This document shows, one piece after another, positions 1-64,000 of a stretch of 64,000 nt of DNA. The position numbers and the translations under genes were made by a program. Position 1 is the stretch's first letter; each line of letters starts with the position of its first letter. This DNA comes from Roridomyces roridus (lineage: Eukaryota; Basidiomycota; Agaricomycetes; Agaricales; Mycenaceae): contig JARKIF010000020.1 in assembly GCA_029378245.1 (NCBI GenBank), forward strand, positions 186,001 to 250,000. The letters are read 5' to 3'. The notes below the pieces were generated by a model. The model was given only the letters and a program-made list of their open reading frames with translations, did no database searches and was not told the DNA's origin.

Positions 1-77
1 GGTCAATCGGAGCTATAGCTACTGAGCTGAGGTCAGAGCACGGTGCAATTCCGGACAAATCTGACCCTAGGCGCAGA

Positions 78-1577
78 ATGCAATCATCTCCCTTCGTCCG
101 TCTTTTGGAATCGAATGACCCTCCGGACGAAGGAGAAATCGTGCTCATCCGCCGATTCCTGGATGAGAATCGCGCGCGGCTGGATGAACTTAGAACCATG
201 CCCCAAAGTACGCCGGAGGTCGATCAGCTAGAACGCTGCATCCAGGCGCACACCGCCCTCCTGTCTCCCATTCGCTGTGTTCCGGGCGAATTGCTCTCTG
301 AGATCTTCACCTATTCCTCGTACAAGCGGAAGGTCGGAACGCACCGCATTGATGCCCCACCGTGGCCTTTGGGCTATGTCTGCAGGACTTGGCGAAACGC
401 GGCACTCTCCACCTCACTCCTCTGGCGCCGCCTCACCATTTACGAGCCTCGGTCGACATCCGCTACCATCCACATGATATTCCCTCTATCCATGATTGAA
501 ACCCAGCTCGTGCTGTCTGGCAACGCTACTCTTGACATCTGGATGAATGTGCGCTCCCGCGGGTCGGCTGGCCACCATAAAGACCTGCTCCACGCACTCC
601 TTCAGCACTCTCATCGCTGGAGAGTCTTCAATATGTGTCTGCGAGGTTCGGAGGATCTAGTCCCTGCGCTCTCCGGCATGTACAACCGGATTCCGCAGCT
701 TCGCGAGTTCATATTGACCCAGGATAACTTGCAGCCTGGTGAAGGACACAGCTACCTCTCCGAGGCCCCCGCTCTACGCAGATTGATTCTCACAGGCAGC
801 ACTCTCCGTGCACGCTCTCCGTACATACCCACCGCCCCGTGGGATCAGATTATCCATTACCGCGCCTCGGGTACAGCGCAACAAAATTTTGACATCCTCC
901 TGGCCACGCCCGGACTAGTCCAATGTGGTCTGGGCTTCATAAAGGTGGATTCCGAGGTCGAGTACCACGCTGGAAGGCACGTCGTCCTCCCCTGTCTGCG
1001 TCGATTGAGGTTGGGCGTCGCGCCCGAACCGGCCCGTGATTTCTTGGCGCATATCACGGCGGGGCCTACGCTCGAAAGTCTGACCGTCTGCGCGCCTTAC
1101 ACTGCCGTCCCATCCTTCCTCCACCGCTCGTCCTCAGGCAGATTGACTTGCCTCTACCTAGATAATGACCATAGGAGCACCACAGCAGAGGAGATCGTCA
1201 ACGTCCTCAGAGACGCCCCGGTTGTCAGGACGTTGGGGATTTTGTGCGGTGCGCCGAGCGACCACGAGATGGGGCCGGTTTGGAGTGCGATGACTATCCA
1301 AGACCGTCAGGGGGCTGCGAATATTCTCTGCCCCGTGCTCAAGTCATTGGTGTATACATGCAGAGGCGAGCACGAGGCCATCGATCCGCCGTTCTTCCCC
1401 ATGGTGCAGTCACGCTGCAGCGAATATCAGGGTGGAGGTGCAACTCTCCACTCGCTCCGCGTCGTGGCCATCGACACTCTCCCTGAATTCGTGGAGAGCC
1501 TCAGGCAAGGAATGGTCTCTCTCCCGGACGAGTTGAAGTCTCAGGTGCTTGAGGGGAAGGAGGGGAGGCTTTTTTGA
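78..1577 (+). CDS. F-box protein of an expanded Agaricomycete family (copy 1)
   Basis: Single-exon gene for 499 aa. The F-box core is at about residues 63-110 (VPGELLSEIF, then a CRTWRNAAL block), followed by a long region of irregular leucine-rich segments that probably forms the substrate-binding face of an SCF ubiquitin ligase adaptor. The start is fixed by three paralogues here (43758, 50395 and 63744), which share MQSSPF/MPSSPV followed by LLESN and similar 5' leaders. Relative to the copy ending at 48382 there is a 1-nt deletion in the G-run near 1569, so this protein ends at GKEGRLF about seven residues early. F-box assignment is firm; substrate is unknown. Confidence 0.85.
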   Translation: MQSSPFVRLLESNDPPDEGEIVLIRRFLDENRARLDELRTMPQSTPEVDQLERCIQAHTALLSPIRCVPGELLSEIFTYSSYKRKVGTHRIDAPPWPLGYVCRTWRNAALSTSLLWRRLTIYEPRSTSATIHMIFPLSMIETQLVLSGNATLDIWMNVRSRGSAGHHKDLLHALLQHSHRWRVFNMCLRGSEDLVPALSGMYNRIPQLREFILTQDNLQPGEGHSYLSEAPALRRLILTGSTLRARSPYIPTAPWDQIIHYRASGTAQQNFDILLATPGLVQCGLGFIKVDSEVEYHAGRHVVLPCLRRLRLGVAPEPARDFLAHITAGPTLESLTVCAPYTAVPSFLHRSSSGRLTCLYLDNDHRSTTAEEIVNVLRDAPVVRTLGILCGAPSDHEMGPVWSAMTIQDRQGAANILCPVLKSLVYTCRGEHEAIDPPFFPMVQSRCSEYQGGGATLHSLRVVAIDTLPEFVESLRQGMVSLPDELKSQVLEGKEGRLF

Positions 1578-1760
1578 GCGACTTTACTTCTGTGTGAGTA
1601 GGAATTCTTATCTAATTTCAAGATGCATCCTGGCCATTATTGCTGGTTGATCGCTGGCCGTCTGTCAGTTCTGTTCCATTCCACGATCATATCGTTGTGT
1701 GTAGCTCAAATTTTAAGGTGCCTCAACATACCAGAGGCCAAGTATCCGTTCACCTCCGAT

Positions 1761-2626
1761 TCAAAAACCTTCCCACCAAACAGGATTCTTCTGTAAAACC
1801 TCCACAATAACCCTCGCCTCCAACTCAGGAACACGCGCCCGAATCTCAGGCTCCAATGCCCCGTCCTCATCCCCCTCAATCCAATGTGTGACAATCACAA
1901 ACTCTAACCGTCTCAACCCGCGGAAACGCTCGCCCGTCAACAATGTCGTGTTGAGGTAATCCCAGTCGATGTTGTCGAGCACGACGACGGCGACGAGGGT
2001 TAGCTCGATTGTGAGGGTCGTGAGAGGGGAGCGGACGGCGGAGCGGACGGCGGCAAGGAGGGCCCAGGGGGCCCGCGCGTGCATAAGGCCGTCGGGGCCG
2101 TGAAATCGGCGGAGGCTGACGTGGATGCAGAGTCGACGTAGGTGGGTGTTGGAGCTCAGGTCAATGTGGGTGTCGATCTCCCCTGGTCATGAATGGGAGG
2201 TGATGAAGACTCGGAGAAGGAGAAGAGGTACGTACCAGCTGTGACTTGGTACATCAACGCGAGATCGAGGGCTTTGAGATTGAGGCCTAGGGACTGTAGT
2301 AGTTGGCTGACGGTGGGGAGGGCGGCCGCGGGCAGCGCGCCTAGGCTCAGTGTGTGGATGCTGGGTGAACTGGAGTTGAGCCAATGGATGAAGGGCCCGT
2401 AAGAGTCCCCGCTCTCCGGACAAGGGCCGAAATTGGGGGTGGAGTTATCGAGGAAGGTGGCAACGATGGATATCTTCTCGAGGCGGGGGAGCCGCGAGAC
2501 CAGTTCCACAAAATCTCGTGTTATAAAAAATGTGACGAGGTGAAGTTCGAGGTTTGTCGTCACTGAAAAGGCACGGAGGAAAGGTTGGATGCGTGCGCAA
2601 ACCTTCGGGAGGATGGAGTCGGCCAA
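1761..2626 (-). pseudogene. 5'-truncated F-box/LRR gene relic
   Basis: Model complement(1761..2182,2236..2626), 270 aa in frame. The 53-bp intron (GTACGT...CCAG) is phase 1. It matches the C-terminal two thirds of the full-length gene at 45272-46465: the PFLRAF, LVSRLPRLEKISIVATFLD and FRGLRRLEF blocks align. The roughly 110-residue N-terminal F-box part is missing, and a tRNA-Glu gene lies only 64 bp upstream of the first Met. It is either a truncated duplicate or a short expressed derivative; I favour a relic. It supplies the ancestral intron and sequence against which the 45-kb copy can be read. Confidence 0.6.
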
Positions 2627-2689
2627 AAGACTGGGCAGGACGGTAGTAAGGATATCTAGATGGTGTAACGCAGCTCGTACGAGTGTATA

Positions 2690-2784
2690 TCCTAATTGGT
2701 GTAGTGGTTAACATTGGTGCTTTTCACGAAACTTTGGTGTATCTTGACTACGCACTAGCCAGGGGTTCGATTCCCCTATTGGGA
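2690..2784 (+). tRNA. tRNA-Glu(UUC) with a 24-nt intron
   Basis: The cloverleaf is complete. The acceptor TCCTAAT (2690-2696) pairs with ATTGGGA (2778-2784). The anticodon stem TGGTGC pairs with GCACTA around loop TTTTCAC, giving anticodon TTC at 2723-2725. The T-arm is AGGGG-TTCGATT-CCCCT. An insertion of 24 nt (2727-2750) lies right after position 37, the canonical place for a eukaryotic nuclear tRNA intron. A T-run follows within about 10 nt as a plausible Pol III terminator. Confidence 0.93.
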
Positions 2785-2841
2785 ATACCTTTTTCCACAA
2801 GAACGTGTCCACGTTTTCGCTCATTTTACCGTTCTACAATA

Positions 2842-2958
2842 TCCGGTGTCCCGAGGATGCTCCTCCGCCTGTGGGTTCCACCGACATAAGAGCTTTTAAT
2901 TGGTGGCTGCTCTTGTCACGTAATCGCACTTGCGCGGGGTTCGACTCCCCGCACCGGA
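2842..2958 (+). other. tRNA-like sequence or degenerate tRNA
   Basis: The 5' heptamer TCCGGTG (2842-2848) pairs perfectly with CACCGGA (2952-2958), and a good T-arm (GCGGGG-TTCGACT-CCCCGC) precedes the 3' acceptor strand. A T-run (TTTTT) follows at once. The middle is too long (117 nt in all) and I cannot fold a normal D-arm or anticodon arm. It may be a tRNA pseudogene, an intron-bearing tRNA I failed to fold, or a member of the tRNA-like repeat family seen elsewhere here. Confidence 0.4.
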
Positions 2959-3506
2959 AGTTTTTGTACTTTTAGTGTTCCCCCTGCCCTGTCCCTGAAC
3001 ATCCATATATCCGGAACTGCAGAGTTCAGGCACGTAAGTGGGCACCGTGGACCACACACCCATGATGATCAAGTTGACCCACCGTGGCCCATAACGGCCT
3101 CCTCGCCTAGCCTTGATTGACAGTTACCGCCTTGCCTCGGTGAATCTCGGACACAAGTAGACAGGGAACAGCATTCGCAGATCCCTTTTAGCGACCCGTC
3201 ATATTCGCAGATCCTACGGAATATTCACGGAATGCATCTAGACTCGGAGACCCGAACCCCGAGTAAACCATTGATCATGATGCGCGGGTCGGTCCCGTCG
3301 GAACGCGGAAGCGTGTATAATTTCAAAAATACAGTAGGTAAGAGACGCGGATTAGGTCTACAGAACTTGGTTCGTATGGTACATGATTGCGATTCCAGGA
3401 AGTGAACAAGAGCGGATTATGTGCGTTCCACAGGGAATAATAGCACGGGTGGCGGGATCAACCGCCAGAATAATTTTATCGCACGCGGATCGCGGGAGCG
3501 GCGCGC
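2959..3506. other. Intergenic, no feature recognised
   Basis: Between the tRNA-like unit and the stop of the first C2H2 gene. Only short, unconvincing open frames are present. Confidence 0.5.
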
Positions 3507-4051
3507 TCAGGAAGATGGCGATGGAGTTAGCGGCGGAGGAGAGTCGCCGTCTGTACTCGGATGTGTTCGCATGTGCCGCCGCATATTCGATTGGACATTG
3601 AACCGCCGACCGCAATTTGGGTGTGTGCAGCGAAAAGCTGGCGAGAGTTTAGATGTGTGAGGTGAAAGGTGAACGAGGATGACTCACGCATGGCGCCCGT
3701 ATGTGTGTTGGTGTGAGTGCGCAGGCTGCTGGGCCGCGTGAAGAGCTTGCCGCAAAGATTGCAGCTGTGACGCTTGCGTTTGGTTGGAGGGGCGGTCACG
3801 GTCTCGACTTCCTCTTCGTCGTACGTTGAAGACGATGAAGACTCGGAATATCGGCGACGCCGCGGTGAAAAGTCGTAGGATGGGAAGGGCTGGTGCGAAT
3901 GAACCTGGGGCTGCTGCCTCCGTAACATGTCCAGTTTGTAGTTCAACGAGTTGGGCAAGAAGAGGTGAACGGGTGGCGAGATCAAATGCTCGGGGAGCAT
4001 TTCATGGATGCTGGGCAGAACGACCTGTTGTGAAGAAGATGCGGGGGACAT
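3507..4051 (-). CDS. C2H2 zinc-finger protein, copy 1
   Basis: Model complement(3507..3637,3688..4051), 164 aa, one 50-bp intron (GTGAGT...GCCAG, phase 1). The N-terminal motif VVLPSIHEMLPEHL lies just after the start and is shared with copies 2 and 3; that sets Met at 4051 rather than the upstream in-frame Met at 4129. Finger 1 is CNLCGKLF with H-x4-H (RPSSLRTHTNTH). Finger 2, in exon 2, is CTHPNC with SNMRRHMRTH. A KRKRH basic stretch before finger 1 could act as a nuclear signal. It is shorter than copies 2 and 3, lacks their KRYSESDV tail, and has no intron inside finger 2. Presumed DNA-binding regulator; target unknown. Confidence 0.8.
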
Positions 4052-7000
4052 GATTGGGATATCGATCAGCGGAAGCGCAGATATTGAGATATTTAAGTAC
4101 GGGTTGCAGGCAAGAGACCGACAGCTCAAAGGTACATAACGTGTTTGCCAACTGTTGACTTTCCCGAACTACCGTGATAGAATACCGCCGGTTGGCCGTC
4201 TTCTCATGGGAATCGGATCCGCACCTTACAGCAGATCTTTTCCCGCCCGTGTCCCCAATTCGCTTGCCTGCGATCACGCAACTCCACCTGTCTGCCAGGG
4301 ATACTCATCTCCGCTGCAGTCCTATGGCCCAGCATTGACCAGCCCAGAGGTTTTCCGCTTTCCAGGTTTTCTTGGCTTGATGTTGGCTTGATGCACTACC
4401 CGTCCCGCTGATATCTACGCTGGGACGCGCCGCTCTCCCGTTCATCCGCCTCGAGAAGCACTCCAGTAATCAGAGTATGAACCCCTAGTAACCCGCGCAG
4501 ATCTTCAATTTATCTGCCCATCTATTATCAGCCGCTGACGTCGCCGAAATACCGACGTGCCGAAAGACGGACATGATCTGCCCTGCTAAAGTTTAACGCG
4601 CCCGTTCGGTGGCGTTGATCCATTACCCGTTGTGCACAAAAGATGTCGCTCGATTCTTAAAAAAGATGTTCTTCCCTAGCGACATTCAAATGATTGTACT
4701 CCGCCACCCCGACGTAACTCGTGCGTCCCCGACGCAATGAAGTTGTCTCGGAATTTGGGCGGAATGGGTCCTCCCTTGTTCACAGCCTGGCTCCTCTGCT
4801 CAATCTACACTTGCTCGTTCTCACCCGGGTACAATCTCTGCATCCATATCACTTCGCATCGTGTCTAGGACCGATGAGTGACATCCTCTCAACTTCCGTC
4901 TCACGCATACGCTCTCACGAAATTGCGAAACCATCAAGTCTTCCGTACTCCTTCCGTGTGTATGCTGTTCCGCTCAGGTACACTCACCGATCTTCGCGGG
5001 CATTCGCAATGACAGCCAATCAAAAAACATTCATACATACGCTTCTTTGATTCTTGGACTCTTTCTCAATCTGTGATGGATTCAACTCGTCTCCAAGCTG
5101 GCCGCGTGGGCCCGCATGCGTGCATCCATTTCTTTCACAGGTGCTTCGAAGCCACCGTCTGCGGAATTTCGGGTTTTCGGGCTCAAAAAACTTCTCACTG
5201 AACGCTCGTTCTGAAGAAAGCCGGGACCAGAACACAAATTGTGGTGCCACAGAAGCAGAAGTCGAATTCCGCTGATTGATGTCCTGCCGCTGTGGCAATT
5301 GGATGGCCCAACTTACAACGCTGCTGCTGTTGGTTAGACTTTCTCGTCCATTGTGCCCGGCAGGCCCGATTGTCGTGCGAGGCGGGACAACATCAACATC
5401 AGCTCTCCGACCTCGAGGCGGCCACAGGTTACTTGGACCGAAGAAAAAATTACATGGGAATTTAATCCTCGGTATGGGAGCGGAGCGCTCAAGGAAAGGT
5501 CCGCGGCGTCTTCGGCGTCTCAAGTCTCGGTGTTCTCCCAACGCGGAGCTCGAGCGGAGGCTTATTCTATTCGTTTCCTTGGGCTGCGCTCACTTCGGAA
5601 ACGGTAGGGTATACTAGGTTACTGATAACTATGCTGCACGTGAGATGTCGCATGGCGGCACTGGTCGCTACGCCGATGATCATGAGACGGTGTCAAACCC
5701 AAGTAACGCTGGAGTTTCAACTTTCAGTTCTCTGTATCAGTCGGAGTCCTTCAGCTCGGAGTCATTTTTCACGACCGTTTGGGCGAGCCACGGCGGATCG
5801 GTGGTAAAGCTGACCGTCCAAGGATTGAACTTTGAAGGCGGACCATACGGCTGAGACTCGAGATCAGCAAATGATTGGATCATCACGCTCCATCACAATG
5901 GAGATCAGCGTGACGGCAGCGCTCGCCGCCGCTCTCTGTTTCCGCCCACTGCTCAACGTCTCGTCTCCGTCTCTTCCGCGGAGAACGCTTGCGCACGCTC
6001 AGCAACTTGCTGTTTCTCGTTGCTAGCGGATCCCAGGCTTTACGGGCCTGTTTCAATGAAGGCTGATCCAGGTTCAACTTCCTCCACCTGGGCCTGGCAC
6101 AGTGGCACCAGTCGTTGCGACGACTCACCATTATCTAGCCTGAACTAGGGGGCTGAATGTTGACAGGATGCTGTCTACACATTTCTCTATTAGTGCCCCC
6201 AGTTGCAGTTTGGCGCCGATCTTACGTGGACCGAGTCCAAAAACAACAGTGTGTGCTGTGATTGTCTCTACACAGCCTGATGCCCTGAACACAGGATTCT
6301 TTTCTGGAAGACTTCGGAGTCCTGGGATCTCAAGACGAAGAGCCTCATGTGACAGAAATCATCGCATGTCACCAAGTGCCGCTCTCTGCTTCCGTCCTGC
6401 CTCAGGCCTGAGTGCTCACCAATGCTGAGCGTCTCTTCTTGGTCTCTTCCAGGCAACTTCCAGCGGCTCCCATGCTTGAAGATTCGCTGCTTCTTGGCTG
6501 CTTCAGTCCTTGCAGCCAACAGGTTCAAAGGCTCCGAGCCACGAGCTGCAGGCTGTATCTGTATAGAACCTCTTGCCAATTTCCAAGCAAACTGCGGAAG
6601 CTGTCGGCTGGATCTCTACGCTGCTCCATCGCAAGATCTTACGTGGATCGAGTCACATCACATTAGCTCACGCTCCGAGATTTTAGTCCGCTGGTCTCGT
6701 TTCCCTTTCCCTCCTTCAAGCCCATGGATTGTCAAGACTGTCTCATCAAAGAAGACCGACTAGGGATTCTGAACTTCGACGCCGATGGGGTCGACTCAGC
6801 GCCTTAGGCTCAAGTTAAAGACGTAGCATCATATCTCAGCGGGAAGCTAACATTCAACACTAGTTGCATTCTCGACACAGGTTGGACAAGAATGGCATGA
6901 AATCGGCGGCGCCGAGTTCAGCCCGGTGTTTACTTCCTCGACATGCATGAATGGGGCGGCAGGCTGAAATGAATTCCATGGTCGATTCCACTCCGCCAGG

Positions 7001-7363
7001 GGGCTCGTATAGTACTCTACATCTCATCTCGAGGACATCTGTCATCATGATTCGCCACTGATATGACCTTCGTAAATCTCCCAAGCATCAGGTTTCAAGC
7101 TATGTATGTTGCGATTCTCTCTGGGGGATTCTGAGGTCTCTTGCTTGGCAAGAGGTTGGATGACATTTTGGGCCAGACATGTACAGAGGATGAATAATTC
7201 TCGCAACATTGAATCTGGCATTGCAGAACGACCACCCATTTGTTATCGCATGCTGACCGCTTGTGTGGAGCTATTCCCACAAGACAAGTATAGCCTCGCT
7301 GTATTTATGGTGCCTAGTCATCGCTTTTAAGGCCGACCCACCCACCCTTTCGACCAACCGCTC
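4052..7363. other. 3.3-kb gene-poor interval
   Basis: No open frame here shows a recognisable domain, consistent codon pattern or splice-linked continuation. It separates the divergently placed C2H2 copy 1 and GH76 gene. A short motif, GATCTTACGTGGA(C/T)CGAGTC, occurs twice (about 6217 and 6634), which suggests old repeat fragments. Confidence 0.45.
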
Positions 7364-9592
7364 ATGTTGATCCCCAATTTGATCGTCGTCCCAGGGGGAT
7401 TACTCTTCTTACGTTCCGTGGTTGCCCAGGCGGCACCCTCTTCATGGCGGGTACCGCTCTCCCTCATCCTCAGTCTTCTCTCCTCTGACCCATGAACAAT
7501 AGAAACCAACTCTGAATATGTCGCAGTCCGATCGCGTCAGTCTCGCAACAGCCGGGATCCAGAAGACCCTCACTTTCCTGGTGGACAGTGGCCTGTTTGG
7601 AGACCCAGGTAAGATACATTTACTGGTTTGAGACCCTCGGAGCTCATGATCACCAGATGACACTTACGGGAACGGTGGCACATTCTACTCTCAACTAGCC
7701 GAGTTCGATGTTGCGACCAACGGCTCAACGTACAGCACTCCTCTTGGAGCGTACTTCGAATTGGCAAATCAGTACCTGGGGACAATCGGTGTTGTCAACT
7801 TTACGGGAGAATTGTGCGTGACACCTAGGCTGTCATCTTTTGTATTTCCTCATCTCTCCTCAGTGTTCGTTCTCCCATTGAGCCTTTAGTCGCCAGAGCA
7901 CTGATAACATATTTGCGATACCAGATAAGCGATGGGATGTGAGTGAGGTTCTACTTCCTCTTGTCATTGCTAATTCCTCCGGCGACACTTCAGAAATTTT
8001 GGCCATGCAGCTGCCATTGCTTACAAGCAATACAATAACCCACAATTCCTCCAATATGCCGAGCAATCGTGGTCGGCTGCCCTGCCCTTTACCGTTTCTC
8101 AAGACGACATCAATCGGGGCAACATGTCGGTCAAAAACTTTCCCCTTGCTAAATCTTGCAACGGACGTGAGTGTTTCCTGGATGCTGGATTCAAACCTGA
8201 CTCAATCTCCGTCAAGAAAGCATGGTTGGCAGCACCTTTCATGTTAGTCGGCTGCATTTGAGTATCATTAATGCGCGTCGCTCACGAGACCTCAGTCCAT
8301 GAATGTATCAGACGACTTCGTCGATGGACTGTCCACTGGGTAGGCAATTTCAGTTCAACAGTCCTCTCAGCGTCTCATTGAGTACTGTAGGGGCTTTCTC
8401 GTGTAAGAGCTATTCTCTTGACGTTCAGCTCATGCATATACTGCTCAGACTCTCTGCGCTTCTGGCCGAGGCCGTCCCCAGCAACACAATGTACTTGGAA
8501 GCCGCCCAAAATTCTGCGAACTTCATCAAAGCCCAACTAATAAACTCAAACAACATTGTGCAGGATGGAACATCTGCTAGTGTCTGCTCAGATCTCTCAG
8601 AGACAACGACATTACAATCCCACAACTCTGGTCTGATGATTGAGGGATTGTCCATCTTGTACTCGATCACGGCCAACGTGACCGTTCAGAATTTGTACGT
8701 GGAAGTGGAACGTCTGCATTCGGCGATTCACTGAACGACATGCAGGATTAACTTGATCGCAACGGCGTCAATGGACAACACTGACTGGCAAGGCCCAGAT
8801 GGTGTCATTGCATGTGGAGGAGGTAATTCTTCTTTCTCTTCGCCTCCCACTGAGAACTCACGGGATTTCCCGACCAGCTGAAAAATTGGGAGACATGTTC
8901 CTTCCCCGCGGTCTCACAGCTGCCTACGTGCGAAACGCAACCACGCCGGCTGTACGAAGTTTGATTCAACAATACCTCGCCGTTCAGGTCTGCATACCGT
9001 ACATCTTGATAGTACATTGCTAACATCACTTCAGTTCAACGCCATTCAGGACAATGCGACCGATGGCGACAATATTTATGGAGGGTCTTGGCTTGGTCCA
9101 CCATCCTCGGTCTTCTCGCCAGGCAATCAAACCGACGCACTTCAAGTCCTCATCAACGCAATACGCCTGCCAGAGGAAACAGCATCTAATACTTCGACGT
9201 CAGCGGTGGCGAGCCCTTCTGCTTCTGCTTCGGCATCTTCACCCCCAGCCCCAGCCGCTCAAACTCGCAAGCATCCCGCAGTCGGGGCCATCGTAGGCGG
9301 AACTATAGGAGGGTGCATCCTCATCGCCGGGGGCATTCTTGCTTTCATTGTAATCCGCCGGCGACGTCTGCAGCAGCACGTCCACGGCAGCGTCGAGTCG
9401 CAACATCCCGCCCCCACCCTTCTCCGTACAGCCTCTTTACCAACTGGTACCATCGTTCCATTCGACCCTTACGCGAGCGACGGGACTTCAGACTCAGTGC
9501 CATCGCAGCCTGCTGAAGCTCGTGGTGGATTGTCCAAATCACGAGCGGGGGTAAACCGACCAACTGACGGATTACCGGCGTACTCGGGATGA
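7364..9592 (+). CDS. GH76-family glycoside hydrolase-like protein, membrane anchored
   Basis: Twelve exons, 556 aa: 7364-7450, 7503-7608, 7657-7813, 7864-7938, 7994-8166, 8217-8242, 8296-8339, 8391-8402, 8449-8694, 8746-8822, 8878-8987, 9035-9592; all introns are GT-AG (46-55 bp). A signal peptide ending near VVAQA is followed by PSSWR. Then come the fungal GH76-like landmarks INFGHAAAIAY, LSALLAEA, SANFIKAQL, HNSGLMIEGL, RGLTAAYVRN and NIYGGSWLGPP. A Ser/Ala/Pro linker leads to one membrane helix (about AIVGGTIGGCILIAGGILAF) and a short cytoplasmic tail. GH76 enzymes act on alpha-1,6-mannan. I do not see the classical DD catalytic pair, so activity is uncertain. Exon 8 is only 12 nt. Confidence 0.82.
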
Positions 9593-9695
9593 ACAGCAGG
9601 CTTTTCCAAGGCTTTTCGTAGAATCTCGGCCAAATATATATCATTCAATTTACTCAAGAATAAACACCTATTTGCACATAAAAACGCGTCCCACG

Positions 9696-10453
9696 TTAGA
9701 AACTTCCACCCCCACAATTGAATCCATCCTCAGACAAAAAAATCGTGAATCCATTGACTGCTTGGAAGTGCAAAGAATCCCATGGACCCGAGAAAGTCGT
9801 CGACTGTATACCGGTCACCATGAATCCGCACAGCATAATGGAAAACTCACCGGCGCAAAGATGACCAACAATCCGAGATACGTCGTACTCCGCAGAGCGA
9901 GGTCCTGGACCGCGTGGCAGTAAATTCCGTCGAGACCCGAAACGGCGACGCCATCGAAGAAACCGACGTCCTCTTGCAGCTGGTTCAAGTGGCTTAGGAC
10001 CGCGCCGGTGGTGCCGACAAAGTTGTTGATGGTCGTAGCCTGGGCTGTGGTGAGACCCTTGCCCGCGCCGGCTGGAGTGGGGATGATGGACTATCGAAAG
10101 ATAAGTCTGAGCTATTGGGAGTCTGTGACATGAGGTACCGCGAGCTGGATCACAGAGGCTCCAAAGGCATTGCTGCAGTCCTCGATGTGTCCTGCGATTT
10201 GCTGTCCGAGGCGTCAGATTGTCCAAAGTCGCGGGTTTCAAAAGAGACGTACCTGCAAGATCGTGACATTGGGAGGGAAGGTGTCATAGAATTCGCCCAA
10301 GAACACAGAACAGGTACTTTCAAGCGTCTGTGCACTGGCGATGAAGCTGTTCAAGTCCCGGCTCGCCAAGTTGGGCTGTGGGTCTGGGAGTGGGTTGGCG
10401 ACCACACCGATGAGGACAGCTGAAAGGATGGCGAGGGAGAGGACTTTGAACAT
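9696..10453 (-). CDS. Small secreted protein, unknown family
   Basis: Model complement(9696..9803,9851..10090,10139..10201,10253..10453), 203 aa, three phase-0 introns of 47-49 bp. The signal peptide is residues 1-19 (MFKVLSLAILSAVLIGVVA). The mature part is helical and hydrophobic, with Cys at CSVFL, EDCSN, IYCHAV and FNCGG. It is convergent with the GH76 gene, with stops about 100 bp apart. It loosely resembles secreted helical fungal surface proteins, but I cannot name a family. The last exon could be shorter if intron 3 is not used, because the frame also runs through it. Confidence 0.65.
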
Positions 10454-13400
10454 GAGGGCTCTTGGGACTCTGGGAGGAAGAGTTGGGTAGTTCTGGTATC
10501 GCCCGGCTGCTTAAGAGTCATTCAACGTCCGAGGATTCGGAGAGTTATCTAAGTAGGACAGTTGTCCATCGCTCAAACGACTGGCGGGACATAGCAGTTC
10601 AGGGGCTGTAAACCAGTACACAGCGGGGATTGAGCGAGTCGCGCGTGTATTCTGGCCTGAGCGGTCGTCGTATATCCAGTGAAAAACGCGGGAAGTGGCG
10701 AGGAGGATAATGATAGTGCAGAACCGAGGGACGGTTTGACAACGAGGCCGTCGAGCTCGCGTCGAGCTGGGCGCTTGGCCATGATGCCGAGGAGCAAGCG
10801 AGGAGAGGGGCCGCCATCAGATGGTACACGCAATCCTTACCCCTTTGGGAAGCCGGCGCCTCTTGTCTCTTTGGGTATATACAAAAAACGAAAACGAAAA
10901 CGATATACATACCTATCGGCAAGGGACTGCCGCCGAACGCCGTTGATGGTCAAAGTAACAGTCACATTCAATTCCCAAGGGGAAGGCATGATGGCGCATC
11001 AATTACGATTCACCGCCATCAACACCGTCAAGATAATTCACCGTGCGCCTCTCTGTACTTGAAATACACATTTAATTGGCAAATTCATCCTGGGATATCT
11101 TCCGGGGCTTAGTGAACTGTCCCTGGACATCATCCAGGCATTCAGCACTGAGTTTTAAATCAGATACCACAACATACGGCGCAATACCCCAAGCTCTCGT
11201 CATCAGTGCCGACGGCCGCAAAACGAGAATGATCGAAGGCCGAGGCTGCCTATTATAGCGCGCACAAGAACTTCAGGCATCCAAGAGCTTCTCCCGGCAA
11301 TCAATGGGATTGAAGATGTATATTGAGCTATCATGGCATAGGATACAGGGAGGGGTACCGGTAGGCAGAAAGCACCAGTAGTGGGACAGTGCCACGGACG
11401 CGCGTCGCGACTCGCGAGGAGCAAGTGACGGGCATGAGCTAAGCGTCGGGAACCCAGCCTTTCGGTACCGAGACGTAAGCGAAGCGTGACCGGAACACGG
11501 GGCAGCCGTGTGATACGGCCGATCGTTGCCGATTTTCGTTTTCGCTTTTCGTTTATACCGTGTCTCTTTCCACACTCGGCGAGTCTCGACATTTCGTCCC
11601 GGACCTTCCACTGCTCTTATCTCTTGAATCATTCTTTTCCTCTGATCGAAGACATCTGCTTCCACCTGGACAGCAAGTTCACGCCTTCTGGAATCTGGAT
11701 TGCGATGGCGCAAAGATCGCCTCCGGAGGTCTGGATCCACTTGAAGCGTCTAATCGAACATGCGCTGCACGGCTCAGGAACCAATCCAGCCAAGTACGCC
11801 AACTCCTCTGATTGTCCTGATATACACCTTCAACAACATTCGGTCTGCCACGCCAAATGTCGTTCTTCTCTTCTCGAGCGCGTTTGCTGGGACCTCGCGC
11901 CAGACACTTGCCAGAAGCCTTTTGGAATGGGTCGTCTCTCTTTCTGGTGGCCTCGTCGTGCGAACAGGGTAGCGTCTTCGTCTCAAATGAAGCCTCAATG
12001 CCAAATTCAAGACGCGTGTCCCGACTCCCGAACGGAATCATTATACCGCCATGTCGACCCTGTGTCACTGTCATGACTCACCCGTCTTTAAATTGCCTCT
12101 TCTTCTCACAAGATGCTCGCCCTTTGGACACCGATATGCTCTGCCACCAAGGTATTTCCCGTCCCGTCGAGCCCGGAGGAGGGTGAACTCAGGCTTTGCC
12201 GACGTCGTCGAGGATAATGCTGCATACCATAAAGGCAGAGGTTAAACACTTCCTGGCAGTGGCAGGTTGGCTCCCTCGACCCCTCGTTCGTACGCTGATC
12301 ACGGCGACTACTTACACCACCGCTGTCTGATTGTTTCGTCAATCGATTCCTTCCTATGTACTTATGGTGAGTCCCAGTCCTCGTTCTCAGCGAGAAGCAC
12401 CCTAATGTCCGTCTAAATCTCAGGATGCTGCCTGCTCGGGTTTATGTGCCGGCACCCTACCCCCAATTAATTCATGCATGCATGCTGCGTGAATAATGGC
12501 GCTCTAGATGTGCCCGAGGAGTAGAACGCAAGGCGGGAAAGCGAAGAGCTGAGTGGCATGCAGTCAGTCTTCTCCTGCCATCTGAGTGACGCAGCGTTCA
12601 TTCATCGTGCCTGTCCGCCTCATTTGCGCTTACTTTTTCCAGCATCATTATCGTCAAACTTACACGCAGTCAGTCGCAATTTACAATTTACGCATTAAGG
12701 CGTGCAAGCCTTGCGGCGGTCGATGAGCGCTTGAACTATTACCTGTTGCTGTCGCACGTCACGCACCAGGGGCAGTTCTTGCAACATTAGCGGAGCGGAT
12801 GACGGTCGATCTATCCTCGAGGCACGCCTCCCCAACCCGTACCTTCAATTCTGTCAGCCATTGTCGTCTTCCTTCCCAGGCTGATTCTCCTCCGCAGATC
12901 CCGGCGGCGGCCTTCAAAATGTACAACATTCCGCACAGCTCGGCTGGCGGTCATTCAGTTTCGTTTCCTTTCGAAGTGAAACTCAAATTCAAACTGGCAG
13001 ATATCGTCCTCCTCGCCGGCATACATAGGGTGTGTAGTTTGATGCCCTGTGCGTCGAACATGCTCAAGGTTACTTAAACTATCTACCTCCACCGGCTGTT
13101 AACCACTTACTAGTTTATCGTGGGGCCTTCATCTCAATCTCAAATCGATGACCTGACCTGACCTCGTTCGAGAAATTGCTCCCGTACTAACTCGACGCGT
13201 ATCTGGCTCCTCGTGTTACGGATAGACAGCAAGGTTTCCCTCGGAGAGCGAGCAAGAAACGAGGAACGAGCTAGTGCTTACGGTGTGGTGGTGTGCACCG
13301 AGTCCCCGACTTAGCAGCGCATTCAGATCGGAGACCAATTCGCCACTAGCTAGTTCCGGCGCCTCAGCGGCAAGGCCAACGCAAGGAAGAGAGAGGCTCC

Positions 13401-14172
13401 GAGGGGCCGCCCCGCCGTATATCCTCCATCTTCCCTCCAGCCCTCACGTCCGTCGGTCTCAAACGCCGCGCTTCGGTGGACTCGGAAGGGAAGGCATGAT
13501 TCTGGATCCAAGAATCCACCAATGCGAAAACCCTTCCATGTATCCTGCCAACGTCGAGTGTACTAGCGGAAGAGAACCTGTTCGCCCTCAACTTCGAGTC
13601 CAGATCGGTATTCCCATCTCTGGTCGAGTGTCCCTCTGGCACCTGGCGAGTTCTCTGTCCCTCGATCCCCCGACTCCCCGCTGACAGTTACACAGCAACT
13701 CGGTTAATCCACCACAGCCAATATGGATAGTGGAGCAAATTCATCTCCGGGTCGACAGGCTACAGGCTACGGGATGGGACGGCTATCCAAGTCTCAGGGT
13801 CGTGATCGTGCCCCTCGTCGTCGTGTGCATGCGCACTAATTTCCTGCGGATCGTCCCTGAGGCGCGCTATTTACTAGGCCTGCCGCCTCGTGGGGTGACA
13901 AAGTCGTTTAGCGCGAGGATGAGGCGTATCCTCGCGGCTCGTCGTCGTCAGGATCGGCGTTCACCGATCGGATTGCAGACTCGAGCTCGAAATGTTTCTT
14001 GGTTCGTTTTCAAAATGGATCGATTCAATGCAAGAAGATTGATACTTGTACAACTTGTACAACATTTTAGAACGTGTATTCTACGGTTACATTCTGCGTC
14101 GATGGCAAGCAAGAATTCAAAGCAAGCAAGCAAAAAATACGAAAGGCTCAAAGTAGGTAGGTCATGCTGAGC
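10454..14172. other. 3.7-kb interval without a supportable gene
   Basis: Many open frames of 60-200 codons exist on both strands, but they overlap each other and show no domain or splice logic. A segment near 11800-11975 (+) reads YTFNNIRSATPNVVLLFSSAF and looks protein-like, perhaps the relic of one exon. A frame ending near 13030 (VKLKFKLADIVLLAGIHR) is similarly suggestive. Neither can be extended. Confidence 0.4.
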
Positions 14173-15075
14173 TCATCGACGCTCGCTCCGTACATCACTC
14201 TCGGAATACCGCTTTGGCGGTGCGCTCCAGCTACCCACAGCAGGGGGCGTCCACGCTCGGGATATACCACCGCGCTGCGAATGTGGACCAGCCATGAGGT
14301 ATGATTGGGGCGGGTAGGGCGCTGGGGGAGGGAAGTTGTGCATGGGAGGAGCGTGACCGTGACCGTTCCACGACGCGTGAGGCAAGATCGTGGGCGAGGG
14401 AGGAGAGGGTGCGGGATATGTGTGCATCGGCATCGCCTGAGAGGTGGAGGGCGAGGTGTTGTAGGTTGGATGTCCGTGGTTGCGATAGTGGCGGCGCATG
14501 TTGCTGTTCAGACGTCGTCAACGGAAGGGAACAAAAGAGTTGTGGAATCGCACTCACCTATTGACGTTGAACGCCCTATTGCAATTCGGGTATGGACAAC
14601 GGAACGCTGCAAGTTCTCGCAAGTCAGAAGGCGGAAATCTCATTCAGAGAAGGCACTTACGTGTAGCGCCAGTGTGGGTATTGACGTGGATCCGCAGGCT
14701 GCTCGGCCGATTGAACCGCTTCCCGCATGTGGGGCACACATGCTTCTTCCCGTCCTCGCCGCATTCGCCGCTCTCTTCTGCATCGACGTCGTCCATCTCA
14801 GCGTCGCCGTCGGACGAAGAGCTGCGGGCGTCGTGCTGCTGCTGGTGCCGACTCGACGTCGGACGACTCGAGGCCAGGTGCTCGAGCGAGGCACCACGAG
14901 GATGGCTTTTCAGCACGTCGAAGGAGAAGGATTGGTGAGAGCGAGAGGACTTGGATGCTCCACCACGGTGGGACCTGGGTGGTGCCGGGGAATGAGAGCG
15001 AAGAGGGATGAGATGCTCGGGGAACATCTCATGGATGCTGGGCAGGACGATGGGCTGCGTGGATGTCGACGCCAT
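14173..15075 (-). CDS. C2H2 zinc-finger protein, copy 2
   Basis: Model complement(14173..14503,14558..14606,14661..15075), 264 aa; two 54-bp introns (GTAAGT...TTGCAG and GTGAGT...GAACAG). The start is followed by IVLPSIHEMFPEHL. Finger 1 is CPTCGKRF with RPSSLRIHVNTH; finger 2 is CPYPNCNRAF split by intron 2 before SNMRRHYRNH. An acidic Ser/Asp/Glu stretch lies before finger 1, a Pro/His-rich region after finger 2, and the tail is KRYSESDVRSERR, shared with copy 3. Presumed nuclear DNA-binding regulator. This is the fullest member of the trio and the only one with an intron inside finger 2. Confidence 0.85.
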
Positions 15076-17183
15076 GGTGGTGGAGCAGAGTGGAGTGGGG
15101 CTTCGTCAAGCAGGTCAAGTCAAGTCAGCAGACTTTAAATGAGATTCCGAGCGTGGCAAGGGGATTTTCTGTTCGAGAAGCGAGGAAGGCTGCTGTCGCT
15201 GTCGTCGGTGTTACTTACGCAGCGGAAGCGCGAAGATGAGAGGCAAAGGAAGAGAAGACGTTTTATAGGCCGCGGAGTCAACCATGCGGCGCCACTCATC
15301 GACGATCTGCGTCCGCTACCTGATGGATTTACACCCAAATGGACTTGCAGCGGTTCGAAAAATCTTCAGGAACGCGGCAACCTACTACACCCACAACCGC
15401 GCCGCTCCGTCAGCCTCGCACCGCGGGCACACTATATATCCAACAGCCTTTGCCAAGTCGGAATCCTGATTCTTTTTTCTTACCATTTTTTTCTTCCTCA
15501 AGCTTTCCTGTCAATCGGTGCAGATCAAACACCAGGCAAATTATGATCTAATTGTCCGCCCTGTGACGCCCCGCGTGTTTGCCAATTCGGCCCCTCAAAC
15601 GCCCACACGCCTGATCTTTAATTGAAAATTGAACAATCCCCATGGCAGCCGCGGTGGCTGGCAGAGGAAATTGACAGACAAAAGTAATTTCCTGCGTCGG
15701 AAGGCTTTTATTATTATTATACCAAGTGACAGCTCTATGGTCCTGGGCCAGACCTCCCGCGGAAGTGCCTGCCAACACGAATCTTTGTGTTCCGAAATCA
15801 CCGACCGTCGCCAGCCACATGCAGGAAGCTGACACATTTTGCTATGGGGTTTGTTTCAGGCTCCACGGCTCGTGGTTTGCAAAATCAACTGCAAATCCTT
15901 CAGGAACCGACGTCGGGCAAGGAGGCCGATCAGTGCGAATGATCGACCGAGGACCACAGTTCAGGAAAAACGGCCACTGGCCGCTCCATACTCCTGTTCG
16001 AGCGATCCTTGGTGGGACACACATCAATCGCCGTCGTCATGATCCCCATCAGACATCACGACCTGCGGCACGCGTTGCCGCCGTACTTAAACGGTTTATT
16101 TTAAGACGTGCATAATTCGGGAACAAGGATACCCACTGCGAGTGCATCCGGGAGTTGGGACAACCGGAAAACCGAAAAACCGAAAAACCGGGATTCTGGT
16201 GATGGCGGTGTTTTGCCGTTCGGCACAAACACATCAGATCACTTACTTACTCCTGACTCACTCGACGACACCAGGCCCGTTGTCTCAGCTTGCGCCCGCG
16301 CCTACCCACCCGACGCCCGACCTCTGTCTCCTGCCAGGCGCACGCGGCGCCCGTCGTCATCGTTGCACCGTGAAAACGGTCGGAGGCCTCGGTCGGATGA
16401 CATCATCATCGAGGCGGCAATATTTCAAGACCCGCAAGCCCACGACAGCCATTGGAAGACTGGTGGAACCATTGCAGAGTTGAGGGAGGAGCTAGGGAGG
16501 ATAGAGACAGTCATGGCGAGGCTCACCCGCACTCGTGAGTGGCTCAATATCCTTCGCCCAAGCACACCCACTCTACATCCAGGGTCCTCAACCTTTCGTG
16601 CATCACATTCCAAACCTCCACGCCCCACAAGGCCTCCTTCACTTCCCCTTCACCTCCCTGACTCTGATTGACGTGGTGGCTGGCCCCGCCGTCGCGCTCT
16701 TCAAGGACACATCTGCCGCTTGCCCTCCTCAATGCTCATCCCGCCCTATCTGCTCCTCTTGGGTCCGACCAGCCCTGCCGAGCCCGCCCCCGCTTTGTCA
16801 AGTCGGCGTCCTCAATCTGCAGCTCCCGCCGTTCGGCTGCTTGACCCCTCTCACAGTAGACACAACGTACAATGTCACTCTACTTATTCTGAATGAATAT
16901 TACATGGTATCAAGTATGGATTGGCCAAGAGAGCGAAGGAGTGAATGGGTGGGTGCCGAGAGGTGCACATGTTGGCCGTGATGGCAGCCGCAGCGGCAGA
17001 TCACTGCAGCACAGCCATCCGATCACCGGTTCCGCGGTTGTTCCAACTCCCGAATTTTGTGCCCACTGCGACACCACTACTCACAGGATCACAGGGCTTG
17101 GAACGGCCCGAGATGTGAGCTCACCAAGCCCCTCACGAGCCGTGCCAAAAAAAAAAAAAATTATGGCGGAAGACGATCATGTT

Positions 17184-17252
17184 ACCGACTCGGATCGAAC
17201 GAGCTCCGGAACAGCCAAGCAACGGCGAACGGACGCTTACACCGTTGTAGGG
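17184..17252 (-). repeat. tRNA-like repeat, copy a
   Basis: Shares ACTCGG(A/C)TCGAACGA and, 38-39 nt further on, CCGTTGTAGG with the unit at 18662-18726. Read on the minus strand the order is D-arm-like block, then B-box-like GTTCGA core, as in a tRNA. The middle has diverged. Confidence 0.45.
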
Positions 17253-18661
17253 AGGTAATTGCCACAGTCAAATATGGCATTCAAGTTATCTCTCCCAGGG
17301 CCAGCCGGCAGCTAGCGCTAGAACACGTTCACCTCACTCACCGGCAAGACCATCAGCTCATATTGATCAACGCAATTGAAAGTCCCAGTGAATCCATGAA
17401 ACAGTGGAAATGAGCCTCTCACAACAATTGAAAGAAAAAATCCTGTAAAAACGATGGGTACCTTATTGTTGGGCGAAGTCCCTGCCCCGGTTCGAACGAG
17501 ATCCCGGCGGAATGGCGGGCAAGATCAATTGAATTCAACTGCTGGTGCTTGCTGGTGCTTCATTTGCATGTACTTGTGCCTTCATAGGCAGTGGGAAATT
17601 TAACGGCGCCGGCTTCGGGATCAGCATATACATACGCCACTGGAGCGGTTGGTGTTCATCAATGGACGGACGTAAGTATGCGGCATTGGTTCAATAAGGA
17701 CCGATCCCAAGCCAAAAAAAGGTTTGAACAGGGTGGCTCTTGAACTGCTCCATCTCCGTTCGAACGAGATCCCAGGGGTGGCCAGCTACATTCAGATTTG
17801 CATGGCCGTCTGAGGTGAGAGTGTGGACCAGATAGCTGGGTCCTGGGATATCTGGCGCCGAACGTCGAACGCAGGAGGACCCAGGTAAGTTGCTGAGTCG
17901 CGACACAAGAGCCACGCAGCAATATCACCATCATTCATCAAATACGTTGCCACGCTGCAAAGTCACGTCACACCGCGTCAGGGAATCCGGAAGTGTGGGC
18001 ATGAGGCGGTTGAAATGATTTCCTTACACTTATTCACCAATTATATACGCTCACCTCTGGCACGGTCACCCGATGCCGCGCTGCGGGCGAACCCTTCGCG
18101 GCTGTGATTGTGTGGGTGTCTGTTCCGGTACGCTGGTCTCATGAATAAGCTTCTCATAACGATTGAAGATGACCCTTGAAGTGCAACTGGGTCCGGAAAA
18201 AATGCTTCACATTCGCTACCAATCATCGCCTCCGACTCGGCTCGAATGAGGTCTCGGCGGGCAGCCTGCTAGCACTCTTCGCCGGGTGGCGTCTGAAAGA
18301 CCCAGAAAAGAGCCCTCAGACTCGTTGTCCCAGTGAGAAGACTCTAGACACACCGACTCAGAATGCAGAAAAAAGCACACCACCACTGCAATTTCAAATC
18401 ACCGCCGGCTCGGCTCGAACGAGGTCCCAGAGTGAGCAAAGATTTATCTTTTGTGATGAGGATTCTTTGCGCGTCTGAGTCCCTTGTGAGGTCCAAATTC
18501 ACTCACCGAATGTTCCATGAACTTTTATGAATCATGGTCAGTCATCTTTAGCTGCGAGAGAGAAGAACATCTCCCAAACGACCACTATCACCCAACAAAC
18601 GATGGGCAGCCCTGGAAACGATTGAAGACTACAAAAAGTCATCGACCACGGGTATCTCCTC

Positions 18662-18726
18662 GGACTCGGCTCGAACGATGTCCAGGGTGCCAGTGAGCCA
18701 GCGTTCCAACATACCACCGTTGTAGG
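18662..18726 (-). repeat. tRNA-like repeat, copy b
   Basis: Partner of 17184-17252, with the same two conserved blocks at nearly the same spacing. Minus-strand reading gives AACGGTGGTATGTTGG, which resembles a D-arm, and a GTTCGAGCC B-box-like end. Not a foldable functional tRNA. Confidence 0.45.
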
Positions 18727-21108
18727 TCAGAACGCATGATCACCGAGACAAGGTTGAATGCATCGAATTCATTCCCCGCGCCGCGAATCATTATCAAGCA
18801 TCCCACGTAGGTCGAAGTGGGGTGCGATGCCGTCCTGCCTCGGGGATTGGCGCTGCCGGCCAAATCAGTTATGTACAGATTCAGCTACCAGAAAAGAAAA
18901 GCACCTTGTATAATGACGAGGACAACTGTTGGATCCGACTGCAGGGTATTGCAAACCTCCCACCGTGATCAGGGTTGTGACTGCAGAAAAAGAGAGCTGG
19001 CGCGGGACCCTGAAGTGAGATTGTGCGGGAGTTGATTAAAAGAGCTACGACGTCACCTAGGATCGGTGTTCATAGAAAGTCGACGTCACCGCCAGAGCAG
19101 GAGAGCAGTCGACCGCCGGCGAAGGCTCGAGCAGTTCTGGCACTCGGACGGTGAGAATAAAGACCCTGCATTCGAATTTGGCGGTGGAAATTTTATTTAG
19201 GACACCGATCGACGATCCGCAGGAAGCTCGAGGTCGGCGAAGGTTGTCCGAAAACACAAGTATCATGTGTGGGTGTGTGAGTTCGTGAACGTCGGAGCGG
19301 GATACACGGCTATAACATCCGATCCGCGCGAGGGTGGGCAAGTCGGGCAAGTTGTATAGGGGGGGTCTCGGCATGGCAGGGTACGTACGGGCGCTGACTT
19401 GGATGGAAAGGTGCAATTGAGCGAATGCTCGGATATCTAGGCAAGTTGTCGGCTCCCAGGGCTGAGCGCAGTGGAAAGGAGTTAAACGCAGGATCCTGGT
19501 CTCGTATCGTTGTAACCAGGAGAAAACTGGACACCGATGGTGAGGCCGGCCCTCTGAGCCAAGTATGGTGGTGGTAGCGGAAAGAGAGCAGCGGATCAAA
19601 ATCTGCCTGCCAAATATCAGCAGACCGATCGATGTCGGCATCGGGGTTTGCCTCGGCGCGACCCTCCCATCTGGCATCAGCGGGGACACCGGGTTACGAC
19701 GCTTGCTCTCACTACGGGGTTCCATACCCACGGACACTTATATCCGTATACGAAACCAACGGAGCGCTGGTGCAAGAATGGCGTTACTTTCTTTTTTCTC
19801 TGGACTGATTGACCGAAGGCGTTGTCGGCGGGGAGGTACATGAGGTTTCTTCTCGTGGGGATGTCATTCCAGAGTTGCGGGTCAAGACAATCCCGCCAAT
19901 GGGGCCGATCCCTGAGAAATCAGCATTAGCCATGCCGAGAGGGCGCTAAGAATCTAAGATAGATAACCCGTCACTGACTTATCTAACCTCCTTTTGGATT
20001 CCGCGATTGTTAAGACGCCGACCGAGCCCGAGAAGACGACTTGTCGTGATTTACCTTAGCTTCGACGCTCCATCCAGTCACACCTACCCGGGTATCGATT
20101 TTTAGTCCTGGCCTACCTGGAAAATAAAAACAGGTTTGCGGCTCAGGGTCGCCTGGGAGACTGAATGCCTGGGTGGTGGCGCAGATCATGAATTGTCCTA
20201 GGGCCAGACCAGTCTTTATGAATTGCACCACGCTGTACTTTCAATTCAAGTCCCTCGTGCCGATAGTATCTGCCGAGCCCGGCAACCCGCATCTACCTGT
20301 ATCAGGGATTGTCTGCTACATTGCGGCGTAGTTTGACAAGTTCTTTCAAGTGGCGTGGGTCATTGCCACTCAAGCGCCCGTGGTTCAAACGTTCACCGTT
20401 CAACGAATCCGTCAGTTAGTATCTCACGTCCAAAGCAACCCACAAGCCGTCTTGATTCTTACCGCGGAATGTGGAGCATCAAGCAACACGTCGGGCGTCG
20501 GGCAAAGTTTAAGTTGCACTGGCAGGTCTGTCTGCTCACGGCGATCACGATTCGCGATTCACGATGCCGGCTGCACTTGTCACCATTTCCTCGGCCTCCC
20601 TCGGTCGACACGGTGGGGGCTAGAAGCTTGTGAAAGGACGTCTGAACTCGAGATGCATTACAAGGCCCGTCGCATGAGCAACTCCCGTTTTGCCTGAGAA
20701 TTCATACGACCGCCACTTGGCAGTGCTAGTCGCGGCGTCGCACTCTCCACTGCTCCCGTTGAAGTAGGTCGCGATCGACAGCGCGGCTGTCGGTAACTAC
20801 ATCAGTCAGCAATGCAGCACGCAATACATGTGTATGTATTATATTCCTTTGACGTGCTGGCAGACTTGGAAAGTACTTTTCGAATTGTACAAAGAGAAAT
20901 GAATGATCGTGGCGTGGCGTTGACGGTCGGACGGGCCAGCGCGGGCGGATTCGTACAAACAGGTAACACATGGTTGAAAAACCAACCAAATGACAGAAAG
21001 CATACATATGATAGATGATACATACGAGTCACCCATAATCCAATCTAAAAACACAGCAACAACGGATGGAACATATGATAATGCAAAAGCGCCTACGGGC
21101 GCTAATAG

Positions 21109-22009
21109 CTAGCGCTCACTCACATCACTCTCCGAATACCTCTTCGTCGGTCGGGGCGGGATGTGATTATCAAAGAGGGGTGAGTCGGGCGTACTTGGAG
21201 ACGCACATGGGCTGGAGCTCCCGACACGCCACGGGGATATAGGGGACATGGACTCGGACGGCGTCGACTGGGGAAGGGGAAGGTGGCCACGCAGGAAACT
21301 GTAGCCACAAGCGCCGTCGATGAGGGGTAGTTGTAGCTGTATGTCGTCGGTCCGCCGTGGATCGTCGTTGCGTGGTTGCGGTAGTGACGCCGCATGTTGG
21401 AGTTCACGTTGAACGCCCGATTGCAATTCGGGTACGGGCATCTGAAAGCTGAATTCCTCTCAGTCAGTCAAGTGCGGAGCCGAGGGCAGAAGGGAAGAAA
21501 CAAGCAAAAGAAATACACTCACGCATAGCCCCCGTATGCGTATTCACATGAATCTTCAAGCTACTCGGTCGATTAAACCGCTTCCCGCAGGTATGGCACA
21601 CATGCTTCCGTGCCCCTGCACTTCCCTCGACGCCGTCCTCCTCAGGCTGCTCCTCGTTGAAGTCGTTGTCGTTATCGCCCTCGAATTCTACCTCCGGATA
21701 TGTGTCCCCATCAGGGGAGTACCGGGACGCCGGCACGTCACGATCGGAGGCAGGGCGTCGCTGGCGGTTTGCGGCCAAGTGTGCATGTGCTCTGGGATCG
21801 GTTTTGAGCGCAGCGAAGGGCGGGATGGGGGAGCGGGAGGACGAAGACGGGATGGGACAGCCTGCGCCACTGCGGAAGGCTGTGGAGGGCACGTTGCCGC
21901 GGTGCAAGTGGTGCGGGAAGAGATACTCTGGAAACATTTCGTGGATGCTGGGCAACACGACTTTGGATTGGGTCGGCGCTGACGCAGGCGAGGCTGTAGC
22001 TCCTGGCAT
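21109..22009 (-). CDS. C2H2 zinc-finger protein, copy 3
   Basis: Model complement(21109..21267,21309..21448,21523..22009), 261 aa. The start at 22009 follows the paralogues (MPGATASP..., then VVLPSIHEMFPEYL); an in-frame Met at 22081 is an alternative. Intron 1 is 74 bp. Fingers: CHTCGKRF with RPSSLKIHVNTH, and CPYPNCNRAF with SNMRRHYRNH, the second uninterrupted. The shared tail KRYSESDV lies in a different frame from finger 2. A 41-bp GT-AG segment (21268-21308, phase 0) joins the two frames exactly, so I model a second intron; without it the protein ends at 21120 with an unrelated tail. A frameshift is the other reading. Confidence 0.75.
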
Positions 22010-24305
22010 CGTGGCTCGGTGGATGGGCGGGCGGGTGAGTGGGGTATCGCCAACAGACGGGAAATTGAATTGAAAGTCCAAAGAAGTGCCAAGTTATAAA
22101 TGCAGCGCGGTCTGCCCGAAGATTCAAGTCAAAGAATATCAGCGGCTTACCGGAGTCAAATCATGTTATGTTATATCTGCAAGTGACGAGAGCCTCAGCC
22201 AGCCAGCCTGCGTATCGGGCGATCCGCATCTCGTGTCCCAATGACATCCCGATGGATTTACAGGTTCTCTCATGCTCACGGTCGGCCAATAATGAGGATA
22301 CCGCATTCCGCACTTCCTTGCCTAGCGGGATTAGCGAGTAATTGGGATTAGTAAACGCTGCGGGAATGGGAATGTTTTTCCATATCTTATCCGTAGTCAG
22401 CATCATCCGAGGGATTTTCCGGGAGCATTCCGTCGATGCCTACCTTTGGATTGGACGCTCACGAACGTGATTCCGGTATGCAAAGATATCGAGACGCGGG
22501 GGATCGACTTGACTAGCGTTGTTGCAAGTGCGCCTGATAACAGATAGCGTCAGGACATTTGACTAACCGTTCACAGAATGCGGGATTCACTTGATCCTTG
22601 CCGACCGAATTGAAGCAATGATGAAATGAGCCCTGAAAACATGATTAATGGATGTCGCCAGAAACGGTGCTGGGGATCCGCTTCCGAGGCAGGAAACTTG
22701 CAATTGGTATTGGTATGTATGATTTGCGCTACATCGCGGAGATGGATGGTGCCGTTGGCAACCCGAAGGCGACGACATGCACACCGGGGAAGCACTGGCT
22801 GAGGCACGATCGGCGTGTACGGCGGCCGACTGTATTGAAGGAAGCCGGTACAAGGAGCAAAAGCGCTGGTTGTCGAATGCAAGCGCGTTCCCGGCGCGCA
22901 AGGTAGCGCTGATCGCGGGAAGCTGTTTGAAGATAAGAAAGATGTAGAGTACTTTCCAAGCTATTTATTTACCGAATGAATGAGATGAATGGTAGGCGAT
23001 GGGCTTGGCTTGGGCTTAGGCTGGTTGGGAATGTCGAATTGAAACTGCCGTAAACGCAAATCTCTTAGTACGCCTCGCGTTATCGGGCGCCGAGTCTGAC
23101 TCTCAAGATCTAGCCGAGCACGGACGTTGACCAATTAGATCGTCTTTTGACACAGACAGGAGGACCGACGGCGGAAGCGGGTGTTTTGATAGCCAGTACA
23201 CAGTCGGTCTACGCGCGAGGAACGAACGTGGTGGATGTCGCAATGACCACTGGCAGGTAGTGTATTTGCCCCAGGGACCAGTTCTGAGTTGATGACCGGC
23301 CCACGGCGGCCTTGGATCTGCGGCGAGATGGTTTCATCGGTCAGAGAGCTGCCGTATTGCCGGATATGTTCACGCACCAGGGATTATCCTGAGGAGTAAA
23401 TATACTTGACCGGCGACAATCCTTGGACCGAAAGACAGCCTAATAGTTCAAGGCGAGGCAAGGCAGGGACGAGATGATCCTGTTGGATGCGGAAGAGCTC
23501 TATGGTAGGGAGAGCAAGGGTGCTGGCAAGGTCCGTTGGTGCCAAGTTGGTGCCGCACCAGTCTTCAGCAGTCTGAGTCCACCGTGGACGATGAGTCTTC
23601 CCAGATAGTGGTCTCAAACAGAGGTGGACACCAAAAGAACCACCCGGACCGGGCGGTGCCGGAGAGAAAGACGAGGAAAAAGAGGATGATGGAAGAAGAC
23701 AAGCGGTGTTTTGATTGGTCCTGTATGTCCCGGTCACGTTATGCCACGATCTTCTTCCCGCTCTTGATCGGAACGCCCCCGCCCGCTCTGTCGTACTTAT
23801 ACAGAGACTTACATAAGGACTCGGACTTGCTTCATAGATTCCGAGGAGAACCTGCTGCTCGACGGCGAATGCCACTCCCCGTCGGTCCAGACTCTGAATC
23901 GGCCGGGAAACTGAGAACCACATGATTACTCTCGCCGCTTGCTTCAGACAATACGTGGCGGACAATTTGGCGATCTCGGGTTTCTGACCGCTGGAAGGGA
24001 AGAATATACACTCGGGTGATTTCTCCGCGTGTGTGCGACGATACACCGATATCATCGCTGAGCGGCTCTGCCAGACTGCAACGTCGGTCAGAAGTTCTAC
24101 GGCGTACGCGGGCTGGCCCGCTCAAGATTCAGAAACTATGGAAGATACCGTCCGAAAATTTCATCTCCCGATTTGTCAACCCAATGCCGATCCCTTGCCG
24201 AGCAAATCAGATGCCAAAAACGAATCACGGTCACTCTGACGTGTCGAGCTCTCTGTCCCGGCCATCCTCAAGCCGCGGCCATCTGGCGCCCCACCGGTCA
24301 TCACG
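22010..24305. other. 2.3-kb interval without a supportable gene
   Basis: The (-) frame at 23384-24055 contains TLALPTIELFRI and LVPALPRLELLGCLSVQGLSP, which read like leucine-rich repeats of a decayed F-box protein. No start, F-box or splice path can be shown. The rest holds nothing recognised. Confidence 0.4.
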
Positions 24306-25234
24306 ATGCGACTACACCTGCTCGCCACCCTCACAGCCCTTCTGACAGTCCTCCTACCCACATACGCCGACACCCTGCCCCAAACCCCGACCACCATCTA
24401 CAATGTCGTCTACACGGCTTCCACGGGGCAAAACTTTATCCAATTTGCCGGAACCATGATCGTCCCGCATCTACCCCACGCGGGGTTCTACTATCTGTGG
24501 CCTGGTCTCTTCCTGCCAGACTACGGCGGCGTTCTGCAACCCGTGCTCTCGGGCGGCACGGGCCAGTGGACGATCAACAATACGTGGTATTATGTCGTCA
24601 ACGAAGATCCGGCTGGCGCGCAGGACGTGCGGGACGTGGCTTTTGGCGTGCAGGAGGGCGATGGAATGCGGTTTGACATGCGGATAAACAACGAGACGGG
24701 GATCTGGAGCATCACTTTGAGTGTGCCTGGGACGAATAAAACTGCGACGAATGAGTTTCCTATGATCCGTACGTGCACTGTTCTCTCTTTATTGACTCTG
24801 ACTTTGGCCAGTCCCGAAGAAAGCATACAACATCCCATACGCCGTCTTCGAGATCGAGTTATGGAGCCAGCAATGGGATTTCGGATCGCTAACGTTTACT
24901 GACATTAGTATGGTACGAGCTTCCTCCTTCAAGTATTCCGATATCCCTCATCATGAATCAGGTCGCCAACGGAACGACATCCACCTCCTGGTGCAACGAC
25001 CGCCCAGCCACTTTACAAACCTCATTCAACGCGAGCGGTGTCAACTTTACTGTCCAAGATAAGCAGGTTACATGCAATATCCAGTCCATGGTTCTGCTTC
25101 AGCCTGGTGCCAACGCGAGTGCCCAGCCGACGGAGGACAGCCCCTCGAGTGCTGGCAAGGTTTTATTCGGTCTTTCGTTTTGGTGGTTGCTGCTGGGTCT
25201 TGGTGCGATGTTGACATATACCCCGAGTAGTTGA
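24306..25234 (+). CDS. Secreted, probably surface-anchored protein of unknown function
   Basis: Join(24306..24768,24812..24912,24962..25234), 278 aa, introns 43 and 49 bp (phases 1 and 0). The signal peptide is residues 1-21. The body is beta-rich with aromatic motifs (YYLWPGLFLPDYGGVLQPVLS, QWTINNTWYYV, IPYAVFEIELWSQQWDFG) and several NxT/S glycosylation sites, and looks like a secreted beta-sandwich protein. A Ser-rich stretch (PTEDSPSSAGK) and a C-terminal hydrophobic segment (FGLSFWWLLLGLGAMLTY) suggest a GPI signal or membrane anchor. Exon joins are supported by continuous frame and by the EFPMI-LPKKAY and TDISM-VANGTT junctions. No enzyme motif is seen. Confidence 0.75.
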
Positions 25235-25291
25235 TTCTGGTGTTCCTCTCGACATATACTCATACAAGATTTCTTGTATTGAAGCGACAAC

Positions 25292-26928
25292 CTATGTCAA
25301 CCAAAAATCTTTCCCGAGGTCGTGTTTTCTCCCCTCGCCTCTAAATCTTCGTCCCTTGCTCCTCCCCTCTCGTGGACCACTCCGCCTCTGGTCCCTCTTT
25401 CCCTGGCATAACCACTTTCCCCGCAGAATCTCCCCCGTACTCGCAAATGCCTCCGCAATCTCGTCCTCCAACCATTGTTCTTCCCGCATGGTACGTAAAA
25501 ACGACTCGTCATTACACGAACAAGTGCCGTCCGGTGTATCCCAGTGCCGACACCCACACCACTCGGGATGCCGGACCCGCTCAAAGTCCGCAGGCCCGTT
25601 GTCAGCACCGACGTAGAACCCACGATCGCTGGGGCAGATGTTGTCGAAGAACGTGTGGGAGGGGCCGTCGCAGAGCCATCGCATGGACGGCGCACGAGTC
25701 CTGGGATTGACTAAGATTTTTCTGGGATGAAGGAGTCGGAGAATGATATCCGATGACTCGGTGGGCGTGCCAGAACGACTCTGCATCTCCACAAAACGCG
25801 CGACCCAGGGAACGAAAGCGTCCGCATCGCCTGGTTCGATGGTGATATCCCTCAAATGACGCCACTGGAGGTCGGAATGCAGCAAATACCCGTGTCCGTG
25901 CGTGTCTATCAACTCGAGATGCGTTATTCCCCGGCTGACGATTGTATCAGCGCGAGGTGCGCGCGGCTGAAACAAATATGCTGCAGCCGTAGACTTTGGA
26001 GGCACGGGAGCAACGGTGCCTGCCACCCCTCCACTTCCTTTTCTTCGCTCTTCTCGCCTGTGAATCCACCGAGGATCTCGAGGCGTTCGAGATTAGGCAT
26101 GTCGAAGATGCCGACGATTCGCTTGAGAGGCTCGATGCCCCCAGAGCTGTGTCCCCAGTTGGATGAGTACAGGTTAACAGCCCACGAACGCAGGCTGTGA
26201 GCTTCGATTGGACGATGCTGAGTTCGGGGCCAATACTGGATTTCCCGAAGAACCAATGTGTTGAGCTGCGAGGTATTGCTCTCGAGGAGAGGGCGCAGCG
26301 TGGCTTCAACCTCTTCGTCTCTGCCGGAGAAATCTAGGTCCAGGGCCCGAAGCAAATGTGCTTTGACCATAGGAGCTGTGAATGAGAAATTTTCGAGCTT
26401 CAGGGCGCGTAAATTCGGCAATCCCAATCCGGTGAGATCCGGCATAGTGGCAATGGGGGATTCATAGTACCCGCAGGCGATTTCCTCCGTGTTGGACAGA
26501 TTAAGAGACTCGATTCCCGAAGTGGCCTCTTGGCCTGCGGACGCCAAGAATTGGTGGAACATATCCATATGGCAGGACCACCCGCGGAAAGCCACCGTGC
26601 GCCAACGCCGGAGATGAGAGCCGAGAACGCGGAAAATGCGTTCCAAAGGAAGACATTCCCGCGCGTATCCCTCGACACTGATGCTGATATCGAGCGGAAG
26701 GGAGCCAGAACGCGCTACGGCGATGGTAGCCCAACGGAGCGAACGGGGTCGGTGTGAGATGCGTATGTTTGTCCATAATTCGGGGTATGAGAGGGCGACT
26801 GAGCGCCAGCGGCGATTTAGACGGCCTGCGGTGATGGGGGTAGGCGGAGCTGCAGGGTGCGCCGGGGCATCGGCGGCAAGCTTCAAGATGAGGCCGAGAA
26901 CTTCGTCTGGGAGGTGTTCCATGGGCAT
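25292..26928 (-). CDS. F-box protein with a frame break
   Basis: Two overlapping frames make one gene: 25924-26928 (334 aa, starting MPMEHLPDEVLGLILKLA with a CRxWR-like RRWRSVALSYPELW block and LRR-like segments) and 25292-26026, which continues with RGITHLELIDTHGHGYLL and a C-rich part (CGCRHWDTPDGTCSC). The frames change between about 25927 and 26026. A 71-bp GTGCCT...GTCAG intron would join them, but would remove a convincing coding stretch (CLQSLRLQHICFSRA), so a 1-nt indel near 25940 is as likely. A GKVVMPGKEG tail in another frame near 25400 hints at a second break. Different F-box subfamily from copy 1. Confidence 0.6.
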
Positions 26929-28580
26929 GTAGAATGGTTGTGAGAGTGCGGAATAATAAAGGCGTGGATGATGCGCCGTGAGTCAGTGAGAAGCAGTGCA
27001 TGAGCGCCGCCGGGCCCATCGGGTCTGGAAATGAATGACATAAGTACAGGTTTTTGAAAGGCCGTTGATCGTGCTTTACGGAGGTGTGAACCCCTCTGTC
27101 TTCTCAGATCCATGTCTCCGGTCACGGAAGGTCTCTGTTCATGCGCGTAGACGGTAACGTCTCCAAAAAGAATGCTGTTCGCCGGAGTCTAATTTGTCGC
27201 ATCCCGAGTCGAACGAGTATCCTGAGGGTAGCAGACTCCACACGAATTCAGTATACAACGTTGCCTCAGTGCATTGTGACATTGCCAACGGAGTATCTGC
27301 ACTGGATGACTATGGCAATGGGCCCATTGGATTGCGCTCTAGTCATCCTCAAGCCATGGAAAAATGACTCCGAGGTTATCTCAAGAATGTCCCTCATCCC
27401 GAATCGAACGAGGAGTAAGGAGGTCGTTATGTATATTCAGACAGATTTTGAAGTGCAGAGACCAGCAGCAGTGTGCGCTCAGCCACAATTCAGATGGAAA
27501 TTACAAGCCGAAGGGCAGCCGCATCAATGAATTCAAGGAAAGTAGAAACAACGTTCCAGTTCTGTTGGGATTTCGGGATTTCGGCACGGTTCTGACTCAC
27601 CACCTCCGGGAACCTCTAGTACTTTCTTCGTTGCTTACTGATAATCTTCTTTGGACTTTTGTAGAATATTCTAGATACATTCCCATGTAGTATATAAGCC
27701 CCAGCAATCTACGGCGTAGGGCATCTGTTTGCCCTAACGCATACATCCTTAACTTGATTGCGATTGCAAACAACTTACCTCATCCTCTGCTCCCGCGTCG
27801 ATTCTCAACAAGTTCTATGCCGTCACATAACCCCTGTCTCCGCCTGCGGAAGCCCTTCTTCCTCAGTACTTACTCGCCGCCTTGGAAGTTGAAACGCAGT
27901 AATTAACTCTGTCCAGCGTGTCGATCGGCTCCAGAGCCGATGGTTCCTCCACTGTGAACTTCTTCGATTCGCCCGTGTTGAATTCGGATTTCACGCAGAA
28001 CGAGTGTATCCAATTGAGCTGCGGGGTGTGGGGTTGTGCTCTCGAGGAGTATTCATAGTTTAGATGTTGGGTCAAGGGCGGACGATTCAGTTGGCCATTG
28101 GGGTGGCCATTCTACCTACTCCTCGCAAATCATGGAGCTGCCTTGGGCTGCGGTGCCATGATCGCAGAAAAATCTCCTCTTTACATGAAAGAAAGGGGGC
28201 GCAGCCAACCCAGGATATTGGAACCATCGAGAGTACCAGTACCAGTTGGATGTTCCAACCGGGACATCAGTGCGGCGGGCGTCCGTTCAACGTTCGATTC
28301 GTGACCCGGCCATGCAGATGGGGCAACACTCTTATCGTTTTCTCCCTCGTAATCCAATACCAACTGCCCAGAAATCATGGAGCCCCACACGATCACCCAA
28401 ATGTTTCGCAAAAAAGGGGTGCAAGACATGGTTGAATTGGAACGATCGCCTTCCACCCCATCTTGATATATTCTTGGAGTCGCCCCAGGAGTACTCCACA
28501 AGCCTCGAAAGGTATAAAAGCGACACTGGATGAGTTCAACAATCCTCAGCATCCCATCTACACAACCCACAAACAACACA
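26929..28580. other. Intergenic, tRNA-like fragments only
   Basis: Contains two CGA(G/A)TCGAACGAG motifs (about 27207 and 27394) of the dispersed tRNA-like family. No gene is supported upstream of the hydrophobin promoter. Confidence 0.4.
28513..28519 (+). promoter_or_regulatory. TATA box of hydrophobin 1
   Basis: TATAAAA sits 62 nt before the hydrophobin start codon, with a C/A-rich leader (CACAACCCACAAACAACACA) between, typical of strongly expressed fungal genes. Confidence 0.6.
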
Positions 28581-28904
28581 ATGCGCTTCACCTCCACCTT
28601 CCTCCTCACCCTCGCATCCCTCCTCACCGTTGCTGTCGCCATGCCCGGCCTAGGCGCTGGTGGTGGAGCAGATTACACGCCGTGCACCGACATGCTTTTC
28701 TCCGACGCCGAATGTTGCTCGACCGACAACTCGGGTCTGGCGCTCGTCGACTCCGACTGCACCCCGCCCGACGGCACCCTCACGTGTGCGGACGATTTTA
28801 CCAACGCCTGTTCGGCGGCGGGCAAGACTGCTCGATGCTGCATCGTCGGGGTGGGGCTGAACATGTGCGAGAACCCCCCTGCCGACACTGCTGTGGCTGC
28901 TTGA
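28581..28904 (+). CDS. Class II-like hydrophobin, copy 1 (nine cysteines)
   Basis: Intronless, 107 aa. Signal peptide about residues 1-20 (ends TVAVA). Cysteine spacing is C-X9-CC-X13-C-X16-C-X8-CC-X8-C, matching the class II hydrophobin layout (C4-X16-C5, C5-X8-CC), plus one extra Cys in the middle of the X16 loop (TPPDGTLTC). GKTARCC matches the class II GRKARCC-type block. Such proteins self-assemble at air-water or wall interfaces. Copy 2 at 33326-33631 has the same extra Cys. Class II hydrophobins are classically ascomycete proteins, so this is unusual in a basidiomycete. Start chosen because the upstream Met at 28530 would precede the signal peptide with unlikely sequence. Confidence 0.8.
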   Translation: MRFTSTFLLTLASLLTVAVAMPGLGAGGGADYTPCTDMLFSDAECCSTDNSGLALVDSDCTPPDGTLTCADDFTNACSAAGKTARCCIVGVGLNMCENPPADTAVAA

Positions 28905-29214
28905 TGCGGCGGAACTCAAAGGTACGTTGGTCATTCAACCTTCGATCCAGGCCTCGCTCATCTTTTTCCTTTCAGAACGAGCTCCAGAATTCACCCATAA
29001 CTTTTGCATTTTGCCGTTTTGTATTCATCCTCGAGCTACTCCCTTCTTGTATTACTCAGTTCAATTATCGTTTCATTTGAATTTCCATGAACTTGCAACA
29101 AATAGGAACTGTTTCGGTCTGAGCAATCAAGCCGGCTTGAATCGCATCGCTATGGTATATGTACAAGTGAGGGTATCTCGTTCAAAATGGGTATAATCGA
29201 CCTTCGGAGCCTCA

Positions 29215-30104
29215 TCACGACTCTTCATCCGCTTCAGGAATAACATCCAGGGTTCGGGTGGGGGCACTGACATACGGCGGAGGAGGGGCCTCCAACTCCG
29301 GCGGCCCATCCAGGTGCCCACAAAGAAGAAACCCACACAGCAGGGGACTCTGCTTCACCTTGACCGTAGGGAAGGGCGTGGGGTACTCCAAAGTGCTGGC
29401 TTCGTACGTCCCCGCGTAGAAATCGCACATGAGCTTGAGTCGGCCTTTAAAGGACGAGAAGGCGAGGCGGAGGGGTTCCCAGGAGTGGTGGCCCTCGACG
29501 GCGAGGCAGGCGGTAAGGTGCTGAACGGCCGTCTCCTTATGCTCGGGAACACGAGAGTGTCTGGTTTGTGTTCCTCAGTATCAAGAGCAGAGCTCCAGAG
29601 ATGGATGGCGACGTACAGCAGAAAATCAAACAAGTCAACAGCTGCGTCGAAGAGCTGGGGTGTCCAGCACTGATTGGTCGATGCGGCGCTGAGAAGAATT
29701 TGTTCAATTTTATGGAGTCGTGCCTCAGTCGGATGCCCCGCCGCCGTCAACGCCTTCCACGTATTCCAGCGATACATCCGATCGCCAAAGAACTCGAGCT
29801 GCAGTTTTGCGAGCGGAGTTCGACAGAGGGCGGGGAGGCGGAGGTTGTTTTCCGTGTAGAGTTGTAGCATCGGGTGGCCGGGGAAACGGAGGAATAAGAT
29901 GCTGAGGTTGGGGTTCTCCGAGAGTTTGGAGATGACAGAGCAGCAGGCAGAGTGCATTTCTGGAGAGAGTTGGATGAGGATGGTGAGGAAGTCGAGGATG
30001 GGATCGGAGCCCCAGTCGCGTGAGCTTTTGTGGAATTGGATGACGTTCCGCCAGTAGCAGAGAAGTTGGTTTTGCCTTCGTCGGCTGTGAATAGGATGTA
30101 TCAT
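29215..30104 (-). pseudogene. Leucine-rich, possibly F-box-related gene, frame broken
   Basis: The upstream frame (29355-30104) reads FLTILIQLSPEMHSACCSVI and LQLEFFGDRMYRWNTWKAL and looks coding up to about 29560. After that, convincing coding (HLTACLAVEGHHSWEPLRLAF, then MCDFYAGTYEASTLEYPTPF to a stop at 29215) continues in another frame. I find no intron of credible length that joins them. Further upstream (about 30150-30460) HELLIPR and MYDDLIELSR are exon-like, but again no clean splice path. Either a decayed gene or a structure I could not resolve. Confidence 0.4.
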
Positions 30105-31585
30105 CTAGTGTGGGGAATACTTGCCTCGGGATAAGCAATTCATGCAGGACGAGATCTGCTTCCGATACAGGCAGCCGTGTGAGGCTGAATGCAACCCTAT
30201 CTCCATGCCCCTGCTCAAGCTGCCCGGAATAACAACTCTGCTGCGCTCTCCATGAATGAATCGGGGTATATTCCAGGTCTGAAACACGTTAGCTTCCACT
30301 CAACGAGGTACGACAAATCAAACAAACCTCGAAAGTTCAATCAAATCATCGTACATCTCCCTCCCCACATTCGCAGGGAGCCGTTCGCCGGATAGTGACG
30401 AGCCGCCACTGAATCGCCAGTGCCTCACGGTCGATGATTCGGCCGAAGACCTTGAGCGTCTGTTCTCCGAGCGCCATGATCGCGCGCCCCGACAGTATGC
30501 CGGGCCCCCATACTGTGCTAGGGTACCGTCGACACGGTGTAGAAGCTGAACTCAGGAGGTGACTTCCGACCTGGTGGACATGGGAGGGAGGTAACTGCGC
30601 AGCTCGTCAGGGAGGCTTATATACGGCTGGACAGCCTCCTCGGAGTTGACCACAGCTTTTTGACAGGCTTGTAGGTAAGCGAGAATGATTGGTATCGGCG
30701 AAACCGTCGAGTCTGTACAGAAGTTCAAGTTGATTTGAGTTCCAACTTGGTTTTGGACCCAGGCTTTTCTGGCTCAATTATTCTGGAGCTTGCGCAGGAG
30801 GCACCGGGCACGGTGGGATTGTAAAAATGGCGGTGTTGACATCGGCTAAGACGGCTGGCTTGTCATCGGAGGTCACGGAGTCACACCTCTTGCCACCTCC
30901 CGCTCTCTCCCCGGACCGATGCAAGGACACAGAAGGCCGCTATCCCTACGCTGGGATCTTGCCGCCTGGCTGAGAGACGATATTGACTCTCAATAATACT
31001 GTCCCCTAGCGATTTTCAGAAGGACGGAGGCTCCGAGATAACCTTGAGCTTGAGCTCGAGCAACTTGGATGACTGGGATCCAGCGGAGGGTGGGTGCATC
31101 AGGGCTCAGGTGCGCAACAACAGGCTTCATTCCATGCGTACAGCTTCAGACACCGGAAGACAGACCGTATCAAGATCAAGGCGCCTGCGCTCCTCAGGCC
31201 TCATTCGTGCAAGTTCTTCCATATCACGACAAAGGCGACAGCCCGGACAATGTAGCGGCACCACGACATCTCCTGGTCCTCCTTGTACACCCCCGCCCCA
31301 CTCATCCCCAGAGACAGTCTGCCAGAAGAAATCTCACTCCATGCGTTATTTTGGGTGCACTATCTTCAAGTTCTCAAAATATTCCGTATTCAGTACCATT
31401 TCAAGACAGTCCGGCCTAAACGAGGCACGTTTACTAGGTTTTTTGTCATTCTAGAATTTCCCCCATATCGAAAGTTATTTGCGTCCACAGACTCTCAGGC
31501 GATCTTTTCTTGGGGACGTCGAAGCAGCTCCACCATGTGCTCGTTGGCTCTTATAAGAACCTGATACTCCACTACCCGCCCCGCA
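30105..31585. other. Intergenic with possible relic exons near 30150-30460
   Basis: Apart from the exon-like fragments upstream of the preceding entry, nothing is supported. TTATAAG at 31551-31557, about 30 bp before the next start codon, may be the TATA element of the phosphoesterase gene. Confidence 0.4.
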
Positions 31586-33138
31586 ATGAAGGCCAATACC
31601 ACCGCCGCTTTTCTCGGTCTGCTCGCGACCTCCACGTCCATCGTCTCGGACACGGTCGATTCGATCCTGGGGCGAAGCAACGTCGCCGTCAGTCCGCCCA
31701 CCGCCGTCAGTCCCCCGCCATTCAGGTACACAGCCGGTTCTGCCGAGTCCGTCGCCAATCTCAAGGAAAAGATCAAATATGTCGTTTGGGTCATCCTCGA
31801 GAACCGCTCCTTCGATAATCTTCTTGGAGGCGTTAACCGCACTGGGCTCGACAATCCTGCCAACCACGGGGATTTCTGTATTCCGGTGAACGTGACCGAC
31901 CCCTCACTCGGGACCATGTGTACTCGGTCCAAGGATTTTGACTCGGTATTGCAAGACCCGGATCATTCCGTCACCGGCAACGCATTCGAGTTCTATGGCA
32001 CCTTCGAGCCCGATGATGCGGCCATCCAGAATGGGAGTTTGATTGCGACGAATGGGGGGTTCATCGAGCAACAACAGCTGGTGTGGGGCCCGTTGGGAGG
32101 GGAGAATAACACGGTGGAGCTCTCGGCAGCACAGGTCATGGGATACTACGACGAGCAGGAAGTCCCGACGATGTTGGACGTTGTTGATGGGTTTACGACG
32201 TTCAACTATTGGTTCTCCTGCATTCCCGGGGTGCGTCGGTTTTCGTGTTCGTTTTCCTCGCTCATACGTATCCCGCAGCCGACGAACCCAAACCGCGCCT
32301 GCGCCCTTTCAGGTACCTCAGACGGGCACGGGACCAACGACAACTTTTTCGAAAACTCTTCCATCGACATCAACAGCATCTTTGAGACCGCTTCGGGTAA
32401 AGATATCTCCTGGCTCAATTACGACGGGACAAACGGCGCCTTCAAGCCCGATGCGCTGTTTTACGACTGGGTCGCTGAGAATGCGCCCGATAACGTCGTA
32501 CCCATCGAGAACTTTTTCCAGGACGCGTACCTCGGGCTTCTTCCCCAGCTAGCGTACCTCAACCCGAGTTGTTGCGATGGGAACACTAATTCGATGCATC
32601 CGACTGGGAACGTTAGTTTTGGGCAGGTCTTCGTCAAGCAGGTGTACGACGCGGTGAGTGAATGTTGTCAACGATGCGCTGTGGGTTTAACTTCAACTCA
32701 TTGTAGGTCCGGCAAGGACCGCTTTGGAACGAAACCCTTCTCATCATGACGTACGACGAGTCGGGCGGATTCTACGACCACGTCCCCTCCCCCACCGCCG
32801 TCCGTCCCGATTCGAAAACCTACACCGAAACCGCACTCGACAACTCCTCCTACACGTTCACTTTCGACCGCCTCGGCGGACGCGTGCCCACGTTCCTCGT
32901 CTCGGCATACACGCCCTCCGGCTTTATCGAGAATCTGGGAACGAACCCCGAGACGGGCAAGTCCGAGGCGTATAGCGCTACGAGCATCTTGAAGACGCTT
33001 GGACTTTTGTGGGATTTCGATGATTTTACGCCGAGGGTGAGCGAGTCGCCTTCGTTTGATCATTTGATTGGGCCGCAGATGAGGGGGGATGCGCCGATGG
33101 TTTTGACGCCGCCCAAGCCCTTCCCGTTTGATACCTAG
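31586..33138 (+). CDS. Secreted phospholipase C-like phosphoesterase (PF04185 type)
   Basis: Join(31586..32230,32279..32653,32707..33138), 483 aa; introns of 48 bp (in frame, so easily missed) and 53 bp. Signal peptide about residues 1-20. Landmarks in order: VVWVILENRSFDNLLG, GYYDEQEVPTMLDVVDGFTTFNYW cut here for length into its parts GYYDE and NYWFSCIPG, then PTNPNR and LSGTSDGHG across intron 1, and the metal/catalytic block TYDESGGFYDHV. These are the hallmarks of non-haemolytic phospholipase C / acid phosphatase family enzymes that cleave phosphate esters outside the cell. Intron 1 is supported because its removal restores the conserved PGPTNPNR junction. Confidence 0.88.
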
Positions 33139-33325
33139 GTACAGAAATGATTCACATAAATAAGTGCAATACTTCGACTCAGTCCATGCTCGCCGGATGA
33201 ATACAAATGAAAAGTTAAAGAATATTCAATGTAGGACTCGTGAAACTGATTCTGAAAGGACAAGGATTAGCCAGACGACTAGCATATTAGATGGCTCACG
33301 TTGCGAATGCTCGCACTTGATCCCG

Positions 33326-33631
33326 CTAACTCAGAGGGTCCACGCAAAAGAAGGCGACCACCATGGGCGGAGCGCAGCATCTGGCCGTCTTGCCCTGCGC
33401 ATCACACGCGTTGGTAAAATCCTCCGAGCAGGTGAGGGTGCCACCGGGTGGGGTGCAGTCAACGTCCGTATGGGAGTCCATGCCACCGATGGTGTCGATG
33501 CAGCATTGAGGAGATGAGAACGTCGACGTCAACGCGGGATAGCAGGGCATGTAATCGTCTGGGCCGTCGGTCGTGCCCGGCATGGCGAAGGCGATGGTGA
33601 AGAGGGATGCGACGGCGAGGAAAACGCGCAT
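33326..33631 (-). CDS. Class II-like hydrophobin, copy 2 (nine cysteines)
   Basis: Intronless, 101 aa; signal peptide about residues 1-16 (ends IAFA). Spacing C-X12-CC-X14-C-X16-C-X8-CC-X9-C with the same additional Cys at the ninth position of the X16 loop (TPPGGTLTC, versus TPPDGTLTC in copy 1) and the same FTNAC and GKTARCC blocks. It lies 4.4 kb from copy 1 on the opposite strand, convergent with the phospholipase gene. The loop next to the first CC pair and the C-terminus have diverged most. Confidence 0.8.
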   Translation of the reverse strand: MRVFLAVASLFTIAFAMPGTTDGPDDYMPCYPALTSTFSSPQCCIDTIGGMDSHTDVDCTPPGGTLTCSEDFTNACDAQGKTARCCAPPMVVAFFCVDPLS

Positions 33632-33680
33632 TGTGTTGGGTTTTTTGAGGAAGTTCTTGCCGCATTGCCAGGCATCCACC

Positions 33681-33689
33681 CCTTTTATG
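33681..33689 (-). promoter_or_regulatory. TATA-like element of hydrophobin 2
   Basis: CATAAAAGG on the minus strand, about 50 nt before the start codon, in the same relative place as the TATAAAA of copy 1. Confidence 0.45.
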
Positions 33690-34146
33690 CTTCTCGAGTC
33701 CATTGTATCATCCCTGGCCAGCAATATCAAGGTGGGGTAGCCAATACGAACAATGCAATGTCTTGTGGTTCAGCCCCTTTTTCATTGTTCGGTGTGATCA
33801 TGTGCGACGAGTACAATTTCTGTGACTTCATCGAATCGGGATTTATGCAACTCACTAAAGATGAGCGTGCAATACATAGACGTACTTCGATTGAACAAGG
33901 AAAAAAAACCCGCTGCAAACGCATGAAGTGCCTGACCCCGAGTCGAACGGGAGGCAGGAAGGTCACCCCTTGAAAATCGGGCGACAGCATGTAAGGCGAC
34001 CGATAGTGTCTCATCAGCTGGATTGCAGTCCCAAATCGAGGGGAAACTCATGACAAGATTTGGACAAGACTCTGGACGACACTCGCCATCAGGTCAGCAA
34101 TCACCACGAATTTGATCTGGCTGATTGCGATCATATCCTGCGCTCC

Positions 34147-34986
34147 CACTCCTGACTTTCCGCCTCACACGTGCCGCTCGATATAGTAATTTGATGGGGG
34201 CAGTGCGAGGCGGTGCTATCGGCCATCATTTCGGCCGTCAATGGTCTGTTTGGGGTACACAAACATCCTGTCATCATCCTTGCCACCTTCCCCCATGCTG
34301 CCGTGCTCATCGCTGCCCCTCCGCCCGCTGCAACTCGCTTTTGCTCTACCACCCGATGCACGTCCTCGCCTCATGTCCCCTTCTCGCCCACTCACCGAGT
34401 CGCCGTCAACTTGGTGCTCCACAGCCTCCACTTCCTGCCCCTTCACCAACTACCGCGCCCACGCCCGTCGTATGGCGTTGCAGCGCGTGTCAGCCTCCAC
34501 ATCGCTCACACACCCGCACACTGCACTCGCCCATGCCCACGATACCTCATCATTCATGACAGGACCGACCGTCTGCACGCGCAGCACGCCCTCTCGCTCG
34601 TCACACCGCTCCCCGCGGATATCGCCACACACCCTCGCTCACCTGCTGCCCATAGCCACTCGCTGTGGCAACGTATGCTCGGGTGGCGGCTACGCGAGGC
34701 TGCCACGCCGTGTGTCATCCCATTCGTCCGCACGCTCGCCAGCGGTGGCCTCGGCTTACCACTACATAGTTATCTGTGTATTATTAATTCCTTATGTTCT
34801 CATCATTGTCTCCATGTCTGAGTCCGTGCTCTATAGTACCTCTGTCTTGTACTTGTACAATTGTACTTATTGCCTGAGGACTTGACGGATCACTTATCCA
34901 TCAGTTGCCGCAACATGCACAGCCAAGCACTGCCCCCATCAAATTACTATATCGAGCGGCACGTGTGAGGCGGAAAGTACGCAAGT
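34147..34986. mobile_element. MULE-like non-autonomous DNA transposon
   Basis: Perfect 52-bp inverted repeats at 34155-34206 and 34927-34978 (each spans a GCCTCACACGTGCCGCTCG block). Eight nt outside each arm lies the same 9-bp word CTGCGCTCC (34138-34146 and 34987-34995), as expected for a target-site duplication. Long TIRs plus a 9-bp duplication point to the Mutator superfamily. The 720-bp interior is C/T-rich and carries open frames (for example 34241-34885) with no transposase motif, so the element is non-autonomous. Neighbours are hydrophobin 2 and the acid phosphatase. Confidence 0.75.
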
Positions 34987-35089
34987 CTGCGCTCCGGCAT
35001 CGCTCGGCAACCCGCGGTTCATCCAATCGCATTGCATAGTAGATATTATGTAACAAATCCATCGATTATTCAAATCCCACAAGCTCCCC

Positions 35090-36772
35090 TCACGGACACG
35101 CATTCCCATCACACGGAATAATCTGCTTCACACTAACCGTCTCCGGACTCATCTGCCACGGCGTCGACTGGTTGATCGCAGCGAGATTGACGGGCGCGGG
35201 CATCCGTTCAGGCGTAAGCAGCAAATCGATGCCGGGACGGAGGAGAACCCCGCGCCCACCGGCCCCGCGTGCGAAGATGTTGGGAGCTGCGAATGGGACA
35301 AAGTTGTTGGAAGCTTAATTTGAATTTAAGTAATTGGGAGTGACTAGGATAAGGGTCTCGACGCACTGAGAGGCCCGGAGGCGACATTCGTGAGGTTGAA
35401 CATGGGCACTTCATCCGCGGGGACTTGGACATTCTGATGCCCGGTCTTCTCTGCGACGAAGGAGAATACGTTGCTCACGGTGCTTTGGGTGCGTCAAAAA
35501 TCAGCGGTGCGATTCAGACTGGTCATACGCACGGGTTGGTATCCTGCCTCCCGAGACTCATCAGTTCCCAGTTGGCCTCAACAGTGCTGATGGTCGAGTA
35601 ATGTGTGTAGAGCGTATCGTCCGTGGTCCCCTTCAAATGGCTTGGTACAGCGTTGCCTGGCAGTGGCATCTTTTCAGTAAGACCGGTAGGAAGAATGAGG
35701 ACAGGCATACCCAAAGCAAGAGTGAACACCGTATTCTGCTCCGCGTGAGTCTCATTCTCATCAAACGTGAGCAGAATGAGTGTATTCTCCCCGTTGACGC
35801 GGCTATCAGCCAAGAGGGGGACGAGCCAGTACTGCATCCACTGGGCGGCAAAGTCGATCGTCGTATCGTGTGCGTCGTTAACGATGTTGGGCGTGACGAA
35901 GATCCACTGCGGGAGCGTTCCATTCACTACGTCGTTGGCAAAGTCATTGAATGTCCTGATGCGCGCAGTTCGCTCGGGGTCTTGCGCGATGGCGTCGAAG
36001 ATGGGGAGTCCGTTGTGCTTGCGCCAGTAGTACGTGTATGGAGCCTCGGAAGGCGTGGCGTAATCCGGGGCGGTGAACCTGCCGCAGGCCGCAATTAGTA
36101 TGGGGAGTAAGGACGAGGGGCGAGGACGCACGTAAAACCGTAGAACCCTGTGTTGGGCATGTTCTCCTGGTACGTCGCCCATGACACGCCACGCTCCTCC
36201 AGCAGATCGACTACAGTTGTGATATTCGGTGGGACTGAAACCATCCATCTGTCAATCCGGGACCGCAATCAAGACAGGATGAGACAGACCGTGATACATG
36301 TTATCATTGAACATTCCGAAGAAATCCCCTCCAATGGCGGCGACATCTAAATCGTGTCGTGATCAACAAGACTGATTGAAGCAAGACTGATGACAACATA
36401 CAGTTGGGTTCGGATGTGTGAGTGAGTGCGTTAAAGTTCGTGAACAGAATCCCCTCCTGTGCGATTTGCTCGAACAGAGGAGTCGAAGCCGCAGTCTAAC
36501 ATAATAGTCATGGAAAGGCAGAACGACGGTCACAATGTACGCACGGCAAAATCTGTATTCTCCAGCCACACCTGGATAATCCTGTCGAACGCTCTCCCGG
36601 GGACAACCCTCGTATCGCGGAGGGTCGTATTCGAGAAGCTCGTATAATTCGAGCTTTGCACGAGCGGTCCTGCTGAAGGGGGCGCCCACACCTGGGCTAC
36701 GGCTGCCGCAGCGAGACGCACATAGCACGAAGTGAGGAGAATCGCGGAGAGGAGTTTCGTTCTGGCGGACAT
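35090..36772 (-). CDS. Secreted acid phosphatase (PF04185 type)
   Basis: Seven exons, 455 aa: complement(35090..35313,35367..35482,35533..36078,36132..36234,36290..36346,36402..36495,36545..36772); six GT-AG introns of 49-55 bp. Signal peptide in residues 1-26 (start at 36772; an upstream in-frame Met at 36808 would bury it). Family landmarks: RIIQVWLENTDFA, HTSEPNYVAAIGGDFFG, PNITTVVDLLEERGVSW, LLTFDENETHAEQ, LKGTTDDTLYTHYST and WELMSLGRQDTNP. These match fungal secreted acid phosphatases that release phosphate from organic esters. It is a diverged relative of the phospholipase C-like gene 2 kb away on the other strand. Confidence 0.88.
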
Positions 36773-39747
36773 GAATGAATGGAGTCGATGGGGGCCCGTC
36801 GGAGACAAGGGAAAGCGTCGATAGCTATACTTGAGTCTTATACCTTGCTAAGCTATCAGGAACGCTTGTCACCGATTCACCGCATGGCTCAACCTAGTTT
36901 GTACCGTTGTTGTACAGCTCATTTTTGCTGTGTGCATCACATGGTGTGTCAACGTGCAGCTTTTCATTGGTTGAAGAACGAAGAACGCACCGGGGCCGAG
37001 GCGGCCGGGGTATAGATAGCGCGCAATCAGCGGTCTGAAATCGCTGTTGTTCATTCCTGTCATGATTTTGGGGTCGGGCTAAAGATACTTCGGGACCCGT
37101 CCCAGTGGAACCAGCGGGTGATAAACATCTGAAAGCGAGCAACTTCCGCAAGTTGGAGTTCCCGAAAGTCTGAATGCTCGTGGAGGATCTCGAAGGAGCG
37201 GGATGACGACAGAAAATGATTGACTGCCCTCGGTTTGTTAGCATCCCTCTGGGAGGCTGAGTAGTTTCCGAGAAGCACGGCAGCGGAGGAATGCGTTCTA
37301 GGTCGGGCGGGAGCAGATGAACACAAAGATAAGTTACCAGAGTCAAGCGGAAGGACCTTCTCCATCGAATGGTCTGAATTTGGGCTTGAATGGAAGTTTG
37401 ACGGTTTGACGGCCAGCCGACGGCGAGAGTGCGCGAAAGATTCACCAGTAGGCTTTAATCGGGGACGAAAAGGATGGAGGAGGATTCAGCAAGTCGGTTT
37501 GGACTTTGAAGTCAGGTCGAGCGAAGTGATCCCCAGGGTTTGAGAACGTGTCCTGGGATACGGATGGTCGATACGGGGAAAATTGAAGGGCGGCCCGGAG
37601 CACTTAGCATTTAAGCCATGGGTGTCCCACAAAGTCCGGATTCAATGGTGCAATCGTCTGAGCCGGAGAAGGTGAAATCAACAGGGAGCTTCCGGAGGAC
37701 GTGAGAGTATGAGGTGAGTCTGCGTCTGTATCGTCGCACGGAGAGGCGCCCAATTAGAGCAAAGATGTCGGGCAGAGGGGTGCATAAACAAGCTTGCCAT
37801 CGGTAGTGGAGGATTTGGAGGAACTGGCTGACGTGGGACGGCCGCCCCTGGTCGGCAAGCCGTCGACGTTGGCGCGGCTGACGAGCGCATTGCAGTATTT
37901 GGGGTCTTTGACGAGTGGAGCCAAGGCAGGGTTGTTTTCGATAGGGCCTCAGTTTTGAGTGAATGAGGCCGCGCTTCAACTTCAAGGACTGTACTATCTC
38001 CAGAGTAGAGAGACCTTGCGAGGCGAGGAGTACTTGACGGTTGGAGCACATAGTGCGTTTCCGTGAGGACGGTGGAGCGGACAGATTCGATTCACCTGCT
38101 CACAGGCTGTCGGTCACTCATGGAAGATGAGAGCAAAGAGGGAAGTGCTACGTCAGCTGATCGCAATGCAATCGATGATCGGCGTCAAATCGGCGTAAGG
38201 GCCGATGGCGGGCCGGGCGCGGCCGGGCCCCGAACTGCACACTCACAGGTCCGACTCGGATGCATCCAGGACCGTACCTACGCCGGTCAATAACCCGAGA
38301 ACTGCCCTCCCCGCAAGAATCAGAGGCAGGGAAGCCTGGTCAGGTTCGATCCCTGATGTGGCAATTGATGTGCTGTACATGCAACTCTTTTGAACATTTG
38401 AAGTTTGGAACTGGCCAGCGAATAATCGAATCAGAACTTGACTTATACAAGATCTCCGACGGCACGACCGCAGCAACCTTCGCAGTGCTCAGCACAATCG
38501 GGTTCCAGCAGAGGGCACCTGTTCGATTCAGGGTGAAGTCGTAAGGGCGTCCGCTATGGATTTTTGAATCCAGTCATCGGAGTAATCACAGTGCGCAGCA
38601 GGCTTTTTTTGCACTGGGGAAAACAGAGCACAGGGCCGAGTGTAAATTGCTGCTCTGAATTTATATAACGCCCGAGATGGAGGGACAACACGAAGGCTCG
38701 AAGTTGCCTGGACAAGTTTATCGTCCAGTTCGTGAGCTTCCTTGGATGGTGTGATATTGGGCTCGGGTTCGACTCCCGCCGTTCACTTACACGGTCCGCA
38801 GCTCTTTTGCTTGAGCCTCGCTTGCGTATGTCCCTTGTGAAACGGCTGCGAACTTTGAACCGGTCTGGCAATGGGGAGAAAGGCGCTCAGTTGCGCTGGT
38901 CTTGGTCTTCCCACCTTTCTCACCATCCATCACCATCCAACTTCACAGTTCATAACTGCAAATGCGAGTCTCTAGATTGGTAGAGTAGTGTATCAAGTGG
39001 CCCGCCCGGTTAGCCCGGGTTCGAATCCCATTGCAAGCCATGGGTGCAAATGAAAGAGACACAGATTTTTGCGTGTTGTAGCTGGGCGGGCGTCAGCAAA
39101 TTCTGGTTCGACTCTGCAAATATTTCCCGCATTCAAATTCCACGGCTTCAACCGCACTGCGTATGCCTGTGTACCGGTATGCGTCCAAAACCTCACGTCG
39201 TGCCTGTTCGATTCAAGCGCTTCCCAATATGAGCGGTCCATGCCAACTCAATTTTTGTTCACCTGTTTGCAGACCTAGAAAACTCGAAACACGACGAATG
39301 TGAGAGCATCAGCGTTCCTCGTACTACGACTGAGCCGGCCGCCAGGAGGTACGTACGTAGAAATGTAGGCGGAATTTGACTTGCCCGAAACTTTCAAACG
39401 AATTCAGTGAGACCCAGTCGAGATAAGCGAACACTGTAGACAAGAATTACAATTCGCCCTTCGGTAGGAGCAATACATAGTATCAACTGTATTGTACATT
39501 TTTCAACAGCAGAGTATGCGACTAGACGAGGATAACGTACAAAGCGGAAAGCCAAGATGATGAGATACAATCAAGATGATGGATGCGCGAGAGACGATGA
39601 GATGAGCTGGGTCGATTGTATATGCAAGTGGAGATAATGTATGATTGCAAGAAATGAGGATTGTGGGGGACGAGGTGAGGTGAGTGGAATGAATAGAGTA
39701 CGGCAGATGGAGATGGTGATGTGATAGCAAGAAACGGGGAGGGGAGC
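36773..39747. other. 3-kb interval with tRNA-like fragments, no supported gene
   Basis: Dense in B-box-like sites on the + strand: GGTTCGATCCC near 38344, GTTCGATTC near 38521, GGTTCGACTCCC near 38767, GGTTCGAATCCC near 39019, GGTTCGACTC near 39104, GTTCGATTC near 39208. The (-) frames at 37611-38051 include GLSTLEIVQSLKLKRG and ANVDGLPTRGGRP in different frames and may be a gene relic. Confidence 0.4.
38959..39034 (+). other. tRNA-like unit with D-arm and T-arm, poor anticodon arm
   Basis: TGCAAATG at the 5' end can pair imperfectly with CATTGCA at the 3' end. A D-arm-like hairpin CTCT-AGATTGGT-AGAG and a T-arm core GGGTTCGAATCCC are in tRNA order and spacing. The anticodon arm does not fold well, so this is more likely a tRNA pseudogene or SINE head than a working tRNA. 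Confidence 0.4.
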
Positions 39748-41644
39748 CTAGGGATCTGACGAAGAACCCGGGACGAGCCAATAACTGGGCAGCATCATCG
39801 TCATCTCGTCGAGGTACCAATACCTCTCTTTCTTCTCGTCCTCTGGCGCACCCTTGGACACAAGCTCCACCCACGTCCCACCCAAACCCATCCCAACAGA
39901 AAGCATCCCAGCCGTCTGCGCGCTAACGAGTACCGTGATCTTGTCCGTACGCACATCATGCGACTTCCGCCCGGGGTTGCGAACCATCTTGGGTTCAGAG
40001 AGCACCGGCGGATTCGGCCCACCATCCGGAACCCCAGCCCAATTCATCCACGGCGCAAACACCATACGGTGGAGCTTCCCTTCTAACGCACGCTCGACCG
40101 CCTCTGCATCAGACGCAGTTCCAGCCGCGGGAGAAGGCGGGTAAATGGCCTTGATACGGCGAACGGACGACTCGACGACTCCCGAGGTATGCGTATCGGG
40201 GAGCAAGGCACCGACTTGGCCCACCATAGGCAAGAGTGAGGGCGGTGCAGCAGGCGCCCAAGCATCCTCCGCGGGTGCACCAGGACTGTCCCATTCGTTC
40301 GAGACGTCCACTGGGTCGTCTTCGGCGGGGAGGACATCATCTTTGTTGATGAGCACGACATTCTCTTTCTCGAGCACGGATTCAAAGGTGGCGTCGTCGC
40401 TGGGGTTGGGCTTGACGCGCTTGCGGTTGGGCTCGCTCTCGTCGTCTGAGAATTCGTCCAGAAAGCGGCCGACGAATCCCTGACATGCACGAGAAAAGTC
40501 GTCCGGGATCGCCTTGGAGATCTTGGACGTCATGGGAAGCTCCGTAGCTGCGACGTCGATGGTGACCAGCGCAGCGCGCAGACTGCGCTCCGAGGCCTCA
40601 TCGGGTAGGACGTGGTTTCTGAGGAGGTAGTTGACGAAGAAGCGGAGGAGATGGGGGGCGTTGACGAGGTTGCGGTCAGACCTAGAGTGTCGTCAGTTAA
40701 GTCGCAAGAGACAGAGTAGTACACACCAGATGATGCCCTCATTTTTCATGTACGACGACAAGAAGATTTGGATGCCGCGCGCAGGGTCCTGCAGGAAGTG
40801 GGCTGCCTTGGCGTCCTTCTCAGCACGGGCAGCATCAAGGAGACCACGAATCTCCACGTCGTCCTGCACGACGACGGCTTTCTTGCCATACAGCTCATAC
40901 GGGGCGCGAGGACGGAGACGGTGGAACTTGCGATCCCCACCACCACGATTCTGAGACTGGTCCTCGAAGTCGTCATCGGAGACAGGCTCATCGTCTTCAT
41001 CATCGGCGAGCTTGTCGGATGCACGGTGCCACACTGGCGTTGTACCCAGCAGACCTGCGAAGATTCTAAACTGCAGTGATGGATGGTCAGGATAAAAGAG
41101 ATCGGAGACGATCGCAGAGACAGACCTGGTCCCAGAGCCATTGGACATTGGTGGAAAGTGGAGGAAACTTGCGATATCTGCTCCCATTAGTCGATATGAA
41201 ACACAAAGGAAGACGAGACGACGCACTTGTGAAAATCGGATGCAGCCTGATGAAAACGATCTACAGGTGCAGCGTTCCTGGGCGTCCTTAAGGAGAATCT
41301 CCAGAGGGCAGACAGACGACTCACGCATCGTACGGCCCATGATTCCTTAAATCCTCCCCCTCCGCCCAATCCTCCCACCACTCCTTCCTAAACGCCGGCC
41401 TTGCAGCCCTCATCTCTTTCGCACTCTTCCTCGGTCTCTCAGGATTCGTCTTGGACACATCCGTATCATGCTTGACACGTAAAGCAATCGTCGGGATCCC
41501 CAGACCGTCTCTCTCAATGCCATCTTCGCCGTCAGAGGCGCGGATACCGTGTTCGATGAATTGGCTGAAGGGGATGATCGTGACCCCCGCTGGGGCGACG
41601 GGGAAAAAGACTGAGTGCGCGGGGCGGTTTGGGGGCGACGACAT
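39748..41644 (-). CDS. Candidate Argonaute siRNA chaperone subunit (Arb1-like)
   Basis: Five exons, 566 aa: complement(39748..40681,40727..41070,41126..41177,41227..41277,41325..41644); introns 45-55 bp. The core includes RPAFRKEWWEDWAEG, FHQAASDFH, FPPLSTNVQWLWDQFRIFAGLLGTTPVW split by intron 3 after DQ, PYELYGKKAVVVQDDVEIRG, IFLSSYMKNEGIIW, LVNAPHLLRFFVNYLLRNHV, and a C-terminal TGVVESSVRRIK and ERYWYLDEMTMMLPSYW. From memory of fungal proteins this architecture fits the Arb1 subunit of the ARC complex, which loads duplex siRNA into Argonaute for heterochromatin silencing. Acidic insertions are typical low-complexity linkers. Family assignment is a recollection, not a search result. Confidence 0.7.
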
Positions 41645-41833
41645 GGTGGTGCAAAGCGAAGAAGGAAGAACTCGATGGAAGCTTTTGGGCGTTTGTGTTC
41701 CGCGTTTATCATTTACTGATCCGTGATCCGGATAAGAACAAACATGATTTTACTGACTCACTATAGCTGACCAGGGACGGGCGAACAGAGGTGCTTCCGA
41801 GTCAAATCACGGTCTCAAATTTCAATGTTGACC

Positions 41834-41970
41834 CGGATACCGTGTTCGATGAATTGGCTGAAGGGGATGATCGTGACCCCCGCTGGGGGTTCGGGGAAGG
41901 ACACTGAGTGCGAGGGGCGGTTTGGGGATGCTGGCGATGACAATGACATGGTGGTGCAAGCGAAGAAGGA
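41834..41970 (-). repeat. Tandem partial copy of the Arb1-like gene's 5' end
   Basis: This stretch repeats 41541-41666 (start codon and first roughly 35 codons of the Arb1-like gene) with few changes, about 290 bp upstream of it in the same orientation. The copy still carries an ATG but its frame does not lead into a gene. It is a local duplication that may alter promoter or start choice. Confidence 0.75.
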
Positions 41971-42255
41971 GTGATTTGTTGACCCGCCATCCTTGATCCG
42001 ACGGGTTCAACGGATGTAAGTAAGTAGGTATGTATGGCCTGATACAACTCCTGCTTTCGCCCATCTGGACTTCACACTCGCCGATGCTGACTACCTCGAA
42101 AGCCAACTCTGCTTTGACTCCCTGGCTGATCTCGGATACCTAGAAAATCAAATTGGAGCAGATGCTCGTTCGATTCGGCGCTGGTCTGTGTCTTCTCACG
42201 CAGTCTTTTCATTTTTCCCAGTAGCAGTCCTTGCCCATGTCATTATCCTACTTAT

Positions 42256-43758
42256 TTAGTTAGCGAGCTCCTTCAAGGCAGCCTCACCCGCCTTCCCCTC
42301 AAGCAAGTACGTTCTCAACCCATCCGGCAGCAAAACCATTCCATTTTCGACGCTCTCGACGAATTCCCGGGGAGTCTTTATCGCCACAACGCGGAGCGAC
42401 CCGAGATTCTGAGATTTATGGCAGCGCGACTGCACCATGGACCAGAACGACGCATCGATGTCCTTTTGCAGTCCCTTGCAGATACACACCAGTGATTTCA
42501 GCCGTGGGCACAGATTCCCGGTCGAATCATCGTCTAGATCTGCTATCGTCATCGCAGTCCACACTTCCCCCATGTCCGGTGCACCGCACGTTATCCCCAG
42601 GGTCTTGAGAGCGGGGGCCTGTTTGAGGACGTTTACGATCTCCTCCGCCGTTGTGACACTATAGTTATCATCCAGGAAGAGGCTGATCAAGGATTGGCCG
42701 GAGGAGGAGCGCTGGAGAAACGTTGGGACAGCGTCGTGTGGCGAGCGGACGGTTAGACTCTTGAGAGCAGTCCCGGCCGTGACGTGCTCCAAGATATTCG
42801 ATTCGCCAGAATCGCTCAACGTCAATCGACGCAGGTGCGGCAGGATGGCGTGTCTGCCGGCATCATACTCGGGAAGGTCAGACACCCCTACGAACCCCAA
42901 GTCGCATTCGACCAGTTTCGGCGCGGCGAGGAGGACGTCGAAATGTTGTTGTGCTGTATACGCGGCTCGGTAATAGGTAATTTGGTGCCAAGGAGCAGAA
43001 GGTATGCTCGGGGAGGGCACACTGAAATTGCTGTCTGTGAGGGTCAATTTACGCAGAGCAGGGGCCTTGGAGAGGTAGCTGTGTTGTTCGCCAGAGTTTA
43101 TGTTCTCCTGAGACAACGCGAATTTGTACAGCCGCGGAATCCGGTTGGCCATCCGGTTGTACATGCTGGCGAGCGCGGGCACAAGTTGCGCCGAGCCTCT
43201 GAAAGTCACACGCAGGCCGCTCCAGCGATGAGAATGCTGCAGGAGTGGGTCGAGCAGGGTTTTATGATGGTCAACCGACTCGCGGGACCGCACGTTGATA
43301 CGGACTTCTAGAGTTGCGATGCCGGATCGCGCCAGTTGGGTTTCAATCATGGATAGCGGATAAATCGTTTCGAGGATAGGGGTCTGAGGCTCGTGAATCC
43401 TGATGTGGCGCCAGAGGAATGGGGTAGAGAGCGCCGCATTGCGCCAGCTCCTGCAGATATGGCCCAGACGCCACGGCGGGGATTCAATGCGGCACGGTCC
43501 GACCCTCCGCTCGTGGGAGACATAGGTGAAGATATGGGAGAGCAATTCGCCTGGTATATGGCGAACGAGGGACAGAAGGGCGAGGTGCGCCTGGAAGGAG
43601 CGGTCCAACTCGTCGAGCTCTGGGCGTGGAAAAGGCAAGGCTTTCATTTCATTCAGCTGCTGGCGGTGCTCATCCAGGAACTGGTGGATGAGTGCGGTTT
43701 CTCGTTCGTCCAGAGGGTCATTGGATTCCAACAGATGAACGACTGGAGAAGATGGCAT
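42256..43758 (-). CDS. F-box protein, copy 2
   Basis: Intronless, 500 aa. Start at 43758 (MPSSPVVHLLESND) by alignment with copies 1 and 3; the in-frame Met at 43815 adds 19 unlikely residues. F-box core IPGELLSHIFTY, then CRSWRNAALSTPFLWRHI, MIETQLARSGIATLEV, YLSKAPALRKLTLTDSN and LFLDDNYSVTTAEEIVNVL, the same block order as the other copies. It reads open to a C-terminus of EGKAGEAALKEL. Presumed SCF adaptor; substrate unknown. Confidence 0.88.
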   Translation of the reverse strand: MPSSPVVHLLESNDPLDERETALIHQFLDEHRQQLNEMKALPFPRPELDELDRSFQAHLALLSLVRHIPGELLSHIFTYVSHERRVGPCRIESPPWRLGHICRSWRNAALSTPFLWRHIRIHEPQTPILETIYPLSMIETQLARSGIATLEVRINVRSRESVDHHKTLLDPLLQHSHRWSGLRVTFRGSAQLVPALASMYNRMANRIPRLYKFALSQENINSGEQHSYLSKAPALRKLTLTDSNFSVPSPSIPSAPWHQITYYRAAYTAQQHFDVLLAAPKLVECDLGFVGVSDLPEYDAGRHAILPHLRRLTLSDSGESNILEHVTAGTALKSLTVRSPHDAVPTFLQRSSSGQSLISLFLDDNYSVTTAEEIVNVLKQAPALKTLGITCGAPDMGEVWTAMTIADLDDDSTGNLCPRLKSLVCICKGLQKDIDASFWSMVQSRCHKSQNLGSLRVVAIKTPREFVESVENGMVLLPDGLRTYLLEGKAGEAALKELAN

Positions 43759-45271
43759 TCTCTGTCGGCCGTCAGACAAGAGATTTGAATTCCACTGTGC
43801 ACTCACCCGGGTCAATGTGAACGGCCTGGTATCGTGGACGAAGGAGAGACAAAGGAGGGAGATGACTTATGACTCAGATCATGATGCTCGATCGACGGAT
43901 CGCAGGCGAGTTGACATCATTGATCCAATACAATGCCGAACAAGGGGTGGTACCGGATCAAAGTCGGTACAGGTATTCAAACCTTGCTCAGCAGGCGAGA
44001 TACAGAATTGGTTGCACAAAGATATAGATACCGTTACGCTGGAGGATTAGATGGGCAAAAAACAGTCACGTGTGACCCCGATAACCCCGATTACCCGAAT
44101 CGAACAGGGCGGCCGGGTAAGCGGGGCCAATGGCAAGGACAATCTACGTGCCTTGCATTTGGGATTGCAGTCGACAGCAACACGCACGGTGGGAGATGAA
44201 AGAGGATAAATTTCGACCGGATGGCTCGATTGAACGGGTCATCGGAATGATCACACCGGGTCGCAGTATTCAGACTTCAGTTTTGGAAAGATAGACTCAG
44301 GTCGACGCGGTATGTTCGGCAAATAAAAGGACGGCGAGCAGTGTATGTTAAAGGATAGCGAGCCGCAGAGCGCCAGCAAAGACGATGTGGGGAGAGCTCC
44401 GGGATTCGCCCGAGGTGAGAGACTAGTCAGGTACAGACTCTTTTGAGAGCAAAGGACAGTTGCTTTTAATATGACCCTGGTCGAAAAAAGGCGTCAGTTT
44501 TAGGATCGAAAGCTCGAGCAAGACGGCACACGCACGTACTCCCCGCAAGCGTGGCATCGACGGGGCATTGGACAATCTTTGGATATATGACCCTCGTATC
44601 CACAATGAAAACTGGCAGAATGAGGAGAGAGCCCTCTGAGGCAAAACAACGACGCACCAGATCTTGGGTGCGTTCCTCAGCTCATTCAGCCATTGGGAGT
44701 CGACAGTAGGGCAGTCCACGCGCTGAATTGTAAGAGAAATCAGCCAAGGAGAGTCGGGATGAGAGGGTGCGATGGCGCACCTTGTGTCCCTCGATACCAC
44801 ATGCATGACACACTACGGGGTATGCGCACTCTTCGACGAGATGCCCTGGTTCCCAGCCTGTTGTCCGATGGTTGAGATGACGAGCTCATGGGAGTGACCA
44901 CCTACAATTCTTACTTTGAGCCGTCAGTAAGGTAAGTAGTCTAAGATGACACGGCCGGAGCACGTACTTACCACATTTTGGCGAAGCGGTTGCGGGAGGA
45001 GAGACCTCGGATAGTCAAAGAAAAGGTACCCGGCAAACGCCGCGTGGTTCTGCGGTGAGTGTAGGCACGTAGAGCTCGGATCAAGAAGGACATGGTGGTG
45101 GCATTTGGCAAGAAGAGATTTTCGGATCAAAAAAACACGTGCACGCAGCACAGCCTCGTCGCGGAGTCTCCTCCTGCCACCACTCAGCACTGCGCCCGCG
45201 GTAAAAGCAGCGCGCGCCGCCTGTCGATCTCTGTAAAGTTGACGCCGTCTGCCTTCCTCTCTGAATTCAAG
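43759..45271. other. Intergenic, one tRNA-like site
   Basis: A CCCGAATCGAACAGGG motif near 44097 belongs to the dispersed tRNA-like family. The (-) frame at 44423-44806 has no recognisable domain. Nothing else is supported. Confidence 0.4.
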
Positions 45272-46465
45272 ATGTCTGTCCCCGCCTTTCCGCCGGAGCT
45301 GGACGAGCAGATCATAGACCATCTGCACCTGGACAAGCCTGCCTTGGCTGTATGCGCTCTTGTGTGCCAGAGTTGGATGTATTCCAGCCGCTACCATCTC
45401 TTCGGATCGCTCCTTCTGCGGGGTGATGCATGGGGAAGACTCATACAACTCCTCGAGTCTCCCCGAGTAACCTTCGTCCCCTACATCCGTGACCTAGTCC
45501 TTTCGGGCTGCGACGACAACAAAAATCTCAATCAGCACATCCCTCAACTCCCTACCTTTCCTTCTCTCGCCCGTCTCCGGATGTCGCACCTGGCGTGGAC
45601 GGACCTATCACCCAGCGCCACCGAGCCTTTTCTCCAAGCCTTTTCCGCTACGACAAATCTCACACTTCACTTCGTCAAATTTTCCACGATACGAGAACTG
45701 GTGGAACTCGTCTCGGGGCTCCCTCGTCTCCAACAGATAACAATCGTCGCGACCTTCCTCGATAAGTCGAACCCCGATTTCGGCACCCATCCGCCCGTCG
45801 CGCACGCCCTCACAGATGTGAGCTTCAGGACGGGGCCAGGCAGAGCCGGGGACTCTTACGAAGCCTTCATATCCTGGCTCAAATCCAGCTCATCCAGGAT
45901 CCACGCGCTCCACCTAGGCGCGCTACGCGGCGCCACCCTCCCCGCCGTCAGCCAACTACTGCATTCACTAGGTCCCAGTCTCGAAGACCTGGATCTCTCA
46001 CTTCTCTACCGTGTCCCAGCCGGCGCGTCTTCTTCTTCTCTTCTTCCTCGTATATCAACACGATTCATGACCAGCGGAAATCGACACCTGAGCTCCAACA
46101 CCCACCTACGCCGTCTCGGCATCCACGTCAGCCTCCGACGATTCCACCTCGTCCGCGGTCCTATGAACACCCCCTGGGCCCTCCTTTCCGCCGTCCGTTC
46201 CCCTCTCGCCACTCTCACAATCGAGCTCACCGTCGACGCCGTCGTTGTGCTCGATAACATGGACTGGAATTGCCTCAACACGACCTTGTTGGGGGGCGAG
46301 CAGTTCCGCGGGCTCAGACGGCTGGAGTTTATTGTTGTGCTTTTGAATGAGGGGGATGAGGAAGGGGCGTTGGAGGCTGGGATTCGGGCACGCGTTCCTG
46401 AGTTGGACGCGAGGGGTATTGTGGAGGTTGTACAGAAGAATCCGGGTTGGGGGGAAGCTTCTTGA
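45272..46465 (+). CDS. F-box/LRR-like protein with an exonised intron
   Basis: 397 aa as one open frame. Start at 45272 (MSVPAFPPELDEQIIDHL), followed by the F-box-like ALAVCALVCQSWMYSSRYHLF and leucine-rich segments. The relic at 1761-2626 aligns over the C-terminal part and has a real intron where this gene has 46023-46074: here the donor is GCGCGT instead of GTACGT, while the acceptor CATGACCAG is kept. Splicing as a GC-AG intron would hit a stop within six codons. Reading through keeps the frame because about 10 bp are also missing just downstream. The peptide ASSSSLLPRISTRFMTS is therefore former intron. A 17-residue insert (VAHALTDVSFRTGPGRA) also distinguishes this copy. Confidence 0.8.
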   Translation: MSVPAFPPELDEQIIDHLHLDKPALAVCALVCQSWMYSSRYHLFGSLLLRGDAWGRLIQLLESPRVTFVPYIRDLVLSGCDDNKNLNQHIPQLPTFPSLARLRMSHLAWTDLSPSATEPFLQAFSATTNLTLHFVKFSTIRELVELVSGLPRLQQITIVATFLDKSNPDFGTHPPVAHALTDVSFRTGPGRAGDSYEAFISWLKSSSSRIHALHLGALRGATLPAVSQLLHSLGPSLEDLDLSLLYRVPAGASSSSLLPRISTRFMTSGNRHLSSNTHLRRLGIHVSLRRFHLVRGPMNTPWALLSAVRSPLATLTIELTVDAVVVLDNMDWNCLNTTLLGGEQFRGLRRLEFIVVLLNEGDEEGALEAGIRARVPELDARGIVEVVQKNPGWGEAS

Positions 46466-46693
46466 ATTGTAGGAAACCCAATTTCATTCTTGCAAGTACT
46501 ACACAAAATCATATCATCGTCGTTCAAGAGAAGCGGCCATCCAAATGCCCGACAGCCCGAGGTTTTGAAGTGAAGAGGAACCAATTTCATTTTGTACTAA
46601 GTACTGTAGTAACTATATATTCGAGCTGTTCTTAAGAGCAAGCTTAAATAGAATAGTACTTGGTCTAAGTGTACTCGACGAAGCAAATAAAAT

Positions 46694-47732
46694 TCAAACC
46701 AACGCGACCTCCTCCGTATGCTTCCAGACCTTCTCCACGGTGTCAGTATCAAAATAATCCTGCTTGAGGACATAATCTGCGCCCTTGTCATCCGTCAGCT
46801 TCGCACCCGGAACCGCGTTCAACAGCGCGTAAAGCTGATGCTCGCCCGCATCCTCGAACGAGTATGCAAATAACTTCAACAACGGCGTCAAACTGTTCGC
46901 CCAGCGGAGTGCCGGGGTGTTGGAGTTCCGGAGGATATCGGTTGCGACGGTGCCTGGATAACTGTGGATGAAAGAGAGGCCGGGATGCCGGTCGGCGAAG
47001 CCCTTGGTGAAGATAAGTACTGGTTTGCGCCATGGAGAAAAGGTAAGTTCCAACCTTGACCATGCAGTCATTGTACGTGGGTCCCGCCAATGCAGCGTTC
47101 AAAACACTGAAGTGCTTCTTGAGCCCAAGGTCGTCGAGGTCGATCTTCCCACCATGCTTGGCCCCGAGAACAGAGATGACTTTCGCGTCCTCGCCCGCCT
47201 TTTGAGCCGCTTTCAGCGCGGGCATCAAATCCCGTATAAAGCGCCATCGCCCGTAGTAATGCACCGCTAGCTTGCGATCGATCCCTTCCTCCGTTTCATC
47301 CCGCCCGTTCAACGTGAGCACCCCAGTCGACAGCGCGAGGAAGTTGATCTTGGGGAATCGAGCGAGGAGCTCTGCAGACGTGCGCCCCACGTTCTTCATC
47401 AACGACACGTCGCACTCGACGAATTCGTGCTTGACCCCAGTTGCAGTGGGTTTGGGGAACGTCGCGATGATAGCTTCGCCTGCGGCGCGATTTCGACCAA
47501 CGAGTACGATATGGGCGTTGCCTTTTGTGTGCCGCGCAAAGGCTTCCGCCATGCCTCGCCCGATGCCGGACGTCCCGCCCACGAAGATGGCCACGGGAGT
47601 GCCGTAGGAGGGTGTGAATCGCGCGTTGAAGGCGCGGACGGTGGAGAGCGACGGCATTCGGTGAGATATGTTAAGAGCGAGAAAGGACACCACGGGGAGC
47701 AGAAGTGCGAGGAAGAGGAGGGAGAAGTGCAT
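46694..47732 (-). CDS. Short-chain dehydrogenase/reductase with N-terminal hydrophobic segment
   Basis: Complement(46694..47002,47055..47732), 328 aa, one 52-bp phase-0 intron (donor GTTGGA, acceptor ACCAAG). Rossmann motif GGTSGIGRGMAEAFA at about residues 52-66, LVGRN cofactor-binding strand, CDVSLMKNV, then FLALSTG in place of NNAG and HPGLSFIHSYPGTVATDI near the end. The usual YxxxK pair is not obvious; KLAVHYYGRWRFI is typical of an atypical fungal SDR group. The N-terminus (FSLLFLALLLPVVSFLAL) could be a membrane anchor; the more conserved start may be MPSLSTV at 47657. NAD(P)H-dependent oxidoreductase; substrate unknown. Confidence 0.82.
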
Positions 47733-48381
47733 GTCAAGTTGATGTCAAGCTGTAAAAACGAGCCGTTCGGCAAACTTACATACGCGTCAGCCATGATTTG
47801 TAACATTTGTTTCGTCATTGTGGCTGCGTCATAGGTTGGATACAATCCAGGATCCTGCCACGCACAATACCTACAAGGCTGAAAGATAGCGGAGCGAGAG
47901 TCTTCCTCGATGTTCCTCGAGAATCGACATTCACCGACATTTCCAAGGGTCACAGATCCTAAACTCCTGGTAGTTGAAACAAGCTACGCCCAACGAGCCA
48001 CTAAGACTTTGGGATGGAACAGGACTGGAAGCAATAATAATGAATGGCTAATGTGTATCAAAATAGAATTTCAACTCTCGGAATACCCCAGGTTCAAGAG
48101 AGCACATCCTTTCGTGCATCGTTGCACGCATGCCAACCGGTACTTGGGTGCAGTGGAAGAAAGAATCAGGCCTCGATCAGAGTCAAGAGGAACCAAGATG
48201 GGTTCTTCCACGGAATCAAACTACAGACCAGGTCTCACATCCCAGCACCAAAGCGCAGACGCTGGTTCGATTCCGCCCTGCGCATGCTTGGGGGCGCCGG
48301 TGTGACCCATTTTTTTTTTAATCCCAACCCATCTTGGAACCGCCCAGTAAATTTTTCCCCGTCGACATTCTCAACTTCTAC
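47733..48381. other. Intergenic, one B-box-like site
   Basis: CTGGTTCGATTCCGCC near 48250 matches the dispersed tRNA-like family. No gene is supported. Confidence 0.4.
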
Positions 48382-50395
48382 TCATACAAAAGTAAAGTCG
48401 CTCAAAAAAGCCTCCCCCTCCTTTCCCTCAAGCACCTGTGACTTGAACTCGTGCGGCAGTGAACCCATCCCCTGCTTGACACTCTCCACGAATTCCGGGT
48501 GAGTGTCGATGGCCACGACGGGGAGAGACTCGAGAATCACGCTTCCCGCGGGAATTTCCCCACAGCGCGACTGCACCATAGGGAAAAACGACGCGTCGAC
48601 GGCCTCGTGTTCGCCCTTGCATGCATACACCAGCGATCTGAGCACGGGGCAGATATTATTCGCTGCCGCCTTCATCGTCATCGTCATCGCACTCCACACC
48701 TCCTCCATCTCGTTGTTCATCGGGTTGCCGCACGAAATCCCCAACGTCCTGAGAGCCTGAGTTTCTCTGAGGACTTTGACGATCTCCTCCGCCGTCGTGT
48801 TCATATAATCGTCGTCCAGGTAGAGCTGAGTCAGGAATCTGCCTGAGGAAGAGCGGCGGAGGAACGATGGGACGGCAGTGTAAGGCGCACAGACGGCGAG
48901 ATTTTCGAGTGCAGGCCCCGCCGTGACGTGCGTCAAGAACTGCGCTTCGGACCCCGCACCCAGTTTCAAGTGACGAAGGTGCGGGAGGACGGCGTGTTTG
49001 CCGGCAGGATAATCGACAAGGGGCTCCACCCTTATGAAGCCCAGACCACATTGGACTAGCCTGGACGCGGTCAGGAGGACGTCGAAATTTTGTTGCGCTG
49101 TACACGAGGCGCGGTAATGGGTAATCTGATGCCACGGGGCGGTGAGTACGTACGGAGATCGTAAACGGAGATTGCTGTCTGTTAGGAGCAATTTGCGCAG
49201 AGCGGGGGCCGTGGATAGGTAGCTGTGTCCTTCAACAGGCTGGATGTTGACCTGGATTAATACGAATTCGCGGAGCTGTGGAATTCGGTCGTGCAGGCCG
49301 GACAACGCGAGGATAGGTTTCGCCACACCTCTGATATGCGCATGGAAGACACAGCACCGATGAGAATGCTCGAGAAGAGCGTCGAACTAGGGCTCTCTGG
49401 TGGTCAGCCGAACCGCGCAATCGCAGATTCATACAGATTTCGAGAGTTGCGTTGCCGGATCGGGCGAGTTGGGTTTCAATCATGGACAGTGGGTAGATTT
49501 TGTCGAGGGCAAGGGACCGACTCCCAGGCTCGTAAATTGTGAGGCAGCGCCAGAGCAATGAGGTAGAGAGGTGCCGTGTTCCGCCAGGTCCTACATATAT
49601 GGCCCAGGAGCCACGGTGGAGCACCAATGCTGCGCGTGCCCACCTTCCGCGTGTACGAGAGATGGGTGAAGATCTCGTAGAGCAACTCTCCAGGTATACG
49701 GCGAACGGGAGACAGAAGGGCGGTGCGCGCCTCGATGCAGCGTTCTATCTCGTCAAGTGGCGGGTTGGTATGGGGCATGGCTCTGAGTTCATCCAGCCGC
49801 TCGCGATTTTCATCCAGGAATCGACGGATGAGCCAAGGGGCTTCAAAAATGCGAATTTCTTATATGGGGTCTCCAATGTGTGATGTAGACTCCTGGGAGT
49901 ATATGAAAAATTATTTGAGGCCAATCGGCCCAGCGGTTGTTGAGGAGGAATGAAAAAGATTATTACTATATCGGTGGGGAGGGGTAGGTACAGCCACTAC
50001 CAAATACGGTAACTTCATGAGTAGGAGTTTGCGGGAGTTCGATTCAGTAAGCCGGCAAAAGTTTGGAGCATTTTTTATTCGCTACTTGAACACCTTTTGA
50101 GTGGCCTGATAGACTCAACAGGCATTATGTAGACATAAAATATATATTCCTTCGATACTGGGGCACTTGTGTAGTGTACTGAGGCGATGTTGCCCGGAGA
50201 TAATGCCTAAAAAGGAAGATCTGATGGCATCGATCATTACGTAGGGAGGGAGGGTCCTCGGACCCTCTGAAAAAAAAAAATTGGAAGGTATGTTACATTT
50301 TTCTTATCGTTGAAGCCCCTTGGGATGAGCACGATTTCTTCCTCATCGGGAGGGTCATTCGATTCCAAAAGATGGACGAATGGGGAAGACTGCAT
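48382..50395 (-). pseudogene. F-box pseudogene (copy 4) split by a hAT-like MITE
   Basis: The gene begins at 50395 (MQSSPFVHLLESNDPPDEEEIVL), is broken after the codons for VLI by a 489-bp insertion (49834-50322), and resumes with RRFLDENRERLDELRAMP. The F-box block IPGELLYEIFTHLSY is intact, but the frame shifts after CRTWRNT (about 49570) and again after the SADHQRAL block (about 49375), then runs on as RIPQLREFVLIQ to a stop at 48382. It therefore carries at least two frameshifts plus the insertion. The nearest readable relatives are copies 1 and 3. Confidence 0.88.
49834..50322. mobile_element. hAT-like MITE inside the F-box pseudogene
   Basis: Perfect 13-bp terminal inverted repeats CAAGGGGCTTCAA (49834-49846) and TTGAAGCCCCTTG (50310-50322). 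The 8-bp word GGATGAGC flanks it on both sides (49826-49833 and 50323-50330), and the paralogues show this word only once at that codon position, so the insertion is proven by comparison. CA-initial short TIRs with an 8-bp target-site duplication are the hAT signature. The interior is A/T-rich with no transposase frame. Confidence 0.9.
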
Positions 50396-50671
50396 TCTTT
50401 GACCAGTGTCAGATTTGTCCGGAATTGCATTGTACTCTCACCTCTGCTCAGCAGCTCTGATATCGTGGACGGAGGCAAGAAGGAGGAGGGATTCTGATGA
50501 CGTGGCGTGACTGGAATCATCACGATCACGATCCGAATGTCCGATCATTGATGGTTTCCTTCAACTAGGCAAGTGGGGTATTGAGCTTGTATGCACCAAC
50601 AATTCTATTTGGAGGGAAGGTTTTCGAATTGCAGGCAAACCAATTTAATTCTAGTACATCGTACAATCATA
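50396..50671. other. Short spacer between F-box pseudogene and synthetase stop
   Basis: Contains the leader of the F-box pseudogene, similar to the leaders of copies 1 and 3 (GGACAAATCTGACACTGG on the minus strand). Nothing else seen. Confidence 0.4.
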
Positions 50672-53600
50672 TCACTGTTGTTGAAGAAAAGCAGCCATCC
50701 GCCTATCCCCCAAGACTCCCAAATGCCCCACACCAGTGAGATAACAATGGGTGACGGGCTTCAAGCATCGACTCGCCCCAAGGTCCCCCCACTCCCTACG
50801 CACATCCTCCTCCATCTTCGCCGCCAGCCCAAATTCCGCTGTGATGGCGCTCATCGGAGCATTCACCTTGGATACCCAATGAGTGAACGACTCGGCGTAC
50901 GTAGGCCCGGAATCCTGATCCTGATTCGCCGGTGGGAGGAACGTAGCGAGGAAGTCGAGCAACGAACTCATCGTGCGGTGCCGGACTGACATGTACCTGC
51001 GTTGAATTGCCATTGCTTCAGATCCACCCACGCCTCCTGCCGCATCTTCCATATTCAGAACCTCCGCAAACATCTTGGCCAAATCGCTATCGGGTCCATA
51101 TAGCGGGTCAAGGTTAACATTCTGGATGATATGTTGACCAAGCGCATCAACATGCGCCCGGCGCGTCCCCTCATCCTTCAGAGCCGCAGCGATACCCGGA
51201 GAAGTCCACAAGAGGGGAAAATGATCGATGAACGACACTTGCAAGACCTCCTCTCCGGCCTCTTCCAGCATCTTGGTAATCGCCACGACGACGACGCTGG
51301 ACCCCGAGTAGCTTACCAGGCGATAGGGCCCTTTTGGGCGCTTTGCCTGGATTTTAGCGAGGAGGAAAGAGGCGAGGGCGGAGAAGGGTTCGATTGGGGC
51401 GGATTCTAGGATTTGGATGCCCCAGATTGTGCCGGAGAAGTTGGCCCGGAGAGCGATGATGGCGTCGAGGGTGCCGCGTACGCCGGGGAAGACGATAAAC
51501 GGAACACCGCCGTCTGAACGTAACTCGACGACTGTCTCGTCGGATGCAGTGAAGCTGGAAGGGGCGCTGGGTTCTGCGGGCGCCGGCGCTGTTTGATCGA
51601 TCTCTGTCTGTGAAAGACCCCCGCCAACCAGAGCTTCGAGGAAGGATGATAGTTCCGAGATGGTGGGGCGTGCGTAGACGAGTTGTTGTGGGATTGCGGC
51701 AGCTGCGTTGTCAAGTTTGCGCGAACGAAGACCTTTGGTGATATGCAACCGGAAGACCGTCGCAGCGAGGCTGTCGAATCCCTGCTGGCGTAGATCCATC
51801 GTCGGTGAGATGCTCGTGAAATTGCAGACGACGGCTGCAACCTCCATCAACCATGGTTGGATGTATTCTGTCGTCCAAATGGTTGGAGCTTTAATCGAAT
51901 CCACGGCATGTTCCTCCGCCGTGGTGTATCTGGGATGTACTTGTCAGTTTACACATCAGAACAGCAAGTGAAGGTACTCGCAAGGCGTCGATTTCAGGTG
52001 TATACAACTTGATAGCAGCTTTCCGCATAACCGTCCCCTTGCCTGCACGTGGAAGTGGTTTCTCATGCGATGTGAAGAGTATCATTTCTTTGAAGATCCG
52101 GCTGAACCCCGGTGCAATGGCGTTGGCTTCCTCAATCACTGGCCTGTTTATATTTATTCAGCATCGTACTGCCATAGTGTAATAAACGCATCAAATCTTG
52201 TTCCTCAACTCTGCGAGCTGTGCCTCATCCTTGACGTCCATTTGCTCTTCGGGAATCAGTTCGATGAGAACCCCAGTTTGTTGGCGCTCGTGACCAAACA
52301 CGACGACGCCCTTGACGCTATGGTGCAGTTAGACTATGTCCAGGACGGATGGAAGCAGTGTACACACAGTGGGCTACTGATAATAATGTTCTCCAACGGC
52401 ACAGGAACTGTTTTCTCGCCGGAGGTATGTACGATGGTATCGTCAAGACGTCCAACGCTGAATATTCGCCAGTCAAGTCCACTCGGTAATAATGTTGAAA
52501 GATACCCACATTCGCCACAAATCCTTCTTCGTCGGATGGTTCACACAGAGATCGGAAGTCGCATACCCCTTGACATCAGGCAGATTCAACACCAGCGGGA
52601 CATACGTCTCCGTAGCCTGCACAGAATTCATACTCGGCCCAAATCCAAAATGACAAAACACGCACGAGAACTTGACACTCAAACGTCCCATCACCCTGTG
52701 GCGCCCACCTCACCTTGACGCGGTCCCCGATGCGGAACCACGCCCAATCTTTGCGATCCTCTTCACGCGCAGACAAGGATGCGATTCCACTGGTTTCCGT
52801 CGTCCCGTACGCGTTGATTAGGCGGATGCCCGCGTTGACGTATGCGTCGCCGATACGTTGGGGCAGCGGACCGCCGCCCCATATCTATTTGATCTCAGCG
52901 ATTGATTTAATGCATCTCAACGGGAACGAACGATCGAATCCATCTTCTGCTTCAAATACTCGAATGCTTGGGGATCGTTGAACCACGTAACGAGGAAGGT
53001 GGGCACGGTGCTGATGGTTCGCGAGTTTGTCCTGCGCGCATGGTCGAGGACGTTGTCCGGAGACGCGCTCATGGGTAGAGCATCCGGTGTGATGGCTCGC
53101 GGCGGGAACACCGCAGCGTGAATCCCACATAGCGGCCGAACGAGCTGGGAACCGATCCCGTAGATGTGAAATGGCGGGAGGCCCATAATGGCTGCAGGCG
53201 GCTGGATTTGTGCGCGCATGTCGATGGTCGAGACTGCTGGGTGGTGAGGAAGGGAGAAACAGGGTGCAAGTCAGACGCACTAGCGATCACATGGTTGAGC
53301 ATGCGATAGTTCCAGGGAATTGCTTTCGGAAAACCCGTACTACCGGAGGAATGGATATACATGAGGAGGTCGTCCGGTTCTGGATGGGCGTTCCCCTCTG
53401 GATAGGGTTGGAATGCGCATTCTGGGGTTTCGACGCCGAGATTGGGGTAGAGTTGTGCGAGGGATGGAACTTCATCGACGCTGAGAGTGAATTCAGGATC
53501 GGCCTCTGCGATGTGTTGCTCAAGTCGGGATAACAGCGGGGCGAGGGTGACACGCGTCGCTACGATATGGTGACAAGACGATGCTTGCAAAAGTTGTAGG

Positions 53601-53990
53601 ATCGCGGGTGGAGAGTTTCTCGGCGAGATGGGAAATGGCTGCTCTGGGAATCAAGCCGATGTGGAGGGAGACAAGTAGAGCACGTACGATGAGATTGGCA
53701 GTCATGAGGCCGACAAAGATGGCGTTGTAGACCATAGTATCCGACTCGGCGATAATGGCGACGACTTTGCCATCTTTGCCTTCGCGATTTGGACGTAGGA
53801 GATGAGCAGCTCGATGCGTAGCTCGACCGAATTCGAGGTGAGTGATTGTGACAACGTCGTTGGACTCAGCATACACGTAGCAGGGATCCAAGGGACACCG
53901 TGCTAGATTCCTGGAGACGAGGCCGGGGAGTGTGTCGAGTGCCATGGGCGGAAGGAGGAGGGCACGGGCTGCACGTACGGCTTCATGCAT
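50672..53990 (-). CDS. A-T-TE tridomain NRPS-like synthetase
   Basis: Nine exons, 975 aa: complement(50672..51929,51982..52143,52192..52317,52368..52457,52510..52616,52666..52884,52932..53236,53281..53638,53688..53990). Adenylation motifs: HSSGSTGFPKA, PFHIYG, NAYGTTETSG, GRLDDTIVHTSGEKTVP and LPRAGKGTVMRKAAI (A10 Lys). Carrier domain DLRQQGFDSLAA (Ser for the phosphopantetheine arm). Thioesterase with YRLVSYSGSS nucleophile region and GVGHLGVLG histidine. Size and order match basidiomycete A-T-TE enzymes such as the atromentin synthetases, which activate an aryl or acyl acid and release a condensed product; the substrate here is unknown. Intron 7 (52144-52191) starts AT, not GT, and intron 8 (51930-51981) starts GC; the former may be a lesion. 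Confidence 0.82.
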
Positions 53991-54526
53991 GACTAAAAGT
54001 TGACTAAAAGCGTCACGAGTCCAGCGTTGCCGGCGGCACGGTAGAAAAAGAAGGTCTGGACCTCCGCGACGGGGGTCCGAGTGGGCACTCCATCAGAACA
54101 TGCGCAGGCGGCCATTGAAGACGACGGTAAGTAGATGGAGAAGACAAGAGTTTTGATGCCTTACAAACAAATCCAAAGCCTGTCCAACGTGATGGGCCAT
54201 CATGGAGCCAAGCAGAAAAAGTTCTCCGGCAACTTGCCGGCAACTTTTTCTCTTTGTGGTCTCTCGAGCCTCGGCGGCCACTGGAAAAAATCACACAGCG
54301 CACTATCTCCATCGACTGTTGGCCATCGGCCGACCTCATGTCCGGACCGTGCCCAACACTACGGACCATCAGTAGCCTCCGGTTTTCGGACTTCCCGCCG
54401 ACGTCTGAACCCCGCCAACGATTGGCGGAGCTTTGCCGACGGCGATCAAACTCGGTTGATTGGCAGTTGACAAAAGTGACTCAAATCTCCCTCTCTCCCG
54501 CACCCTCCGCCCCTGCAGTGCCTCTC
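53991..54526. other. Divergent intergenic region
   Basis: Shared upstream region between the synthetase (-) and the CNNM-type gene (+). It contains an imperfect palindrome, AGTTCTCCGGCAACTTGCCGGCAACT, near 54218 (shown only in part: CCGGCAACTTGCCGG is the symmetrical core). No gene is seen. Confidence 0.4.
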
Positions 54527-56612
54527 ATGCGCTCACCAGCCCTCCTCCTACTCATCCGCTGCGTCATGGCTTCACCGCTCCTCTCCACCCTTCACATGCA
54601 CATCCAAAAGGCCAAAAAGACACACACGCACCCCGAGCCCTGGTCCGCTGAATTCTGGGAGAAAATCGGCATTAGTGCAGTCCTCGTCCTGCTCGGAGGT
54701 GTCTTTGCTGGGTGCGTCGACGTCGCGTTTTCATGACATGCTGACTCTCACCCTGGGCAGACTGACACTGGGCCTGATGGGCCTTGATGAGCTGCACCTC
54801 CGCGTCCTCGCCATGTCTTCCGAGGATCCAAAGGAGAAAAAGAACGCAACCAAGGGTGGGGTATATATGACTATTCTCTCGATTGTGGAGCTTCACCGTG
54901 TTACAGTTCTTGCGTTGATGCAAAAAGGACGACATTGGGTCCTAGTGGTGGGTTATGTGCCCTCATCTGCTCGCCATGATTTACTAAGACGCTCAGGTTC
55001 TACTGCTCGGGAATGTGGTGCGTATGCCTCGACTACTACCTCTCCTTTTCTCACTTTGGCAGATCGTCAACGAAAGCTTGCCGGTGTTTCTGGACAGTGC
55101 CGTCCGTCCCGTCCCCTTCCATCTAGTCATCTGCTCACACCTCGATAGATCGGTGGTGGCTTGGCCGCAGTGGCTCTTTCCACGACATCTATAGGTGCGT
55201 CTCATTTTCCGACATAATCCCGCTCACGATTCCTCCCAGTTATCTTCGGGTCAGTTTGCCGCTTCCGCTCCGAGTCACTTGTAAGCTGAGCGCTGAATTC
55301 CTGTTCCACAGCGAGTATGATTATCACGCACTTATCTGCCCACACCCTCCCTCACCCACACATCACACACAGAATCATCCCACAAGCCATCTCCGTACGC
55401 TACGGCCTCTCCATCGGCGCCGCCTGCGCACCCTTTGTAAAATTCCTCATGTACTCACTGGCCCCCATCGCATACCCCATCGCCAAGCTCCTCGACTCGG
55501 TCCTCGGGCACAACGAGACGCACACGTACAAAAAGGCCGAGCTCAAAAGTTTTTTGCAGTTCCATCGGACGGGGCAGGAACCGCTGAGGGATGATGAGAT
55601 TGGGATTTTGAATGGCGTGTTGGAGTTGAATGGGAAGAGGGTGGAGGAGATTATGACTCCGATGAAGGTGAGCGGTGTATTTTGTGTCATTTGGAGGCAA
55701 GTGATGATTCGGGAACATAATATAGGATGTCGTGACGCTGGCGGCGGACGCGATACTCGATGATAACTTGGTTGAGATGATGTACGTGTCGAAGTACTGC
55801 GAGTTGTTGATGCTGAATCACTCGACACCAGTCTGCTAAGCGGATACTCACGTTTTCCGGTGCACGAAAAAGGCAGACCCGACGCGTTCATTGGGCTTCT
55901 GCTCATCAAAAAGGTGTGTCTCTTCCAGGTACTTGTCAATCACTGAGATATCCGACCCAGCTCCTTAAATACGACCCGTCCCTCGGTCTCCCCGTGTCCC
56001 ACTTTGCGCTCTCGATACTCCCCGAAGCGCCTCCTACGATCAATTGTTTCCAAGCTCTTGATTATTTGTACGTCTGCCATACATATCACAATGAAGCGCT
56101 GAGTTGGTACATATAGCCAAACGGGGCGCGCACATCTACTGCTCATCAGTCGCACCCCTGGCGTAGCCGGCGGTGCGATTGGTGTTATCACTCTGGAAGG
56201 TGGGCTGGTTGAATAGTCCCTTTATATTTGCGCTCATGAATCTACGTCAGATATCATCGAGGCACGTTTTATTCTCGTTGAGTAGGATGCAGAAACTGAT
56301 CTCGCTGGTTCCCAGGAAATACTTTCGGAAGAGATCGTCGATGAAACAGACCGGTATGAGGATAATGTGTCGAAGCGACAGGCGAAGAGGGTGACGACTG
56401 CAGCTGTCATGCGCGGGTGCGTCTGCTTGCGTTTCAATTTCATTCTTCATGTACGAACAAACATTAATATGAGGCGAACAAGGATCGTCGAGCGCAGACG
56501 CAACGCTTCAGCCACGCGTTCTTTGAACCACACACCGCTGACGCCGCTCATCGATATCGAGGGCCTTAATGGGAGTTATAAGAGTGGGAGGAGTTATGGC
56601 AGTATGCGGTAG
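54527..56612 (+). CDS. CNNM/Mam3-type transporter with CBS domains, 16 exons
   Basis: 434 aa, exons 54527-54711, 54761-54855, 54907-54947, 54997-55017, 55063-55101, 55149-55194, 55240-55249, 55312-55314, 55373-55667, 55726-55781, 55832-55913, 55961-56067, 56117-56199, 56251-56261, 56316-56416, 56483-56612. DUF21/CNNM core: [25 protein letters not shown] across exons 1-2, VNESLPVFLDSAIGGG, VIFGEIIPQAIS, RYGLSIGAACAPFVKFLMY; then CBS region VEEIMTPMKDVVTLAAD, SGYSRFPVHEKG, FIGLLLIKK, GVITLEDIIEEILSEEIVDETD. These membrane proteins handle Mg2+ or other metals at the vacuole or plasma membrane. The conserved Glu of FGEIIPQ depends on a 3-nt exon (CGA, 55312-55314). Intron 14 (56262-56315) has a GC donor. 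All 16 exons keep frame. Confidence 0.88.
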
Positions 56613-57723
56613 CCGGTGGGGAATTCAGGGTACGCTTTGAGCTGTGTTTATCGGGTTTTTAACTTGCTTTAAATTTCTTGCTTGGAATTCAGTTTACGGC
56701 AGCAAACTTTCAGATTTTCCGTGAAGTTCTTGTCGCACTTCTGAAACGACTTGCCTGCCTCGTTTGGGTATGTCGCCGAGTCGGTTTTGAGACTACAAGA
56801 CTCGGTTTAACTTCCCAGTTACACTGAGGACCGATTTCTATGTACGTGTCTTGGGAGTGATCCGTTCGATTTGGGCTCTACCCACTATGTCACGGAGACG
56901 GTCTTCTTTTTTTTCGGCTTTTCTTCATTCCACTCAAGTACTAAGTACCTGCAAATCATGCAGCTGGGGCATCCTTCGAGCAGGCACACAAAAATGCTTG
57001 AATTTGTGATTCCACACGCGGCACGCCAGAATTCTCAAGCATTTACAATGTTGCTTCATCCGCCGGTGTAAGTTTAGTCTGATAAAAAAAGGTCCACCTT
57101 TTACCAATCCGAACAATAGTACCACATAGTTGCCGATGCACCACCTTCAGTATCTCTTTCCGTTGAATTCACTTTCAGCCCACGCACAAGGCACCCAAGT
57201 TAACATCCTGGTCCCGTCCATGGAGGAAAAGAGACGATTTGGAGGGTCTGTTTGTCAATTCTAGCGGCCGATGGGATATCGACTCCGATGGTTCGAATCC
57301 ATTCGCTGCGGCGCTGCGGTTGATCAGAAGACGTCGAAGTTTTGCCCTCCCCAAGTCTAGTCTGCATAAAGATCTCAAGGCAAATTGAATAGTGGCCACT
57401 GCTCAGCTGCCCCGACGGGGTCGGTGGCATACCTGGGTCCTCCTAGGTACGTAGGCTGTCAATGTGACATGTAGGCCGTCAATATGTGTGGTCATATGAT
57501 TTGTGCGGCAGCAGGAATGCTGCGAAAGATATCTACCTGGCAAGCCAAATTGAATTTCGGTGCGCAGTTTACACCGACGGGGGCGGTGGAAACCCAGGTC
57601 CTAGTAATTGTATGTAAGCGCAGAGGAAACGTATATAAATGCCGCTCCCCTTCCACTTGGTGTTCTCAAAACCCCCACATCCAGCAATTCCACCGACTAC
57701 AACAACGTTAACTGATCATCCGG
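56613..57723. other. Intergenic, one T-arm-like site
   Basis: A GATGG-TTCGAAT-CCATT hairpin near 57288 fits a tRNA T-arm but has no partner arms. Related words CCTGGGTCCTCCTAGGTACGTA (57430) and ACCCAGGTCCTAGTA (57591) occur in opposite sense. No gene is supported. Confidence 0.4.
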
Positions 57724-60200
57724 ATGCCACCCACAGAATATATGTTGCCGGTGAGTCCACTGGACCAAGCCCCATCCTTATTGTTTGCAAATGAACGCCG
57801 TGACTGAACACCGCCATGCGGCTCAATTGTTACCAGAGCGCCGGAGACGATGAAGGAGAAACAAATCGGTGCGCTGAAGTCCACATGTTCTCGCCGTTTT
57901 TTTCGCTTCATCGAGTTCCAGTTTAGACGCCATCTACAACGCCTTCAGGGCGTACTTTGACGGAAGGTTGTCTGCCGTTGATCTGCACAAAGACAACCCT
58001 CACCATATCCTCGATCTAGGGTGCGTGTGCCGGTTATGTACTTGGATAAAATTCACAGTCAATAGCTGCGGGAGTGGGGCCTGGGCAATCCAAGCTGCAA
58101 ATGAATTTCCTGTCGCTCAAGTTGCCGCCGCGGATCTATCCCCCCTTCCTGTCCGGTGCGCGGCATAAGCATTCCCTGCTCCTCGGACCAGCACTTACAG
58201 TTCTTCTCGGATACACATGAAGGCCACTGCCAGAAAACCTGCATTTCACACTTGCAGATATCACCCACCCGATGCCATTTGCACTGTGAAAACATCGACA
58301 CCCGATTTTCATGTGCTCGCGTCATGACCGAGTGAATTCATGGCCGATGCCATGAAATGACCGAGTCGGGCACCTCGGGTTGGTCAGGGCACATTTTGTG
58401 ATTTCTGTTGGATTTATACCTGGACTCGGAATCATGTTCTCTTTGGTGAATTTCATGAGAGAAGCCCCGGTGTCAGTAGCCTCAGAATCAGAGAGAGGAT
58501 CATGAAATTCAACGAGAAAAAATAATTCCGTTCAATGGCACTGCAGATTCGACCCATCAACGACCCATTCCCTCTGCCCGCCCCGAGGACAGCATAGACC
58601 TAGTATTCGGATGGAGGACTTGAAGGCTTGCGCTCAGATAGGTGGGTGTGGAGCAGTGCTGCGGATGAGGTCACTGGTGTCACCCATGTCACGGCGCTCC
58701 ACACCTTCCTCCCAACGCTCACCTCCCTTTCCCTCCGCCTCGTCAACGACCCCCTGTGTCGTCTCTTCACAACAATACCCTCGCATGCACCGTCGTAGTT
58801 GACAACAGAGAGCACAGGGTCGTCTCTGACCATTCAGGACGCCGGGGACCGTCGGACTCATGCAAACACATCCCCGGGCTGCGTCTTTCGACTCGTCTTC
58901 GCAAGTACCGGTGGTGGGACTGGAGGGTATGGCATTCGCAGCAGGTATAGGTGCGTCACGAGCTGCACTCCATCACTGAACATGTTCCTCACTCTGTCTC
59001 GAAGTCGTCGTTCCTTCAGTTCGGAGTCCGTTGTGTTACTAGCAGACAAGGTGCGTACCTGTACCACCTTTTCCTTCGGCAAGCCGGTTCCGAGCCGCTG
59101 GAGCCTTTTCCCTTGGTGCGTCGACGTCATATTCATTCCTACGACATTCGTCCCTCAATCCTTTCCCGCAGGTCGATATGTTCACCGACCACAGCGATGC
59201 ACGGTGGAATAACCCGGGAATGGGGTTGGTGATAGCTCGTGGTGAGCGGGGCGCGGGCAGTAGCCACTGGCTGTGTTATGTAGATGCATCTTGAAAATCA
59301 TATTATATGTATCTGAAGTTCGGTGCGAGTGCAACTGCTATTCATTACCCCATCCAATGAACCCAAATGCACTCACGAGGTCTAGCCCTATTTTCATGTC
59401 CAGACAACATGAAAATGGCACATGAAAACGTCGAAAACACATATGAATTGAGAAATGGTACTTCACTGAATACGAGGTGATTTTCATGGGCTCCTCTGTG
59501 AGATTCATTACATCGGCACATGAATCGGGGGGTACCCGGGCACATGAAAATCATGTCCTCCAGGTCTCACAGTGTTGCACCTCAAACATTCGACGTGGTT
59601 CACTCACGGTTGGTTATGTGTCATGTGAGCAACTTCAAGTACAATTGAATGAACTCGGGAGATACTGATTATTTCAGGTCAACAATGCCCACAACGTTAT
59701 CAGCCAGGCAGCTCAGTTAATCAAGCCAGGCGGCTTGCTCTTGATCGAGGATGTGGATATGAACAGTCTGGCAGAAACGGGAGGACCCTCGTCCTTGAGA
59801 TGTGTCTCCAAGATGATCAAACTCTGGCGGGAGCGCGGTGCTGATTTCGAGGTCGCCAGGAAGTTGCAGGAGATCGTGCGGTCTACTGGCTGTTTCGCCG
59901 ATGTTGAGGTGGAGAGGATCAACTTGCCTTTTGGCGCAAATACAGTTCGCGGCGGTAAGCATTGCAATTACAATCAGCCTCCAATCCCGACTCACATATG
60001 TAGTAGACGAGAGACAGAAACGCCTTGGTCACGAGTTGAAGAAGGGATGGCAGAAGTTGGTCATATCGGCCGGGGAACGACTTGCACTTGCGTATGGGTT
60101 GGACGAGGAAATGGTCAGGGCACATGTGCAGGAGCTCGACGAGGTTGGGTCGAATGCCTCTGCTGATTTATATATCTGTACAGCACGTCGACGCACGTAA
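57724..60200 (+). pseudogene. SAM-dependent methyltransferase, halves separated by an insert
   Basis: The 5' half is 57724-57750, 57837-57868, 57922-58020, 58066-58155 and 58223-about 58285: MPPTEYMLP, SAGDDEGETNR, LDAIYNAFRAYFDGRL, HHILDLGCGSGAWAI (motif I), AAADLSPLPVR, LPENLHFTLADITHPMPF. It then runs into a stop (TGA at 58287). The 3' half is 59678-59954 and 60004-60200: VNNAHNVISQAAQLIKPGGLLLIEDVDM, LWRERGADFEVARKL, DERQKRLGHELKKGW. Together they cover a class I methyltransferase except the expected FDVVHARF segment, which I cannot find in the 1.39 kb between. That gap holds an inverted-repeat-bounded stretch. Probably disrupted; a distant exon is the alternative. Confidence 0.65.
58304..59552. 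other. Candidate insertion bounded by short inverted repeats
   Basis: GATTTTCATGTGC (58304-58316) and GCACATGAAAATC (59540-59552) form a perfect 13-bp inverted pair around 1.25 kb lying inside the methyltransferase gene. Further TTTTCATG or CATGAAAA words occur at both ends (about 59395, 59410, 59423, 59479). The interior includes a leucine-rich frame, HTFLPTLTSLSLRLVNDPLC (about 58690-58760), unlike a transposase. I could not define a target-site duplication, so element status is unproven. Confidence 0.4.
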
Positions 60201-60471
60201 AGTTGCACGGTTCAAGCTAAGGAAATCACATTTTTTTGAAGACTCCCTTGAATAAAAATGAGAAATGAGAAGCTGTCTGTCCAGGGCTTCGGATGGATTC
60301 GAACCTCCGACCGTCAACGGTGGCAGAGACGAAGCCGAATGAGCTGGATTCCACTCAGGTTGGAATCCCCAGATCACGTCGCGTGCTAGCGTGTGCTTCA
60401 TAAGGAGTGCGGCGCCGGCGCTAGACAATTTGATGCTGGTCGAAAAAGTGTCTGGAACCTACCTAATACCG

Positions 60472-60545
60472 GCGCCGGATCGAACGATTGTACTGACACG
60501 CAGGGATAAGGCGTGTGCGTCCGGCAGAACTCTGGTCACCAGGGC
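60472..60545 (-). repeat. tRNA-like repeat, copy c
   Basis: Shares CGGATCGAACGAT, an ACACG word and, 34-37 nt further on, GGCAGAACT-TGG-CACCAGG with the unit at 60681-60753. The GTTCGATCC core on the minus strand is B-box-like. Confidence 0.5.
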
Positions 60546-60680
60546 ATGGTTGAAAATGCCAGCCATCGCTGCAGCTTCGATCGGAAAGATTGCCTTGAAA
60601 ATTAGTGTATCTCATATCATTATGTAGGGTTTGCCACAGCAGTTAAACAAAAAACGACGATCAACCTTGGAAGCTGCCGT

Positions 60681-60753
60681 CCTCGGATCGAACGATGGCA
60701 GACGGACACGTGCATCCCAGTTGACTTGCATCAGGCAGAACTTTGGACACCAG
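60681..60753 (-). repeat. tRNA-like repeat, copy d
   Basis: Second member of the pair with 60472-60545, in the same orientation and about 210 bp away. The conserved blocks sit at the two ends, the middle is diverged. Confidence 0.5.
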
Positions 60754-60940
60754 GATCCTCGTTATGGCTGGTACGATGGAGTGCTTGAACATTCGATGCA
60801 GTTCGGAGCGGAAGAACGCGGCAGAAATCGCATCAATGAACCAAAGTCCCGGAACGGCCGCATGACGTGCCAGCTCCATGACGTCACTCATGACCCCTGT
60901 ACTTATAGGCAGCTGAACGCGCCATTCCCTCACCACCACG

Positions 60941-61372
60941 ATGACTTCTACTACTTCCACTCAGCCCATATCCAATGTACGTGTTCCAGCCTCTCCCCTG
61001 AATCATCGAGACTGACGACCGCGGTACTCAGGCCGAGGCGCCGACCTCCACATCCCCTACCGCCACCGCTACCGCCCAACCAGCAACCACTGCCGCCGCT
61101 CCCACACACTCCGATGATGAGGTCCGCCGTGCTCTCCCTTCTCTTCCCAATTGCCTAATCCTTTCTTCTTCTAGCATACAAAGTCAAAGAAACACGGTGT
61201 CGCAGCCCTCATCGAGAAAGTCGTCCACCCGTCTCACCACCACGGCGACAAGCCGCACACGCATGAGCACACCGACGTCGCCTCAGTTCCCGTCGCTGTG
61301 CCCACACATCCGAGCGACGGTCTCGGGCATCTGGGGCCTGGAGGTGGGGGGCCAGTGATTGGGGTTCTTTAG
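60941..61372 (+). CDS. Small Thr/Ala- and His-rich disordered protein
   Basis: Join(60941..60976,61032..61121,61175..61372), 107 aa, two GT-AG introns (55 and 53 bp), both phase 0. An N-terminal Thr/Ala/Pro-rich part (TSTSPTATATAQPATTAAAP) is followed by HTKSKKHGVAALIEKVVHPSHHH, given here only in part as KKHGVAALIEKVVHP, then a His-rich and Gly-rich tail ending GPVIGVL. No signal peptide or membrane segment. Introns, frame and composition support a real gene. Function unknown; the amphipathic KKHGVAALIEKVVH helix may be an interaction segment. Confidence 0.7.
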
Positions 61373-62232
61373 TTTGGACAATAGTTTCTTGGAAGAACAA
61401 TATCTGTATAATATCCAGTTTCATGCATACTACTGCCGATTTCCATCCGGTGCTGGAATTTCACCGGCCTTGCCGCGAGATCGATCATTCCCAGTCGGCA
61501 AGAATGGCCATCTCCAACATAGCAGATGCACCCGTACTAATACTAGTACTCATCGACAGATCTTATGCATGGCCTTCTCATGGTGCGCCTAGTGGGCGCA
61601 CGACACCATTGGTTCGATTCCGTGAGGCCGTTTGTGATAACGCAGTCCTTTTTTATCCGCTCGCCGGGGTCAGTTTGTACAAGCATCCAGCCCATTTCTT
61701 TGCGCACAGTGCTCGTCAGTTGATTCTCTTCCGTTGTCAAAGCTTCACTCCTTGATTCTCAGACTTTGATTTTTCTGTTGCGCCGTCTTCCATTGATGAC
61801 CAGAGCACCAATAATGACCGTTCCGTCAGTCCAAGTATGCCTCCTGGCTAGTTGGCACCGCACATGGAACCAAATGACTCCAGATGTGACATCAGAGCAG
61901 AGGCTCGTTCAATTGGGCGTTGTTACGGCTGTCGATGCTGTTGATGCCGGTTTTATTTTAGGGACCCAGTCCCCAACCTGCTCTCCGAGAATCTGGGAGC
62001 AACACTTGCAGATGTCCTCACCATCGCTTCAACCGTGTCAATTTATATTGTATCGCAGACACAATGAAACCGACATCGCCTGCCCAAAGTGTCACATGTG
62101 CCTACGACAAATCGCAGCAGACGCCCGTTCAAATCGGGACCGTTACTCATGCAAATGGCCCAAACGGAGATCATTTTGACAAATTTCACAATAATCCTGG
62201 CCCATGTCATTTATAAACTCCTGCATCCCTAC
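61373..62232. other. Intergenic, Pol III-like unit near 61564-61640
   Basis: A perfect 7-bp hairpin GTGCGCC-TAGTG-GGCGCAC (61583-61601) is followed 9 nt later by a GGTTCGATTCC B-box (61611-61621). This is the anticodon-arm then T-arm order of a tRNA, without recognisable D-arm. B-box-like GTTCAA sites also occur near 61907 and 62123. Confidence 0.4.
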
Positions 62233-63744
62233 TTACATGGTGGAATCCTTCAGGAAAGCCGCAGCGTCCTCATCCTCGAGCAGCGCTGCATCCAACGCGT
62301 CCGGCAGCAAACGCATGCCCTGCGCGATGCTCTCGACGAATTCACGCATACTGCCAATCGCCAAGACACGAAGCGACTCGAAACTCGCTTCGCCGGCCAG
62401 AGGTTCCCTGCAGCGCGAGTGCACCATGGGGAAGAAGGACGCCTCGATTTCCCCGTGCTGTTCCGAGTTCCTGGAGATGTACACCAGCGATCTGAGCTGC
62501 GGGCAGAGAATATTCGGACCCGAATGCTCATCTGCTATGGTCATCGCAGTCCAAACTTGGCCCATCTCGTGCCTTGGTGCGCCGCACGATACCCCCAACG
62601 TCTTGAGAGCCGAAGCCTCCTTGAGGATGTCGACGATCTCCTCCGCCGTCGTGACCGTATAGTCATCATCCAGGAAGAGGCGGGTCAGGAATTGCCCCGA
62701 GGAGGAACGGTGAAGGAAAGACGGGACAGCGGTGTACGGCGCGCGGACGGTGAGATCGTTGAGGGCAGGGCCCGCCGTGACGTGCGTCAAGAAATCCGGT
62801 TCGGGTGAGTCACCCCACGTCAATCGACGCAGGTGCGAGAGAACGGCGTGTTTGCCAGCGCGATAATCACCACCCCAGTCCCTCCAAAGGAAACCCAGAC
62901 TGCATTCGACTAGGTTGGGCGCAGCGAGGAGGACGTCGAAGTGTTGTTGCGTTGTACACGTGGCTCGGTAATGGGTAATCTGATGCCACGGGACGGAGGG
63001 AATGTAGGGGGACTCTTTATCGAGAGTGCTGTCCGTGAGGGTTAATTTGCGTAGAGCGGGGGCTTCGGAGAGGTAGCTGTGTATTTCGCCAGGCCGCATG
63101 TTACTCTGGGTCAATAAGAACTCGCAGAGCAGAGGAATACGGTTGTGCATGCCGGAGAACGCGGGCACAAGTTCTGCCGAGCCTCTGAGATGCACCCGGA
63201 AGACTCTCCAGCGATGAGAGTGCTGGAGGAGGGCGTGGAGCAGGGCCTGATGATGGTGAGTCGACCGGCGGAACTGCAGATTGAAACATATTTCAAGAGT
63301 TGCGTTGCCGGATCGAGCGAGTTGCGTTTCAATCATGGATATTGGGCAGATTTTGTGCAGGGCAGGGGACTGAGGCTCGTATATTTTGACGAGGCGCCAT
63401 AGAATCGAGGTGGAGAGCGCCGCGTTCCGCCAACCCCGGCAGACATGGCCCAAAAGCCATGGTGGAGCATCGATATTGCGCCGTCCGACCTTCCGCTTGT
63501 ATGAGAGATGGATGAAGATCTCGGAGAGCAACTCCCCAGGTATCCGGCGAATGGGTGACAGAAGGGCGGTGTGCGCCTCAATACAGCATTCTAGCTCGTT
63601 TATCTCCGGGGTCGGATACGGCAAGGATTTGACTTCGTGCAGTCGCTCGCGTTTTTCGCCCAGAAATCGGCGGATGAGTCCGATTTCTCGCTCGTCGGGA
63701 GGCTCATTGGATTCCAAAAGGGGGTCGAATGGGGAGGATTGCAT
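62233..63744 (-). CDS. F-box protein, copy 3
   Basis: Intronless, 503 aa, starting MQSSPFDPLLESNEPPDERE. F-box core IPGELLSEIFIHLSYKRKVG, then CRGWRNAALSTSILWRLV, MIETQLARSGNATLEICFN, HSHRWRVFRVHLRGSAELV, YLSEAPALRKLTLTDS and LFLDDDYTVTTAEEIVDIL. It is the best-preserved copy of the family and the reference for spotting lesions in copies 1 and 4. Presumed SCF substrate adaptor. Confidence 0.88.
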   Translation of the reverse strand: MQSSPFDPLLESNEPPDEREIGLIRRFLGEKRERLHEVKSLPYPTPEINELECCIEAHTALLSPIRRIPGELLSEIFIHLSYKRKVGRRNIDAPPWLLGHVCRGWRNAALSTSILWRLVKIYEPQSPALHKICPISMIETQLARSGNATLEICFNLQFRRSTHHHQALLHALLQHSHRWRVFRVHLRGSAELVPAFSGMHNRIPLLCEFLLTQSNMRPGEIHSYLSEAPALRKLTLTDSTLDKESPYIPSVPWHQITHYRATCTTQQHFDVLLAAPNLVECSLGFLWRDWGGDYRAGKHAVLSHLRRLTWGDSPEPDFLTHVTAGPALNDLTVRAPYTAVPSFLHRSSSGQFLTRLFLDDDYTVTTAEEIVDILKEASALKTLGVSCGAPRHEMGQVWTAMTIADEHSGPNILCPQLRSLVYISRNSEQHGEIEASFFPMVHSRCREPLAGEASFESLRVLAIGSMREFVESIAQGMRLLPDALDAALLEDEDAAAFLKDSTM

Positions 63745-64000
63745 TCTTGTCCCAGTTTCAGTTTTGTCTGGAATCGCACAAGTACTGTGCAGTGTGCTCT
63801 CACCTCAGCTCCGATATCGTGGATGAAGGCAAGAAGGAGGATTGTGACGAAGTGTTGTAACCATCATGATCCGCTGGCCGAGTCATATGAATCGCCACGT
63901 GACATTTCTTCCTTCCGCCCATCACCAGCTTGGCCAAGGCTTTGGCTTGGTGAGTGGACCGAGTACAATCCAAGTTTTGGGCTAATCTTTCACAGGCAAA
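63745..64000. other. 5' flank of F-box copy 3
   Basis: The leader (GATTCCAGACAAAACTGAAA on the minus strand) resembles the leaders of copies 1 and 4, showing that the duplicated unit includes upstream sequence. No other feature seen before the window ends. Confidence 0.4.

Follow-up and report, generated by a model that had tools for sequence, protein, structure and literature searches.

The window, by which we mean the whole 64-kb stretch of Roridomyces roridus DNA that was analyzed, contains an F-box-like/LRR gene on the minus strand (48382..50395, limits taken from the translation of the joined flanks), which is interrupted near its 5' end by a MITE of 489 bp. The MITE occupies positions 49834..50322, read on the plus strand, and we assign it below to a non-autonomous P-superfamily type. 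It begins with the 13-bp terminal inverted repeat (TIR) CAAGGGGCTTCAA (49834..49846, plus strand) and ends with the corresponding repeat on the minus strand (50310..50322). Directly outside these repeats lies an exact 8-bp target-site duplication, GGATGAGC, at 49826..49833 and 50323..50330. The first-pass annotation of this DNA had reported the coordinates, the perfect repeats and the identical flanks, and all of them hold on re-reading the sequence. It had also described an A/T-rich body without a transposase; the G+C content is indeed 43%, lower than the 54% of the window, and the 489 bp contain no reading frame for a transposase. With its small size, lack of coding sequence, TIR ends and multiple copies (19 were found in the genome), the insert is a MITE in the usual sense. 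Inverted pairs of 13-bp words spaced 300-700 bp apart occur three times in the window, and one of the three has identical 8-bp flanks; two of these pairs are registers of the MITE's own 14-bp inverted match.

Three F-box-like paralogues in the window show the site without the insert. They are located at 3..1574 (plus strand), 42259..43866 (minus strand) and 62236..63804 (minus strand), and their open frames of 523-536 amino acids run through the MITE site with a single copy of the octamer, which agrees with the duplicated word at 8/8, 7/8 and 7/8 bases, respectively. The F-box-like Pfam score is above cut-off in one of the three. The empty site had been described earlier and is confirmed by these frames. 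The duplication, together with paralogues that cross the site uninterrupted with one octamer, shows that 49834-50322 was inserted with duplication of an 8-bp target site and is not a chance arrangement.

When the flanks of the MITE are joined, the host gene still contains further frame shifts away from the insert, which the first-pass annotation had not mentioned. The gene is therefore a pseudogene on two counts, and it is decaying independently of the MITE. When the assembly was searched with 500 bp of the left flank, no further near-identical host locus turned up; the search returned eight paralogues with 71-80% identity, all on C113, the contig of the window. Including the query itself, the nine matches of this piece lie at C113 coordinates 174384, 179786, 186143, 229223, 235334, 249190, 260520, 418336 and 771091, several of them inside the window.

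A DNA search of the genome with the MITE gave at least 24 matches. These comprise 19 family copies, a terminus of a large element (C487) and a distant relative (C334). The first-pass annotation had proposed searching the genome for TIR pairs with 8-bp duplications, and at least 19 copies of this kind were found, so the family is repeated. The copy number is a lower bound; 16 copies are full length and three are interrupted. Exact 8-bp duplications flank 19 of the 19 copies, and both 13-bp TIRs are perfect in 18. The TIR word itself occurs 20+22 times genome-wide, compared to 0+1 times for a reversed control. Unpaired TIR words in L090, L091 and L092 were considered as relatives of the large element and rejected, since they have no similarity beyond the word; L090 and L092 look like one repeat because 73 bp are identical in both.

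The 16 full-length copies are 92% to 100% identical in pairwise comparisons. Two of them, L014 and L015, have the same sequence over 487 bp but sit between flanks that are only about 26% alike. This identity at unrelated sites indicates recent movement of the family, as had been suspected from the perfect ends of the window copy. The window copy itself is not among the youngest; its closest relative is 98% identical. L016 and L018 have their duplication in common, with one flank 99.8% identical and the other 44% (ungapped), and they are probably one event that was copied together with its surroundings. Among the interrupted copies, L026:1001-1683 has an internal tandem duplication, in which MITE positions 175-368 are present twice. 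The other two, L025:1061-2316 and L027:1354-2792, are each interrupted by an additional 1.3-1.4 kb, which possibly represents nested insertions.

The large element on C487 was found as a far-apart pair of the same TIRs at C487:51987-59313 (L089:988-8314). It is 7,327 bp long, has an exact 8-bp duplication, GCACCGTA, and is the single coding element found to share the ends of the MITE. Its minus strand encodes a long protein which, by eye, is zinc-finger-like at both ends. This protein has no convincing Pfam match, and sequence searches of the PDB gave no match. Two R. roridus proteins, P0131 and P0147, match this partner element (L089) and a related locus, L095 on C90, respectively, exon by exon. 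The public record of the partner carries the label 'partial', and the limits of its 5' exon are not settled; on both grounds the partner may be inactive. The public gene model treats 675 bp of the element (L089:2764-3438), with 7.7 copies of a 10-bp tandem repeat, as an intron.

Of 7993 candidates scored in a search of 5.8 billion proteins, 388 were relatives at E<=0.001; a profile search gave at least 120 relatives at E<=0.01, and a search with P0201 gave 73. Nearly all relatives among the matches listed are labeled hypothetical or uncharacterized, some are labeled as PHD zinc-finger proteins and one as a ubiquitin hydrolase. Those among the matches listed that carry an organism name are from mushrooms and their kin, the Agaricomycetes. 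The protein of L095 is 53% identical to that of the partner. No TIR pair flanked by an 8-bp duplication could be found in L095, where the right end alone resembles the family (L095:7701, CAAGGGGTATCAAAGATAAGAG). Among the relatives in this genome, which also include loci on C27 and C312, the check for ends covered L089 and L095.

The nature of the transposase was addressed through predicted structures of homologues of the partner protein (P0131 itself not being among them). The models show a P-type fold: the best match is the transposase of the Drosophila P element, with the hAT transposase Hermes far behind. They also place a predicted insertion domain of P type between beta5 and alpha4. The [C/D](2)H motif by itself is not known to be unique to P. 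The full catalytic string of the P RNase H domain reads D, D, [C/D](2)H, E (PMC8230255), and this string is conserved here, with the five residues kept in both P0131 and P0147. Pfam families PF21787/PF21789 match P0174 above cut-off, and 11 of the 37 members scanned match them at E up to 0.1. There was no P-type Pfam match in P0131 or P0147. A genome scan with PF21787 gave no match, and its 14 controls were equally without one. THAP domains were found in none of the 37 members (many of which start late), the 15 proteins of two other scans and five translated pieces of L089; according to PMC7776569, fungi are without THAP domains. The family proteins also have a long C-terminal extension with zinc-binding and beta-rich parts.

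The last features raise the question of whether this transposase should be filed as a superfamily of its own beside P, as a branch of a P/Transib/RAG-like group. By sequence the proteins are hardly recognizable as P, most scanned members fall under the Pfam cut-offs, the THAP domain is missing and the C-terminal extension is long. The fold match to the P element, however, is about 10 Z units above those to Transib and RAG in two lineages, and the D(2)H signature and the beta5-alpha4 insertion agree with the description of P (PMC8230255, PMC7776569). We consider a separate superfamily unlikely; it overlaps with our preferred explanation because the mechanism would be identical and the filing alone would differ.

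Our preferred explanation, which we hold to be very likely, is that the insert is a short non-autonomous cut-and-paste transposon of the P superfamily moved by a P-type transposase. This differs from the first-pass annotation, which had called it a hAT-like MITE inside an F-box gene. The non-autonomous MITE, its insertion into the F-box gene and the repeated family are upheld; the hAT affiliation is not. Several points fit mobilisation by a hAT transposase of this genome. MITEs of hAT have 8-bp duplications and short TIRs, are non-coding and form repeated families, and ends starting with CA fit hAT as well. The hAT dimerisation domain is matched at 32 places in the genome, including one on the contig of the partner (C487:75873-76058), and the homologue P0089 has a weak match to PF05699 (E 0.12, under cut-off). 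Pfam scans of the 37 homologues and of pieces of L089, however, gave no PF05699 match above cut-off, and the coding element with these ends encodes a P-type transposase. When 30 of the 32 hAT-domain loci were scanned over about 1.5 kb on each side, none was bracketed by the ends of the MITE. The autonomous hAT element with the same ends that had been expected was thus not found in the scanned loci. The single end word seen near a hAT domain (L067) marks an end of a sister MITE of the kind described below.

The target sites do not favor hAT either. Exact 8-bp duplications were found throughout the family, also in the partner and in L094, but they are common to P and hAT and so do not discriminate between the two. 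The target pattern of Hermes is nTnnnnAn (PMC10368747). It is matched by one of 19 duplications in the family and by none of 10 in the sister elements, although hAT groups may differ among themselves. The set of 19 family sites comprised 18 MITEs and the partner, with L018 and L094 left out. In these sites the first base of the octamer is G in 14 (binomial P 1.5e-5) and the last base is C in 10 (binomial P 0.010), where both values are per position and eight positions were inspected. This G...C shape is reminiscent of the target consensus of Drosophila P. Altogether we regard mobilisation by a hAT transposase as very improbable.

The ends of the MITE and of the partner were also compared beyond the TIRs. 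The right 84 bp of the MITE (50239..50322, minus strand) are like the left end of the partner, with 88% identity for the window copy and 90% for the family consensus; the score of the roughly 71 bp that lie past the TIR was reached by 0 of 1000 shuffles. For the left end of the MITE and the right end of the partner, 46 of 1000 shuffles scored as high. The idea that the left end is a copy of the right end of the partner was therefore rejected, as no convincing likeness extends beyond the TIR. Because its left end is not convincingly like the partner beyond the TIR, the MITE is not simply L089 with its interior deleted. This one-sided likeness also bears on the possibility that the MITE belongs to another superfamily with 8-bp duplications, such as Zisupton/KDZ or a Mutator-like group, and that its P-like end arose by convergence. 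A left end that matches the partner only within the TIR would suit such an origin; in addition, Zisupton elements have 8-bp duplications and are present in Agaricomycetes (PMC12730594). The long match at the right end argues against convergence. Furthermore, no KDZ or Mutator family was present among the Pfam matches of the 37 homologues; a KDZ model is included in Pfam. We regard this explanation, too, as very improbable.

Under the preferred P-type explanation the MITE would be mobilised in trans. The transposase would be supplied from another place in the genome, by an element like the 7,327-bp one on C487, and would recognize the ends that start with CAAGGGG. The MITE, contributing nothing more than these ends, would then be excised by a D-D-E RNase H active site that is interrupted by a P-type insertion domain. 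Joining to a new site with an 8-bp stagger would produce the 8-bp duplication. We infer that the MITE was moved by the L089 transposase or one closely related to it and, by analogy, that the biochemistry would be that of Drosophila P.

P elements are a textbook animal transposon. The Drosophila P element (PDB 6p5a, 6pe2) resembles the present family in its 8-bp duplications and in the D-D-D(2)H-E RNase H domain with a helical insertion domain, which is a prediction in our case. It differs in having TIRs of 31 bp and a length of 2.9 kb (PMC7776569), whereas here the TIRs measure 13 bp, or about 21 bp in the sister classes, and the partner is 7.3 kb long; unlike Drosophila P, the family has no detected THAP domain and has the long C-terminal extension. 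The zebrafish Pdre2/THAP9 element is similar in its 13-bp TIRs starting with CA and its 8-bp duplications (PMC10983969), compared by description, but the animal protein has a THAP domain. Nearer by host are the P elements of rust fungi in Repbase, P-1_MLP, P-2_MLP, P-N1_MLP, P-N2_MLP and P-1_PSt (PMC3164196). They too come from basidiomycetes, with autonomous and non-autonomous members and 8-bp duplications, although the rusts are Pucciniomycetes and not mushrooms and the comparison is again by description, not by sequence. Since they have been in print since 2011, P elements in fungi are not new, although few fungi have so far been reported to carry them. The hAT MITEs differ from the present one in that its partner transposase is not hAT and its target pattern is unlike that of Hermes.

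Literature searches, with most subscription papers and Repbase outside their scope, found no account of P elements in mushrooms, and the terms 'P element' and 'P superfamily' gave no hit in two papers on fungal transposable elements (PMC6416283, PMC4905642). What may be new here is a non-autonomous P element in a mushroom, together with a THAP-less transposase lineage. If this assignment is true, a THAP-less P family spread over Agaricomycetes, whose members have so far been labeled 'hypothetical proteins' and mostly lack Pfam domains, would widen the superfamily. It would also supply independent sequences for asking which parts of P are essential, such as the GTP site, end recognition and THAP; the P transposase is described as unique among known transposases in having a GTP-binding insertion domain (PMC7776569). 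To equate an 8-bp duplication in a fungus with hAT is a common shortcut that is corrected here, and other mushroom MITEs with such duplications may belong to the P-type group. A broader proposal, which we offer tentatively and which may well prove too wide, is that the Agaricomycetes contain a large unrecognized P lineage. In this lineage THAP would be replaced by other zinc fingers, the C-terminal extension would be chromatin-reader-like, and recent MITE bursts would have been filed as hAT or left unclassified. Besides zinc-binding parts and PHD-named features, the predicted extension includes a beta domain whose BAH-like match is faint.

The family is accompanied by sister classes of ends, for which L094 and the right end of L095 served as entry points. 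The MITEs of these classes, whose ends are TAY and CAC variants, are also flanked by 8-bp duplications. The word CAAGGGGTAYCAAA occurs 86 times in the genome, with no occurrence of the reversed control, and forms 34 pairs that are 403-472 bp long. Ends like CAAGGGGNNTCAAAGATAAGA with up to two mismatches gave 190 matches over all classes, including that of the MITE itself, against three for the control. In the 10 sister elements whose ends were read, nine duplications are exact and one has a single mismatch; L106 and L112 may be one event because they have their octamer in common. One further pair of ends, CAAGGGGCACCAAAGATAAGA at C190:432913-434580, lies 1.67 kb apart and is possibly a larger member of the CAC class.
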